Source: Clostridia bacterium
Lineage (GTDB): Bacteria; Bacillota; Clostridia; Christensenellales; Aristaeellaceae
Direction: 5' to 3'
Length of the DNA: 42,751 bases
Assembly (NCBI GenBank): GCA_017469025.1
Contig: JAFUHD010000277.1
Location: 1 to 42,751, forward strand
This document shows positions 1-42,751 of the stretch, piece by piece; within the stretch, counting starts at the first letter, position 1; every line of letters begins with the position of its first letter. The notes under the pieces are model-generated. The model saw only the letters and a list, made by a program, of their open reading frames with translations. It ran no database searches and was not told the DNA's origin. The position numbers and the translations under genes are program-made.

Positions 1-84
1 CTGCAGTATCCTTCGGCAGTTCCGTCACTGCCGGCACTGCAGTATCCTTCGGCAGTTCCGTCACTGCCGGCACTGCAGTTTCCG
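1..84 (-). repeat. 36-bp tandem repeat in the tail of the pseudo-FtsK gene
   Basis: Positions 1-36 and 37-72 are identical, and a third, decaying copy starts at 73. On the coding strand each unit encodes the 12 residues VPAVTELPKDTA. The contig begins inside the array, so the true copy number is unknown and the repeat probably caused the assembly to stop here. Confidence 0.9.
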
Positions 85-2443
85 CAGGAAGCTGTGTCGC
101 AACTGGTACAGTTGTATTCTTTGACTGTTCAGTTACCTTCGGCTTCTCAGTAACCATGGGCATGTCAGTCATGACTGGCTGGCCAGTTTCCACCTGCGCT
201 TCCGTCTGCGCCTGCGGGGCAGCTGTCGCCGGAGGCATTGTTGCTGCAGGCTCAGGCGTACTGGTGGAAACTGATGTACCTGTTCCTGCAGGAGCTGCCG
301 TAATCCTTATAACAGGTTCGGATGTATTCTGATTCTGGGACATGTCCAAACCTGCCGGATTGATAACAGGTGTTACAACCGGAGCTGAGGTAGGTACCGG
401 AATCGGAGTTTCTGTCGGCGCAGGTGTTACAGTCGTCCCCAGGATACGGCGGACAGGTTCAAGTGTCCGGATATCCGGGATTGCCACATGAAACTGGTTC
501 AGGATAGCAACAGTACCGCCAGCCAGAAGTGCAATACTGCATAATACTGGCAACACAGCCCTGCCGGAACCGGATTTCTGCTTTTTCCCCTGACTGTTCC
601 GAGGCAGTTCCGTATGTGTCTCTGCCGAATCCGGGTTTTCTTTTTCATCCTTTGACGGAGGTTCCGGACGATGTGGTTCAATATCCTTGCGAACCATTGG
701 AATCTCAGCAGCAGGATGAATATCAATTATCACTTCAGGATCCAATCGGGCAGACTTCGGTGTAATCCCACCTGCCTCTGTCAGAGACGATCCGCCGGAT
801 GGTATTTTTTCATCAAGCACAGCCGCGGCACGCTTAGGCTCTATAGATATTTTGGATTCAGTCCCCCGAAGGCCTGACTGCTGTTTGTCATCTGTCTTCG
901 GTTTCTTGTCCGTAGCTGCGGTTTTTGACCGCTTTGCAAGATTCCCGACAACATTCAGCAGTGCGGCAGAATGATGATCATCATAGAGTGTAAACGGCTT
1001 TTCTGCACGCTTGTAGCCATTTATTCTGCGATGGCGACGAATCTTAAGCGGTTCGCGCGAGATGACAGCATCCTTGCCTGCAAACAATATCCGGTCATCC
1101 GGAATCACGCTCTCATGCAGTACCTGTGAGCGTGTCTCCACAACTTCCGGTTCAGAGAACACAGGCTCTTTCAGTGGGTTTATCTCCGGCTCCATCAGCG
1201 GAGTCGCATCAATGACTCTGTCACCAAAGGTAAACAGCTGAACATCTTCTTTTTCCACTGGTTTCTCGACCTTTTCCTGAGGTTTAATGATCTCAGGTGC
1301 CGGAACCGGATGTTCAAATTCTGGCAGTTTCACCAGCCCTGCATACTTAACCGGATTTTGTTCACTCAAATACTTGACAATGGTATTAATATCGCTCTGT
1401 TCAATATAGCAGCAGTCAAGAAAATGCGGCGTATGCTCACCACGACGGATCTGATATTTCTTTACAAGCCGGTGTGTCGGTGATTCGCCATCTACAGCCC
1501 TTCTGAAACACAAGGTGCTCTTTGTGATCATCGGCACCGGTACCTGCTGAGAGGTAAACATGAAAAAGTGTATGCCAACCAGGAGACCATACTCACGGAC
1601 CATTCTAAGAACAGTAATGAATTCTTCATTTTCCATGAATGCATCCGCATCAGTAACAATGACCAGAAGACGCGTAAATGTCCTCTCATCTAGTCGGAGA
1701 GAGGCATTATATCCATCCAGAGACCTGGCACCTTTCGCCTCCATGACCGTCAGACGTTCCTGTATTTCCTGCCGGATCCATGCAATCGTCGAAAGACACC
1801 CCTCCGGCGTTACAATAGACGGCTCAAACAGGTGCGGCAATGTTTCGTAAGCATTCAGACACTTCCCGTTGTCAAGAAACAAAAACCGGATATCTCTCGG
1901 CGTAGTTCTGAACAGAAGCGCAATCAGAATTACATCTATCATGCCCGGAACACTGTCAACACTGTCAATTAGAAAAAAACATGAGAAAAAACGGATATCC
2001 AGTGTTTCAACCATATCCGTAAATGCCTTGCCGACCGGAATGGTCAGCTTGGACGGGCTGGACAGTATTTCACGGCTTTCAAGTGCAGTCCGCAGTTCCA
2101 GACTCACTGTCTGTTCTTTGGAGATCGTCAGAAGAAAAGCATGTCCATTGTCAGGGGCATTCTCAAGTGTCCAGTTATCCTTTTCAATCAGGTTAAGGAT
2201 GTTCCGTTCGAACATCTCTTTATAGTAACTCATAGAGAAGCGATCTTCAGAAATGATAATACCGAAAATGATCTTCTCATCTTGCTCTTCAAGCAAAAAG
2301 ACACGGGCTTCAAACCCATCCCGCATCAGTTCGCGCTCAATGATACCCCCTATCTCTTTCCAGTTCATGACGGTCTGATTCGGGTTCCCTTCAACGCGAT
2401 ACAGCGGTATCATGCTGAGTGAAGGCATCTGATATTTATTCAT
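1..2443 (-). CDS. Pseudo-FtsK: FtsK-like domain without ATPase motifs, membrane anchor and Pro/Thr tail (partial, no stop in window)
   Basis: The frame is open from ATG 2441-2443 to the left edge (about 814 residues), with GGGAG seven bases before the start. Residues 1-140 follow the start of the FtsK motor, including YQMPSLS and a TVSLELRTAL segment like the FtsK TVSLRE strand. Residues 140-240 keep the FtsK frame (KLTIPVGK, DIRFLFLD, LPHL, GARSLDGYN). Where FtsK has its Walker A loop (about residues 158-168) this protein reads LIDSVDSVPGM, and the Walker B region reads VIVTDADAFM (about 259-269), so neither nucleotide motif is usable. A segment at 333-360 resembles the FtsK stretch after the motor. 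A charged linker follows, then one membrane helix (about 628-650) and an exported-looking tail rich in Thr, Pro, Val and Ala ending in 12-residue repeats. Family descent is seen in the sequence; a non-enzymatic scaffold or DNA-binding role is inference. No N-terminal FtsK membrane domain is present. Confidence 0.75.
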   Translation of the reverse strand, partial: MNKYQMPSLSMIPLYRVEGNPNQTVMNWKEIGGIIERELMRDGFEARVFLLEEQDEKIIFGIIISEDRFSMSYYKEMFERNILNLIEKDNWTLENAPDNGHAFLLTISKEQTVSLELRTALESREILSSPSKLTIPVGKAFTDMVETLDIRFFSCFFLIDSVDSVPGMIDVILIALLFRTTPRDIRFLFLDNGKCLNAYETLPHLFEPSIVTPEGCLSTIAWIRQEIQERLTVMEAKGARSLDGYNASLRLDERTFTRLLVIVTDADAFMENEEFITVLRMVREYGLLVGIHFFMFTSQQVPVPMITKSTLCFRRAVDGESPTHRLVKKYQIRRGEHTPHFLDCCYIEQSDINTIVKYLSEQNPVKYAGLVKLPEFEHPVPAPEIIKPQEKVEKPVEKEDVQLFTFGDRVIDATPLMEPEINPLKEPVFSEPEVVETRSQVLHESVIPDDRILFAGKDAVISREPLKIRRHRRINGYKRAEKPFTLYDDHHSAALLNVVGNLAKRSKTAATDKKPKTDDKQQSGLRGTESKISIEPKRAAAVLDEKIPSGGSSLTEAGGITPKSARLDPEVIIDIHPAAEIPMVRKDIEPHRPEPPSKDEKENPDSAETHTELPRNSQGKKQKSGSGRAVLPVLCSIALLAGGTVAILNQFHVAIPDIRTLEPVRRILGTTVTPAPTETPIPVPTSAPVVTPVINPAGLDMSQNQNTSEPVIRITAAPAGTGTSVSTSTPEPAATMPPATAAPQAQTEAQVETGQPVMTDMPMVTEKPKVTEQSKNTTVPVATQLPAETAVPAVTELPKDTAVPAVTELPKDTA

Positions 2444-2509
2444 TACAATTCTCCCAAATTCCATGCTAAATCAGGGATAAACCGGGATTCCCTCTATTTT
2501 CACTTCTTT

Positions 2510-2538
2510 ATTCTACCTTGAAACATATCATTTGTAAA
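2510..2538 (-). promoter_or_regulatory. Promoter of the pseudo-FtsK gene
   Basis: On the minus strand TTTACA (2533-2538) and TAGAAT (2510-2515) are separated by exactly 17 bases, about 65 bases before the ATG. Confidence 0.65.
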
Positions 2539-2616
2539 ACACTTTTTGAAAAAAACAGGTGATTTATCCAACAGAATCAAAGAAATTGGTGTTTTATAAA
2601 AAGAGGACCAATAAAA

Positions 2617-2638
2617 CAGCCCGGCAAATGCCGGGCTG
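2617..2638 (-). terminator. Intrinsic terminator after the EAL gene
   Basis: Stem CAGCCCGGC pairs with GCCGGGCTG around a 4-base loop, followed on the minus strand by TTTTATT. It begins eight bases after the EAL stop codon and isolates that gene from the pseudo-FtsK gene. Confidence 0.85.
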
Positions 2639-2645
2639 AAACACA

Positions 2646-3455
2646 TCATATGGTATGCCAGGTATTGTCGTATGTATCTCTTTCCGCTTTCGTTTCAAAA
2701 GGCTTCACTCTTTGCCCGCCGCTCAGCCGGTACAGTATGGTATCAAGTGGTTCAGGGTGATAGAAAAGATACCCCTGGGCAAATTCACATCCGATCTCTT
2801 TCAGGAAATCACGCTGTTCTTCCGTCTCCACGCCCTCAGCCAGCGCGTGAATCCCAAGCCGTCTGGCAAGACTGACCATTGAGCGGAGGATCTCCCGGTT
2901 AACACCATTGTGATCATCCAGATGCTGAAGGAGTTCAAGATCAAACTTAACCAGATCTACGTCAAACCGGCTGAATAATACATTGATTGACGAATATCCG
3001 CTGCCAAAGTCATCCAGCCAGAGCGTAAAGCCGCTGCTGCGGATCCTGCGCAGCTGCTCCATGATGTTTTCACGTCCCGTAGCCATGTCCTGTTCGGTGA
3101 TTTCTATGATGAAAAAGCTCTTATCGATGCCATACCGGGACAAATCATATTTATCTATAATCCGGTCAAGTTCTGAAGCGATGTCCGCATGGTCAAAGTC
3201 CTGACGTGCAAAGTTAACCGAAACCGGCATCATAAGCAGGCCTGCATCATAACGTCTTCTAACTTCAACGCATACCTGTTCAAAAATGTACAGGTCCATC
3301 TGATACAGCAGATGGTATTTTTCAAATGTCGGAATGAATTCGGACGGCGGGATAATCCCGCGCACCGGATCCACCCATCTGGCCAATGCCTCAAACGTTT
3401 GTAAGTCATTCAGGTTCAGCCGTGCTTCGTCTTTAAGGAAAAATCCTTCATGTTT
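2646..3455 (-). pseudogene. 5'-truncated EAL-domain gene (cyclic-di-GMP phosphodiesterase remnant)
   Basis: The encoded segment carries most EAL-domain landmarks: EALARW, SVNFARQDF, FFIIEITEQ, LDDFGSGYSS, VKFDLELL, EGVET and QGYLF, so the metal and substrate residues from the EAL motif onward look intact. EAL domains normally begin about 20 residues earlier with a strand ending in a Gln-Pro pair that contacts the substrate; here this is replaced by unrelated sequence, and the frame closes at a TGA at 3456-3458. There is no ATG before the EAL motif; the only starts are CTG or the TTG inside the motif itself (3384-3386). I read this as the 3' part of a GGDEF-EAL or EAL gene that lost its front. 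An alternative is a short EAL protein using a non-canonical start. Such enzymes hydrolyse c-di-GMP to pGpG; activity here is doubtful. Confidence 0.7.
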
Positions 3456-3593
3456 TCAGCCCTCGAAGAATGCGGCCAATACCACGATAATGAATGGATT
3501 TACTATTCGGCTTTTTTACAGCTTCAGATTCTGCGTCTACCGGCAGATGTATCATTATTTTCTATGCTTGACAGCTGGATGAGAAGCGGATAA
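3450..3593 (+). CDS. Possible 47-residue ORF or gene fragment of unknown function
   Basis: ATG at 3450 runs to TAA at 3591-3593. The product is acidic and rich in Leu, Tyr and Trp (for example NEWIYYSAFLQLQ), reads like genuine protein, and could be the C-terminus of a lost helical-repeat protein. There is no convincing ribosome binding site, and it abuts the broken start of the EAL gene on the opposite strand, so I favour a fragment at a rearrangement point. Confidence 0.25.
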   Translation: MFSALEECGQYHDNEWIYYSAFLQLQILRLPADVSLFSMLDSWMRSG

Positions 3594-3601
3594 ACTTCGG
3601 C

Positions 3602-3634
3602 TGATTTGAAATAAATTCAAATCAACTTTTATCT
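3602..3634 (+). promoter_or_regulatory. Promoter with overlapping 9-bp inverted repeat before the YczE-like gene
   Basis: TTGAAA (3606-3611) and TTATCT (3629-3634) lie 17 bases apart. A perfect dyad, TGATTTGAA/TTCAAATCA with a 5-base centre (3602-3624), covers the -35 box and part of the spacer, where a repressor would block polymerase. A weak terminator for a plus-strand transcript is an alternative reading. Confidence 0.4.
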
Positions 3635-3709
3635 TCGGTCCATATGCCGGACTGATCCCCCATCTCAGGAAAACCTGACAGATAAAAAACCTGATGGAGC
3701 AATACTATC

Positions 3710-4360
3710 ATGCGAACACCGAAAGAATGGCTGATCCGCGTCATTCTGCTCATGATCGGCCTGACCATTGCCCATTTCGGCGTCACACTGTTTCTGTTGG
3801 CCGAACTGGGTTCTGATCCGTTCAACGTTCTGGTACAAGGTCTGTACCGTACAGTTTCCATGCTGCCATATGTGACGCATGGACGGGTTCATATTGTCGT
3901 AAGCCTGATCATCATTGCCATACTGCTTTTTGCAGACCGCAAAAAAATAAAGATCGGAACTGTGCTCTGCATGATATGTGGCGGACCCATTATAGACCTG
4001 TTCAGCACTATGCTCTCTCCGCTCAACATTCCTGCAATGCAGGTCCATGTACGTCTTATCATTCTGGCAGCCGGATGCGCCATCCTGGCTTTCGGAATGA
4101 CCATTGTCATAAAATCGGATGCCGGAACCGGTCCTAATGATCTTGTTGCCATAGTCATCAGCGAAAAGCTGAGCCGTCCATTCAGTATCGTACGGATAAT
4201 TGTTGACCTCTGCTTCGTTCTCACAGGGTGGCTTCTCGGCGGTACTTTCGGAATTGGCACCATTGTCTGTGCCGCGCTGGTTGGTCCGATCGCCGGTCTT
4301 TTTCTTCCTTTGAACGAACGTACCATTGCACGCATACTCCATTTGGCCGGAATTGACTGA
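3710..4360 (+). CDS. YczE/YyaS/YitT-type integral membrane protein
   Basis: The product (216 residues) has about five to six hydrophobic helices and the typical glycine-rich signature of this family: an early GVTLFLLAELGSDPFNV stretch, then KSDAGTGPNDLVAI near residue 140 and a late GIGTIVCAALVGPIAGLF helix. Such proteins are thought to be membrane transporters or regulators, but no substrate is established. The start is ATG 3710 with GGAG about ten bases upstream; a promoter with an operator-like dyad lies about 75 bases before it. Shikimate kinase follows after 49 bases on the same strand, so the two probably share a transcript. Function is family-level only. Confidence 0.7.
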   Translation: MRTPKEWLIRVILLMIGLTIAHFGVTLFLLAELGSDPFNVLVQGLYRTVSMLPYVTHGRVHIVVSLIIIAILLFADRKKIKIGTVLCMICGGPIIDLFSTMLSPLNIPAMQVHVRLIILAAGCAILAFGMTIVIKSDAGTGPNDLVAIVISEKLSRPFSIVRIIVDLCFVLTGWLLGGTFGIGTIVCAALVGPIAGLFLPLNERTIARILHLAGID

Positions 4361-4409
4361 ACACCTGTACCCCCCAAGCTTGCATATGCAAGAAAGGAAT
4401 TCTTATCTT

Positions 4410-4943
4410 ATGCTCAAACTGACAAAACCCCTTGTCCTTTGCGGATTTATGGCTTCTGGCAAGAGCACCATCGGACACCTTGCCGCCGAAGTCTGGCACC
4501 TGCCGTTCCATGATACAGATTCCATGATCACGGTTCAAACCGGTAAAACCATCCCCGAAATATTTGACGCTTTCGGAGAAGTCGGTTTCAGAGACATTGA
4601 ACACGACATCTGTCAGCAGGTCAGCAGATTCAAATCCTGTGTCGTTTCTACTGGCGGCGGCCTGCTCACCTTTGAACGCAACGGAGATGTCCTTAAGGAA
4701 AAAACCTGCATCGTTCTGCTTCACCGCGATTTTGACAAAACGTGGACCTATTTGTCTGGATGCAGGAACAGGCCCATGATCCGGAATAAAACAAAAGAAG
4801 AGGTTCAGTCCCTGTATCTGGCCCGAATCCCTCTTTATCGAAGATATGCAGATATTGAAATTCAAAACAATGATCAACCGGATGCCTGTCTCAAAAAACT
4901 GGAATCTGCATTGTATCAGGCAGGCATTATCCAGTCAGACTGA
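4410..4943 (+). CDS. aroK: Shikimate kinase
   Basis: Phosphorylates shikimate at O3 with ATP, the fifth step of the chorismate pathway, in the cytosol. The product is 177 residues, the usual size. Walker A is GFMASGKSTIG near residue 11; the DTD of FHDTDSMI is the shikimate/magnesium site; GFRDIEHD supplies the substrate arginine; STGGG is the substrate loop; CRNRPMI holds the lid arginine. I start at ATG 4410, which is preceded by AGAAAGGAA; a longer upstream frame overlaps the previous gene and adds 28 residues not found in the family. No other aromatic pathway gene is visible, so the gene stands apart from an aro operon and probably rides with the YczE-like gene. Confidence 0.9.
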   Translation: MLKLTKPLVLCGFMASGKSTIGHLAAEVWHLPFHDTDSMITVQTGKTIPEIFDAFGEVGFRDIEHDICQQVSRFKSCVVSTGGGLLTFERNGDVLKEKTCIVLLHRDFDKTWTYLSGCRNRPMIRNKTKEEVQSLYLARIPLYRRYADIEIQNNDQPDACLKKLESALYQAGIIQSD

Positions 4944-5302
4944 ACCCCATGCTGCGTAAACAGTTACCGTGGCTGCTCCGGATACAGCAGGCCGCAAACT
5001 GCTTCGGCCATTTATGCCCGTGCTGTTCCCCTGCTCCAGCAGATGCCAATGTTCAGGGAAAGCACGGGCGAATGTTTAATGCGGCATTTGCCACTCTGCT
5101 CTATCGAGATGTAAGGATGAGAGAGTGTTCTTTCGAAAGGAGGTGATTGCAAAAGAACGCTTCTGACGTTGTTCGCCGTTCGAAGCATTTTGCGTAATCT
5201 CCTGATCAAGTTTTTACAATAAAATATGCAGCGTTATCGTTCATCTGCATCTGAACCGACGTCTGCAAGTCCTTGTCCTGCCGTATCCGGAGCAGCCCAC
5301 AG
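4944..5302. other. 359-base gap without a convincing gene
   Basis: No ORF here has both a ribosome binding site and protein-like composition. Features seen are the hairpin-caged GAAAGGAGGTGATT at 5127-5158 and a weak 6-bp hairpin (ATGCAG/CTGCAT, about 5227-5250) followed by ATTTTATTG on the minus strand, which may terminate the gene at 5303. Confidence 0.5.
5127..5158 (+). other. Hairpin whose loop holds a near-perfect Shine-Dalgarno sequence
   Basis: GTTCTTT (5127-5133) pairs with AAAGAAC (5152-5158). The loop contains AAAGGAGGTGAT, the complement of the 16S rRNA 3' end. The only downstream start is a TTG three bases after the core, giving a 16-codon peptide. It could be a leader peptide site, a ribosome-binding small RNA or a relic. 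Confidence 0.35.
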
Positions 5303-5938
5303 TCAGGCTTTTTCTCCTGTAAACTGCTCAAAAGCATCTGCAAAACTGGCATTAACATCAAAAGGCGGTTCATATTCTACTTTGGATGTGACCATGCAGA
5401 GATCTATCCGGGTAGACATCTCATCCGCTTCACGATTCAGTTTTGCAAGATCATTCCGGATCACATTCCGGTTGAAATTGATCGTCGTTACACGCCGAAC
5501 ATCACAGCGATAAGTCACCTGATTTCCTTCTGCATTGAACCTGTATCCGGTTCCACCGTTTTCAATGACTTTCTCTGAACTGCGGATATCATTCATCTGC
5601 TTGAAGATTCTGGCAAGATTCTGCCTGGCTCCATTCAGAGAAACTTCACTGTCCATATCAATCTCAAGTGCATTCTTTGCCTTGCGAATGGCCGCATACA
5701 ATGCAGCTTTCTCATTGAGGAGATACATCATAAATCCCGCAATTTCCGTAATCTGCTCATCATATTCTGTCTCTGCAGTTACAGGTACTGTCTCATCCGC
5801 CGCCTCCTCCATCACTTTATGGCGAAGATACGTATTGGTCACCTTTGTAATATTTGCCTCATTTTCAAGGATCATCTGTCCCTCTTCCATGAGTGCCTGA
5901 AGCTTGTTCTGATAGCGGAATGCTTCTTTCAAATTCAT
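5303..5938 (-). CDS. Uncharacterised helical/coiled-coil protein
   Basis: A 211-residue soluble protein starting MNLKEAFRYQ, with GAAAGGATAG well placed before ATG 5936-5938. Residues 1-125 are predicted almost wholly helical with heptad-like spacing (for example KAALYAAIRKAKNAL); a short polar segment around VTYRCDVRR suggests a small beta element, followed by another helix rich in charged residues. There is no signal peptide, membrane helix or catalytic motif I recognise. It stands alone between shikimate kinase and the GGDEF gene. Proteins of this look occur in mobile elements of Clostridia and Erysipelotrichia, but nothing else phage-like is visible, so I give no function. Confidence 0.7.
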   Translation of the reverse strand: MNLKEAFRYQNKLQALMEEGQMILENEANITKVTNTYLRHKVMEEAADETVPVTAETEYDEQITEIAGFMMYLLNEKAALYAAIRKAKNALEIDMDSEVSLNGARQNLARIFKQMNDIRSSEKVIENGGTGYRFNAEGNQVTYRCDVRRVTTINFNRNVIRNDLAKLNREADEMSTRIDLCMVTSKVEYEPPFDVNASFADAFEQFTGEKA

Positions 5939-6321
5939 TGAACTATCCTTTCAACGTCGCTACTATGTTTGAAAATGTCCGATGTACGCTGGCGAGAACA
6001 TATCGTCATTATACGCCCGGAATTCCATTTTGTCATTCAACCGCCAGTTTAAGATTTATACCGGACGAGCACCAGTCCGTCCAAAACAAACCGAGAATCT
6101 GAACCCAAAAAACAACGCCATCCACTACAGTATCCCTGCTCTGCTGATGAAAATCCGCTATGCTTTGCAACTGTTTCCCCGAAAATATGGCCTTTCTTTT
6201 CCAAAGCTACCACTTTCAAAGAAAATACATTTGAAGCGGCTGATCTCAACGCTTCTATCAGAGATTACAGATGGAAGCAGAAAAATGGATCTGCCAAAGA
6301 GAAGTTCCATTGTCGTATTGC
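5939..6321. other. 383-base gap, possibly gene debris
   Basis: Several overlapping plus-strand frames are open, and one (about 6160-6363) has protein-like stretches such as TTFKENTFEAADLNASIRDY. None has a start with a ribosome binding site, and the frame runs into the GGDEF gene on the other strand. I see no tRNA, terminator or repeat here. Confidence 0.4.
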
Positions 6322-7434
6322 TTATTTGCAAAAAATACGATTCTTTCCTGCTGCTTTTGCCTGATAAAGAAGTTCATCAACATCATGCATGACCTTCTTT
6401 ATTTCTGTTTCTCCAGCACAGGAGATCACACCTCCGCTAAGTGTTACTACCAGATCCGGGACTTCATCAAAGTGTAGTGCCACGACATTTCTGCGGATTT
6501 CTTCTGCTCTGTTGTATGCCTCTTCAAGACTGCCGGCAGACAAAACGGATACAAACTCTTCGCCGCCATAACGGGAAGCAAGTTCCCCTTTCTTAATGTC
6601 TGCAAACCGGTCCAAAACACCGGCGATTCTGGAAAGGACCGTATCACCAAACCCATGGCCAAATGCATCATTCAGATGCTTAAAATTGTCAACATCAAAC
6701 ATTGCAACATACAAATTGTCACGCTTCAGTGTTTCATTCCTTTCATTCTTTTCCCCGCTGAATGCAATTTCAAGTCTGCGAAACAGTTCGCGACGGTTAT
6801 ACAGCCCGCTAAGCTCATCTCTCGTGGAAAGATTGCGCAGCTTTTCCATCAGCCTGGCATTTTGATCGCGCTCACGGTTATATGCAGTCAGAATCAGTGT
6901 CGTAATGGCATAAACCGGCAGACCGGACAAGAAAAGTGTTACCTTTACATCCTGATAATGTTGCCATTTCGTCACCTCGGAAACAAACTGCGGAAAAAGA
7001 TTTGACATGGTTACGGTCAGTTCCATCAACAACAGTGACAAAACAAAAACGATTCCTCCGAGATTTCCCCTCAGCATGATCGCTACCAGGAATAGACCGA
7101 CCAGAAAAAACAAACTCATTCCACTGTGAATACCGCCTGCAGCAAAGAATGTCAGTGGGAAAAAGATGAAGTTGATGACTATAACCAGTACAATTCTTTG
7201 CCCCTGCCTGTACTCCGGATGCTTCATGCTGAAAAAAAGCAGAATGAGTGTGAAAACGAGAATAAAAAAAGTAATAGCCTGGACACTAAATGGCAAACGC
7301 TGAATGACACCTGCAATACATGTAATGATACCTGAGGCAACAGCTACAAACAGCGTCATAAAGTAGATTCGTTCATCAAGTGTTTCCAGTGAATGCCAAA
7401 AATGCATCACGTGTTTTTTGATTTTCTTAATCAT
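6322..7434 (-). CDS. Membrane-bound diguanylate cyclase (GGDEF)
   Basis: Makes c-di-GMP from two GTP. The 370-residue product has about six N-terminal membrane helices (residues 20-190), then a GGDEF domain from about residue 205 starting STRDELSGLYNRRELF. The substrate segment reads FDVDNFKHLNDAFGHGFGD and the active loop is RYGGEEF, a catalytically competent variant. No RxxD inhibitory site precedes the loop, so product inhibition may be weak. The input module is a bare membrane bundle without a recognisable PAS, CACHE or GAF domain. I start at ATG 7432-7434 (GAAGGTGG upstream) rather than the earlier TTG. The only partner phosphodiesterase nearby is the truncated EAL gene, so c-di-GMP balance must rely on genes elsewhere. 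Confidence 0.88.
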   Translation of the reverse strand: MIKKIKKHVMHFWHSLETLDERIYFMTLFVAVASGIITCIAGVIQRLPFSVQAITFFILVFTLILLFFSMKHPEYRQGQRIVLVIVINFIFFPLTFFAAGGIHSGMSLFFLVGLFLVAIMLRGNLGGIVFVLSLLLMELTVTMSNLFPQFVSEVTKWQHYQDVKVTLFLSGLPVYAITTLILTAYNRERDQNARLMEKLRNLSTRDELSGLYNRRELFRRLEIAFSGEKNERNETLKRDNLYVAMFDVDNFKHLNDAFGHGFGDTVLSRIAGVLDRFADIKKGELASRYGGEEFVSVLSAGSLEEAYNRAEEIRRNVVALHFDEVPDLVVTLSGGVISCAGETEIKKVMHDVDELLYQAKAAGKNRIFCK

Positions 7435-7458
7435 ACCTTCCACCTTCAGATGTTTCAA

Positions 7459-7851
7459 TCACTGGATCCCCCACCTTTTTCATTCAAGAAGCAATAACAG
7501 AGGTGCTCCATTCGTCTTTCATCCATTCAGAATACCCATTCTCAAAGCCGACAGATTCCGCCATATTCTCTCTTAAACTGAGCGAAAGCTGTTTATGATA
7601 GTCCATTCTATCATGACGTCTGCTGAATCGCAACACCTGCATTATACAAAATATCATAATTTTATAAATTATATCAAATAAAAAGACTCATATTCAGCAT
7701 TGAATATAAATAACAGTTAAATTTATTCTTATATTATCAATTAACGTATTTTTATCTGTTCATCAATAAAAATCCATCAAGGAATAATAATGAATCTTCC
7801 TGAATGCATATCATACATGACAAATACCGTGAATGAAAGCCATCTGCATAT
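7459..7851. other. AT-rich upstream region of the GGDEF gene
   Basis: No gene is seen. Bases 7640-7790 are strikingly AT-rich, and a TATAAT reading toward the GGDEF gene lies near 7641-7646, without a good -35 box at the right distance. This is likely promoter DNA with a leader of about 200 bases. Confidence 0.4.
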
Positions 7852-7933
7852 CTCCAGTGACACAGCCGTGCTTTCGGCACCGGTTCAATCGCAGTCATGA
7901 TTTGACAAACCAGCACGAAGTGCTGGGCCATCT
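7852..7933 (+). repeat. Three-hairpin structured repeat, copy A
   Basis: About 82 bases related to the two tandem copies at 41659-41830. It contains a GTGC-TTTCG-GCAC hairpin, a middle TCAATC/GATTTGA pairing and a final CCAGCA-CGAAG-TGCTGG hairpin followed by GCCATCT. Paired positions differ from the other copies but still pair, which suggests selection for RNA or DNA structure. It lies just downstream of the tRNA terminator. Confidence 0.65.
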
Positions 7934-7949
7934 ATTCTCAGGCTCAATC

Positions 7950-7985
7950 CAAAAAAAATATGGGAGGCTTAAAATAAGCCTCCCA
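7950..7985 (-). terminator. Terminator of the tRNA-Thr/tRNA-Pro transcript
   Basis: TGGGAGGCTT pairs with AAGCCTCCCA around a short AT loop (7961-7985), followed on the minus strand by TATTTTTTTT. It begins a few bases after the tRNA-Pro gene. Confidence 0.92.
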
Positions 7986-7989
7986 AAAG

Positions 7990-8063
7990 TCGAGATGACA
8001 GGATTTGAACCTGCGACTTTTTGGTCCCGAACCAAACGCGCTACCAAACTGCGCTACATCTCG
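7990..8063 (-). tRNA. tRNA-Pro (anticodon CGG)
   Basis: Reads 5' CGAGATG to 3' CATCTCG on the minus strand, with D-arm GCGCAGTTTGGTAGCGC, anticodon loop TTCGGGA closed by TTTGG/CCAAA, and T-arm CAGGTTCAAATCCTG. All four stems pair. The CCA end is not encoded. It follows tRNA-Thr by nine bases and shares its promoter and terminator. Confidence 0.95.
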
Positions 8064-8072
8064 TTAATTCAG

Positions 8073-8145
8073 AGCCAAAGAAGGGACTCGAAACCTTGAC
8101 CTGCGGTTTACGAAACCGCTGCTCTACCGACTGAGCCACTTTGGC
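8073..8145 (-). tRNA. tRNA-Thr (anticodon CGT)
   Basis: Reads 5' GCCAAAG to 3' CTTTGGC on the minus strand, with D-arm GCTCAGTCGGTAGAGC, anticodon stem-loop GCGGT-TTCGTAA-ACCGC and T-arm around GGTTTCGAGTCCC. The CCA end is not encoded. It is the first gene of a two-tRNA unit. Confidence 0.95.
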
Positions 8146-8166
8146 ACAACCGCTCAACAGGTACGA

Positions 8167-8195
8167 ATTATATCAGCATGCCTTATAAATGTCAA
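8167..8195 (-). promoter_or_regulatory. Perfect-consensus promoter of the tRNA pair
   Basis: TTGACA (8190-8195), a 17-base spacer and TATAAT (8167-8172) on the minus strand, ending about 20 bases before the tRNA-Thr 5' end. Both boxes match the sigma-A consensus exactly. Confidence 0.95.
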
Positions 8196-8237
8196 CAACA
8201 AATATCATCCGGATTTTTTGGGAAAAATTTCAAAACA

Positions 8238-8269
8238 ATGCATCAGGCAGAACACTCCGCCTGATGCAT
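8238..8269 (-). terminator. Terminator after the CapD-like gene
   Basis: An 11-bp perfect stem, ATGCATCAGGC/GCCTGATGCAT with a 10-base loop, lies directly after the stop codon and is followed on the minus strand by TGTTTTGAAATTTTT. Confidence 0.85.
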
Positions 8270-8274
8270 AAACC

Positions 8275-10287
8275 TCATTTGGCTGCTACCCGCAGTTCCT
8301 GAGGTGGAAACTCGGCTACCACCTGTTCTGAAGCCGGACGATAAGTAGGTACTGCCTCCTTAATAAGATGCAGCAGTTTCTCTTCGTCCTCATCATAGGC
8401 TGCATACATCATCTCATTAAGAATCTGCAGGAAACGCTCATGATCAATGGCAATCGGCTTGCCAATATGAATCAAGTTATTGTCTGTCTTTAGGAGACCT
8501 TCCTCCTCCATGAGTTTTTCCTCATACAGCTTTTCACCCGGCCGTAAACCGGTATACACGATCTTTATATCCTGGTCTGGCCGGAAACCGGAAAGCTTGA
8601 TCAGATTTCTGGCCAGTGTATCAATCTTGACCGGCAATCCCATATCCAGAATAAAAATTTCCGAACCATGTGCCATAACGCCAGCCTGCATGACCAGACT
8701 GACCGCCTCAGGGATTGTCATGAAGTATCTGATGATCTCAGGATGGGTAACCGTTACCGGGCCGCCATCCTCAATCTGCTTTCGGAACAATGGGATAACA
8801 GAACCGTTGCTCCCCAGCACATTTCCAAAGCGGACAGCAACAAAACGCGTTGTTCCTTCAAAGTCAGCCGACAGTGAATATTCATTCCCTCCATGCTGCT
8901 GCAGACACGGCAGTTTGGACTCCTGATGCATCCGGATCATGTAATCAAAGGTCTGGATAATCATCTCGCAGATGCGTTTGCTGGCGCCCATTACATTTGT
9001 CGGATTTACTGCTTTATCCGTGGAAATCAGAATGAAACGCTTGCAGCCGTTGCGCATTGCAGCATATGCAGTTTTATAGGTGCCGACAGCATTGTTTTTG
9101 ATTGCTTCGCAGGGACTTTCCTCCATGAGCGGCACATGTTTATGGGCGGCTGCATGATAGACGATATCCGGCTTATACTGTTCAAAAACCTGATTAATGC
9201 GTCTGCTGTCACGAACCGAACCGATTAAAACTTCCAGGTTAACCTCCGGATGTTTTCGTTTCAGTTCCTGCTCGATCTCATAGGCATTATTTTCATATAC
9301 ATCAAAAATAATGAGCTTTCTCGGATGATGCAAAGCGATCTGTCGGCAAAGTTCGGAACCGATGCTCCCGCCACCGCCTGTTACCAGTATGGTTTTCCCA
9401 TTTATAAAACGGTAGACCTCTGTCAGATCACTGCGAATCGGATCGCGTCCAAGCAGTTCCTCAATGGACACATCTTTCATGGCGGCAATTGTGATATCGC
9501 CATTTACCAGTTGAAACATACCAGGCAGATTCTTGAGTTCACAGCCGGTTTCCTGGCAGATCTTGAGAACTTTCCGGCGTTCCTGCTCAGTGGCACTTGG
9601 AATGGCTACATATATCTTACTGACATCATACTTTTTCACCATGTCCGGAATCCGTTCACGGCCGCCTACAATAGGAACGCCATCAATATACCGGTGCCAT
9701 TTGTTGGGGTTATCATCGATAATACAGCATACTTTTCCGTTAATCTCTTTTGCCTTGTGCAAATCCCTCAATATCATCTGACCTGCATTTCCTGCACCAA
9801 CCAGCAGGATCCGCGGTGCAGCCTTTGCCATTGCCTTCTCCCGTGGCGTTTTTTCCATTAAATAGAAGCGGTATGCAAAGCGCACGCCCAGCACCATAAG
9901 ATACTGGAAGAACGTCCCCATGACATAGTAGGAAATCGGCATCCTGCCATAGAACAGCCAGACCATGGTCAAATGAAATGCTGATGAAATTCCGGTTGCA
10001 ATGGTAATCCACGCCAGTTCATAATAACTCGCGAAGCGCCACAGGCTTCGATACAGCCGCAGAATCCAGAACAGGGTAATGCAAAAAATGGTATAAACCG
10101 GTGCAAATTTCGTCCATGTCTCAATGTACTCAGCATTTATCGCGGCATAACTCATTTCATGACGCAGCAGAAGCGCCAGAAAATAAGAAAAATTGACAGC
10201 AAATACATCATAGATCATCAGGAGAACGGCAATCTTCTGCCAATGCTCCATCCGGAACAAGGTCTTTTTCCTTTGTTTTCCGGCCAA
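8275..10287 (-). CDS. Membrane-anchored UDP-sugar 4,6-dehydratase (CapD/PglF/WbpM type)
   Basis: Removes water from a UDP-N-acetylhexosamine to give a 4-keto-6-deoxy sugar, the first step toward modified sugars for capsule, teichoic acid or glycoprotein. The 670-residue length matches the long membrane form. Four N-terminal helices (residues 15-130) are followed by a first Rossmann unit (LLVGAGNAGQMILRDL near 165) and a catalytic short-chain dehydrogenase unit with NAD loop LVTGGGGSIGSELCRQ near 305 and active-site segment STDKAVNPTNVMGASKR near 420, which carries the Thr/Ser-Met-Lys set of the PglF/FlaA1 family instead of Tyr-Lys. I accept the TTG start at 10285-10287 because GGGGG sits eight bases before it; ATG 10249-10251 is an alternative. 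It forms a single-gene unit, so partner transferases must be elsewhere. Confidence 0.9.
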   Translation of the reverse strand: MAGKQRKKTLFRMEHWQKIAVLLMIYDVFAVNFSYFLALLLRHEMSYAAINAEYIETWTKFAPVYTIFCITLFWILRLYRSLWRFASYYELAWITIATGISSAFHLTMVWLFYGRMPISYYVMGTFFQYLMVLGVRFAYRFYLMEKTPREKAMAKAAPRILLVGAGNAGQMILRDLHKAKEINGKVCCIIDDNPNKWHRYIDGVPIVGGRERIPDMVKKYDVSKIYVAIPSATEQERRKVLKICQETGCELKNLPGMFQLVNGDITIAAMKDVSIEELLGRDPIRSDLTEVYRFINGKTILVTGGGGSIGSELCRQIALHHPRKLIIFDVYENNAYEIEQELKRKHPEVNLEVLIGSVRDSRRINQVFEQYKPDIVYHAAAHKHVPLMEESPCEAIKNNAVGTYKTAYAAMRNGCKRFILISTDKAVNPTNVMGASKRICEMIIQTFDYMIRMHQESKLPCLQQHGGNEYSLSADFEGTTRFVAVRFGNVLGSNGSVIPLFRKQIEDGGPVTVTHPEIIRYFMTIPEAVSLVMQAGVMAHGSEIFILDMGLPVKIDTLARNLIKLSGFRPDQDIKIVYTGLRPGEKLYEEKLMEEEGLLKTDNNLIHIGKPIAIDHERFLQILNEMMYAAYDEDEEKLLHLIKEAVPTYRPASEQVVAEFPPQELRVAAK

Positions 10288-10495
10288 TTTCTGTTCCCCC
10301 TAAACCAGTTCACAGAGCATGAAAATGTTAAGTCCGTCAGACACTGTCACATTCCCCGGGCGCTCGTCTGCCAAACACGTTTCCCTCTGTTCTCAGTTGC
10401 AGTCCACAGCCGGAGTACATTCCTGCTTTTAAGGCTGTGAACCCTATCCCCCCTATGAATCTTCAAAAGCTGCATTCCCCTCTGCAGCAGAACAT

Positions 10496-10535
10496 GATAT
10501 ATCTGCTCAATGGCAGATCCCTGCGCAGATATATC
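10496..10535. repeat. 11-bp inverted repeat at the end of the HIT gene
   Basis: GATATATCTGC (10496-10506) and GCAGATATATC (10525-10535) are perfect complements, and the right arm overlaps the HIT stop codon. A competing hairpin ATCTGC/GCAGAT lies inside. No T-run follows, so it may protect a 3' end rather than terminate transcription. Confidence 0.5.
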
Positions 10536-10878
10536 AGTTCATCTTTTCAGAAAGCTCACGTCCACCCAAAATATGCAGATGAAGATGCGGTACGGACTGT
10601 CTGGCATTTTGGCCGCAATTTGAGACAATACGGTATCCGTCCGCCTCAAGACCTTCCTGTTTGGCAACAACAGCCGCTGTACGCATCAGATGAGCCAGCA
10701 GTTCATCACTCTCTCCGGTCACCTGAGACCAACCGCTGATGTGCTTTTTCGGAACAAGCAGTACATGCACCGGTGCCTGTGGTGCGATATCGCGAAATGC
10801 ATATACCTTGTCATCCTCATATACCTTTGTGCTGGGAATGGCACCGCTGATGATTTTGCAGAACAAACAATCGTCCAT
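10534..10878 (-). CDS. HIT-family nucleotide hydrolase
   Basis: A 114-residue histidine-triad protein of the Hint/Fhit-like bacterial group, which hydrolyses nucleoside phosphoramidates or similar adducts in the cytosol. It opens with CLFCKI, the usual N-terminal cysteine pair, and ends with the HLHLHIL triad close to SVPHLHLHILGG, where the middle His is the nucleophile. Start ATG 10876-10878 follows GGAGGACGGAG; the longer frame overlaps mtaB. It is the last gene of the rpsU-methyltransferase-mtaB-HIT run, 22 bases after mtaB. The physiological substrate is unknown. Confidence 0.9.
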   Translation of the reverse strand: MDDCLFCKIISGAIPSTKVYEDDKVYAFRDIAPQAPVHVLLVPKKHISGWSQVTGESDELLAHLMRTAAVVAKQEGLEADGYRIVSNCGQNARQSVPHLHLHILGGRELSEKMN

Positions 10879-10900
10879 GACTCCGTCCTCCATGTTCGAA

Positions 10901-12259
10901 TCAATTTTCACTTACAAGACACGCTGTCAGAGTATCGCTGGAAACACCGGTAATCCGTACCTCGGCCATCTTTCCTGTCCAGTCGCTGCCTGCGGATATA
11001 TTCTCGTCTATTATACACCGAAAATATGTATCTGTATAACCCACTAACGCACCTTTTTGTTCCGTTTCCACTAAAACTTTTTCGTTTCTGCCGATCATCC
11101 GGGCACTGGCTTCATTTTTAAGTGTTTCACCGAGTGCAATAAGCCTTCTAGCCCTGGCCTGCCGTTCTGCAACAGGTACACAGCCATCCATGACAGCTGC
11201 AGGTGTTCCCTCCCGTTCAGAGTATGGAAATACATGCATCCGGGTAAATCCTGCACGTCTGCAGGTTTCGCATGTTTCAAGGAACAGTTCCTCTGTTTCT
11301 CCCGGAAATCCACACATGACATCTGTCGTAATCGCGCATTCCGGAAAACAGGTTCTCAACAGATCACAGGCTGCAAGAAATGATTCCTTTGTATAACGCC
11401 TGTGCATCCGTTCCAGAATCGGATTGCTGCCGCTTTGCAGCGCAAGATGGAACTGCAGACAGACCTTTGGATACTTCTTAAGTGCCGATACAAACGTCTC
11501 CGTAATGATCACAGGTTCAAGTGACCCAAGACGGATCCTTTCAATGCCGTTTGCTGAGCTGACTGCATCAATGGCATCCAGAAGCGTCGTTCCGTCTTTC
11601 AGATCCAGACCATAACTGGTCAGATGAATGCCGGTCAGAACGATTTCCCGATATCCGTTTTGAGCAAGGACAGCTGCTTCCTCCCGTATCTGATCAGCAG
11701 GACGGGAGCGGATCGGACCTCTGACAAACGGAATAATACAGTACGTGCAGAACCGGTTGCACCCTTCCTGTATCTTCAGCACAGCCCGGGTATGGCCTTC
11801 ATTGGCCTGTACGGGCAGATTTTCAAAGGTACGTTCAATTTTGCTGCTGACAGAAAGGATGGTTTCATGTCCTGCAATTGCCTGATGCAGAAGTGATACG
11901 ACACTGCTTCTGTTCTGGGTACCGAGAACCAGACGGACGCCGTCCATTTCTCCGATTTTCTCCGGTTCGCGCTGGGAAAGACATCCTGTCACAATAATAT
12001 CCGCCGCCGGATTAATCTTGTGGCATCGCCTTATAGCGTTCAGGCTTTTCCTGTCTCCGGTACCGGTCACAGTACAGGTGTTTATCAGATATACATCTGC
12101 CGGCGCATCAATTGGCACCTCCTGATATCCTTCCGCCAGAAAACGTTCGCGCATTGCCTGTGTATCATACTGATTGACTTTGCATCCAAAGGTTTGAAAG
12201 GCAATCGTCCGCTGGCCGTCCGTCTGTACCGATGGATTCACGCCTGTCTCATTCATCAT
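10901..12259 (-). CDS. mtaB: tRNA t6A37 methylthiotransferase MtaB
   Basis: A radical-SAM enzyme that adds a methylthio group to t6A at position 37 of ANN-decoding tRNAs. The 452-residue product has the N-terminal UPF0004 domain (FQTFGCKVNQYDT, with cysteines also in INTCTVTG and VTGCLSQRE for the second iron-sulfur cluster), the radical-SAM motif CNRFCTYCIIP near residue 150, and a C-terminal TRAM-like domain (about 385-450). I take ATG 12257-12259, which overlaps the end of the methyltransferase gene by 11 bases and has AAAAGGGG upstream, so the two are translationally coupled. A GTG further upstream gives a tail lacking a ribosome binding site. Confidence 0.93.
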   Translation of the reverse strand: MMNETGVNPSVQTDGQRTIAFQTFGCKVNQYDTQAMRERFLAEGYQEVPIDAPADVYLINTCTVTGTGDRKSLNAIRRCHKINPAADIIVTGCLSQREPEKIGEMDGVRLVLGTQNRSSVVSLLHQAIAGHETILSVSSKIERTFENLPVQANEGHTRAVLKIQEGCNRFCTYCIIPFVRGPIRSRPADQIREEAAVLAQNGYREIVLTGIHLTSYGLDLKDGTTLLDAIDAVSSANGIERIRLGSLEPVIITETFVSALKKYPKVCLQFHLALQSGSNPILERMHRRYTKESFLAACDLLRTCFPECAITTDVMCGFPGETEELFLETCETCRRAGFTRMHVFPYSEREGTPAAVMDGCVPVAERQARARRLIALGETLKNEASARMIGRNEKVLVETEQKGALVGYTDTYFRCIIDENISAGSDWTGKMAEVRITGVSSDTLTACLVSEN

Positions 12260-13298
12260 TCTGCCCCTTTTTGCAATCTGACACACTGCCCTTTGATACT
12301 TTCTTTGCGATCACAAGGTCCCGTTCAATGGCCTGTTCTACCCAGTGCTCAAGACTTCCGGTTTCAACAACCGAAAATCCCGCTTTTTCTGTCTCACTGA
12401 CCAGCAGTTCACGGCGAATCGTGTGCGTGTTAAAACTCATGCACAGCACACCGCCGGGACGGATTACGTCAAACCAGCCTGGCAGCGCCTGGGAAACTGT
12501 CCCAAGGAGACCATCGTCCCGGCCTGCTGTTCCGGTCTGAACTCCATACGGCAGATCTGTTACCATCAGATGAACGGTTCCCGACTTGAGAAAAGCCAGG
12601 GCATTCCGGGTATCTCCACAGATCATTCGGAAAGAACGGGTATCCCCGTCTTTAAAGTGGGCAGCAGAGTCTGAGAACACCCATTTATGCTGTGTTCCGC
12701 CATTTTTCCCGCGAACGGTCAGTGAAGTCTGCTGATGCTTGTATTTAATCCGGTGAAATTCAAAATATCTGTCCATGTATGCTGCCAGCTCATCCACATT
12801 GTTCCGTCCGATTTCAATGCCGATTCCATGAAACCCGCGGCGAAGCGCCAGCAGTGGTGTTGTTCCCTTGCCGGCCATCGGATCACATATGACCAGCTGG
12901 GCATCAAAATTCCGGCTGAAATCACTGGATGCAAGTGCCATGGTCAGCATACTGTCCGTGAACATTTCATTGGTCTTGCCCTTGTACTTCAGCAGAAGCG
13001 GCAGATCCTCATCTATATAATCCGGTGCCTGACTCTCAAGTGGCAGTATCCGGCCATCTTCCATCAAGAAGATCATGTATACCGATGAAAGCTGCCAGAT
13101 CATCTTCATTTCCCGCTCTGTAAGCAGCCTTCCCGAGTCAAACGTCAGAAACTGAGCCCCGCCGATCTCCTCTGCTGCTACATCAGAAACCAGACCGAGT
13201 GAACGCAGCACAAGTCTCGTTTCTTCAGAGGCAATCTGCAGAAGTGATGCCCGATAGCGGATATTTGAATGAGGATACAGGAGCAAAGCCAGTTTCAA
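12249..13298 (-). CDS. Class I SAM methyltransferase, RNA-modifying type (TRM11/UPF0020-like)
   Basis: A 349-residue protein. Residues 1-130 form an unassigned N-terminal region (YPHSNIRYRA), which may position a nucleic acid. The SAM motif CDPMAGKGTTPLLAL is near residue 155, an acidic ribose-binding IEIGRN follows, and the catalytic motif is DLPYGVQ near 250, of the (N/D)PPY kind used for amino-group methylation of bases. The target could be guanine or adenine in tRNA or rRNA; DNA cannot be excluded. I start at TTG 13296-13298 because GGGGAGG lies eight bases before it; the longer frame would start inside the rpsU terminator. It sits between rpsU and mtaB, among translation genes. Confidence 0.75.
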   Translation of the reverse strand: MKLALLLYPHSNIRYRASLLQIASEETRLVLRSLGLVSDVAAEEIGGAQFLTFDSGRLLTEREMKMIWQLSSVYMIFLMEDGRILPLESQAPDYIDEDLPLLLKYKGKTNEMFTDSMLTMALASSDFSRNFDAQLVICDPMAGKGTTPLLALRRGFHGIGIEIGRNNVDELAAYMDRYFEFHRIKYKHQQTSLTVRGKNGGTQHKWVFSDSAAHFKDGDTRSFRMICGDTRNALAFLKSGTVHLMVTDLPYGVQTGTAGRDDGLLGTVSQALPGWFDVIRPGGVLCMSFNTHTIRRELLVSETEKAGFSVVETGSLEHWVEQAIERDLVIAKKVSKGSVSDCKKGQNDE

Positions 13299-13321
13299 TC
13301 GCAACGCCTCCCCGGATTTTT

Positions 13322-13359
13322 TAACAAAAAAATAAAACACCCCATCCGAAGATGGGGTG
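13322..13359 (-). terminator. Terminator/attenuator after rpsU
   Basis: CACCCCATC/GATGGGGTG with a UUCG-type loop (13338-13359) is followed on the minus strand by TTTTATTTTTTTG. The methyltransferase gene starts about 25 bases further on, so leakage probably feeds it. Confidence 0.93.
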
Positions 13360-13370
13360 AGCTGGGTTGA

Positions 13371-13544
13371 TTAATACTTGCGCTTACGAGCAGCTTCGGC
13401 CTTTTTCTTACGCTTAACGCTGGGCTTTTCGTAATGCTCTCTTTTCCGAACCTCAGCAATCACTCCCGAACGTGCGCACTGCCGTTTGAATCTTCTCAGA
13501 GCGCTCTCGAGGGATTCGTTCTCACGAACACGGATCTCAGACAT
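13371..13544 (-). CDS. rpsU: Small ribosomal subunit protein bS21
   Basis: A 57-residue basic protein beginning [19 protein letters not shown] and ending with an Arg/Lys-rich tail [14 protein letters not shown], the full S21 pattern. S21 sits near the 16S rRNA 3' end and helps mRNA pairing at initiation. ATG 13542-13544 has GGGGAGGG nine bases upstream. A strong terminator follows directly, so rpsU can be made in excess over the downstream methyltransferase, mtaB and HIT genes. Confidence 0.97.
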
Positions 13545-13681
13545 CGTTATCCCTCCCCTCGAATATAAGCTTCTTAGAACCTGTCTGAATGTGTAGATGA
13601 CAGAACTCCACGTCGCTCATTATAACCCATTCCATTCTGTTCGTCAACAACATTTTTCTAATTTTTTAATATTATACAAAA

Positions 13682-14938
13682 TTAAAGCATCAGGTCTTTC
13701 ACACCGCGGCCTACTGCAGCAGCCGCATATTTGCCACCGAAGATACGTTCAATTTCCTCACGGACCTGTTCAAAAGTGACATCATTCATATGTGCCAGAA
13801 CCTCATGCGGATCCGTCACTTCTCCATATAAAAGAAGACTGCGGCCAAGCGTCATCATACGTGAGAAACCGCTTTCCATGCCAAGCAGGTACGATACCTT
13901 AAGCTGCTCCTTTGCCATCCGGAATTCCGAATCTTCTATTCCATCCCGCAGCCGCTGAATCTCCTCATGCAGTGCATGTGATACCCTCTGTGCATTTTCC
14001 GGATTTGTCGCTGCATATATGACTACGGTCCCGAGTTTTGAATACACAGAAGGATACGCATATACTGAATACGCCGCACCCATGGATTCCCGGATGCGCT
14101 GGAACAGCCTGGACGCGTTTCCTCCGCCCAGCAGATTACAGGCTACAGAGAGCGGATACAGGCGCAGGTCTTTCTGTCCAACACCCTGCCAGGCCTGCGC
14201 AATATGAATCTGCTCAATGTCCTTTTCCCGGATAATCGCTTTGTAGTCAGGGCCGGAAAACACCGGCATTTCCTGCACCGGTTCCATATCCGGCTTCCAG
14301 CCGCCAAACAGCGCATTACACTGTTCCGCAAATGCTTCAAAATCAAACATGCCAGCAACGGCAATGACAGTCTTCTCAGGGCGGTAATGCGACTGCCGGA
14401 ATGACAATACCGTCTCACGGGACACCGATGAAATCCTGTCAGCATACCCCAGAATCGGCATTCCAAGCGGATGTTTGCCAAACCATCCTTCGGCCAGCAG
14501 ATCCAGAACCGTATCATCCGGTGTATCCTCGCTCATCGCGATTTCCTCAAGAATGACACCGCGTTCCCGTTCGAATTCTTCCGCGTCAAACCGCGGATAC
14601 AGCAGAATATCACTTAACAGTGACAGTGCCCTTGGCAGATGTTCCTGAATGACCTTTGCATAATAGCATGTGCATTCCTTGGACGTATATGCATTTACAT
14701 TTCCGCCCAGGAAATCAATTTCAGAGGCAATATCCAGTACAGAGCGGTGATCTGTGCTTTTAAAGAGCATATGCTCAATGAAATGAGACAGTCCATTTGT
14801 CTCCTCCGTCTCACAGGCAGAACCGGTTCCAACCCAAATGCCTACCGAAACCGATGGAAAATATGGAATATACTCGCCTATGATCCGAATGCCATTGTCC
14901 AGTGTTGTCACACGAACGGCCCGATTGTCTTTTTCCAT
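13682..14938 (-). CDS. M16 zinc metalloprotease (YmxG/MlpA type)
   Basis: A 418-residue processing-peptidase-like protein. The inverted zinc motif HFIEH is near residue 53, and the third ligand Glu lies in the following RERGVILEEIAMSEDTPDD region near residue 130. The C-terminal half has the family SRLFQRIRESMGAAYSVYAY segment. There is no signal peptide, so it should act in the cytosol on unfolded peptides. It lies after pnp with a hairpin between them, the same neighbourhood as in Bacillus (rpsO-pnpA-ylxY-mlpA) but without the deacetylase gene. Start ATG 14936-14938 is preceded by AGAGGA. Confidence 0.9.
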   Translation of the reverse strand: MEKDNRAVRVTTLDNGIRIIGEYIPYFPSVSVGIWVGTGSACETEETNGLSHFIEHMLFKSTDHRSVLDIASEIDFLGGNVNAYTSKECTCYYAKVIQEHLPRALSLLSDILLYPRFDAEEFERERGVILEEIAMSEDTPDDTVLDLLAEGWFGKHPLGMPILGYADRISSVSRETVLSFRQSHYRPEKTVIAVAGMFDFEAFAEQCNALFGGWKPDMEPVQEMPVFSGPDYKAIIREKDIEQIHIAQAWQGVGQKDLRLYPLSVACNLLGGGNASRLFQRIRESMGAAYSVYAYPSVYSKLGTVVIYAATNPENAQRVSHALHEEIQRLRDGIEDSEFRMAKEQLKVSYLLGMESGFSRMMTLGRSLLLYGEVTDPHEVLAHMNDVTFEQVREEIERIFGGKYAAAAVGRGVKDLML

Positions 14939-15000
14939 CTGCAGTCCTCTTTATCCTTTCGGCTAAACGCCGTCTTCTGTGTCAGTATAAACACGACAAA

Positions 15001-15021
15001 AGCTGCGGCAAAACCGCAGCT
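15001..15021 (-). terminator. Hairpin terminator between pnp and the M16 protease gene
   Basis: AGCTGCGG/CCGCAGCT with a 5-base loop, followed on the minus strand by TTTTGTCG. The T-run is short, so partial readthrough into the protease gene is likely. Confidence 0.7.
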
Positions 15022-15043
15022 GTATATTTTAGGAAATTCCGGA

Positions 15044-17191
15044 TTAACGGCGGGAATCACGGCGCGGCGGCCGCTGGCCCGGTGCCCGGCGCTGAGTCTC
15101 AGGCACAGCACTGTAATCAATGTCATTACGGACAAGATTGATTCTGCCCTGAGCATCGATCTCAGTGACCTTAACTTCGAGTTCGTCCCCGATCTTGACC
15201 ACATCTTCGCACTTCTCAACACGATGGTCAGAGAGCTTGGAGATGTGAACCATGCCGTCCTTGCCCGGAAGGAGCTCGACAAATACACCGAAGTTCATCA
15301 TGCGGACAACCTTACCGGTATAAACCTCACCGACTTCAACATCCTTGGCAATGCCCTCAATGATACGGCGTGCCTTACGGGCGGCCTCCTCATCAGGCGT
15401 TGCAATGTAGACATTGCCATCGTCTTCAAGATCAATCTTGACACCGGTTTCCTCGATGATCTTGTTGATCATCTTTCCACCCGGTCCAATGACCTCACGG
15501 ATCTTGTCCGGATTGATCATGAAGTTGATAATCTTCGGTGCATACTTGGATAGCTGCTCACGCGGCTGAGGAATGGTCTCGAGCATCTTTCCGAGGATGA
15601 AGAGACGTCCATCCAGTGCCTGCGACAGGGCCTGACGCAGAATTGCCTCATCAATACCCTTGATCTTGATATCCATCTGGATGGCAGTGATACCATTCAT
15701 GGTGCCGGCAACCTTAAAGTCCATATCCCCAAGGAAATCCTCAAGGCCCTGGATATCCGTCAGAACGGCGACTTTTCCGGTCTCAGTATCCTTGATAAGA
15801 CCCATAGCCACACCGGCAACCGGCGCAGTAATCGGAACGCCTGCATCCATCAGGGCAAGCGTGGATCCGCAGACAGATGCCTGAGAAGTGGAACCATTGG
15901 AAGAGAGAACCTCGCTGACCACACGGATGGCATACGGGAACGTCTCAACCGGCGGAATGACCGGCAGCAATGCGCGCTTTGCCAGTGCGCCATGACCAAT
16001 CTCGCGGCGGCCCGGGCTCTTGAGACGTCCGGCCTCACCGGAGGCGTACGGCGGCATATTGTAATTGTGCATATAGCGCTCAGTGGTCTCTTCGCCAAGG
16101 CCCTCAATAACCTGAGCCTCGCTTACAGGTGCCAGTGTCGCAATGGACATGACCTGTGTTTCGCCACGGGTGAATACGCCGGATCCATGAACACGGGGCA
16201 GTACAGAAACTTCAGACCAGATCGGACGGATATCCGTCAATCCGCGTCCATCCGGACGGATGCCCTTGTCAATGATCTTGCGGCGCATGACTTCCTTATC
16301 GAGATAGTAGAGTGCGTCATCCACCTCGTTCATGCGGTCTGCAAAGATCTCAGCATACTTTTCGTGTGCTTCCTGTTTGACAACCGTTTCACGGTCGCCG
16401 CGCTCATGACGGTCAAATGCTTCAAAAGCCCATTCAGTCCGTTCAAGGAAATCGCGATGAACCGCTTCCTTAATGTCCGCACCAGTCTCAAAGACCGGGA
16501 AATCACGCTTCTCCTTGCCGATTTCACTGACGATCTCTTTCTGGAAAGCAACCAGCTTTTTGATCTCCTCATGACCCGTCAGGATCGCACGGAGCATATC
16601 ATCTTCGCTGATTTCCTTAGCACCGGCTTCAACCATCAGCACGGCCTCATCCGTTCCTGCAACAGTCAGGGCGAGCTTGGAAACTGCACGCTGAGCGGTG
16701 TTGGGATTGATCACAACCTCACCGTCGACAAGACCTACGGCTACAGCACCGATCGGGCCAGCCCACGGAATATCACTTACGGCAATTGCTGCAGAGGCAC
16801 CCAGCATAGCCGGGATTTCCGGCTGCACGTCAACCTCACAGGAAAGCACCGTACAAACGACCTGAACATCATTGCGCATGCCCTTGTTGAAAAGAGGACG
16901 CAGCGGGCGGTCAATCAGTCTGGCGGTCAGCGTTGCCTTTTCAGAGGGGCGTCCTTCACGCTTGATAAATCCACCCGGCAGTTTGCCGATAGAATACATC
17001 TTTTCCTCGAAATCAACGCTGAGCGGGAAGAAATCCTGTCCCTCACGGGGCTCATCTGCCGCTGTCACATTAACCATGACCACAGTATCGCCCAGGCGAA
17101 CAATCACGGAACCGTTTGCCTGTCCGCAATACTTTCCGAATTCCATCGACAGAACACGGCCACCCAGTTCAGTCGTAAAAACTCTTTCCAT
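15044..17191 (-). CDS. pnp: Polynucleotide phosphorylase
   Basis: A 3'-to-5' phosphorolytic exoribonuclease that degrades mRNA to nucleoside diphosphates, acting as a homotrimer and often with RNase Y, J or E complexes. The 715-residue length is standard. Two RNase PH domains (first opens FGKYCGQANGSVIVRLGDT; second contains RPDGRGLTDIRPIWSEV and GSGVFTRGETQ) are joined by a helical linker. A KH domain follows (IREVIGPGGKMINKI near 560), then an S1 domain (YTGKVVRMMNFGVFVEL near 625) and an Arg-rich tail. Start ATG 17189-17191 has AAAGGAG upstream. It lies behind rpsO with a strong terminator and a second hairpin (about 17233-17256) in its leader, a layout that in other bacteria permits PNPase control of its own message. 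Confidence 0.97.
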   Translation of the reverse strand: MERVFTTELGGRVLSMEFGKYCGQANGSVIVRLGDTVVMVNVTAADEPREGQDFFPLSVDFEEKMYSIGKLPGGFIKREGRPSEKATLTARLIDRPLRPLFNKGMRNDVQVVCTVLSCEVDVQPEIPAMLGASAAIAVSDIPWAGPIGAVAVGLVDGEVVINPNTAQRAVSKLALTVAGTDEAVLMVEAGAKEISEDDMLRAILTGHEEIKKLVAFQKEIVSEIGKEKRDFPVFETGADIKEAVHRDFLERTEWAFEAFDRHERGDRETVVKQEAHEKYAEIFADRMNEVDDALYYLDKEVMRRKIIDKGIRPDGRGLTDIRPIWSEVSVLPRVHGSGVFTRGETQVMSIATLAPVSEAQVIEGLGEETTERYMHNYNMPPYASGEAGRLKSPGRREIGHGALAKRALLPVIPPVETFPYAIRVVSEVLSSNGSTSQASVCGSTLALMDAGVPITAPVAGVAMGLIKDTETGKVAVLTDIQGLEDFLGDMDFKVAGTMNGITAIQMDIKIKGIDEAILRQALSQALDGRLFILGKMLETIPQPREQLSKYAPKIINFMINPDKIREVIGPGGKMINKIIEETGVKIDLEDDGNVYIATPDEEAARKARRIIEGIAKDVEVGEVYTGKVVRMMNFGVFVELLPGKDGMVHISKLSDHRVEKCEDVVKIGDELEVKVTEIDAQGRINLVRNDIDYSAVPETQRRAPGQRPPRRDSRR

Positions 17192-17263
17192 TAACTAAGA
17201 AACTCCTTTCAATACTACCTGCCACACTAACCTCGGACAAGAACCCTCTCGTCCGATCAAAAA

Positions 17264-17295
17264 AGCCGTCACTTGGACTGTCCCAAACGACGGCT
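17264..17295 (-). terminator. Terminator between rpsO and pnp
   Basis: AGCCGTC/GACGGCT with inner TTGG/CCAA pairing, followed on the minus strand by TTTTTTGATCGG. A second GC-rich hairpin (CGGAC/GTCCG, 17233-17256) follows within the pnp leader. Confidence 0.88.
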
Positions 17296-17329
17296 CATCT
17301 GGGAAAACGCGCAAAAAGTAAACCTGAGC

Positions 17330-17599
17330 TTACTTGCGCAGACCCAGTTTCGCTACCAGAGCACGATAACGCTCGATATCAATCTTCTTGAGATAGTCGA
17401 GCATGCCACGGCGCTGACCAACCATCAGAAGAAGTCCACGATGCGAATGATGATCCTTCGGATGCTGCTTGAGATGCGCATTGAGATCATTGATCCGCTT
17501 GGTGAGCAGTGCAATCTGCACCTCAGGGGAACCTGTGTCACCCTCGTGTCTGCCATAAGAGCTTACAATTGCTTCTTTTTCAGCCTTCGTGATAGCCAT
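17330..17599 (-). CDS. rpsO: Small ribosomal subunit protein uS15
   Basis: An 89-residue S15 starting [20 protein letters not shown], with the diagnostic [13 protein letters not shown], the DHHSHRGLL loop and [21 protein letters not shown]-like end. It binds the central domain of 16S rRNA early in 30S assembly and touches the 50S subunit at bridge B4. ATG 17597-17599 is chosen because GGAGG lies nine bases before it; an upstream in-frame extension of ten residues is not part of the family. Its own promoter lies at 17696-17724. Confidence 0.97.
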
Positions 17600-17695
17600 T
17601 TTGAAAATCCTCCATTTCGTTTGTGTCAAATGCCAGAAGCCCGGATGAACGCTTGGAGTATCGTTCCTCTGAGCAGGTGGTTACGACCGGACGGT

Positions 17696-17729
17696 ATTCT
17701 AACACGGAACCATCTGTTTGTAAACAGAT
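17696..17729 (-). promoter_or_regulatory. rpsO promoter with overlapping 8-bp dyad
   Basis: TTTACA (17719-17724) and TAGAAT (17696-17701) are 17 bases apart on the minus strand. A perfect inverted repeat, ATCTGTTT/AAACAGAT with a 2-base centre (17712-17729), covers the -35 box, as an operator would. Confidence 0.6.
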
Positions 17730-17910
17730 AAAATCATTGTTTTCCATCCATCCCGCATTTTTGTTGAACCTGCTGACTGCACTGCTTCATAAACCCGCCC
17801 TGTCGGCAGCGCAAAAACCCACTTGACGTCCGCCTGCACGGCATTGGGCAGTTCCCGGGCATCACCGGAAACAGACTTCTGCATGCTGAGAATCGCTTCT
17901 GAAGACTCTG

Positions 17911-18621
17911 TCAGGCGTTTTCCATGGCAGCACGCTCCTTCAGCTTTCCGTACAGTTCCCTTGACATACATACTGCCGTACCGCCCTTTTTCTCTTCCAC
18001 AAGGACCGGATCTCCAAATGCAAACAGTCTGGCCGGATCCTTGAGCAGTTCCACAAACAGTTTTCTGGAAATCTTCTGCATTCCATCTCCAGGCATCTGT
18101 TTCCCAAACAATTCCGGAGCATCCGATCTATCCTCTGACAGACGGTTTAATTCGTCAATCACAAGTTCCGTTTCGGTTTCTTTGATAAACTCGAATGTAA
18201 AGATGCCCCGCAAACCACAGGGATAATACTTTGTTCCATCCCTTGCTTCTTCATAGTCCTCCCCGTACCGGTTCCCCTGCTGTGGTGTCATCTGAAATCC
18301 TGTATAGAATTCAAGGCGCCGGTGATCCAGATCAATCCGGTATGCGTATTCACACATGATCGAATCTTTTATAAACCAGCCATCCATCCTCCGGTACGGA
18401 TAATCCTTTCCTGCCGCAGCCTGCTCGCAGTGCCAAATATCAAAATTCATTGCTTCATTCCCGTCAACTGGAATCAGGTGATCGTACAGCTGCTCCAGGT
18501 TCACCGTCTTCACAAGCCGGATCACATCCCGTCCGAGTCCATCCGGATAACCATCAAAATGGTTATACAGTTCCTTGTCCACATCTCCCCTGCAAAAAAT
18601 CACAGATGCACGTGTACTCAT
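17911..18621 (-). CDS. Uncharacterised protein of accessory type
   Basis: A 236-residue soluble acidic protein. The first 40 residues (STRASVIFCRGDVDKELYNHFDGYPDGLG) recall a scattered group of small phage and plasmid proteins that share a W/F-DGYP-G motif; their role is unknown. The middle contains GWFIKDSIMCEYAYRIDLDH and LEFYTGF, suggesting a beta-rich fold, and the C-terminus is helical. There is no signal or membrane helix. It lies between the XRE regulator gene upstream (99 bases away, same strand) and rpsO, a place where most Firmicutes have nothing. A further frame (17699-17970) overlaps its end but has no good start. Confidence 0.6.
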   Translation of the reverse strand: MSTRASVIFCRGDVDKELYNHFDGYPDGLGRDVIRLVKTVNLEQLYDHLIPVDGNEAMNFDIWHCEQAAAGKDYPYRRMDGWFIKDSIMCEYAYRIDLDHRRLEFYTGFQMTPQQGNRYGEDYEEARDGTKYYPCGLRGIFTFEFIKETETELVIDELNRLSEDRSDAPELFGKQMPGDGMQKISRKLFVELLKDPARLFAFGDPVLVEEKKGGTAVCMSRELYGKLKERAAMENA

Positions 18622-18719
18622 TGACTCTGTTCCTCCGTTTTCATATTATTTACCGTCTTTAGAGCAGCTGGATCGCTGTCCCCATTTAACACTATCTCAT
18701 TCACAGAGGAAACACCACG

Positions 18720-19145
18720 TCATGGATGACGCAAAATGTCAGATTTTTCGGCGGACTCCGATGCCGTCTTCAGCGCAAAATCAAATATACGCCGCAATTC
18801 TTCCTTTTTAACATCCAGTTTTGCCAGTTCTTTTTCAAACCTGGCAATCTCCTGGAACTGTTTCCCTTTTTCTGCATATTCAGTTTTCTCACTGTCAACA
18901 GACCTGTCACAGATTTCAACACCGAAGACAGATTCCAGCTTTCGAAGTGTTTTGAGTGCCGGAATCGAAGCGTTCCTTTCAATTCTGCTGATCTGTTCTC
19001 TTGATATTTCAGACCACCAGGCCAGTTCCTCCTGAGACCAGTTTCTCTGCCGCCTCAGCAGACAGATTCTCTGCCCCATCGTCAGTTTGGACCAGCCCTG
19101 ACCACTGTTCAGGTTTCCGGAAAGCTTCTCCATATGCTTTTTCAT
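18720..19145 (-). CDS. XRE-family transcriptional regulator with C-terminal coiled coil
   Basis: A 141-residue protein. A helix-turn-helix of the Cro/CI type spans residues 22-78 (QRICLLRRQRNWSQEELAWW, then EISREQISRIERN and the closing helix ALKTLRKLESVFGV). Residues 90-130 form a charged helix (ARFEKELAKLDVKKEELRRI) that could mediate dimerisation. GGAGGGAAAAGCG directly precedes ATG 19143-19145. The unknown gene at 17911 follows on the same strand, so the pair may be a small accessory unit. I see no toxin motif in the partner, so I do not call a toxin-antitoxin system. Confidence 0.8.
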   Translation of the reverse strand: MKKHMEKLSGNLNSGQGWSKLTMGQRICLLRRQRNWSQEELAWWSEISREQISRIERNASIPALKTLRKLESVFGVEICDRSVDSEKTEYAEKGKQFQEIARFEKELAKLDVKKEELRRIFDFALKTASESAEKSDILRHP

Positions 19146-19356
19146 CGCTTTTCCCTCCAGTTTGCATCAGAAAAACAACTGACTTGTTTTAGAACTACAA
19201 TATATCTGTCTGCTGTGTATAATTGGTCACTGGAAAAGCGACATTTGAGATTCAAACTTCCAAAGTATTCTTTAATTTTTTGTTGGTTTTTTATTTTCCG
19301 CGTTGTAACGCATGACCGGCCGGAATCCAGTCGGCACACTTCGTGAAAGACAGAAA

Positions 19357-19381
19357 GGTCTGCAGAATCACTCTGCAGACC
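19357..19381 (-). terminator. Terminator of the nusA-ribF operon, containing the ribF stop codon
   Basis: GGTCTGCAGA/TCTGCAGACC is a perfect 10-bp stem with loop ATCAC on the plus strand, followed on the minus strand by TTTCTGTCTTTC. The ribF TGA (19368-19370) spans the loop, so a terminating ribosome would cover the hairpin. Confidence 0.85.
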
Positions 19382-20309
19382 CATTCATTTTTTTCGAAAA
19401 CAGACCAGCAACCTGACCGCAGTTTCGAAGCACTTCATCTCTCAGGTCCTCCAGCGAATCAAAACGCTTCTCAGGCCGGATAAAGTAATAAAATTCCAAA
19501 GTCAGGTCGGAATCATACAATGAGGCGCCCGGATAGTCAATCAGAAATGCCTCTATTGTTGGTTTTCCCTCGGGCGCAGTGGGATGAATACCGACATTGA
19601 CCGCAGCCGGATATTGTCTGCCGCTGATATGTGCCATACATCCATAGACTCCGTAGCGGGGCAGCAGTTTTCCCTCAGGAAATGAAAGGTTGGCCGTTGG
19701 AAACCCCAGCGTGCGTCCCAGATGTTTGCCGCTCTCTACCAGACCTTCAATCCGGTATGGGCGTCCGAGCATCGTATTGGCCAATGCGATGTTCCCTTCC
19801 TGAAGCGCAGAACGGATACGGCTGGATGAGACAGTTTCACCGTCAATTTCAACGCGGTCTACAATCCGCGTTTCAATGCCGTATCTGCTCCCAAGACGCA
19901 GCATATCCTCGGCTTTTCCCAGTCCTTTTGCGCCAAATGTATAATTAAATCCTATGACAAAAACACGGGGATGCATGGTTTTCTGAATCTCATCGATAAA
20001 CTGTTCTGCACTGAGCCCGGCAAATGATTCATCGAACGGTCTCAGAATTACCGCATCCGGACCGCATCCTGCAATGTCCTGAAGCTTCTCCTGACGGGTA
20101 TCAACCTGATCCGGAATACAGTCAGGCCGGATGATGCTGAGCGGATGATTGGAAAATGTAAAAACAACCCTCGAAAGGCCCATCTCATTGGCTGCCCGAC
20201 AAGTTGTCTCAATCAGCCTTCTGTGTCCGAGATGAACGCCATCGAACATGCCGAAGGCGATCGCCGTTTCTCCGCCATTCCATTCCCGCTCATGTGTATA
20301 TATGTTCAA
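19368..20309 (-). CDS. ribF: Bifunctional riboflavin kinase/FAD synthetase
   Basis: Converts riboflavin to FMN and then FAD. The 313-residue product has the nucleotidyltransferase domain first (AFGMFDGVHLGHRRLI near residue 16, with the HxGH-like HLGH; ISSSR-type motif VSSSRIR near 160) and the riboflavin kinase domain from about 190 (GRTLGFPTANLSFPEG, with the PTAN magnesium/ATP motif, and the catalytic Glu in PTIEAFLID). I choose TTG 20307-20309, which has GGAG nine bases upstream inside the truB end and gives the usual length; longer frames reach far into truB. It is the last gene of the rimP-nusA-infB operon. Confidence 0.95.
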   Translation of the reverse strand: MNIYTHEREWNGGETAIAFGMFDGVHLGHRRLIETTCRAANEMGLSRVVFTFSNHPLSIIRPDCIPDQVDTRQEKLQDIAGCGPDAVILRPFDESFAGLSAEQFIDEIQKTMHPRVFVIGFNYTFGAKGLGKAEDMLRLGSRYGIETRIVDRVEIDGETVSSSRIRSALQEGNIALANTMLGRPYRIEGLVESGKHLGRTLGFPTANLSFPEGKLLPRYGVYGCMAHISGRQYPAAVNVGIHPTAPEGKPTIEAFLIDYPGASLYDSDLTLEFYYFIRPEKRFDSLEDLRDEVLRNCGQVAGLFSKKMNGSAE

Positions 20310-20316
20310 ATCTGCT

Positions 20317-21183
20317 TCACTCCAAAAGCATACAGTCAAAATGATATGCTGCACCTTTCCGGTGTGCAATACCGCAGAACTGTCCCCGCCAGTAAATTCG
20401 GACAGGCACATTCTCTGCTGTCTCCATATCACACGGAACAGGCATACCGGATCTTATGTGACGTTCCTCTGCAGTATCAGGAACTGTAAAAGCCGGAAGA
20501 TGCATTAACGGATAATCCATTGGATACAAACGTTTTTGGTCCAGATCGGAGCCAAGTTCCTCAAGCGTCAGACTGTTCTGAATGTCAAAAGGGCCGGCAC
20601 TGGTCCGAATCAGCATTCCCATGCATCCGACACTGGAAAGGGCATGCCCGAGATCATGACAGATCGTCCGCATGTATGTACCACGTCCGCAGGTTATCTC
20701 AATGAAGAAGTGTCCTTCCTCTTCAAACAGAATACGGAGGCTGTCGACATGAACCGTACGCGGTTCGAGCGCAATGCGCTCACCGGCACGGGCCAGATCA
20801 TACAGCCGGCGGCCATCTCGTTTCAGAGCAGAATACATGGGCGGAATCTGCTGAATGTCTCCCAGAAACTGTGGCAGAACCGCTTCAATCTCCTCTTTCG
20901 TAAAAAGGCTTTTTCCACGCTGTATCACTGTTCCCGTAATGTCCTGTGTGTCCGTTTCAACACCCGGAATAAATTCAACGAGATATGTTTTGGCTTTGTC
21001 GGTCGTGTAGTCAAACAGACGCGTGGCACGTCCAATCATAATGGGAAGGACACCGGCAGCTGCGGGATCCAGCGTACCCGCATGACCAACACGGACGCCC
21101 CGGGGCAGAAGATGGCGAATACGCCCGACAACGGCACCGGAAGACATGCCGGGCGGTTTCAAAATAGAGAGAAATCCATTCAT
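20317..21183 (-). CDS. truB: tRNA pseudouridine(55) synthase
   Basis: Makes pseudouridine 55 in the T-loop of elongator tRNAs. The 288-residue product contains the catalytic motif GHAGTLDPAAAG near residue 34, whose Asp is the nucleophile, then RATRLFDYTTDKAKTY, the GDIQQIPPMYSALKRDGRRLY substrate region and RGTYMRTICHDLG, all in the TruB order. A short C-terminal PUA-like segment follows. Its ATG overlaps the nrnA stop (ATGA), so the two are translationally coupled. Confidence 0.96.
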   Translation of the reverse strand: MNGFLSILKPPGMSSGAVVGRIRHLLPRGVRVGHAGTLDPAAAGVLPIMIGRATRLFDYTTDKAKTYLVEFIPGVETDTQDITGTVIQRGKSLFTKEEIEAVLPQFLGDIQQIPPMYSALKRDGRRLYDLARAGERIALEPRTVHVDSLRILFEEEGHFFIEITCGRGTYMRTICHDLGHALSSVGCMGMLIRTSAGPFDIQNSLTLEELGSDLDQKRLYPMDYPLMHLPAFTVPDTAEERHIRSGMPVPCDMETAENVPVRIYWRGQFCGIAHRKGAAYHFDCMLLE

Positions 21184-22142
21184 AATTTAGCCTGAATCGC
21201 CTCAAGAATGGTCTGTTTTGCCTCCTCAAGAGACATGTAAAGCGTGCATCCCGCCGCCTGCGCATGGCCACCGCCGCCAAAGCGGACCGCCACGTCATTT
21301 ACCGTATCAGGTTCAGCGGCGCGCAGTGAGATTTTGATACCGTTTTCCCGTTCGCTCGCAAGAAAAGCAAAACGCACACCTTCAATTTCAAGTGCAAGGT
21401 TCACCAGGCCGTCCGCCTCGCCAAATGTACAGCCTGTCCGTTCAAAGTCTGCTTTGGTCAGATCAAGCATGCCAATCTGTCCGTCATTTTCAAAGTGCAT
21501 CTTCTGATAAGCAATCTTCGTCATCTGAATGCGGCGCATTGGCTGAGAACGGTACATAAGCTTTGAAATCCGGGAGATTTCACCACCGGCATCTACCAGT
21601 GCTGCTGCCGTATGTATTGTTCTTGCTGTTGTTGATGCGTACTGGAAATGTCCGGTATCTGTAGACAGGCCGAGCAAAACGCAGTTTGCTATTTCCTTTG
21701 TCAGCGGGACCCCGAGTTCCATGATGGCATCATAGACAATCTGACAGTTTGCAGACTCTCCGCGGCAGATCCAGTTGATATCGCCATAAGCCTGATTGGT
21801 CGAATGATGGTCCATGACCATTCTGACCGGTGCTGCTTCAAAAAGCGGCAGAGAGGCACCCATCATATCCGGTGAACTGACATCGACTGCTATTGCTGCA
21901 TCAAAAGTTCCCTCAACCTGATCCGGTTTCAGATAGCACTCATGCCCGGTGAGCATGCTCATGTTCTTCGGGATGTCTCCATCGCACACCAGCTTCACCT
22001 TTTTCCCCATATGCAGCAGTGCCAGACGGAGGCCGAGAACAGACCCTATTGTATCACCATCAGGGTTGACGTGGGAGATGAGCAGAAAAGATGTTCCTTT
22101 CCGGACCTGTTCAAGCCAGCCCGCCTTGCTTTCAATACCCAT
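21180..22142 (-). CDS. nrnA: NrnA-type DHH nanoRNase/pAp phosphatase
   Basis: Degrades very short oligoribonucleotides and, in relatives, 3'-phosphoadenosine-5'-phosphate or cyclic-dinucleotide products. The 320-residue protein has the DHH domain with metal motifs SHVNPDGDTIGS (near residue 24), VDVSS and MDHHSTN (near 113), then STDTGHFQY, and a DHHA1 domain ending FGGGGHAQAAGCT (near 295). Its ATG overlaps the end of rbfA by 11 bases and its stop overlaps truB, marking tight coupling. In a cell with a GGDEF enzyme it may also finish breakdown of pGpG, which is inference. Confidence 0.92.
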   Translation of the reverse strand: MGIESKAGWLEQVRKGTSFLLISHVNPDGDTIGSVLGLRLALLHMGKKVKLVCDGDIPKNMSMLTGHECYLKPDQVEGTFDAAIAVDVSSPDMMGASLPLFEAAPVRMVMDHHSTNQAYGDINWICRGESANCQIVYDAIMELGVPLTKEIANCVLLGLSTDTGHFQYASTTARTIHTAAALVDAGGEISRISKLMYRSQPMRRIQMTKIAYQKMHFENDGQIGMLDLTKADFERTGCTFGEADGLVNLALEIEGVRFAFLASERENGIKISLRAAEPDTVNDVAVRFGGGGHAQAAGCTLYMSLEEAKQTILEAIQAKL

Positions 22143-22500
22143 CCTGTCCCTCCTGATGAATCTGGTTCAAAATTTCAGCAATATGCACACCGTATTCAAT
22201 GGATGTATCCAGATAGAACAGCAGTTCCGGCGTATAACGCAGCTGGATCCGCTGTCCGACCGCATGCCGGATAAAACCGGATGCGTTCTTGAGCGCCTTC
22301 ATAAACGGCGCACGCTTATCCTCCTCGAGGACACTGATATAAACTTTCGCATACCGGAGATCACGTGTTACATCTGTATGCGTGATGGAAAACAGGCAGT
22401 CAGTCCGCGGGTCTTTAACCTCCTCACGGATGACCTTCTCAATTTCCCGCATCATTTCCGCACCGATCCGGTCTGTTCGTTCAAATTGCTGTGTCGCCAT
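22132..22500 (-). CDS. rbfA: 30S ribosome-binding factor A
   Basis: A 122-residue KH-like protein that binds immature 30S subunits and helps 16S 5'-end maturation and cold adaptation. It has the family start FERTDRIGAEMMREIEKVI, the strand DLRYAKVYISVL and the end RIQLRYTPELLFYLDTSIEYG. ATG 22498-22500 follows GAAAGGAAC; the longer frame is non-coding extension. A terminator-like hairpin lies between it and infB. Confidence 0.96.
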   Translation of the reverse strand: MATQQFERTDRIGAEMMREIEKVIREEVKDPRTDCLFSITHTDVTRDLRYAKVYISVLEEDKRAPFMKALKNASGFIRHAVGQRIQLRYTPELLFYLDTSIEYGVHIAEILNQIHQEGQDGY

Positions 22501-22512
22501 ACTGTTCCTTTC

Positions 22513-22549
22513 AAAAAAAGCACGTCCGGGGGAAATCCGCCAAACGTGC
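22513..22549 (-). terminator. Terminator/attenuator between infB and rbfA
   Basis: GCACGT/ACGTGC closes a GC-rich hairpin (22520-22549) with partial inner GG/CC pairing, followed on the minus strand by seven T. It lies inside the operon and should lower the expression of rbfA and the genes after it. Confidence 0.7.
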
Positions 22550-22629
22550 CCTTCACATTTCGTTTTACGGCAGACACCGGTAAAACCCGCTGTCTGCCCT
22601 GTCATATATTATGCCACACCGGCATCCGG

Positions 22630-25600
22630 TCAGTCTGCTGAGATTTCCTCCATCAGGAAGCACTCGACCACATCGCCGTTCTTGATATCTGCATAATTCT
22701 CAAGACCGACACCGCACTCATATCCCTCTGCCACCTCACGGACAGAATCCTTGAAGCGCTGCAGAGAAGAGAGCTTGCCCTCGAAAATAACCACATTGTC
22801 ACGCAGCAGACGGACCTGCGCATTGCGCTGAATCTTGCCATCGATGACATAGCAGCCGGCAATCGTGCCAACACCCGTGATCTTGAAGACATTGCGGACT
22901 TCGGCATGTCCAAGGAGATTCTCCTTGAATTCCGGGGTCAGCAGACCCTTCATAGCCTTCTCAATGTCCTCAATTGCCTGATAGATAATACGGTAATAGC
23001 GGATATCGATGCCGTCACGCTGAGCAGCCTCACGGGCTTTGCCGTCCGGGCGGACATTAAAGCCAATGATGATTGCGCCGTCAATACCGGCCAGCATAAC
23101 GTCATTCTCCGTAACACCGCCAACACCGCAGTGAATGGTCTTGACATGTACCTTGTCATTGCTGAGCTTTTCAAGCGACTGCTTGACAGCCTCAACGGAT
23201 CCCTGCACATCTGCCTTGATGATGATGTTGAGATCCTTGACCTCACCCTCAGCCAGCTTGCTGTAGAGTTCCTCCAGCGTGGATGCAGAGCTGCTCTTCG
23301 CCATGGAGGCACGCGCCTTCGCCGCACGCTCCTCAACCACCTGACGGGCCAGCTTCTCGTCTTCAACCGCTATGAATTCATCACCGGCATCCGGTACAGA
23401 GCCGAAACCGACAATTTCAACCGGTGTTGCCGGCAGGGCTGACTTCACGCGGTCTCCGCGGCTGCTGACCATGGCACGTACACGGCCATAGGCGCCGCCG
23501 GCGACGACCATATCGCCAACATTGAGGGTACCATTCTGTACCAGGGCGGTTGCAATCGCACCGCGGGCATGATCCAGTTTTGCCTCAACAATGACACCAC
23601 GGGCTTTTCTGTTCGGATTGGCTTTGAGCTCCAGCATATCTGCCAGCAGAAGTACGTTTTCTAGCAGGTCGTCAATGCCCTCGCCTGTCTTCGCAGAAAC
23701 AGGCACCATAATGGTATCGCCGCCCCACTCTTCAGGAATCAGCTCATACTGCGTGAGTTCCTGTTTGACAACATCGGGATCTGCACCGGGCTTGTCAATC
23801 TTGTTGATTGCAACGATCACAGGGCACTTTGCAGCTTTCGCATGATGGATGGATTCAATGGTCTGCGGCATGACACCGTCGTCTGCTGCAACCACGAGAA
23901 TCGCAATATCCGTTGCCTGCGTACCACGTGCACGCATAGCCGTAAAGGCCTCGTGTCCCGGCGTATCGAGGAACGTAATCTGACGGCCGTTGACCTGTGC
24001 CACATACGCACCAATATGCTGCGTAATGCCGCCGGCCTCGCCTTCGGTAACTCTGGTCTTGCGGATATAATCGAGGAGTGAAGTCTTGCCATGATCGACG
24101 TGGCCCATAACCGTAATAACCGGAGGACGCGGCCTGAGGTCTGCCTCATCGTCTTCCACATTTTCAGCGGAAAGCGCATCCTCAGCAGTTTTGTCAAGCT
24201 TCATCTCGAGCGTTACGCCGAATTCTGAAGCAACAAGAGATGCTGTATCGAAATCCAGTTCCTGGTTGATTGTGGCCATAATGCCAAGGAGCATGAGCTT
24301 CTTGATAATCTCACCGGCAGGCTTGCCGATACGCTCAGTCAGATCGCGCACCGTGATCGTCTCAGCCGTCATGAAGGCTGTTTCAATCTTGATGGGCGCC
24401 ATCTTCTGCTGCTTATCCTGTTTGCCCTGCTTCTTGCGGCGGCCGCGTACGACTTCATCGTCCATATCGCTGTATCCGCTTTCACGGGCCAGCTGTTTGC
24501 GGTTCTTGGCATTCTGATGCTCCGGATCATGCTGCCGCTGACGCATCTTCTTGTTGGGATCGTAATTGGAGACGCGTTCCTTTTCCATGGACGGAATGAT
24601 ATCCGGTTCTGCTGCCTTCGGCTTCATGCGGGCACCGGCAGGACGATTCTGTGCGCCTCCGCCCATGGTCCCCTGACCCTGGCGCGGTCCAACTCCCTGG
24701 CCCTGCTGACCCTGACGTGGCCCATATCCCTGGCCCTGCTGCCCCTGGCGCGGCCCAAATCCCTGGCCCTGCTGGCCCTGGCGTGGCCCAAATCCCTGGC
24801 CCTGCTGCCCCTGGCGTGGTCCGTATCCCTGGCCCTGCTGGCCCTGACGCGGTCCAAATCCCTGACCCTGCTGACCCTGACGCAGCGCATAACCATTCTG
24901 GCCCTGCTGGCCCTGGCGCGGTACATAGCCATTCTGGCCCTGCTGGCCCTGGCGCGGCGCATAGCCGCCCTGACCCTGCTGGCCCTGGCGCGGTGCATAA
25001 CCATTCTGGCCTTGCTGGCCCTGACGAGGCGCATAGCCATTCTGGCCCTGCTGGCCCTGACGCGGTGCAGCTGCAGTCTGACTCTGCTGGCCCTGACGCG
25101 GTGCAGTCACTGTCTGACCCTGCTGGCCCTGACGCGGTGCTGCCGCAGCCTGACCCTGCTGGCCCTGACGCGGTGCAGTCACTGTCTGAGCCTGCTGGCT
25201 CTGACGCTGGGCAGGCGCAGCCTGTGTCTGCTGACCCTGACGCGGTGCGGCAGCCGTCGACGCCTGCTGGCTCTGCTGCTGGGCTTTATCTGCCTCCGGT
25301 GCAACCGGCTGCTTGCCCTGCTCTGCAAGGTCCTGACCGGCAGGTTCTGATGCAGTAACGGGAGCAGGTGCGGGCTCGGCTTTCTTCTCCTGACGGGGCT
25401 GCTCTTCTGATGCAATCGGCTTCACATCAGCCTTCGGTTTTTCGTCAACAGGCTCTGGCTTTTTGTCCTCCGTCTTCGGCTTGCTTTCCGGTACATCGTC
25501 CGGCATGGTCCAGGCTTTGCTCTGAGACTGAATTGCACGCAGCTTCTGCTCTGCAATTTCAGCCTCTTCTTTCTTGGCAAAGCCGTTTTCGATCTTTTTA

Positions 25601-25710
25601 AGATCCGCCAGAAGCTTCTCAGCGCTTGTCTTCACCTTCGTGATGTCCGTATACAGCTGAACCGATTTCTGACTGAGTTCTTTCGTAATTTCTTGAATCT
25701 TTTTTGCCAT
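22630..25710 (-). CDS. infB: Translation initiation factor IF-2 with a long RQGQQGQ repeat region
   Basis: A GTPase that brings initiator tRNA to the 30S subunit and promotes subunit joining. At 1026 residues it is long for this clade. Order: a helical N-terminus (1-70), a Pro/Glu/Lys linker (70-150), about 17 tandem 11-12-residue units built on PRQGQQGQ (about 153-353), a basic segment, the conserved IF2-N domain (about 440-490), the GTPase core with [18 protein letters not shown] near 530, DTPGHEAF and AINKID, then domains II, III and the tRNA-binding C-domain ending near residue 1026. The start is ATG 25708-25710 with GGGGGTG upstream. The repeats keep the frame and lie only in the variable N-region, so the factor should be functional. 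Confidence 0.97.
24655..25245 (-). repeat. Tandem 33/36-bp repeat array inside infB
   Basis: About 17 units. The N-terminal block has 36-bp units (APRQGQQGQ plus a variable triplet such as NGY, TVT or AAA), and the C-terminal block has 33-bp units ([10 protein letters not shown] plus F, Y or V). The change of unit length in mid-array points to two expansion events. The product is rich in Gln, Gly and Arg and should be disordered. Confidence 0.95.
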
Positions 25711-25759
25711 TCAGTAATTGCACCCCCGCAATTCACATTTTTCCCTGTTCTGTTCCTTC

Positions 25760-26095
25760 TTACGGTTCCTGATATATCCCATCAAATTCGTTTTCCACGA
25801 CCTTTTTCAGTAATTGTGTTCCAAGACCGCCCTTCCGGATTCCAATGCATATACATGCCGGTTTTCCAATAGAGCTGCCCAACAGCCCCGGCGCAGTCCG
25901 GTACAGCGGCACATTGTAAAAACTGCACTTGTCCCGGAGCGTTTTCGCTGTATTCTCTGACGCGCCTGCATCCAGAACAGCAAGTGCTGCACTTCCTGCA
26001 GATATCAGATCCCGGGTCTTTGGTTCACCCGTTACAATCTGCCCGGAGCGCATGGCCAAACCCAGTGTTCCAAAGAATGCATTTGCGTTACTCAT
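25760..26095 (-). CDS. ylxQ: L7Ae-family ribosomal-type protein YlxQ
   Basis: A 111-residue RNA-binding protein of the L7Ae/L30e/Gadd45 fold. The start MSNANAFFGTLGLAMRSG and the following IVTGEPKTRDLIS and AALAVLDAGASENTAKTL match the fold's first helix and loop that hold kink-turn RNA. ATG 26093-26095 overlaps the ylxR stop region and has AAAGGAAA upstream. It sits at its usual place between ylxR and infB. Its RNA target in this organism is unknown. Confidence 0.88.
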   Translation of the reverse strand: MSNANAFFGTLGLAMRSGQIVTGEPKTRDLISAGSAALAVLDAGASENTAKTLRDKCSFYNVPLYRTAPGLLGSSIGKPACICIGIRKGGLGTQLLKKVVENEFDGIYQEP

Positions 26096-26351
26096 TGATT
26101 TCCTTTTCCAGATTATTGTAAATCCCGTCGTCGATCTTGGTTTCCAGTGCACGTTCCAGCTGCTTCTGCTGTCTGGCCTTTGCAAGACATGCTGCATTGC
26201 GGCAGATATATGCGCCGCGCCCTGAGGCTTTTCCTGTCCGGTCGAAAGCGATGATTCCCTCCGCATTTTTCACAATCCGCAGCAGTAGTTTCTTTTCCTT
26301 CATCTCACGACAGCCGACACACATGCGCATTGGAATCTTCCTTGTTTTCAC
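26088..26351 (-). CDS. ylxR: YlxR/RnpM RNA-binding protein
   Basis: An 87-residue member of the YlxR family, described in Bacillus subtilis as a modulator of the RNase P RNA and as a nucleoid-associated regulator. It contains the family signature RMCVGCREMKEKKLLLRIV and SGRGAYICRNAACLAKA. The start is GTG 26349-26351 with GGAGGAGG seven bases before it. It follows nusA by 123 bases and overlaps ylxQ. Confidence 0.92.
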   Translation of the reverse strand: MKTRKIPMRMCVGCREMKEKKLLLRIVKNAEGIIAFDRTGKASGRGAYICRNAACLAKARQQKQLERALETKIDDGIYNNLEKEINE

Positions 26352-26474
26352 TGCGCAACCTCCTCCTATAATGATGCAGCCCAGGCTTACGGCACAAATG
26401 AATCTGCTTCGTCTGTTATTCGGACCAGCCGCAACAGGGAATGCTGCAAATCACAGCCGCAAGAACGCCTCACA

Positions 26475-27677
26475 TCAGATTTCCTCTGTCAGATCGATGT
26501 CGCTCAGATCCGAACCGATATCCAGATCATCCGGAAGGTCTATATTGATATCGCTGACGTCAAAGTCAGCTTCAGGATTGATTCCGCGCTCAATTGCCTG
26601 TGACACGCTCTTGATATCAATCTTCCATCCAGTCAGACGGGCAGCAAGTCTGGCATTCTGGCCTTCCTTGCCGATTGCCAGTGAAAGCTGGTTGTCAGGT
26701 ACAATAACGTCGCAGCTTTTCTCCTTCTCATCCACCGTTACGCTTTGTACGGTTGCCGGATTCAGTGCATTGGCAATAAACTCTGCCGGTTCCGGAGACC
26801 ACTTGATAATATCAATCTTCTCATTCTTGAGTTCGGCAACCACCCGGTCAACACGCTGACCTCTTGGACCAACGCAGGAACCAACCGGATCAATCATCGG
26901 ATCTGTCGAATGTACGGCAATTTTGGTTCTCGCCCCGGCTTCACGGGCAATGGAACGGATCTGAACCTCGCCTTTCTGTATCTCAGGCACTTCCATTTCA
27001 AACAGCCGCTTGACAAGGCCCGGATGAATACGGGAAACGTGAACCTGTGTAGCTGTCTTTCCACCGCGTCCGGCACTGTCAACCTCAAGCACGTATACCT
27101 TGAGACGCTCGCCCGGTCTGTAATCATCCGTCGACATCTGCTCCCTGGCCTCAAGAATGCCAGCCGTCTTGCCGATTTCAACATTGACATCATGCGTTTC
27201 CTGGTTCACGCTGTAAACGATGGCAGTCAGGATTTCATTTTCCTTTTCAATAAAGGCATCATATGTCTTGCCGCGCTCGGCCTCGCGGATCTTCTGCACT
27301 ATGACCTGCTTGGCTGTCTGTGCTGCCATCCGCCTGAAATCCTTTGGCGTCACCTCAATCTCTACAATATCGTCTTCTTCATAGATCGGCTGTATCTTTC
27401 TCGCATCTTCGATGGAAATCTCCGTTGCATCATCCAGCACCTCAGGGACAACCATCTTGCGGGCAAATAGATGAACAGCACCGGTTTCGCGGTTGAGTTC
27501 AACACGAACATTTGTGTTGATCGGCATGGCCCCATTCTGCTTGTTGAAGTTGTTTTTATACGCGCTTTTGAGGGCTTCCTCAATTGCGGTAAACAAAACC
27601 TCCCTGCTGATGCCCTTTTCCTTGGCCAGCATGGAAACGGCTTCAATCATTTCCTTGTTCTGATTTCTATCCAGCAT
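26475..27677 (-). CDS. nusA: Transcription termination/antitermination factor NusA
   Basis: Binds RNA polymerase and nascent RNA, promoting pausing and intrinsic termination. The 400-residue protein has the N-terminal polymerase-binding domain (KEMIEAVSMLAKEKGI), an S1 domain (about 130-200, EIGKTAGILEAREQMSTDDYR), then two KH domains (VGSCVGPRGQRV near 265 and LAIGKEGQNARLAARLTGWK near 330), and an acidic end with DVSDINIDLPDDLDIGSD. I start at ATG 27675-27677 because AAAGGATC precedes it; the longer frame has no such site. The long acidic tail is typical of Firmicutes with no extra AR repeats. Confidence 0.96.
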   Translation of the reverse strand: MLDRNQNKEMIEAVSMLAKEKGISREVLFTAIEEALKSAYKNNFNKQNGAMPINTNVRVELNRETGAVHLFARKMVVPEVLDDATEISIEDARKIQPIYEEDDIVEIEVTPKDFRRMAAQTAKQVIVQKIREAERGKTYDAFIEKENEILTAIVYSVNQETHDVNVEIGKTAGILEAREQMSTDDYRPGERLKVYVLEVDSAGRGGKTATQVHVSRIHPGLVKRLFEMEVPEIQKGEVQIRSIAREAGARTKIAVHSTDPMIDPVGSCVGPRGQRVDRVVAELKNEKIDIIKWSPEPAEFIANALNPATVQSVTVDEKEKSCDVIVPDNQLSLAIGKEGQNARLAARLTGWKIDIKSVSQAIERGINPEADFDVSDINIDLPDDLDIGSDLSDIDLTEEI

Positions 27678-27696
27678 ACTGTCTAGATCCTTTCTC

Positions 27697-28200
27697 CTAA
27701 TCCCCAACCGTATCACCGAGATCCACGGCAGCTCCGTTCAGATCCTCTTCGGTGATAACAATTACCGGTTTGCATACAGATATCTCTTTCAATTCGAACG
27801 TCTCGGTCCGGTCTCCATCCGCCAGGCTTATTACACCTGCATCAAAGCCGGACAGTGACCCCTCAAATACCTTTTTCCCGTCACGGGGTTTATACAGATG
27901 AACCTCCACCAGCTGCCCGATATGTGAAAGGAAATCCTTTTCCCGCTTAAGCGGACGATCAAGGCCCGGCGAACATACCTCGAGATAGTCATAATCGACT
28001 TCCTCCACGATCGGGAGGACCCGCCTGTGATAGCTTTCACAGTCATTCAAGGTAATTCCGCCGGGCTTGTCAATATAAATGCGAAAATAACGGCTTGTGC
28101 CTTCTTTCACAATCTCTGCATCAACAAATTCAAACGCAAATTCCGCCGCAAGGCTTTCCAGCTACGGCTCTATGGTTTTGCTTAATTCGCTTCGTGCCAT
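27697..28200 (-). pseudogene. rimP: rimP (30S maturation factor), interrupted by an in-frame TAG at codon 13
   Basis: RimP binds free 30S subunits and assists assembly. Translating from ATG 28198-28200 (GAGGAGAG seven bases upstream) gives MARSELSKTIEP, then TAG (28162-28164), then LESLAAEFAFEFVDAEIVKEG, which is the ordinary RimP N-terminus read through without any frame change. Downstream the protein is intact: SRYFRIYIDKPGGITLNDCE, LEVCSPGLDRPLKRE, and the C-terminal SH3-like part, ending at TAG 27697-27699. A restart at GTG 28108-28110 would drop the first 30 residues. Either this is a nonsense mutation, a sequencing or assembly error, or some amber readthrough occurs. The gene heads the nusA-infB operon and would still be transcribed. 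Confidence 0.9.
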
Positions 28201-28390
28201 CCGCACTCTCCTCTTAATTTGCAGCAGCAGTATGCGCGCCAAAGGAATCATTGCTGACTTTCTGACAAATCCGCGCATTATGCCCGGGCAACCTCATTAA
28301 CGCAGCATTCTGACCTTCCGGCATCAAATCATCTGCACTGCCTGCTTCTTTTCAATACCAGTGCTTCGCACTGGTTTTCCATTTCATATC

Positions 28391-28455
28391 CGGTTTCCGG
28401 CATCAAACCCTGTCTGACGCCTGTGCGCCTGCGCCCTGGCTGCAGGCAGAAACCG
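28391..28455 (-). ncRNA. Candidate three-way-junction RNA in the rimP operon leader
   Basis: On the minus strand, P1 pairs 28449-28455 with 28391-28397 (7 bp, perfect), P2 pairs GCCTGC with GCAGGC (28442-28447 with 28427-28432), and P3 pairs 28415-28421 with 28399-28405 (7 bp, one G-U). A second copy of the 13-mer TTTGATGCCGGAA that contains the P3 3' strand lies 80 bases further down the leader (28316-28328) and could compete. I do not recognise a known riboswitch. Confidence 0.4.
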
Positions 28456-28477
28456 TAAAAAAACCGAATTAGAACAG

Positions 28478-28501
28478 AAAGAGTGGGCACGCCCACTCTT
28501 T
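28478..28501 (-). terminator. Hairpin in the rimP-nusA leader, likely NusA-responsive terminator
   Basis: AAAGAGTGGG/CCCACTCTTT with loop CACG is a perfect 10-bp stem about 40 bases after the predicted transcription start. The T-tract after it is broken (CTGTTCTAATTCGGTTTTTTT), as expected for a NusA-dependent terminator. Feedback termination by NusA in this leader is known in Bacillus subtilis; its use here is inference. Confidence 0.6.
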
Positions 28502-28546
28502 CCATAAAAAATCAGTTAAACATTCATTGCATTCACAAACAACCAG

Positions 28547-28575
28547 ATTATACACCGACTTATTTTAAAAAACAA
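28547..28575 (-). promoter_or_regulatory. Promoter of the rimP-nusA-infB operon
   Basis: TTGTTT (28570-28575), a 17-base spacer and TATAAT (28547-28552) on the minus strand. Transcription from about 28540 gives a leader of roughly 340 bases before rimP. Confidence 0.75.
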
Positions 28576-28660
28576 GCTCAGGCCATAAAAACACAAGTTT
28601 TTATTAAACACCGCCAAATTATATGCTTTCAGAAAGGTAACATTGCAACATGATCTGCCA

Positions 28661-29314
28661 TTATTCCATCTCCAGATAGGCCGCAAGTGCCTCCGGTGTC
28701 TCAAAATAATTCGGCAAACCGCGCATGAAAACCTGAATCGGTGCTATGCGGTGCGCCCAGCCCGCGCCGGCAAATGCGACACCGGCATCTCTGGCCATAT
28801 CATACCCGGGTTTGAGGTCATCTATCACCACACACTCCTCAGGCTGCAGGCCAAACCGTCTGCGGATCTCTTCTACCGGATAAACAGACGGTTTCCGCAT
28901 TTCCTTCGGCTGTTCCCAGCCAAATACGCAGTCCGGTTCCGGCAGTCCGTTTTCGGCATAATCCCTCAGAATATTGTCCCGGACAGAGTGGGATACCACG
29001 CACACCAGCCCGCCCTCTGCCTTCTGACGCTCAATGATCTTTCGCATGCCTTCAAAACAGACCGGAACGCGTGCTTTCACAAAGCTTTGCCAGATCTCAT
29101 ATTCCCGCTCAGTTTCCCTCTCCGTAAACCCGAGCGTCTGTTCGCAGTATGGCAGGAAGCCGGGTTCAAAGTTAAGCAGAAAGTAGTCATCCAGTGAAAC
29201 ATAATGTGTTGGCCGCATCTCCTCCAGTGCGGCCAGAAAAGCGGGATAGTGGATCATACGCGTACTGTCCATCACAGTATCATCGTGATCCAGAATCAGA
29301 CATCTGTATCTCAT
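28661..29314 (-). CDS. HAD-superfamily phosphatase/phosphatase-like hydrolase
   Basis: A 217-residue cytosolic protein with the complete HAD set: motif I ILDHDDTVMDS (nucleophile and acid Asp at residues 9 and 11), motif II CVVSHS near 108, motif III Lys in MRKPSVY near 143, and motif IV VVIDDLKPGYDMA near 168. Motif I has His between the two Asp and DT instead of the usual GT, a known variation. A helical cap of beta-phosphoglucomutase type occupies residues 18-90. The substrate is probably a small phosphate ester. It is transcribed away from the beta-mannosidase gene, with AAAGGGACG before ATG 29312-29314. Confidence 0.88.
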   Translation of the reverse strand: MRYRCLILDHDDTVMDSTRMIHYPAFLAALEEMRPTHYVSLDDYFLLNFEPGFLPYCEQTLGFTERETEREYEIWQSFVKARVPVCFEGMRKIIERQKAEGGLVCVVSHSVRDNILRDYAENGLPEPDCVFGWEQPKEMRKPSVYPVEEIRRRFGLQPEECVVIDDLKPGYDMARDAGVAFAGAGWAHRIAPIQVFMRGLPNYFETPEALAAYLEME

Positions 29315-29394
29315 GCTCGTCCCTTTCCATACCTGTACTTCCGATAAAGGCTGCTGCGCATTTATGACAGAAGCTTATATTTTTATCCCGCGCA

Positions 29395-29423
29395 TTGTTT
29401 CCATCCGGTGGGCATGATATAAT
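29395..29423 (+). promoter_or_regulatory. Promoter of the beta-mannosidase gene
   Basis: TTGTTT (29395-29400), 17 bases, TATAAT (29418-29423), with a short leader and AGGAGG at 29439-29444. No operator-like dyad is evident between it and the ATG. Confidence 0.8.
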
Positions 29424-29451
29424 TCTCAAAAAATTGCCAGGAGGTTTCTCC

Positions 29452-32166
29452 ATGTTTAAAAAGACCCTTGATCAAGGCTGGAACCTGACCGTTATCGGCA
29501 GCAATGTCTATGACATTCCCCAAAATCCTGTCTCAGCACAGGTGCCATCCAGTGTCTATTCGACCCTGCTTGAACACGGACTGATTCCAGACCCATTTTA
29601 CCGCGACAACGAGCTTTTGGCAACTCGTCTGCTTGAAAACGACTTCCGTTATGACACGGAGTTCACCGTCTCCGAAGAAGAATTGAGTGCCGCCACGCAT
29701 ATATTCCTGCGTTTCAACGGTATCGATACACTGGCAGATATCCTGCTCAACGGCGCTCAGATTGGACAGACCGACAATATGCACCGCGTGTTTGAGTTTG
29801 ATATCACAGACCTGCTCACTGCCGGCGTCCCCAATCATCTGACCGTCTGCCTTCATTCGCCCATCCGGTATATTGAATCCGAAAATGAACGCTGTCCGGT
29901 CGGCTACTCTTCAGATGCCATGCCCGGTTTTCCGCATCTGCGCAAAGCCGCATGCATGTTCGGCTGGGACTGGGGTCCCCGTCTGCCGGATGCCGGTCTG
30001 TTCAGACCTGTCGAGCTGCTCTTCCTGTCAAAGGCCCGAATTGAATCGCTTGGCATCCGTCAGATCCATGACCGCGAAAACGGTATTGTCAGCCGCGTAA
30101 AAATGAATCTGTCCGCCAATGTCGAATTTATGGATACCCCTGCACAAATTACACCGCTCATCCGTGCAACCATTACCGGACCGGACGGACGCAAATGGAC
30201 TGCAGAAAGCAAAAAGCTTTGTCCGGCACATGAGGCTGTCCTCACCGAATCCCTCACAGAAACCGGCGTCCGCCGCCTTCAAATGCCCATTCCGCTTTCT
30301 GTTGATATTGATAACCCTGAACTCTGGTGGCCGAACGGGTATGGCAAACAGCCTCTGTACACCGTCTGCGCCGAGCTTCTGGATGAATCCGGCAGCATCG
30401 TGGATACCTGCACAGTTCGTACCGGACTGCGCACCGTAACGGTTAACACTGATCCGATGCCTGGAGAAACATTTGATCCGCATATGAAGGACCAGACGCC
30501 GGACCTTGACGACGGTACCAACATTCTCCTGCCACAGGGCGAATCCAAGCGCATCTCCGTATCACGTCATGACACTCCGCTTGAAGGACGCAATTTCGCT
30601 GTTGAGGTGAACGGACTGCAGATTTTTGCCATGGGCGCCGACTATATTCCTGAGGATAACCTGCTGCCCCGGGTCACCCGCGAGCGTACTGATCTGCTTC
30701 TCACAACCGCACAGGAAAGCCACTATAACAGCATCCGCATCTGGGGCGGCGGCTATTTCCCGGATGATTTCTTCTATGAACTCTGCGATGAAAAAGGTCT
30801 GCTGATCTGGCAGGACATGATGTTCACCTGTGCCTCCTATGAACTGAGTCCTGCTTTTATCAAAAATACCACTGCTGAAATGCGGCAGAATATCCGCCGC
30901 CTGCGCAATCACCCATGTCTCGCGCTTTGGTGCGGCAACAACGAACTGGAAACGCAGTATGAGTTTAACGCCTGGCCGCAGTCCAGGAAACAGTTCTATG
31001 ATTACATCCGCCTCTTTGAAGCCATGATCCCGGACATCGTTCACGAAGAAGATCCGGATGCCTTCTACTGGCCGTCTTCCCCATCTTCCGGCGGTAATTT
31101 TGAAAACAGCATGGCTGAAAATCGCGGTGACACGCATTACTGGGGCGTCTGGCATGGAAACGAGCCGTTTACAGCCTACCGGAAGCATCATTACCGCTTC
31201 CTTTCCGAGTTTGGTTTCCAATCCTTCCCGGCCCTGCCTACCATCCGCCGCTTTACCGCTGACACTGACCGCAATATCTTCTCGCGTGTCATGGAGATGC
31301 ATCAGCGCAATGCTGCCGCCAACGGCAAGATTCTCAATTACCTTTCCGCAACCTTCCTCTATCCAAAGAACTTCGACGAGCTCGTCTACTGCTCCCAGCT
31401 CCTGCAGGCAGATGCCATCCGTTATGGCGTAGAGCATTTCCGCCGCCATCGCGGCACCTGCATGGGAACCATCGTCTGGCAGCTCAACGACTGCTGGCCG
31501 GTTGCCTCCTGGGCCAGTGTCGACTACTATGGCAACTGGAAAGCCCTTCAGTATGCAGAGAAGCGCATGTTTGCCCCCATCCTGATCTCCTGCGAAGAAC
31601 ATGGTGAACAGGACCAGAAGCCCAATCCAAATACCATGCCGATCCCGGTCGACATCAGCGCGGACCTGCATGTGTCAAACGAAACCGGAAACCCTGTTAC
31701 AGGCCTTGTCCGCTGGCAGCTCCGCCGTCCGGATTCTTCCATAATCAAAGCGGGCGAGCAGCAGATTACAGTTGCTCCTTACAGCGGCGAATGGCTGCCT
31801 CACCTTGACTTTAATGATCAGGATCCACTTGAGGCTCACCTTACCTACGAATTTGCGGTGGACGGCGCTTCCGTTTCCTGCGGAACCTCGCTGTTCTGCG
31901 CGCCCAAGCACTACCACTTTTTGGATCCGGAACTCACACTCCGTCAGGACGGCAGTGATCTGGTCGTCACCGCCCGCAACTTCGCCCGTGCTGTTTCCGT
32001 TGAAACAGAGGACAGCGTGCTTCGTCTCGATGATAACTTCATCGATCTCGAGCAGGGTGAACACCGCTTCCATGTACTCCCGACCCGCGATTTCACCAAA
32101 GCCGGCGAAGAAGCTGCCCCTTCCTCTTTCCGCGTACGCAGTCTCTACGATACTTACGAGAAGTAA
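29452..32166 (+). CDS. Beta-mannosidase (glycoside hydrolase family 2)
   Basis: Removes terminal beta-mannose from mannan- or N-glycan-derived oligosaccharides with retention. The 904-residue product has the galactose-binding-like N-domain (WNLTVIGSNVYDIPQNPVSAQ VPSS-type start), an immunoglobulin-like domain, and a TIM barrel from about residue 380 (FAMGADYIPEDNLLPR). The acid/base is Glu498 in WCGNNE and the nucleophile Glu586 in LSEFGFQSFP, both in the mannosidase rather than galactosidase pattern. No signal peptide is seen, so it acts on imported oligosaccharides. Start ATG 29452 follows AGGAGG; no transporter or other glycosidase gene is adjacent. Confidence 0.94.
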   Translation: MFKKTLDQGWNLTVIGSNVYDIPQNPVSAQVPSSVYSTLLEHGLIPDPFYRDNELLATRLLENDFRYDTEFTVSEEELSAATHIFLRFNGIDTLADILLNGAQIGQTDNMHRVFEFDITDLLTAGVPNHLTVCLHSPIRYIESENERCPVGYSSDAMPGFPHLRKAACMFGWDWGPRLPDAGLFRPVELLFLSKARIESLGIRQIHDRENGIVSRVKMNLSANVEFMDTPAQITPLIRATITGPDGRKWTAESKKLCPAHEAVLTESLTETGVRRLQMPIPLSVDIDNPELWWPNGYGKQPLYTVCAELLDESGSIVDTCTVRTGLRTVTVNTDPMPGETFDPHMKDQTPDLDDGTNILLPQGESKRISVSRHDTPLEGRNFAVEVNGLQIFAMGADYIPEDNLLPRVTRERTDLLLTTAQESHYNSIRIWGGGYFPDDFFYELCDEKGLLIWQDMMFTCASYELSPAFIKNTTAEMRQNIRRLRNHPCLALWCGNNELETQYEFNAWPQSRKQFYDYIRLFEAMIPDIVHEEDPDAFYWPSSPSSGGNFENSMAENRGDTHYWGVWHGNEPFTAYRKHHYRFLSEFGFQSFPALPTIRRFTADTDRNIFSRVMEMHQRNAAANGKILNYLSATFLYPKNFDELVYCSQLLQADAIRYGVEHFRRHRGTCMGTIVWQLNDCWPVASWASVDYYGNWKALQYAEKRMFAPILISCEEHGEQDQKPNPNTMPIPVDISADLHVSNETGNPVTGLVRWQLRRPDSSIIKAGEQQITVAPYSGEWLPHLDFNDQDPLEAHLTYEFAVDGASVSCGTSLFCAPKHYHFLDPELTLRQDGSDLVVTARNFARAVSVETEDSVLRLDDNFIDLEQGEHRFHVLPTRDFTKAGEEAAPSSFRVRSLYDTYEK

Positions 32167-32191
32167 ATACAGACCTTTTGTTCATAACAAA

Positions 32192-32218
32192 AACCGCAGC
32201 CAAATGCTGCGGTTTTTT
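32192..32218 (+). terminator. Terminator after the beta-mannosidase gene
   Basis: AACCGCAGC/GCTGCGGTT with a 5-base loop, followed by TTTTTT. The stem is perfect. Confidence 0.95.
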
Positions 32219-32421
32219 ATTGATTGTCCAGCAGGTGCGCTCTTTCGGCTCCAGACGCTGCTTCATTTGAAAGACCGGTCACGGCAGGTCAGCTTCATTC
32301 TTTGGCGGATGTATGTCGTCATCAAAAAGCCATTATCCGTCTGAAGCATGAAACACCGGTAATTCTGAAAATCGTTCCCGAACAGTGCCGCCTCCAGATA
32401 CAGACCCGGTAATCATACCGT

Positions 32422-33123
32422 TTAGACGTGTGCACCGGATGTAACCTGTTCGACAGAGTGAATACCGTCAATGGTATAGATGTGTTTGATCAGTTCGTCC
32501 GGATGTGCGTTCCACGGTGCATGCAGAAGTACATCTGCATGATACATGCTGTTATCTCCATGGCTGTTGACCTGAAGGCGCTTAATCGACAGATTTTTGT
32601 CCTTACAGTACCGCATCATCTGATCCAGCGCATTTTTCTTTGTATACACAACCCGTACCGTGATCTCTGAATCCCGTTTGAGTCCGTTCACCAGCCAGCT
32701 CAGGAGGAGCTCTGTCACCAGAACAAGCACCGTGCAGATAATGCCGCCTTCATAGAATCCGGCACCAATGGAAAGTCCGATAATACCAGTTGTCCATAAA
32801 CCGGCTGCTGTCGTCAGGCCTTTTACTTTCTTGTTCTTTGTAACCAGTATGGTTCCAGCGCCCAGAAAACCCAGACCGGTAATAATCTGCGCGCCCATAC
32901 GGGTTACATCTGCAGGTATCCCCATTCCCAGATAGAGATAATGACCAGTCATGGAGGCAGCTGCAGCACCAACACAAACCAGGGCATGTGTCCTGAATCC
33001 TGCCGGCCGGTTCTTCGCAGAACGCTCGAGGCCGATGATGGAACCACAGATCATTGAAAGAAATACACGAAAAATAACCGGTATCAGTTCAAGGCCGCGC
33101 AAGGAATCAAAAACAGTCAGCAT
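32422..33123 (-). CDS. MgtC/SapB-family membrane protein (first paralogue)
   Basis: A 233-residue protein with about five N-terminal helices (residues 10-150) carrying the MgtC signature: GSIIGLERSAKNRPAGFRTH, then RMGAQIITGLGFLGAGTI and GLTTAAGLWTTGIIGLSIGAG. A soluble ACT-like C-terminal domain (about 150-233) follows. MgtC proteins in pathogens lower F-ATPase activity and support growth at low magnesium; in commensals the role is less clear. I start at ATG 33121-33123 because GGGGAG is eight bases upstream; two earlier ATGs are less well placed. It lies 62 bases after its paralogue and is probably co-transcribed from the promoter at 33938. Confidence 0.88.
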   Translation of the reverse strand: MLTVFDSLRGLELIPVIFRVFLSMICGSIIGLERSAKNRPAGFRTHALVCVGAAAASMTGHYLYLGMGIPADVTRMGAQIITGLGFLGAGTILVTKNKKVKGLTTAAGLWTTGIIGLSIGAGFYEGGIICTVLVLVTELLLSWLVNGLKRDSEITVRVVYTKKNALDQMMRYCKDKNLSIKRLQVNSHGDNSMYHADVLLHAPWNAHPDELIKHIYTIDGIHSVEQVTSGAHV

Positions 33124-33185
33124 ATCCATTACTCCCCGTTTGCTCATGTCAGAATGCTATATGCAGATTATGACTGCACCCGTTT

Positions 33186-33899
33186 TCAGGATACAAGTTC
33201 CTGAACTGAAATAACGCATGGAAGCTCTGCAACCGTCGACAGAAGCGTCGAATGGGATGGTCTCTCACGGCTTAAGCGGATTGACATGATCGCAGCGGGA
33301 CATTTGTCTGCTTTGCGTTCCGTTTCTTCTATATCCAGATCAAAGATTGTCACACCGCTTTCATCCAGAAACTGTGTGATCTGTCCCAGATCCTCAATCT
33401 GTTCAAACATGACATGAATTGTCATATTTCTGAGCCGCCTCTTAAAGCTGAGTTCAATCCGGTATGAATAATCCAGTATAAAGACAACCGGAATCAGAAT
33501 GACAATAACACACTCAATAAAGCCGGCACCTGCTGCCATACCAATGCATGCCGTTGCAAAAAGACCCGTTGCGGTAGTAAGGCCACTGACCTGCTGATGC
33601 CCGGAGGCAATGATGGTGCCGGCGCCAAGAAAGCCAATACCGGCTATTACCTGTGCACCATAACGGGAGGCATCAAATTTGAGGCCTATTTCCTGCACAG
33701 CCGAAAGCCATTGGGTGTTCAGCATCTCATATTCATATTGTGCCATCAGAATAGACATACAGGCACCAAGTGTTGTCAGGATGTATGTTCTGAGGCCGGC
33801 TGCCCGCTTTTTTCGGGATCGGCCAAAGCCGAAAACAGCTCCGGCAAGACATGCAGTCAGAAGGCGCAATACCACGCTTGTAAATGTAAAAGCTTTCAA
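33186..33899 (-). CDS. MgtC/SapB-family membrane protein (second paralogue)
   Basis: A 237-residue protein with the same layout as its neighbour: GAVFGFGRSRKKRAAGLRTY, SRYGAQVIAGIGFLGAGTI and GLTTATGLFATACIGMAAGAG in the membrane part, then a soluble domain from about residue 155. The first signature has Gly-Arg in place of the usual Leu-Glu-Arg, losing an acidic residue that is normally kept, so its biochemistry may differ. The start is TTG 33897-33899 with AAGGGA upstream. It is the first gene of the pair, behind a promoter with a palindromic operator-like site. Confidence 0.85.
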   Translation of the reverse strand: MKAFTFTSVVLRLLTACLAGAVFGFGRSRKKRAAGLRTYILTTLGACMSILMAQYEYEMLNTQWLSAVQEIGLKFDASRYGAQVIAGIGFLGAGTIIASGHQQVSGLTTATGLFATACIGMAAGAGFIECVIVILIPVVFILDYSYRIELSFKRRLRNMTIHVMFEQIEDLGQITQFLDESGVTIFDLDIEETERKADKCPAAIMSIRLSRERPSHSTLLSTVAELPCVISVQELVS

Positions 33900-33925
33900 A
33901 GACTATCGTCCCTTCGGCAATGTAA

Positions 33926-33966
33926 TACAACGATATCATTGTAGACGTAATACCGCCGAATTTCAA
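33926..33966 (-). promoter_or_regulatory. mgtC-pair promoter with 18-bp palindrome at the -10 box
   Basis: TTGAAA (33961-33966) and TACAAT (33938-33943) are 17 bases apart on the minus strand. The -10 box is one end of TACAATGATATCGTTGTA (33926-33943), a palindrome with a single mismatch that would cover the -10 and start site. This suggests a dimeric repressor; the signal (metal ions or envelope stress) is not shown by the sequence. Confidence 0.6.
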
Positions 33967-34137
33967 CCCATCCTGCCCGCATAATATTTTTTCATGGCTG
34001 TTGGAACGATTGGCAACAGATTGGTGACAGAATATCACACAATCCCACATTTTGGGTTTTTTGCCTTTTCATTTCGTTTGAAAAGTAGTATTATATATTT
34101 GTGCAAAAGAAATGAACCCTTTGAAGGAGAACTGACA

Positions 34138-35091
34138 ATGGAAAACTCTGTGAGCAGGCGGCTCGTCACGCGCAGCGACTTTGATGGACTTGTCTGTGCC
34201 ATGATTTTAAAAGAACTCAATCTGATTGATGAGATTAAATTTGTTCATCCCAAGGATGTTCAGGATGGCAAGGTAGACATCCGTTCAACCGATATTACAA
34301 CCAACCTGCCTTTCGATCCGCGTGTCGGGATTGCCTTTGACCATCATGAATCTGAACTGACCCGTCTGGTCGGTGTTGATTACAAGGGCCGCTATATCAT
34401 TGATCCTGACGCTCGCAGTGCTGCCCGTGTTGTCTTTGATTACTACGGCGGACACGAGAAACTCCCCCGCATCTCTGAAGAACTGATGGCCGCAGTCGAC
34501 AAGGGAGATTCTGCCGATTTCACACTTGAGGAAATCCTGAATCCGACGGGATGGGTTTTGATGAACTTCATCATGGATGCCCGTACCGGTCTTGGCCGTT
34601 TCCATGACTTCCGTATCTCCAACTATGACCTCATGATGGCTTTGATTGACTTCTGTGTTGAACACTCTGTCGATGAGGTTCTTGCGCTGCCTGATGTAAA
34701 GGAACGTGTAGACCTTTACTTTGAACAGCAGAATCTGTTCAAGCAGCAGGTAAACCGTCTTGCCAAGGTATACGGCCGCGTTGTCGTGCTTGACCTTCGC
34801 AATGAAGAGACCATCTATGCAGGAAACCGTTTCATGATCTATGCCATGCATCCGGAAACGGAAATCTCCGTTCATGTGGCATGGGGCTTCAAGAAGCAGA
34901 ATACAGCTGTCATGATTGGCAAGTCCATTATCAACAAAAACAGCAATGCTGATATCGGCGCACTGTGCCTCTCCTATGGCGGTGGCGGACACCGCAATGC
35001 GGGCACCTGCCAGCTGGCAAACGATAAAGTCGATGAGGAACTCCCGAAGATTATCGAGCGCCTCAACCAGGACTGCACGCCGATCGATTGA
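34138..35091 (+). CDS. DHH-family phosphoesterase, exopolyphosphatase-related
   Basis: A 317-residue cytosolic protein. It has DHH motif I VTRSDFDGLVCA (residue 10), the second aspartate region FVHPKDVQDG, the DHHES metal motif (near 78), and a C-terminal DHHA1 domain with SYGGGGHRNAGTC near 295. It is a different subgroup from NrnA: motif I has DFDGL rather than NPDGD, as in proteins annotated as exopolyphosphatase-related. It may cleave polyphosphate, cyclic dinucleotides or short oligonucleotides; the substrate is not clear. ATG 34138 follows GAAGGAGA. It is a single-gene unit ended by a strong terminator, divergent from the MgtC pair. Confidence 0.85.
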   Translation: MENSVSRRLVTRSDFDGLVCAMILKELNLIDEIKFVHPKDVQDGKVDIRSTDITTNLPFDPRVGIAFDHHESELTRLVGVDYKGRYIIDPDARSAARVVFDYYGGHEKLPRISEELMAAVDKGDSADFTLEEILNPTGWVLMNFIMDARTGLGRFHDFRISNYDLMMALIDFCVEHSVDEVLALPDVKERVDLYFEQQNLFKQQVNRLAKVYGRVVVLDLRNEETIYAGNRFMIYAMHPETEISVHVAWGFKKQNTAVMIGKSIINKNSNADIGALCLSYGGGGHRNAGTCQLANDKVDEELPKIIERLNQDCTPID

Positions 35092-35104
35092 TTTTTTCCG
35101 GTAC

Positions 35105-35131
35105 ACGGCACCACATGGTGCCGTTTTTTTT
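35105..35131 (+). terminator. Terminator after the DHH phosphoesterase gene
   Basis: CGGCACC/GGTGCCG around ACAT, followed by TTTTTTTT. It starts within 15 bases of the stop codon. Confidence 0.96.
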
Positions 35132-35561
35132 ATCGGTAAACACTTCACTTCCTCCTGGGCGTGCTTTCATGCCTTCCGCTGCCTTTGTTTTTTGAATAGA
35201 CCAATTGACTCATTCGTGCAATTAACAAAGAATCCAGTCCATTCTTGCATATCAATGGGCTGGATTCTTTGTTATGTTTCATTCAGAAAATGGATACCGT
35301 ATCCGGAAATCATCGCATGAAGCGGGTAACTGCAGGCTTTGGGACAACATGCCCACTCTGAAACGGGACAATCACGGATCGCTTCACCGGCAGAACAGTA
35401 CGCCTTCGCTCAGATCACATGTACTGGAATAGACGTATATGGGCCTATCAGGCCTCCGGTGCCCAGATAAGCCGCGTGCAGCGAAATCCTCATTGCCTGC
35501 ATCAGGCTTTCCACACAACAGCAGCATCACAGATATTCAAAGTGCGGACTTTACCGTTCGC
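35132..35561. other. 430-base gap between convergent genes
   Basis: No gene is supported. It holds a 21-base inverted repeat (35223-35274) and next to it a smaller AATTG/CAATT dyad. The remainder (35300-35560) looks like unconstrained sequence. Confidence 0.5.
35223..35274. repeat. Long inverted repeat, 21-base arms
   Basis: Arms 35223-35243 and 35254-35274 (AACAAAGAATCCAG core) are complementary at 20 of 21 positions, with the odd position a G-T pair; the loop is 10 bases. There is no T-run on either side. A plain terminator is unlikely; it could be a miniature mobile element remnant or an mRNA 3'-end protector for the convergent genes. Confidence 0.7.
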
Positions 35562-36428
35562 TTATTCTTCCACTGCACGTATTCTGCCCAGTTTGAACTG
35601 TTCCATCATCTCATTGGTCAGACTGTATGGCTGGGGCTGGAGTTCAATCATGGCACGCGGAACCCATTCGGCATACCGGAGTTCAGTATCATCCATCCGG
35701 ATTGTATCATCTCCGTCCACCTCACAGTAATATCCCGCCAGTATGTCCGCTGCAATGCCCCACGGCTGTGATTTGTAGTAACGGATATGCCTGACACGGA
35801 GACCGGTTTCCTCCATCACCTCACGGGCAACGGTTTCCTCAAACGTCTCCCCTATCTCCGTAAACCCGGCTACCAGTGCATTCATCATCCCGTTTCTGTA
35901 CCGTGTCAGAAGGAGACGGTCTCCATTTATGACACCGATAATCACAGCCGGATTGATGCGTGGATATACCTTCCGCCTGCAGGCGGGACAGTACATGGCA
36001 CGTTCCGTATCATCCGGCGTCATCCGGCCTCCGCAAGCACCGCAGTACCGGGTCGACCTGTACCATTCCAGCAGATGATAGGCCGTAAAAAGTGCAAAAA
36101 CGACCGTTTTCGGCTCAAATCCAGCACTCCGCACATCTCTCAGCGAGGAAAAAACAAAATGCCGGCCCGTAAGAAAGGAGGTGTTCACACTGTCTGTGGA
36201 AAGCGGTGCAAAAAAGGCCTGTCCATCCACCTCGAACAGATAAATGAGCTGTGCAGGAAGCGCGTCTCCAAAGTCAGCTGCTGTTGGTAGAACAATCCAG
36301 CCTGCAGAGTCATCTGTCGAAACCAGGAACTTCCCGTCCTGATACAGCACAATGTAGTCCGTTTCCCGGCATTTGGCATCTTTCCGGTATTCGTTATGAA
36401 ATACATGCGGTGTAATATCCTGAATCAT
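35562..36428 (-). CDS. nudC: NAD(+) diphosphatase / RNA decapping Nudix hydrolase
   Basis: Splits NADH to NMNH and AMP and removes NAD caps from RNA in well-studied relatives. The 288-residue protein has the zinc ribbon YCGACGG with CPACRRK near 135-160, the Nudix box GFTEIGETFEETVAREVMEE near residue 190, and KSQPWGIAADILAGYY near 225, equivalent to the diagnostic SQPWPFPxS segment of NudC-type enzymes, though PFPxS is replaced here by GIAAD. I start at ATG 36426-36428 (MIQDITPHVFHNEY), with GGGG ten bases before it. It follows the folate transporter gene by 101 bases. Confidence 0.9.
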   Translation of the reverse strand: MIQDITPHVFHNEYRKDAKCRETDYIVLYQDGKFLVSTDDSAGWIVLPTAADFGDALPAQLIYLFEVDGQAFFAPLSTDSVNTSFLTGRHFVFSSLRDVRSAGFEPKTVVFALFTAYHLLEWYRSTRYCGACGGRMTPDDTERAMYCPACRRKVYPRINPAVIIGVINGDRLLLTRYRNGMMNALVAGFTEIGETFEETVAREVMEETGLRVRHIRYYKSQPWGIAADILAGYYCEVDGDDTIRMDDTELRYAEWVPRAMIELQPQPYSLTNEMMEQFKLGRIRAVEE

Positions 36429-36529
36429 ATCTTCTATTCCCCAGTCACAGAATGTCTTGTCCCGTTTGTCCGCTTCCACCCCATCATGAAGCGCACTGCC
36501 AGGCTGTACATGGACAACAGGTCAGCTTC

Positions 36530-37588
36530 TCAATGGCTTTCACCAAGATCAAGTGTCAGTCTGAGATGTGCTCCGCTTTTCTTATCGGTCACCGCAATTC
36601 CGCTGCAAAGCCGTCCGAGTGCCGGTTCTTTTGCAGCTTTGGATTTTGAATAACCGCGGATCTGAGTCTCGGTAACATCCGATTCACCTGCGAGAACAGC
36701 TTCATCCAGCGCATACACGGCAAGCTCATATGTCATCTCCGGATTTCCCACTTTGGATCTGGCGCTCTCAATGATGACAACCAGGTTCTGATCAGCAAGT
36801 TCCGGTGTATCAGCGCGCACCCAGTCTGTCATCTCATTATTGCGATTCAGGCGTTCTTCGGATGTATAGGCGGCACTGAAGGAGGTTGTATTGTAATTCC
36901 AGATGTAATAACCCGTAATCGTACAGATGCTGAAAACCAGTAATACACCCAGCAGCACAATCGTACGTTTATTGAATTTGAGGCGCTGTGTGCCACTGAA
37001 CACATAGCCGAGCTTCTGCGTCGGTGGAATGACCAGACGCATAAAAATAATCAGCAGAATGGATTCAAGCGGAAACATCGCCAGATTCTTGACGATGCGC
37101 AGGACATCAAAAAGTGCATAACTGCGTCCCATGATCATGGTATAGTACAGTGCCATGATTGGCGCATTCAGCACAACATTGACCAGCATGTCAACGCAGA
37201 ACCTTGCCAAAACAATCCGCACCGTGCTGACCTCTGTCCGGTACAGAAACAGGGCAAAGATCAGGGAACCGGCAATTTCTGTCAGCACAAACGGGAAAAA
37301 ATAAATGCCGTCCGGAAAGACCAGATACCCGAGCGTATCCGAAACAATGGCGCCAAATATGGCCATTACAGGCCCGAAGACCATTGCCCCGTAAGCATTT
37401 ATAAAAAACCCTGCATTGATCCGCAGATCAGCCGCAATTGGAATGCTGACCGGCTTGAGTGCAATCCGCAGTGCAATCATCAGGGCGGCAAAAACCAGCA
37501 TTCTCAGGTTTTTAAAATCCGCCATTGCCTGCTTCCAGTAAGCTTTTGAAAATGGTGTTGAAAATAGTCTGTTGCGATCTGCCTGCAT
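36530..37588 (-). CDS. Folate-type ECF transporter S component with an extra C-terminal domain
   Basis: Residues 30-215 match folate-family ECF substrate-binding subunits: NLRMLVFAALMIALRIALK, DLRINAGFFINAYGAMVFGP and GYLVFPDGIYFFPFVLTEI, with about six helices. After KFNKRTIVLLG a further membrane helix (about 230-250) follows and then about 100 residues of polar sequence (TSEERLNRNNEMTDWVRADT, later AVYALDEAVLAGESDV) not present in ordinary FolT, which is near 170-200 residues. FolT imports folate with the EcfAA'T module. ATG 37586-37588 has AAGGGGG upstream. It lies between the unknown gene at 37615 and nudC, so no ECF module is adjacent and the S component must share one from elsewhere. 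Confidence 0.85.
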   Translation of the reverse strand: MQADRNRLFSTPFSKAYWKQAMADFKNLRMLVFAALMIALRIALKPVSIPIAADLRINAGFFINAYGAMVFGPVMAIFGAIVSDTLGYLVFPDGIYFFPFVLTEIAGSLIFALFLYRTEVSTVRIVLARFCVDMLVNVVLNAPIMALYYTMIMGRSYALFDVLRIVKNLAMFPLESILLIIFMRLVIPPTQKLGYVFSGTQRLKFNKRTIVLLGVLLVFSICTITGYYIWNYNTTSFSAAYTSEERLNRNNEMTDWVRADTPELADQNLVVIIESARSKVGNPEMTYELAVYALDEAVLAGESDVTETQIRGYSKSKAAKEPALGRLCSGIAVTDKKSGAHLRLTLDLGESH

Positions 37589-37614
37589 GGCAATGCCCCC
37601 TTCCGGCATCATGA

Positions 37615-38082
37615 TCAACGTTTCCGCCCAAAGAGTCCCCGACGTGCGGGCATCCTGCCTGCACGCTCATAAAGCGCTTTCAGCAGAGTCTGCTGTACCG
37701 GCAGCCTCTGCTGACGCGGTATTCTGGTTTCGTATGCATCAGCAAGTTCTGACGCCTGTTCCGGCATCAGACGGGAGATCAGAGGAATCGTCATCCCATG
37801 GATGGCTGTCAGGGTAAAAAATACGAAATCCTGACGCCTTGACTCCTGTGCCTCATAAACATAAGAAAGCACTGATGCGGTATCCTCAGAAGATGGTTCA
37901 CTGGATACAAATGCCTCGAACCACTTCTGCATATCACTCATGAAGCGGTCATTGCAGGGATCATTTTTCGGTGCAACCCCTATGCCAAACAAACCGGCAC
38001 CAGGTTTTGCTGTCGCAATTACCTGGTCAATTTCCTCCAGATACTGTGCATATCTTGATCTGACTTCATCCGCTGCACTCAT
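37615..38082 (-). CDS. Uncharacterised helical protein upstream of the folate transporter
   Basis: A 155-residue soluble protein starting MSAADEVRSRYAQYLEEIDQ. It looks all-helical, with a central conserved-looking VAPKNDPCNDRFMSDMQKWF and a basic end GRMPARRGLFGRKR. There is no signal or membrane helix and I recognise no family. ATG 38080-38082 has GGGAGGATACAG before it, and the stop lies 26 bases from the folate transporter start, so they are probably co-expressed. A CCGGTGC-AAA-GCACCGG hairpin (38107-38123) lies in its leader. Confidence 0.75.
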   Translation of the reverse strand: MSAADEVRSRYAQYLEEIDQVIATAKPGAGLFGIGVAPKNDPCNDRFMSDMQKWFEAFVSSEPSSEDTASVLSYVYEAQESRRQDFVFFTLTAIHGMTIPLISRLMPEQASELADAYETRIPRQQRLPVQQTLLKALYERAGRMPARRGLFGRKR

Positions 38083-38242
38083 CTGTATCCTCCCACTGTC
38101 TGCCAGCCGGTGCAAAGCACCGGATCATTTCCCCGGCATGTATCTAAAGTGCTTTTCATCCAGCTGACCTCATATCTGCTGTCTGCCGCATTAACACTGC
38201 AAAATCTGTTTTTTATGTTCCATTCAATAGCACCTGTCATAC

Positions 38243-38270
38243 TGGACAATTTGAATGGATGTGCTATACT
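38243..38270 (+). promoter_or_regulatory. Promoter of the MATE exporter gene
   Basis: TGGACA (38243-38248) and TATACT (38265-38270), 16 bases apart, about 24 bases before ATG 38294. GGAGG lies at 38281-38285. The leader is too short for a riboswitch. Confidence 0.65.
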
Positions 38271-38293
38271 GTCCCGGAACGGAGGATCTTATC

Positions 38294-39652
38294 ATGCGAC
38301 AAATAGACTTTTCATCCGACAGGACAGCACATAATGTGGCTGCCTCCGCCCTTCCCATGCTTGTAGCCCAGCTTCTCAGCCTGCTTTACAGCATTGTAGA
38401 CCGCATCTATATCGGCCGTATTCCCGGAGAGGGCACTGCCGGCCTTGGTGGTATCGGTCTGTGTTTCCCGGTCATCATGATTGTCACCGCTTTTACAAAC
38501 CTGTTCGGAATGGGCGGTGCTCCGCTCTGCGCCATAGCCAGAGGCAGAAAAGACCAGACTCAGGCAGAAACGCTCATGAACACCTCATTTACGCTGCTGA
38601 TCGGCACATCCATTGTGCTCATGGCGTTCTTCGAAGGATTCGCCGCCCCTGCCCTCCGGCTGTTTGGCGCCTCTGAACAGCTGCTGCCCCATGCCTCTGT
38701 TTACCTGAGGCTGTATCTGCTTGGAACCCCCGCAACCATGATTGCATCAGGCATGACCCCGTTCATCAATGCACAGGGATATGCCAGTTCGGGTATGCTG
38801 GCCATCTTTATCGGTGCAGTCAGCAATCTGATTCTGGACCCCATTCTCATTTTTGTCCTTGGAATGGGGCTTCGCGGTGCTGCCCTTGCAACCGTCATCG
38901 CACAGTGTCTGTCTGCTGTATTTGTAATCCTTTTTCTTCTGCGTCCGGCATGCGAACTGCACCTTAAACCGCTCCCGCCGAGCCGCTTTGTTCCTGAAAA
39001 CGTCATCCGCATTCTGAGCGTCGGCTTGACCAGCTTTATCATGCAGTTCACCAACAGTCTGGTTACCATTGTCTGCAACGCAACACTGTCACGGTACGGT
39101 GGAGACCTTTATATCTCCATCTATACCATCATCGCATCCGTACGTTCCCTGCTGGATGTTCCCGTCAATTCCATTTCAGATGGTGCGTCGCCCGTTCTCT
39201 CCTACAATTACGGCGCCCGGCGTCCGGAACAGATGCGCAAAACGGTCCAGCTTTTTACCATCTGGAATGTCGGCTATACCGGTGTCGTCTGGGTTTTCAT
39301 TCTTCTGTTTCCGGCTTTCTTTATTCAGATCTTTACAAGCGACCATGCACTCATCGAATCTGCCGCACCTGTCCTGAAGCTCTATTATTTCGCCTTCATT
39401 TTTCAGGCACTTCAGTACAGTGGACAGACCGTGTTTAAAGCACTCGGCCGTACGCGTCAGGCTGTCTTCTTTTCCCTTTTGCGCAAGGTCCTTATCGTCG
39501 TTCCACTGACACTTCTCCTGCCTGGCATTTTTGGATTTGGTGCCCGCGGTGTCTTTCTTGCAGAGCCCATATCAAACTTTCTGGGCGGTGTTGCATGTTT
39601 TACCACTATGTACATTACCGAATACAGACAATGGGACAAATTGTCCGGCTGA
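38294..39652 (+). CDS. MATE-family multidrug/cation exporter
   Basis: A 452-residue inner-membrane protein with 12 helices arranged as two homologous bundles, the MATE length and pattern. It includes the family loop PMLVAQLLSLLYSIVDRIYIG in helix 1-2 and, in the second half, NSLVTIVCNATLSRYGGD near residue 255. Exporters of this family use sodium or proton gradients to expel cationic drugs, flavins or peptides; the substrate is unknown. ATG 38294 follows GGAGG by eight bases. It is a one-gene unit with its own promoter and terminator, next to the Clp_N-membrane gene on the other strand. Confidence 0.9.
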   Translation: MRQIDFSSDRTAHNVAASALPMLVAQLLSLLYSIVDRIYIGRIPGEGTAGLGGIGLCFPVIMIVTAFTNLFGMGGAPLCAIARGRKDQTQAETLMNTSFTLLIGTSIVLMAFFEGFAAPALRLFGASEQLLPHASVYLRLYLLGTPATMIASGMTPFINAQGYASSGMLAIFIGAVSNLILDPILIFVLGMGLRGAALATVIAQCLSAVFVILFLLRPACELHLKPLPPSRFVPENVIRILSVGLTSFIMQFTNSLVTIVCNATLSRYGGDLYISIYTIIASVRSLLDVPVNSISDGASPVLSYNYGARRPEQMRKTVQLFTIWNVGYTGVVWVFILLFPAFFIQIFTSDHALIESAAPVLKLYYFAFIFQALQYSGQTVFKALGRTRQAVFFSLLRKVLIVVPLTLLLPGIFGFGARGVFLAEPISNFLGGVACFTTMYITEYRQWDKLSG

Positions 39653-39664
39653 TTCTGTATTCAG

Positions 39665-39687
39665 GCGGGGATCAACCCCGCTTTTTT
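39665..39687 (+). terminator. Terminator after the MATE gene
   Basis: GCGGGG/CCCCGC around ATCAA, then TTTTTT. The stop codon of the convergent Clp_N gene (39672-39674) lies in the loop. Confidence 0.92.
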
Positions 39688-41201
39688 GTTTTACTCTTTT
39701 TTATCTCTTCACTCTGTCTGACCGTTCCAATAAAAGTGAACTCGATAATAGCTGTAGCCAGTACATCCAATACACTCAGAACAATCATCCACACCGGCAT
39801 GGAAGGCCATTTGAAGAGTAACGTAAGGAAAACAAACAGCAATGTCGGACTTAAAAAAATCAAACTGTCATGGAAGCATACATAATACAGATATTTCTTA
39901 TCCCCGACGGCTTCATCCATTTCCTTGAGTGCATTGATAAAATGAATTCCCTGAAACAACAGGAGCACAAATTCCAGAATCCATATGCCTTTCGCGAGCC
40001 AGTCAGGTAATGCGGACTGCATCAGGTAATGTACCGTGGCGAATCCAAATACAGTATACACAATAGACTGCGCAGCTTTGCCTGCAGTAAAGTGATAATA
40101 CGCATAACTGGCCAAATCGTCATTACTTGACTTGGACATAACATAACATGTTGTTGTTATCGTGAAATAAGCTCGAATCAGAATAGCCGCCAACAGCAAT
40201 AAAACGGTCATAATGATCGCCAGAATAATTGGAAGCCGATCCAGATTAAAGCTGTTCTGTATGGCTGGAAAAATGAGGAATACCCCCGTCATTCCCACAA
40301 CAGCACTTACAATTAATCCCCTTATATCGCTCGTTTCACTGAACAGGAGACCGATATCGTATAAGTTGAACAACAATAACAGAGGAAATGGAACACTGCT
40401 TATCATGTTCAGCCATGGATTTGCACCATTAGGATTAAAAAAAACAACTATACCATAGGTAACCGCGAACAGAATAACAAACTCCAGTATGATTTTTTGA
40501 ATAATAAATCTATAACTGGCCCATCTCGGTTCGGCAGTACCCAGGATGTTTAAATTCCGGACTTTTTTATACCATTCAAGGAAACCTGAAGGCTTGTTCT
40601 GTTTTCCGGCATCTCGTCTGTTTTCATAATCTTTTATATTCCGCTTGATACACTTTTCATGTCGCTTATCATATTCAGAGTAATATGATTCTCTGGCAGA
40701 ATACCCTTCCTGTTTCGACGGATGCAGTCCCCCGCCTTCTTCAGTTCTGTGAGTCTCCCGGGCATGTTCCTTCATATATCTGACAGCTGCTGCTCTCAGA
40801 TCTATCTTCGAATTCCAGTAACGTTCTGTATACTTCGTGCGCTTTTCCATCATAGCCAGTGCAAGCGCATCAGCCCCCGCTGTGCCGGATTCAGCATCCA
40901 TTGCACTTGCTGTTTTCGTCGCCCATCTAAGGACAGGTCCGGCTGATGTAAATGACACATCCCGCTCTGTTGACAGACGCTTCATCTCATTCCGGACTTC
41001 ACCCAGATTAACCAGTTTCCCATCAAGGAATGCTTTAAGTTCGTTCTGCTCGTCTTCCCATTCCAGATCAGGTTCCTCATTCTCAAGAAAGGCAGCCAGC
41101 CCATAAAACAAATGTTCATGACATAGTTCGTTCTGATCTGTTTTACAGTAAAATGTATAGGCTCTCTTCAGAACTTCTTCTGCCCCGGGACTTAGTTTCA
41201 T
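39672..41201 (-). CDS. Double Clp_N domain fused to a multi-helix membrane domain, without AAA+ module
   Basis: A 509-residue protein. Residues 1-70 form a first Clp N-terminal repeat (LSPGAEEVLKRAYTFYC, then ELCHEHLFYGLAAFL, where ClpC has GTEHLLLGLL). Residues 90-145 form a second repeat (SAGPVLRWATKTASA, then GADALALAMME). Clp_N is the substrate- and adaptor-docking part of ClpA, ClpB and ClpC. A basic linker rich in Tyr, Lys and Arg follows (YSARESYYSEYDKRHEK). The last 300 residues hold about eight hydrophobic helices. There are no Walker motifs, ClpP loop or protease motif. It could tether client proteins or arginine-phosphorylated substrates at the membrane, which is inference. I start at ATG 41199-41201 with GAGAGG nine bases upstream. 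Confidence 0.75.
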   Translation of the reverse strand: MKLSPGAEEVLKRAYTFYCKTDQNELCHEHLFYGLAAFLENEEPDLEWEDEQNELKAFLDGKLVNLGEVRNEMKRLSTERDVSFTSAGPVLRWATKTASAMDAESGTAGADALALAMMEKRTKYTERYWNSKIDLRAAAVRYMKEHARETHRTEEGGGLHPSKQEGYSARESYYSEYDKRHEKCIKRNIKDYENRRDAGKQNKPSGFLEWYKKVRNLNILGTAEPRWASYRFIIQKIILEFVILFAVTYGIVVFFNPNGANPWLNMISSVPFPLLLLFNLYDIGLLFSETSDIRGLIVSAVVGMTGVFLIFPAIQNSFNLDRLPIILAIIMTVLLLLAAILIRAYFTITTTCYVMSKSSNDDLASYAYYHFTAGKAAQSIVYTVFGFATVHYLMQSALPDWLAKGIWILEFVLLLFQGIHFINALKEMDEAVGDKKYLYYVCFHDSLIFLSPTLLFVFLTLLFKWPSMPVWMIVLSVLDVLATAIIEFTFIGTVRQSEEIKKSKTKKRG

Positions 41202-41368
41202 CTTTATATGCCTCTCGTTTTTCCGTTTCAAGGGATACACGCTCTGTTTCCGCTTTTTGAGTCTTTCAAAAGCACGCTCTCAGTGTTCCATATATCACTG
41301 CAACACACACACTAATACAGGAAGAAAACAATCCTATACCTTTTCCTGTTTACCGTATAAAAGGTTGA

Positions 41369-41503
41369 CTAAGAAATCAAATCCGGCACGTGTCTGAGAA
41401 AACCACGAATCCCTAAACAAATGCATAAAGCGCTGCTGACAAGCATCGCCTGCAAAAAAGTTGGATCTGATCTTCCTTCATTTGAGACATATTCTTTCGT
41501 CAT
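41369..41503 (-). CDS. Possible 44-residue small membrane protein
   Basis: ATG 41501-41503 to TAG 41369-41371, with AGGA seven bases upstream. The product starts MTKEYVSNEGRSDP and has one hydrophobic stretch (QAMLVSSALCICLGIRGFL). An adjoining open frame ends at 41507 (NASSFYKRFPDLAHLQE at its end, hydrophobic before that) but has no ATG. Both are upstream of the Clp_N-membrane gene on the same strand. They could be small proteins or the remnants of one gene. Confidence 0.35.
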   Translation of the reverse strand: MTKEYVSNEGRSDPTFLQAMLVSSALCICLGIRGFLRHVPDLIS

Positions 41504-41658
41504 CCCTTATTCCTGCAAATGCGCCAAATCAGGGAAACGCTTATAAAAAGAGCTGGCATTTCTGAGCAGCCATAATCCACCCAAAAAGCATACAATGCCG
41601 CCCTGAATTCTGCCTGTATGAAGAAAACGGGAGTTTCACTACCCATTGGATAATGAAA

Positions 41659-41744
41659 CTCCGTTAATGACATAGTTGTGCTTCCGGCACTGTATCAATA
41701 GCAATTGTCACTATTGGACAAGCCAGCATAAAATGCTGGGCCAT
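41659..41744 (+). repeat. Three-hairpin structured repeat, copy B
   Basis: 86 bases starting CTCCGTTAATGACATAG. Hairpin 1 is GTGC-TTCCG-GCAC, hairpin 2 CAATAG/CTATTG, hairpin 3 CCAGCA-TAAAA-TGCTGG followed by GCCATCT. A 9-bp inverted repeat, GGAGTTTCA/TGAAACTCC (41630-41662), overlaps its left end. Confidence 0.7.
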
Positions 41745-41830
41745 CTCCGTTAATGACATAGTTGTGCTTTCGGCGCTGTATCAATGGCAGATGCCATGAT
41801 CCGACACCCGGCATGAAGCATCGGGTGTCT
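41745..41830 (+). repeat. Three-hairpin structured repeat, copy C
   Basis: Directly follows copy B with an 86-base period. Hairpin 1 is GTGC-TTTCG-GCGC, hairpin 2 ATGGCA/TGCCAT, and hairpin 3 is rebuilt as GACACCCG/CGGGTGTC with an ATG/CAT inner pair. It ends just before the stop codon of the phosphofructokinase gene. Confidence 0.7.
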
Positions 41831-41838
41831 TATGATTT

Positions 41839-42478
41839 TTACTGATGAATCGGTGTACGTGCCCAGTCATAATTCCGCAGATGCATATTGAGATGCCGCG
41901 GCAGGCCGTCAACCATCATCGGGTTATACTGGCCCTGGATCAGCGGACGGACATAGTCGAGGAACTCTTCTGTTACATAATCGCCCTCTTCATTGATCCA
42001 CTTTCTCGGTACCAGCTTTTCGCCATTGGCAATGCGGTGCACATCATACACACCGGTTGCGCTCTGATACGGATCGTCCGATACACGGTCAATAACGACC
42101 ATAACGCCGGAGGAACCTTCATCAGCAGCCTTAACGGTAGCACCACCGACGTTGAACGCTTCGTCAACATCGATCTTGGAAGCCAGGTGTGCAGCAGCAC
42201 GCTGCAGCGTGGAGAGTTCAACAGCACGTGCCTTGCAGCCGAGTTCTTTGTGAACAAGATCTGCCAGATAAGCAGCTGTTCCGGTCATCTGAATGTGGCC
42301 GAATGCATCTTTTGTCTCAGAACCGGATGTGAACTCACAGATATACTTGCCCTCAGCGGTCCGGATGCCCTCGGAAACCACTGCGACTACGGTATCCTTG
42401 ACTTCAAGAATATCGCGGAGCTTTCCGATAAATGTTTCAGGATTAAATGCCGGTGAATCAGCTACAGCGACTTCACAT
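41839..42478 (-). CDS. 6-phosphofructokinase, PPi-dependent type (3' part only)
   Basis: Phosphorylates fructose 6-phosphate in glycolysis. About 213 C-terminal residues are visible, ending ARTPIHQ. Recognisable are LCEVAVADSPAFNPETF, then VVAVVSEGI and the GHIQMTGTAAYLADLV region containing substrate-loop residues. The downstream QRAAAHLASKIDVDEAFNVG region follows the PFK layout. The pyrophosphate-specific determinants are upstream and not visible, so ATP use is also possible. The gene is cut at about 42479 by an abrupt change to AT-rich sequence, and in its frame a TGA appears just beyond. Confidence 0.85.
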
Positions 42479-42751
42479 AATGTTACAAGAATTAATGGTA
42501 CTCAAATAGTTGGAAGCTTTGATTTAACCTTCAAAAAATCAAACGGACAAGATGGTCTTGATAGTGGTTTGGATAAGAGAACTATTGTTATAACATATAG
42601 ATCCAATGTAGATGAAAGTTGGCTCGCTGCTGCTACATCTCCAAGTGGTGGATGGCTTAAGACACATACTAATACTGTTAATGTAAATGCAAATGGTATA
42701 ACTCTATCTAAAACAGCAGATGCGACACCGGTTGCACCTGAGATTTTAAAG
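42479..42751 (+). CDS. Fragment of an AT-rich surface-adhesin-like gene, probably foreign to this contig
   Basis: One frame is open through all 91 codons (NVTRINGTQIVGSFDLTF at the start, LSKTADATPVAPEILK at the end). It is rich in Thr, Asn, Ser and Val with beta-strand spacing like collagen-binding or isopeptide-type surface-protein domains, but I cannot assign a family firmly. GC content is about 36 %, against about 50 % in the rest of the window. Confidence 0.55.

Follow-up and report, generated by a model that had tools for sequence, protein, structure and literature searches.

The locus raises the question of what a protein can be for that is built on the fold of the DNA translocase FtsK, has lost key residues of the ATP site and continues into a membrane helix and a presumably exported tail. 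The gene, here termed X, lies at the low end of the window, a stretch of 42,751 nucleotides that constitutes the entire contig C285 of a clostridial draft assembly (373 contigs, 93.7% complete). On the minus strand, a stop-free frame of 814 codons extends from position 2443 to the contig end and represents the 5' part of the gene (2..2443): it encodes a pseudo-motor, a linker, a membrane helix and the beginning of a Pro/Thr-rich tail. The start at 2443 had been put forward in an earlier note made from the DNA letters alone and is backed by the X proteins of other species, in preference to position 2464 given in the open reading frame list. The FtsK landmarks singled out in the same note (TVSLELR, KLTIPVGK, DIRFLFLD, LPHL and GARSLDGYN) are all present in the minus-strand frame that begins at 2443.

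The low end of the window falls inside a tandem repeat. The start of a further contig of the same genome, C341, overlaps this end by 79 bases with one mismatch, or by 43 bases with none, so that the register of the repeat at the join is unsure. C341 (L025, positions 1-987) extends X in frame by 329 residues into a PG_binding_1 domain (Pfam, E 1.2e-10) and probably carries the remainder of the gene across a presumed join. In the genomes G004 and G023 the protein is read to its C-terminal end on a single contig, that of G023 being devoid of the first residues owing to a contig end. The gene of G002 is complete, and the tail of X in G016 sits on a second contig.

The kinship with FtsK is apparent at several levels. 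When the profile built from the five X proteins was aligned with hhalign to one of 25 distinct FtsKs, which remained after duplicates were removed from 44 loci matching the Walker A pattern, 358 columns were paired with an E-value of 3.4e-21. The alignment covers residues 3-371 of X (1331..2437, minus strand), which are colinear with the alpha and beta domains of FtsK: it runs from the YxxPSL segment that precedes the alpha domain through the full beta domain, and the homology stops at residue 371. The Pfam family FtsK_SpoIIIE matches the window protein with an E-value of 5.1e-13 and 49.4 bits (cut-off 24). Three of the other X proteins also exceed the cut-off, with 40.8, 32.9 and 25.9 bits, and that of G004 remains just below it at 23.4, so four out of five pass. 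In a profile search of the PDB with the five-protein profile, a chain of the DNA translocase FtsK (2ius) ranks first, E 4e-15. The remote-homology match on which the earlier note had staked its reading is thus found by all three approaches, and the sequences point firmly to the descent of X from FtsK. The identity of X to the FtsKs of its own species amounts to 19–20%. A gamma domain is not listed among the Pfam matches, which were inspected to E 10 for the part of X in the window, to 0.5 for G004, G023 and G002, and to 0.001 for G016.

The ATP site has been lost throughout. Under the hhalign pairing, the former Walker A site corresponds to residues 160-166 (DSVDSVP; 1946..1966, minus strand): the lysine aligns with V/T/T/M/M and the serine with P/P/P/P/Q in the five proteins, and the GxxGxGK[S/T] motif is absent. 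The former Walker B motif maps to residues 264-266 (TDA; 1646..1654, minus strand), where the catalytic glutamate is replaced by D/P/P/D/P and the preceding aspartate by T/T/T/T/D: hhhhDE is therefore missing, the aspartate being kept in one protein out of five. The trans-acting arginine finger has likewise disappeared from all five, its position (residue 287, a leucine in the window protein; 1583..1585, minus strand) being occupied by L/L/L/L/A. This position was located through R620 of FtsK, as given in excerpts of PMC7321959, and carried over by residue spacing. The loss of both Walker motifs claimed in the earlier note is hence borne out, and extends to all five X proteins. The note had reckoned with the prospect that all relatives would keep intact Walker motifs and that the window would hold a simply decayed copy; none of the five retains them and, given the significant match to FtsK, X is not one decayed copy.

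The positions that contact DNA have had a more mixed fate. The residues of loops I and II involved in FtsK are listed in the same excerpts of PMC7321959. Those of loop II at R632, S634, V635 and G640 are altered in X under the hhalign pairing, and the positions of K643 and R661 are still occupied by lysine and arginine in all five proteins. An expected loss of all DNA-contact residues is contradicted by these two positions. No X residue is aligned with position 657, which is non-basic in the 25 FtsKs too. Overall, 26 columns that are invariant in FtsK are kept in all X proteins and 100 are lost in all; the RxxP and GYN motifs are among those retained. The best-kept region comprises residues 178-250 (1694..1912, minus strand), which encompass beta2-alpha2 and the SLDGYNASLR motif, the latter identical in all five proteins. 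Its mean identity to FtsK is 29%, versus 7–23% in the remaining segments, and it ranks fourth among 358 circular blocks of equal length. In the excerpts of PMC11154593, the beta2-alpha2 region is given as an inter-subunit contact in a modelled ring of the EccC5 DUF domain. By analogy with that related family, the best-kept region of X may correspond to a ring contact.

Downstream of the pseudo-motor, the protein changes character. A linker (residues 381-629; 557..1303, minus strand) contains approximately 10% each of proline, glutamate and lysine, harbours no cysteine and ends in basic residues. It is followed by a membrane helix at residues 630-648 (VLPVLCSIALLAGGTVAIL; 500..556, minus strand) with a mean hydropathy of 2.35, the strongest hydrophobic stretch of the protein. 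A weaker peak (1.66) lies at residues 158-176, inside the pseudo-motor. Beyond the helix, a Pro/Thr/Ala-rich tail, again free of cysteine, contributes 166 residues (2..499, minus strand) before the contig ends in the tandem repeat. The linker, single strong helix and Pro/Thr tail described in the earlier note are accordingly all recovered. A strong hydrophobic stretch is found after the motor in each of the five X proteins and is preceded in each by basic residues. By the positive-inside rule, the basic flank of a membrane helix stays in the cytoplasm; with this arrangement, the dead domain would reside inside the cell and the tail would be exported. At the far end, PG_binding_1 lies above the Pfam cut-off in four species, namely that of the window (on C341), G004, G023 and G016, and was not found by Pfam in the complete X of G002. 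The sequences show that the ATP-site residues are gone and that a membrane helix and a peptidoglycan-binding domain are present in X.

Two minor features of these regions may be recorded. The peptidoglycan-binding ends in L029, L030 and L145 give weak NCBIfam matches to the N-terminal part of SleB, a lytic enzyme of the spore cortex (21.0, 30.8 and 23.8 bits; cut-off 236.5), as expected from the shared PG_binding_1 domain. In the linker, a pattern search detected a basic motif around RRxxGY at approximately residues 435–465 in three of the five proteins (L028, L029 and L031); by eye, similar motifs occur in the linkers of the window copy and G023, and the linker is otherwise variable.

The distribution of X is narrow. 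Among 29 genomes of the genus, all of them drafts 75–99% complete, five contain X, with 584–746 bits, versus at most 82.4 bits for the FtsKs of the genus. The same five were the only carriers among 308 genomes of the family in a search at E 1e-27, a limit chosen to exclude true FtsKs and which would also miss a very distant X; two carriers were found among the 120 family genomes with a completeness of 90% or more and a contamination of 5% or less. In an order sample of 396 genomes, of which only two belong to the genus, the window's own genome scores 717 bits and the next match 92 bits; in a class sample of 391 genomes, X occurs in the window's genome alone. A search of genome contigs with the alignment yielded four relatives, and the window sequence alone yielded none; no relatives were found in viral contigs. 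The carriers include the uncultured Clostridiales RUG11251 and Christensenella sp. UBA4263, and two further X-carrying Clostridia bins were recovered from goat and roe deer rumen: at least two carriers are thus rumen-derived.

Within this small clade, the gene appears well maintained. The same domain order, whose presence in related genomes the earlier note had proposed to check, recurs in five species, and no stop codon interrupts the matched stretch in any of them. In the closest pair, G016 and G004 (89% protein identity), pS is 0.64, pN 0.07 and dS 1.44, giving a dN/dS of 0.048. Seven of the other nine pairs show ratios of 0.10–0.31 and two are not computable; as synonymous sites approach saturation in all pairs, these ratios are rough. 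The pattern is one of purifying selection.

Most carriers also possess a genuine FtsK. A separate protein with intact Walker motifs is found in four of the five, and no match was obtained in the draft assembly of G016. In the window's own genome, FtsK_SpoIIIE matches two proteins: X itself and a complete FtsK (228 bits). In a tree of FtsKs, the proteins of the four carriers form one group (96/87), and G021 branches next (97/93). The tree was built from 27 of 30 listed loci, the other three having no frame that conforms to the Walker A pattern, and covers 23 of 29 genomes in the genus, among them four of the five carriers (G016 is absent); its outgroup branches are very long and that of G021 is long. 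The simplest reading is that X was gained once, on the branch of the carriers.

Two further genes, Y and Z, accompany X. Y encodes 860–1073 residues with a hydrophobic N-terminus that appears to form a membrane helix, followed by TPR-like repeats below the Pfam cut-offs. Z encodes 544–566 residues with, by eye, a signal-like start, and SH3_3 was detected at the end of the two Z proteins scanned; that of G004 is broken by an assembly gap. The order X-Y-Z-upp is found on single contigs of G002, G004 and G023, with an extra gene between Z and upp in G004, and the locus is spread over two contigs in G016 and in the window's genome, in the latter across the presumed join. X and Y are separated by 37–111 bases in the four carriers for which the gap was computed, short intervals such as are seen in an operon, and co-transcription is predicted. 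With a Y profile made from four carriers and a Z profile made from three, long matches to Y (1252–1614 bits) and Z (530–1016 bits) are obtained in all five of the 29 genomes that carry X, and in no other. The best scores in the other 24 are 85.1 bits for Y and 85.7 for Z, both in G021, and matches in these genomes are mostly short TPR or SH3 stretches. G021 has kept upp, the glycosyltransferase and the radical-SAM gene, and X, Y and Z are absent in front of its upp. In PDB profile searches, Y had no match to E 0.1, and Z gave weak matches limited to SH3-type ends and two unrelated oxidoreductases. Co-occurrence and adjacency of the three genes are evident in the genomes, and suggest that Y and Z are envelope partners of X that may bind it.

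These features lead us to regard X, with somewhat better than even confidence, as a clade-specific scaffold that spans the envelope and is founded on an enzyme-dead FtsK motor: the fold of the motor would have been kept and its activity lost. The dead domain would lie beneath the membrane as the cytoplasmic end of the structure and would probably self-assemble, by way of the retained FtsK-type beta2-alpha2 surface, into a complete or partial ring. The single helix would lead outwards to a long Pro/Thr tether crossing the wall space, and the PG_binding_1 end would grip the peptidoglycan in most species. Y, with its membrane helix and TPR-like array, and Z, with its signal-like start and SH3b domain, would be co-inherited outer partners. 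The hydrophobic stretch in all five proteins and the PG_binding_1 end in four are the marks of such a wall-anchored scaffold, and the maintenance of X by evolution together with Y and Z indicates a probable envelope scaffold rather than a defunct gene. In the interpretation offered by the earlier note, derivation from FtsK, a dead ATP site and a membrane helix stand, and a wall-binding end of the tail can be added to them; its suggestion of a surface scaffold agrees with this end and with the joint inheritance of Y and Z; its other suggestion, a pseudo-subunit of FtsK/SpoIIIE hexamers, fares less well, as set out below.

The scaffold reading has to be weighed against several others. The lost ATP-site residues, the fragmentation of the assembly and the repeat at the window's end could betoken a decaying FtsK duplicate or an assembly chimera. 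This reading is contradicted by the recurrence of the architecture in five species, the lack of stops in the matched stretches, the dN/dS of about 0.05 in the closest pair and the same succession of X, Y and Z within one contig in each of three other genomes; the chance that decay or a chimera accounts for X is negligible. Scarcely more credible is the view of X as the remnant of a type VII secretion ATPase (EssC/EccC), an enzyme whose extra domains are degenerate too. This view draws on weak NCBIfam matches to EssC over the beta domain (24.5, 16.3 and 14.9 bits in the window copy, G023 and G004; cut-off 778), beside which no FtsK match is listed for G023 and G004, and on a chain named EccC, 5fv0, among the PDB matches. 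For the window protein, however, the NCBIfam FtsK model outscores EssC (36.7 versus 24.5 bits; cut-off 1566) and reaches into the alpha domain, and FtsK chains head the PDB list at E 4e-15, versus E 0.04 for the EccC chain. The own genome (93.7% complete) gave no match to WXG100, the control being positive in 2 of 14 genomes, and contains no third FtsK_SpoIIIE protein; as X also has a single ATPase domain, type VII secretion is disfavoured for this genome.

A more substantial alternative, which we still consider unlikely, has X dock on the true FtsK or serve as its pseudo-subunit: it would join or cap septal rings, tie them to the wall and tune or position the DNA pump. The coexistence of an FtsK with intact Walker motifs in four carriers is congenial to it, as is the match between residues 178-250 and the contact region of the modelled EccC5 ring (PMC11154593, excerpts). 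According to excerpts of PMC4728128, SpoIIIE functions past non-consecutive inactive subunits, and the same is cited there for FtsK, which makes a pseudo-subunit conceivable. On the other hand, the arginine finger, able to reach a neighbour's ATP, is lost in all five proteins, four DNA loop II residues are altered, and X is not matched in 24 of the 29 genus assemblies, many of them incomplete. The membrane domain of FtsK precedes its motor, whereas the helix of X follows it. The loss of the arginine finger and an identity of just 19–20% to conspecific FtsKs favour a ring or patch made of X alone. It is doubtful that X enters the FtsK assembly of its own cell as a subunit with a dead ATP site and a tether to the wall, an arrangement in which the clade's DNA pump would be fastened to the peptidoglycan and to an outer Y-Z complex; the literature search found no description of a natural pseudo-subunit of an FtsK ring. 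Finally, X unites a conserved dead domain, a membrane helix and a peptidoglycan-binding end, and might act as a sensor in which this end, or Y and Z, reports the state of the wall and the dead domain relays it to a cytoplasmic partner. There is little reason to expect this: Pfam reveals no signalling domain in X, Y or Z, and the long linkers on both sides would presumably transmit a conformational change poorly.

Seen as an envelope scaffold, X combines traits of several known systems. With FtsK and SpoIIIE it shares the colinear alpha and beta domains from YxxPSL onwards, the RxxP and GYN motifs and the 26 invariant columns; unlike them, it is without the Walker A K/S, the Walker B glutamate, the arginine finger and a gamma-domain match, and has one helix behind the motor and, in four of five species, a peptidoglycan-binding tail end. 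PASTA kinases and RodZ consist of a cytoplasmic domain, one helix and a wall-facing part. X follows the same plan, but its cytoplasmic domain is a dead FtsK motor. Degenerate FtsK-like domains are already known from inside the type VII secretion ATPases EccC and EssC: they have lost their Walker motifs, and a role in inter-subunit assembly has been proposed for them (PMC11154593, excerpts). X resembles them as an FtsK-like fold without Walker motifs, and differs in that theirs are embedded in multi-domain secretion ATPases, whereas X has just one such domain and occurs in a genome devoid of WXG100 matches and of a third FtsK_SpoIIIE protein. In a literature search of CC-licensed papers, no precedent was found for a free-standing FtsK alpha-beta module without its ATP site and anchored in membrane and wall. 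If the scaffold reading is correct, the FtsK fold can serve anew as a structural component of the envelope, and X would be a natural tool to separate the role of the fold in assembly from its role in ATP turnover.

Some observations on the surroundings of the locus and on similar proteins complete the picture. Anti-phage defence was considered and set aside: PADLOC returned weak matches only, to SspH for the window X (13.8 bits) and to Csx1/Csm6 for Y (22.9 bits), judged to reflect chance or TPR-like similarity. The top match to Y outside the carriers (85.1 bits) is a TPR protein of 1400 residues with a DUF6273 end in G021 (L146, 2189-6388 of C160, minus strand). In the window's genome another protein, L026 (6091-9423 of contig C75, minus strand), is also truncated where its contig ends in Pro/Thr repeats of a similar kind; it has two SH3_3 stretches above the limit and, as judged by eye, a hydrophobic segment ahead of a charged C-terminus. 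The protein at 5303-5938 of the window (minus strand) has no Pfam match and resembles at its start a protein near X in G016 (L028, 4425-5060), and is possibly a conserved neighbour of X. Positions 2646-3386 (minus strand) encode a protein with an EAL domain, for which the match sets in at position 35 of the profile, the N-terminus being perhaps lost or misread, and a GGDEF protein is encoded nearby at 6322-7458 on the same strand.
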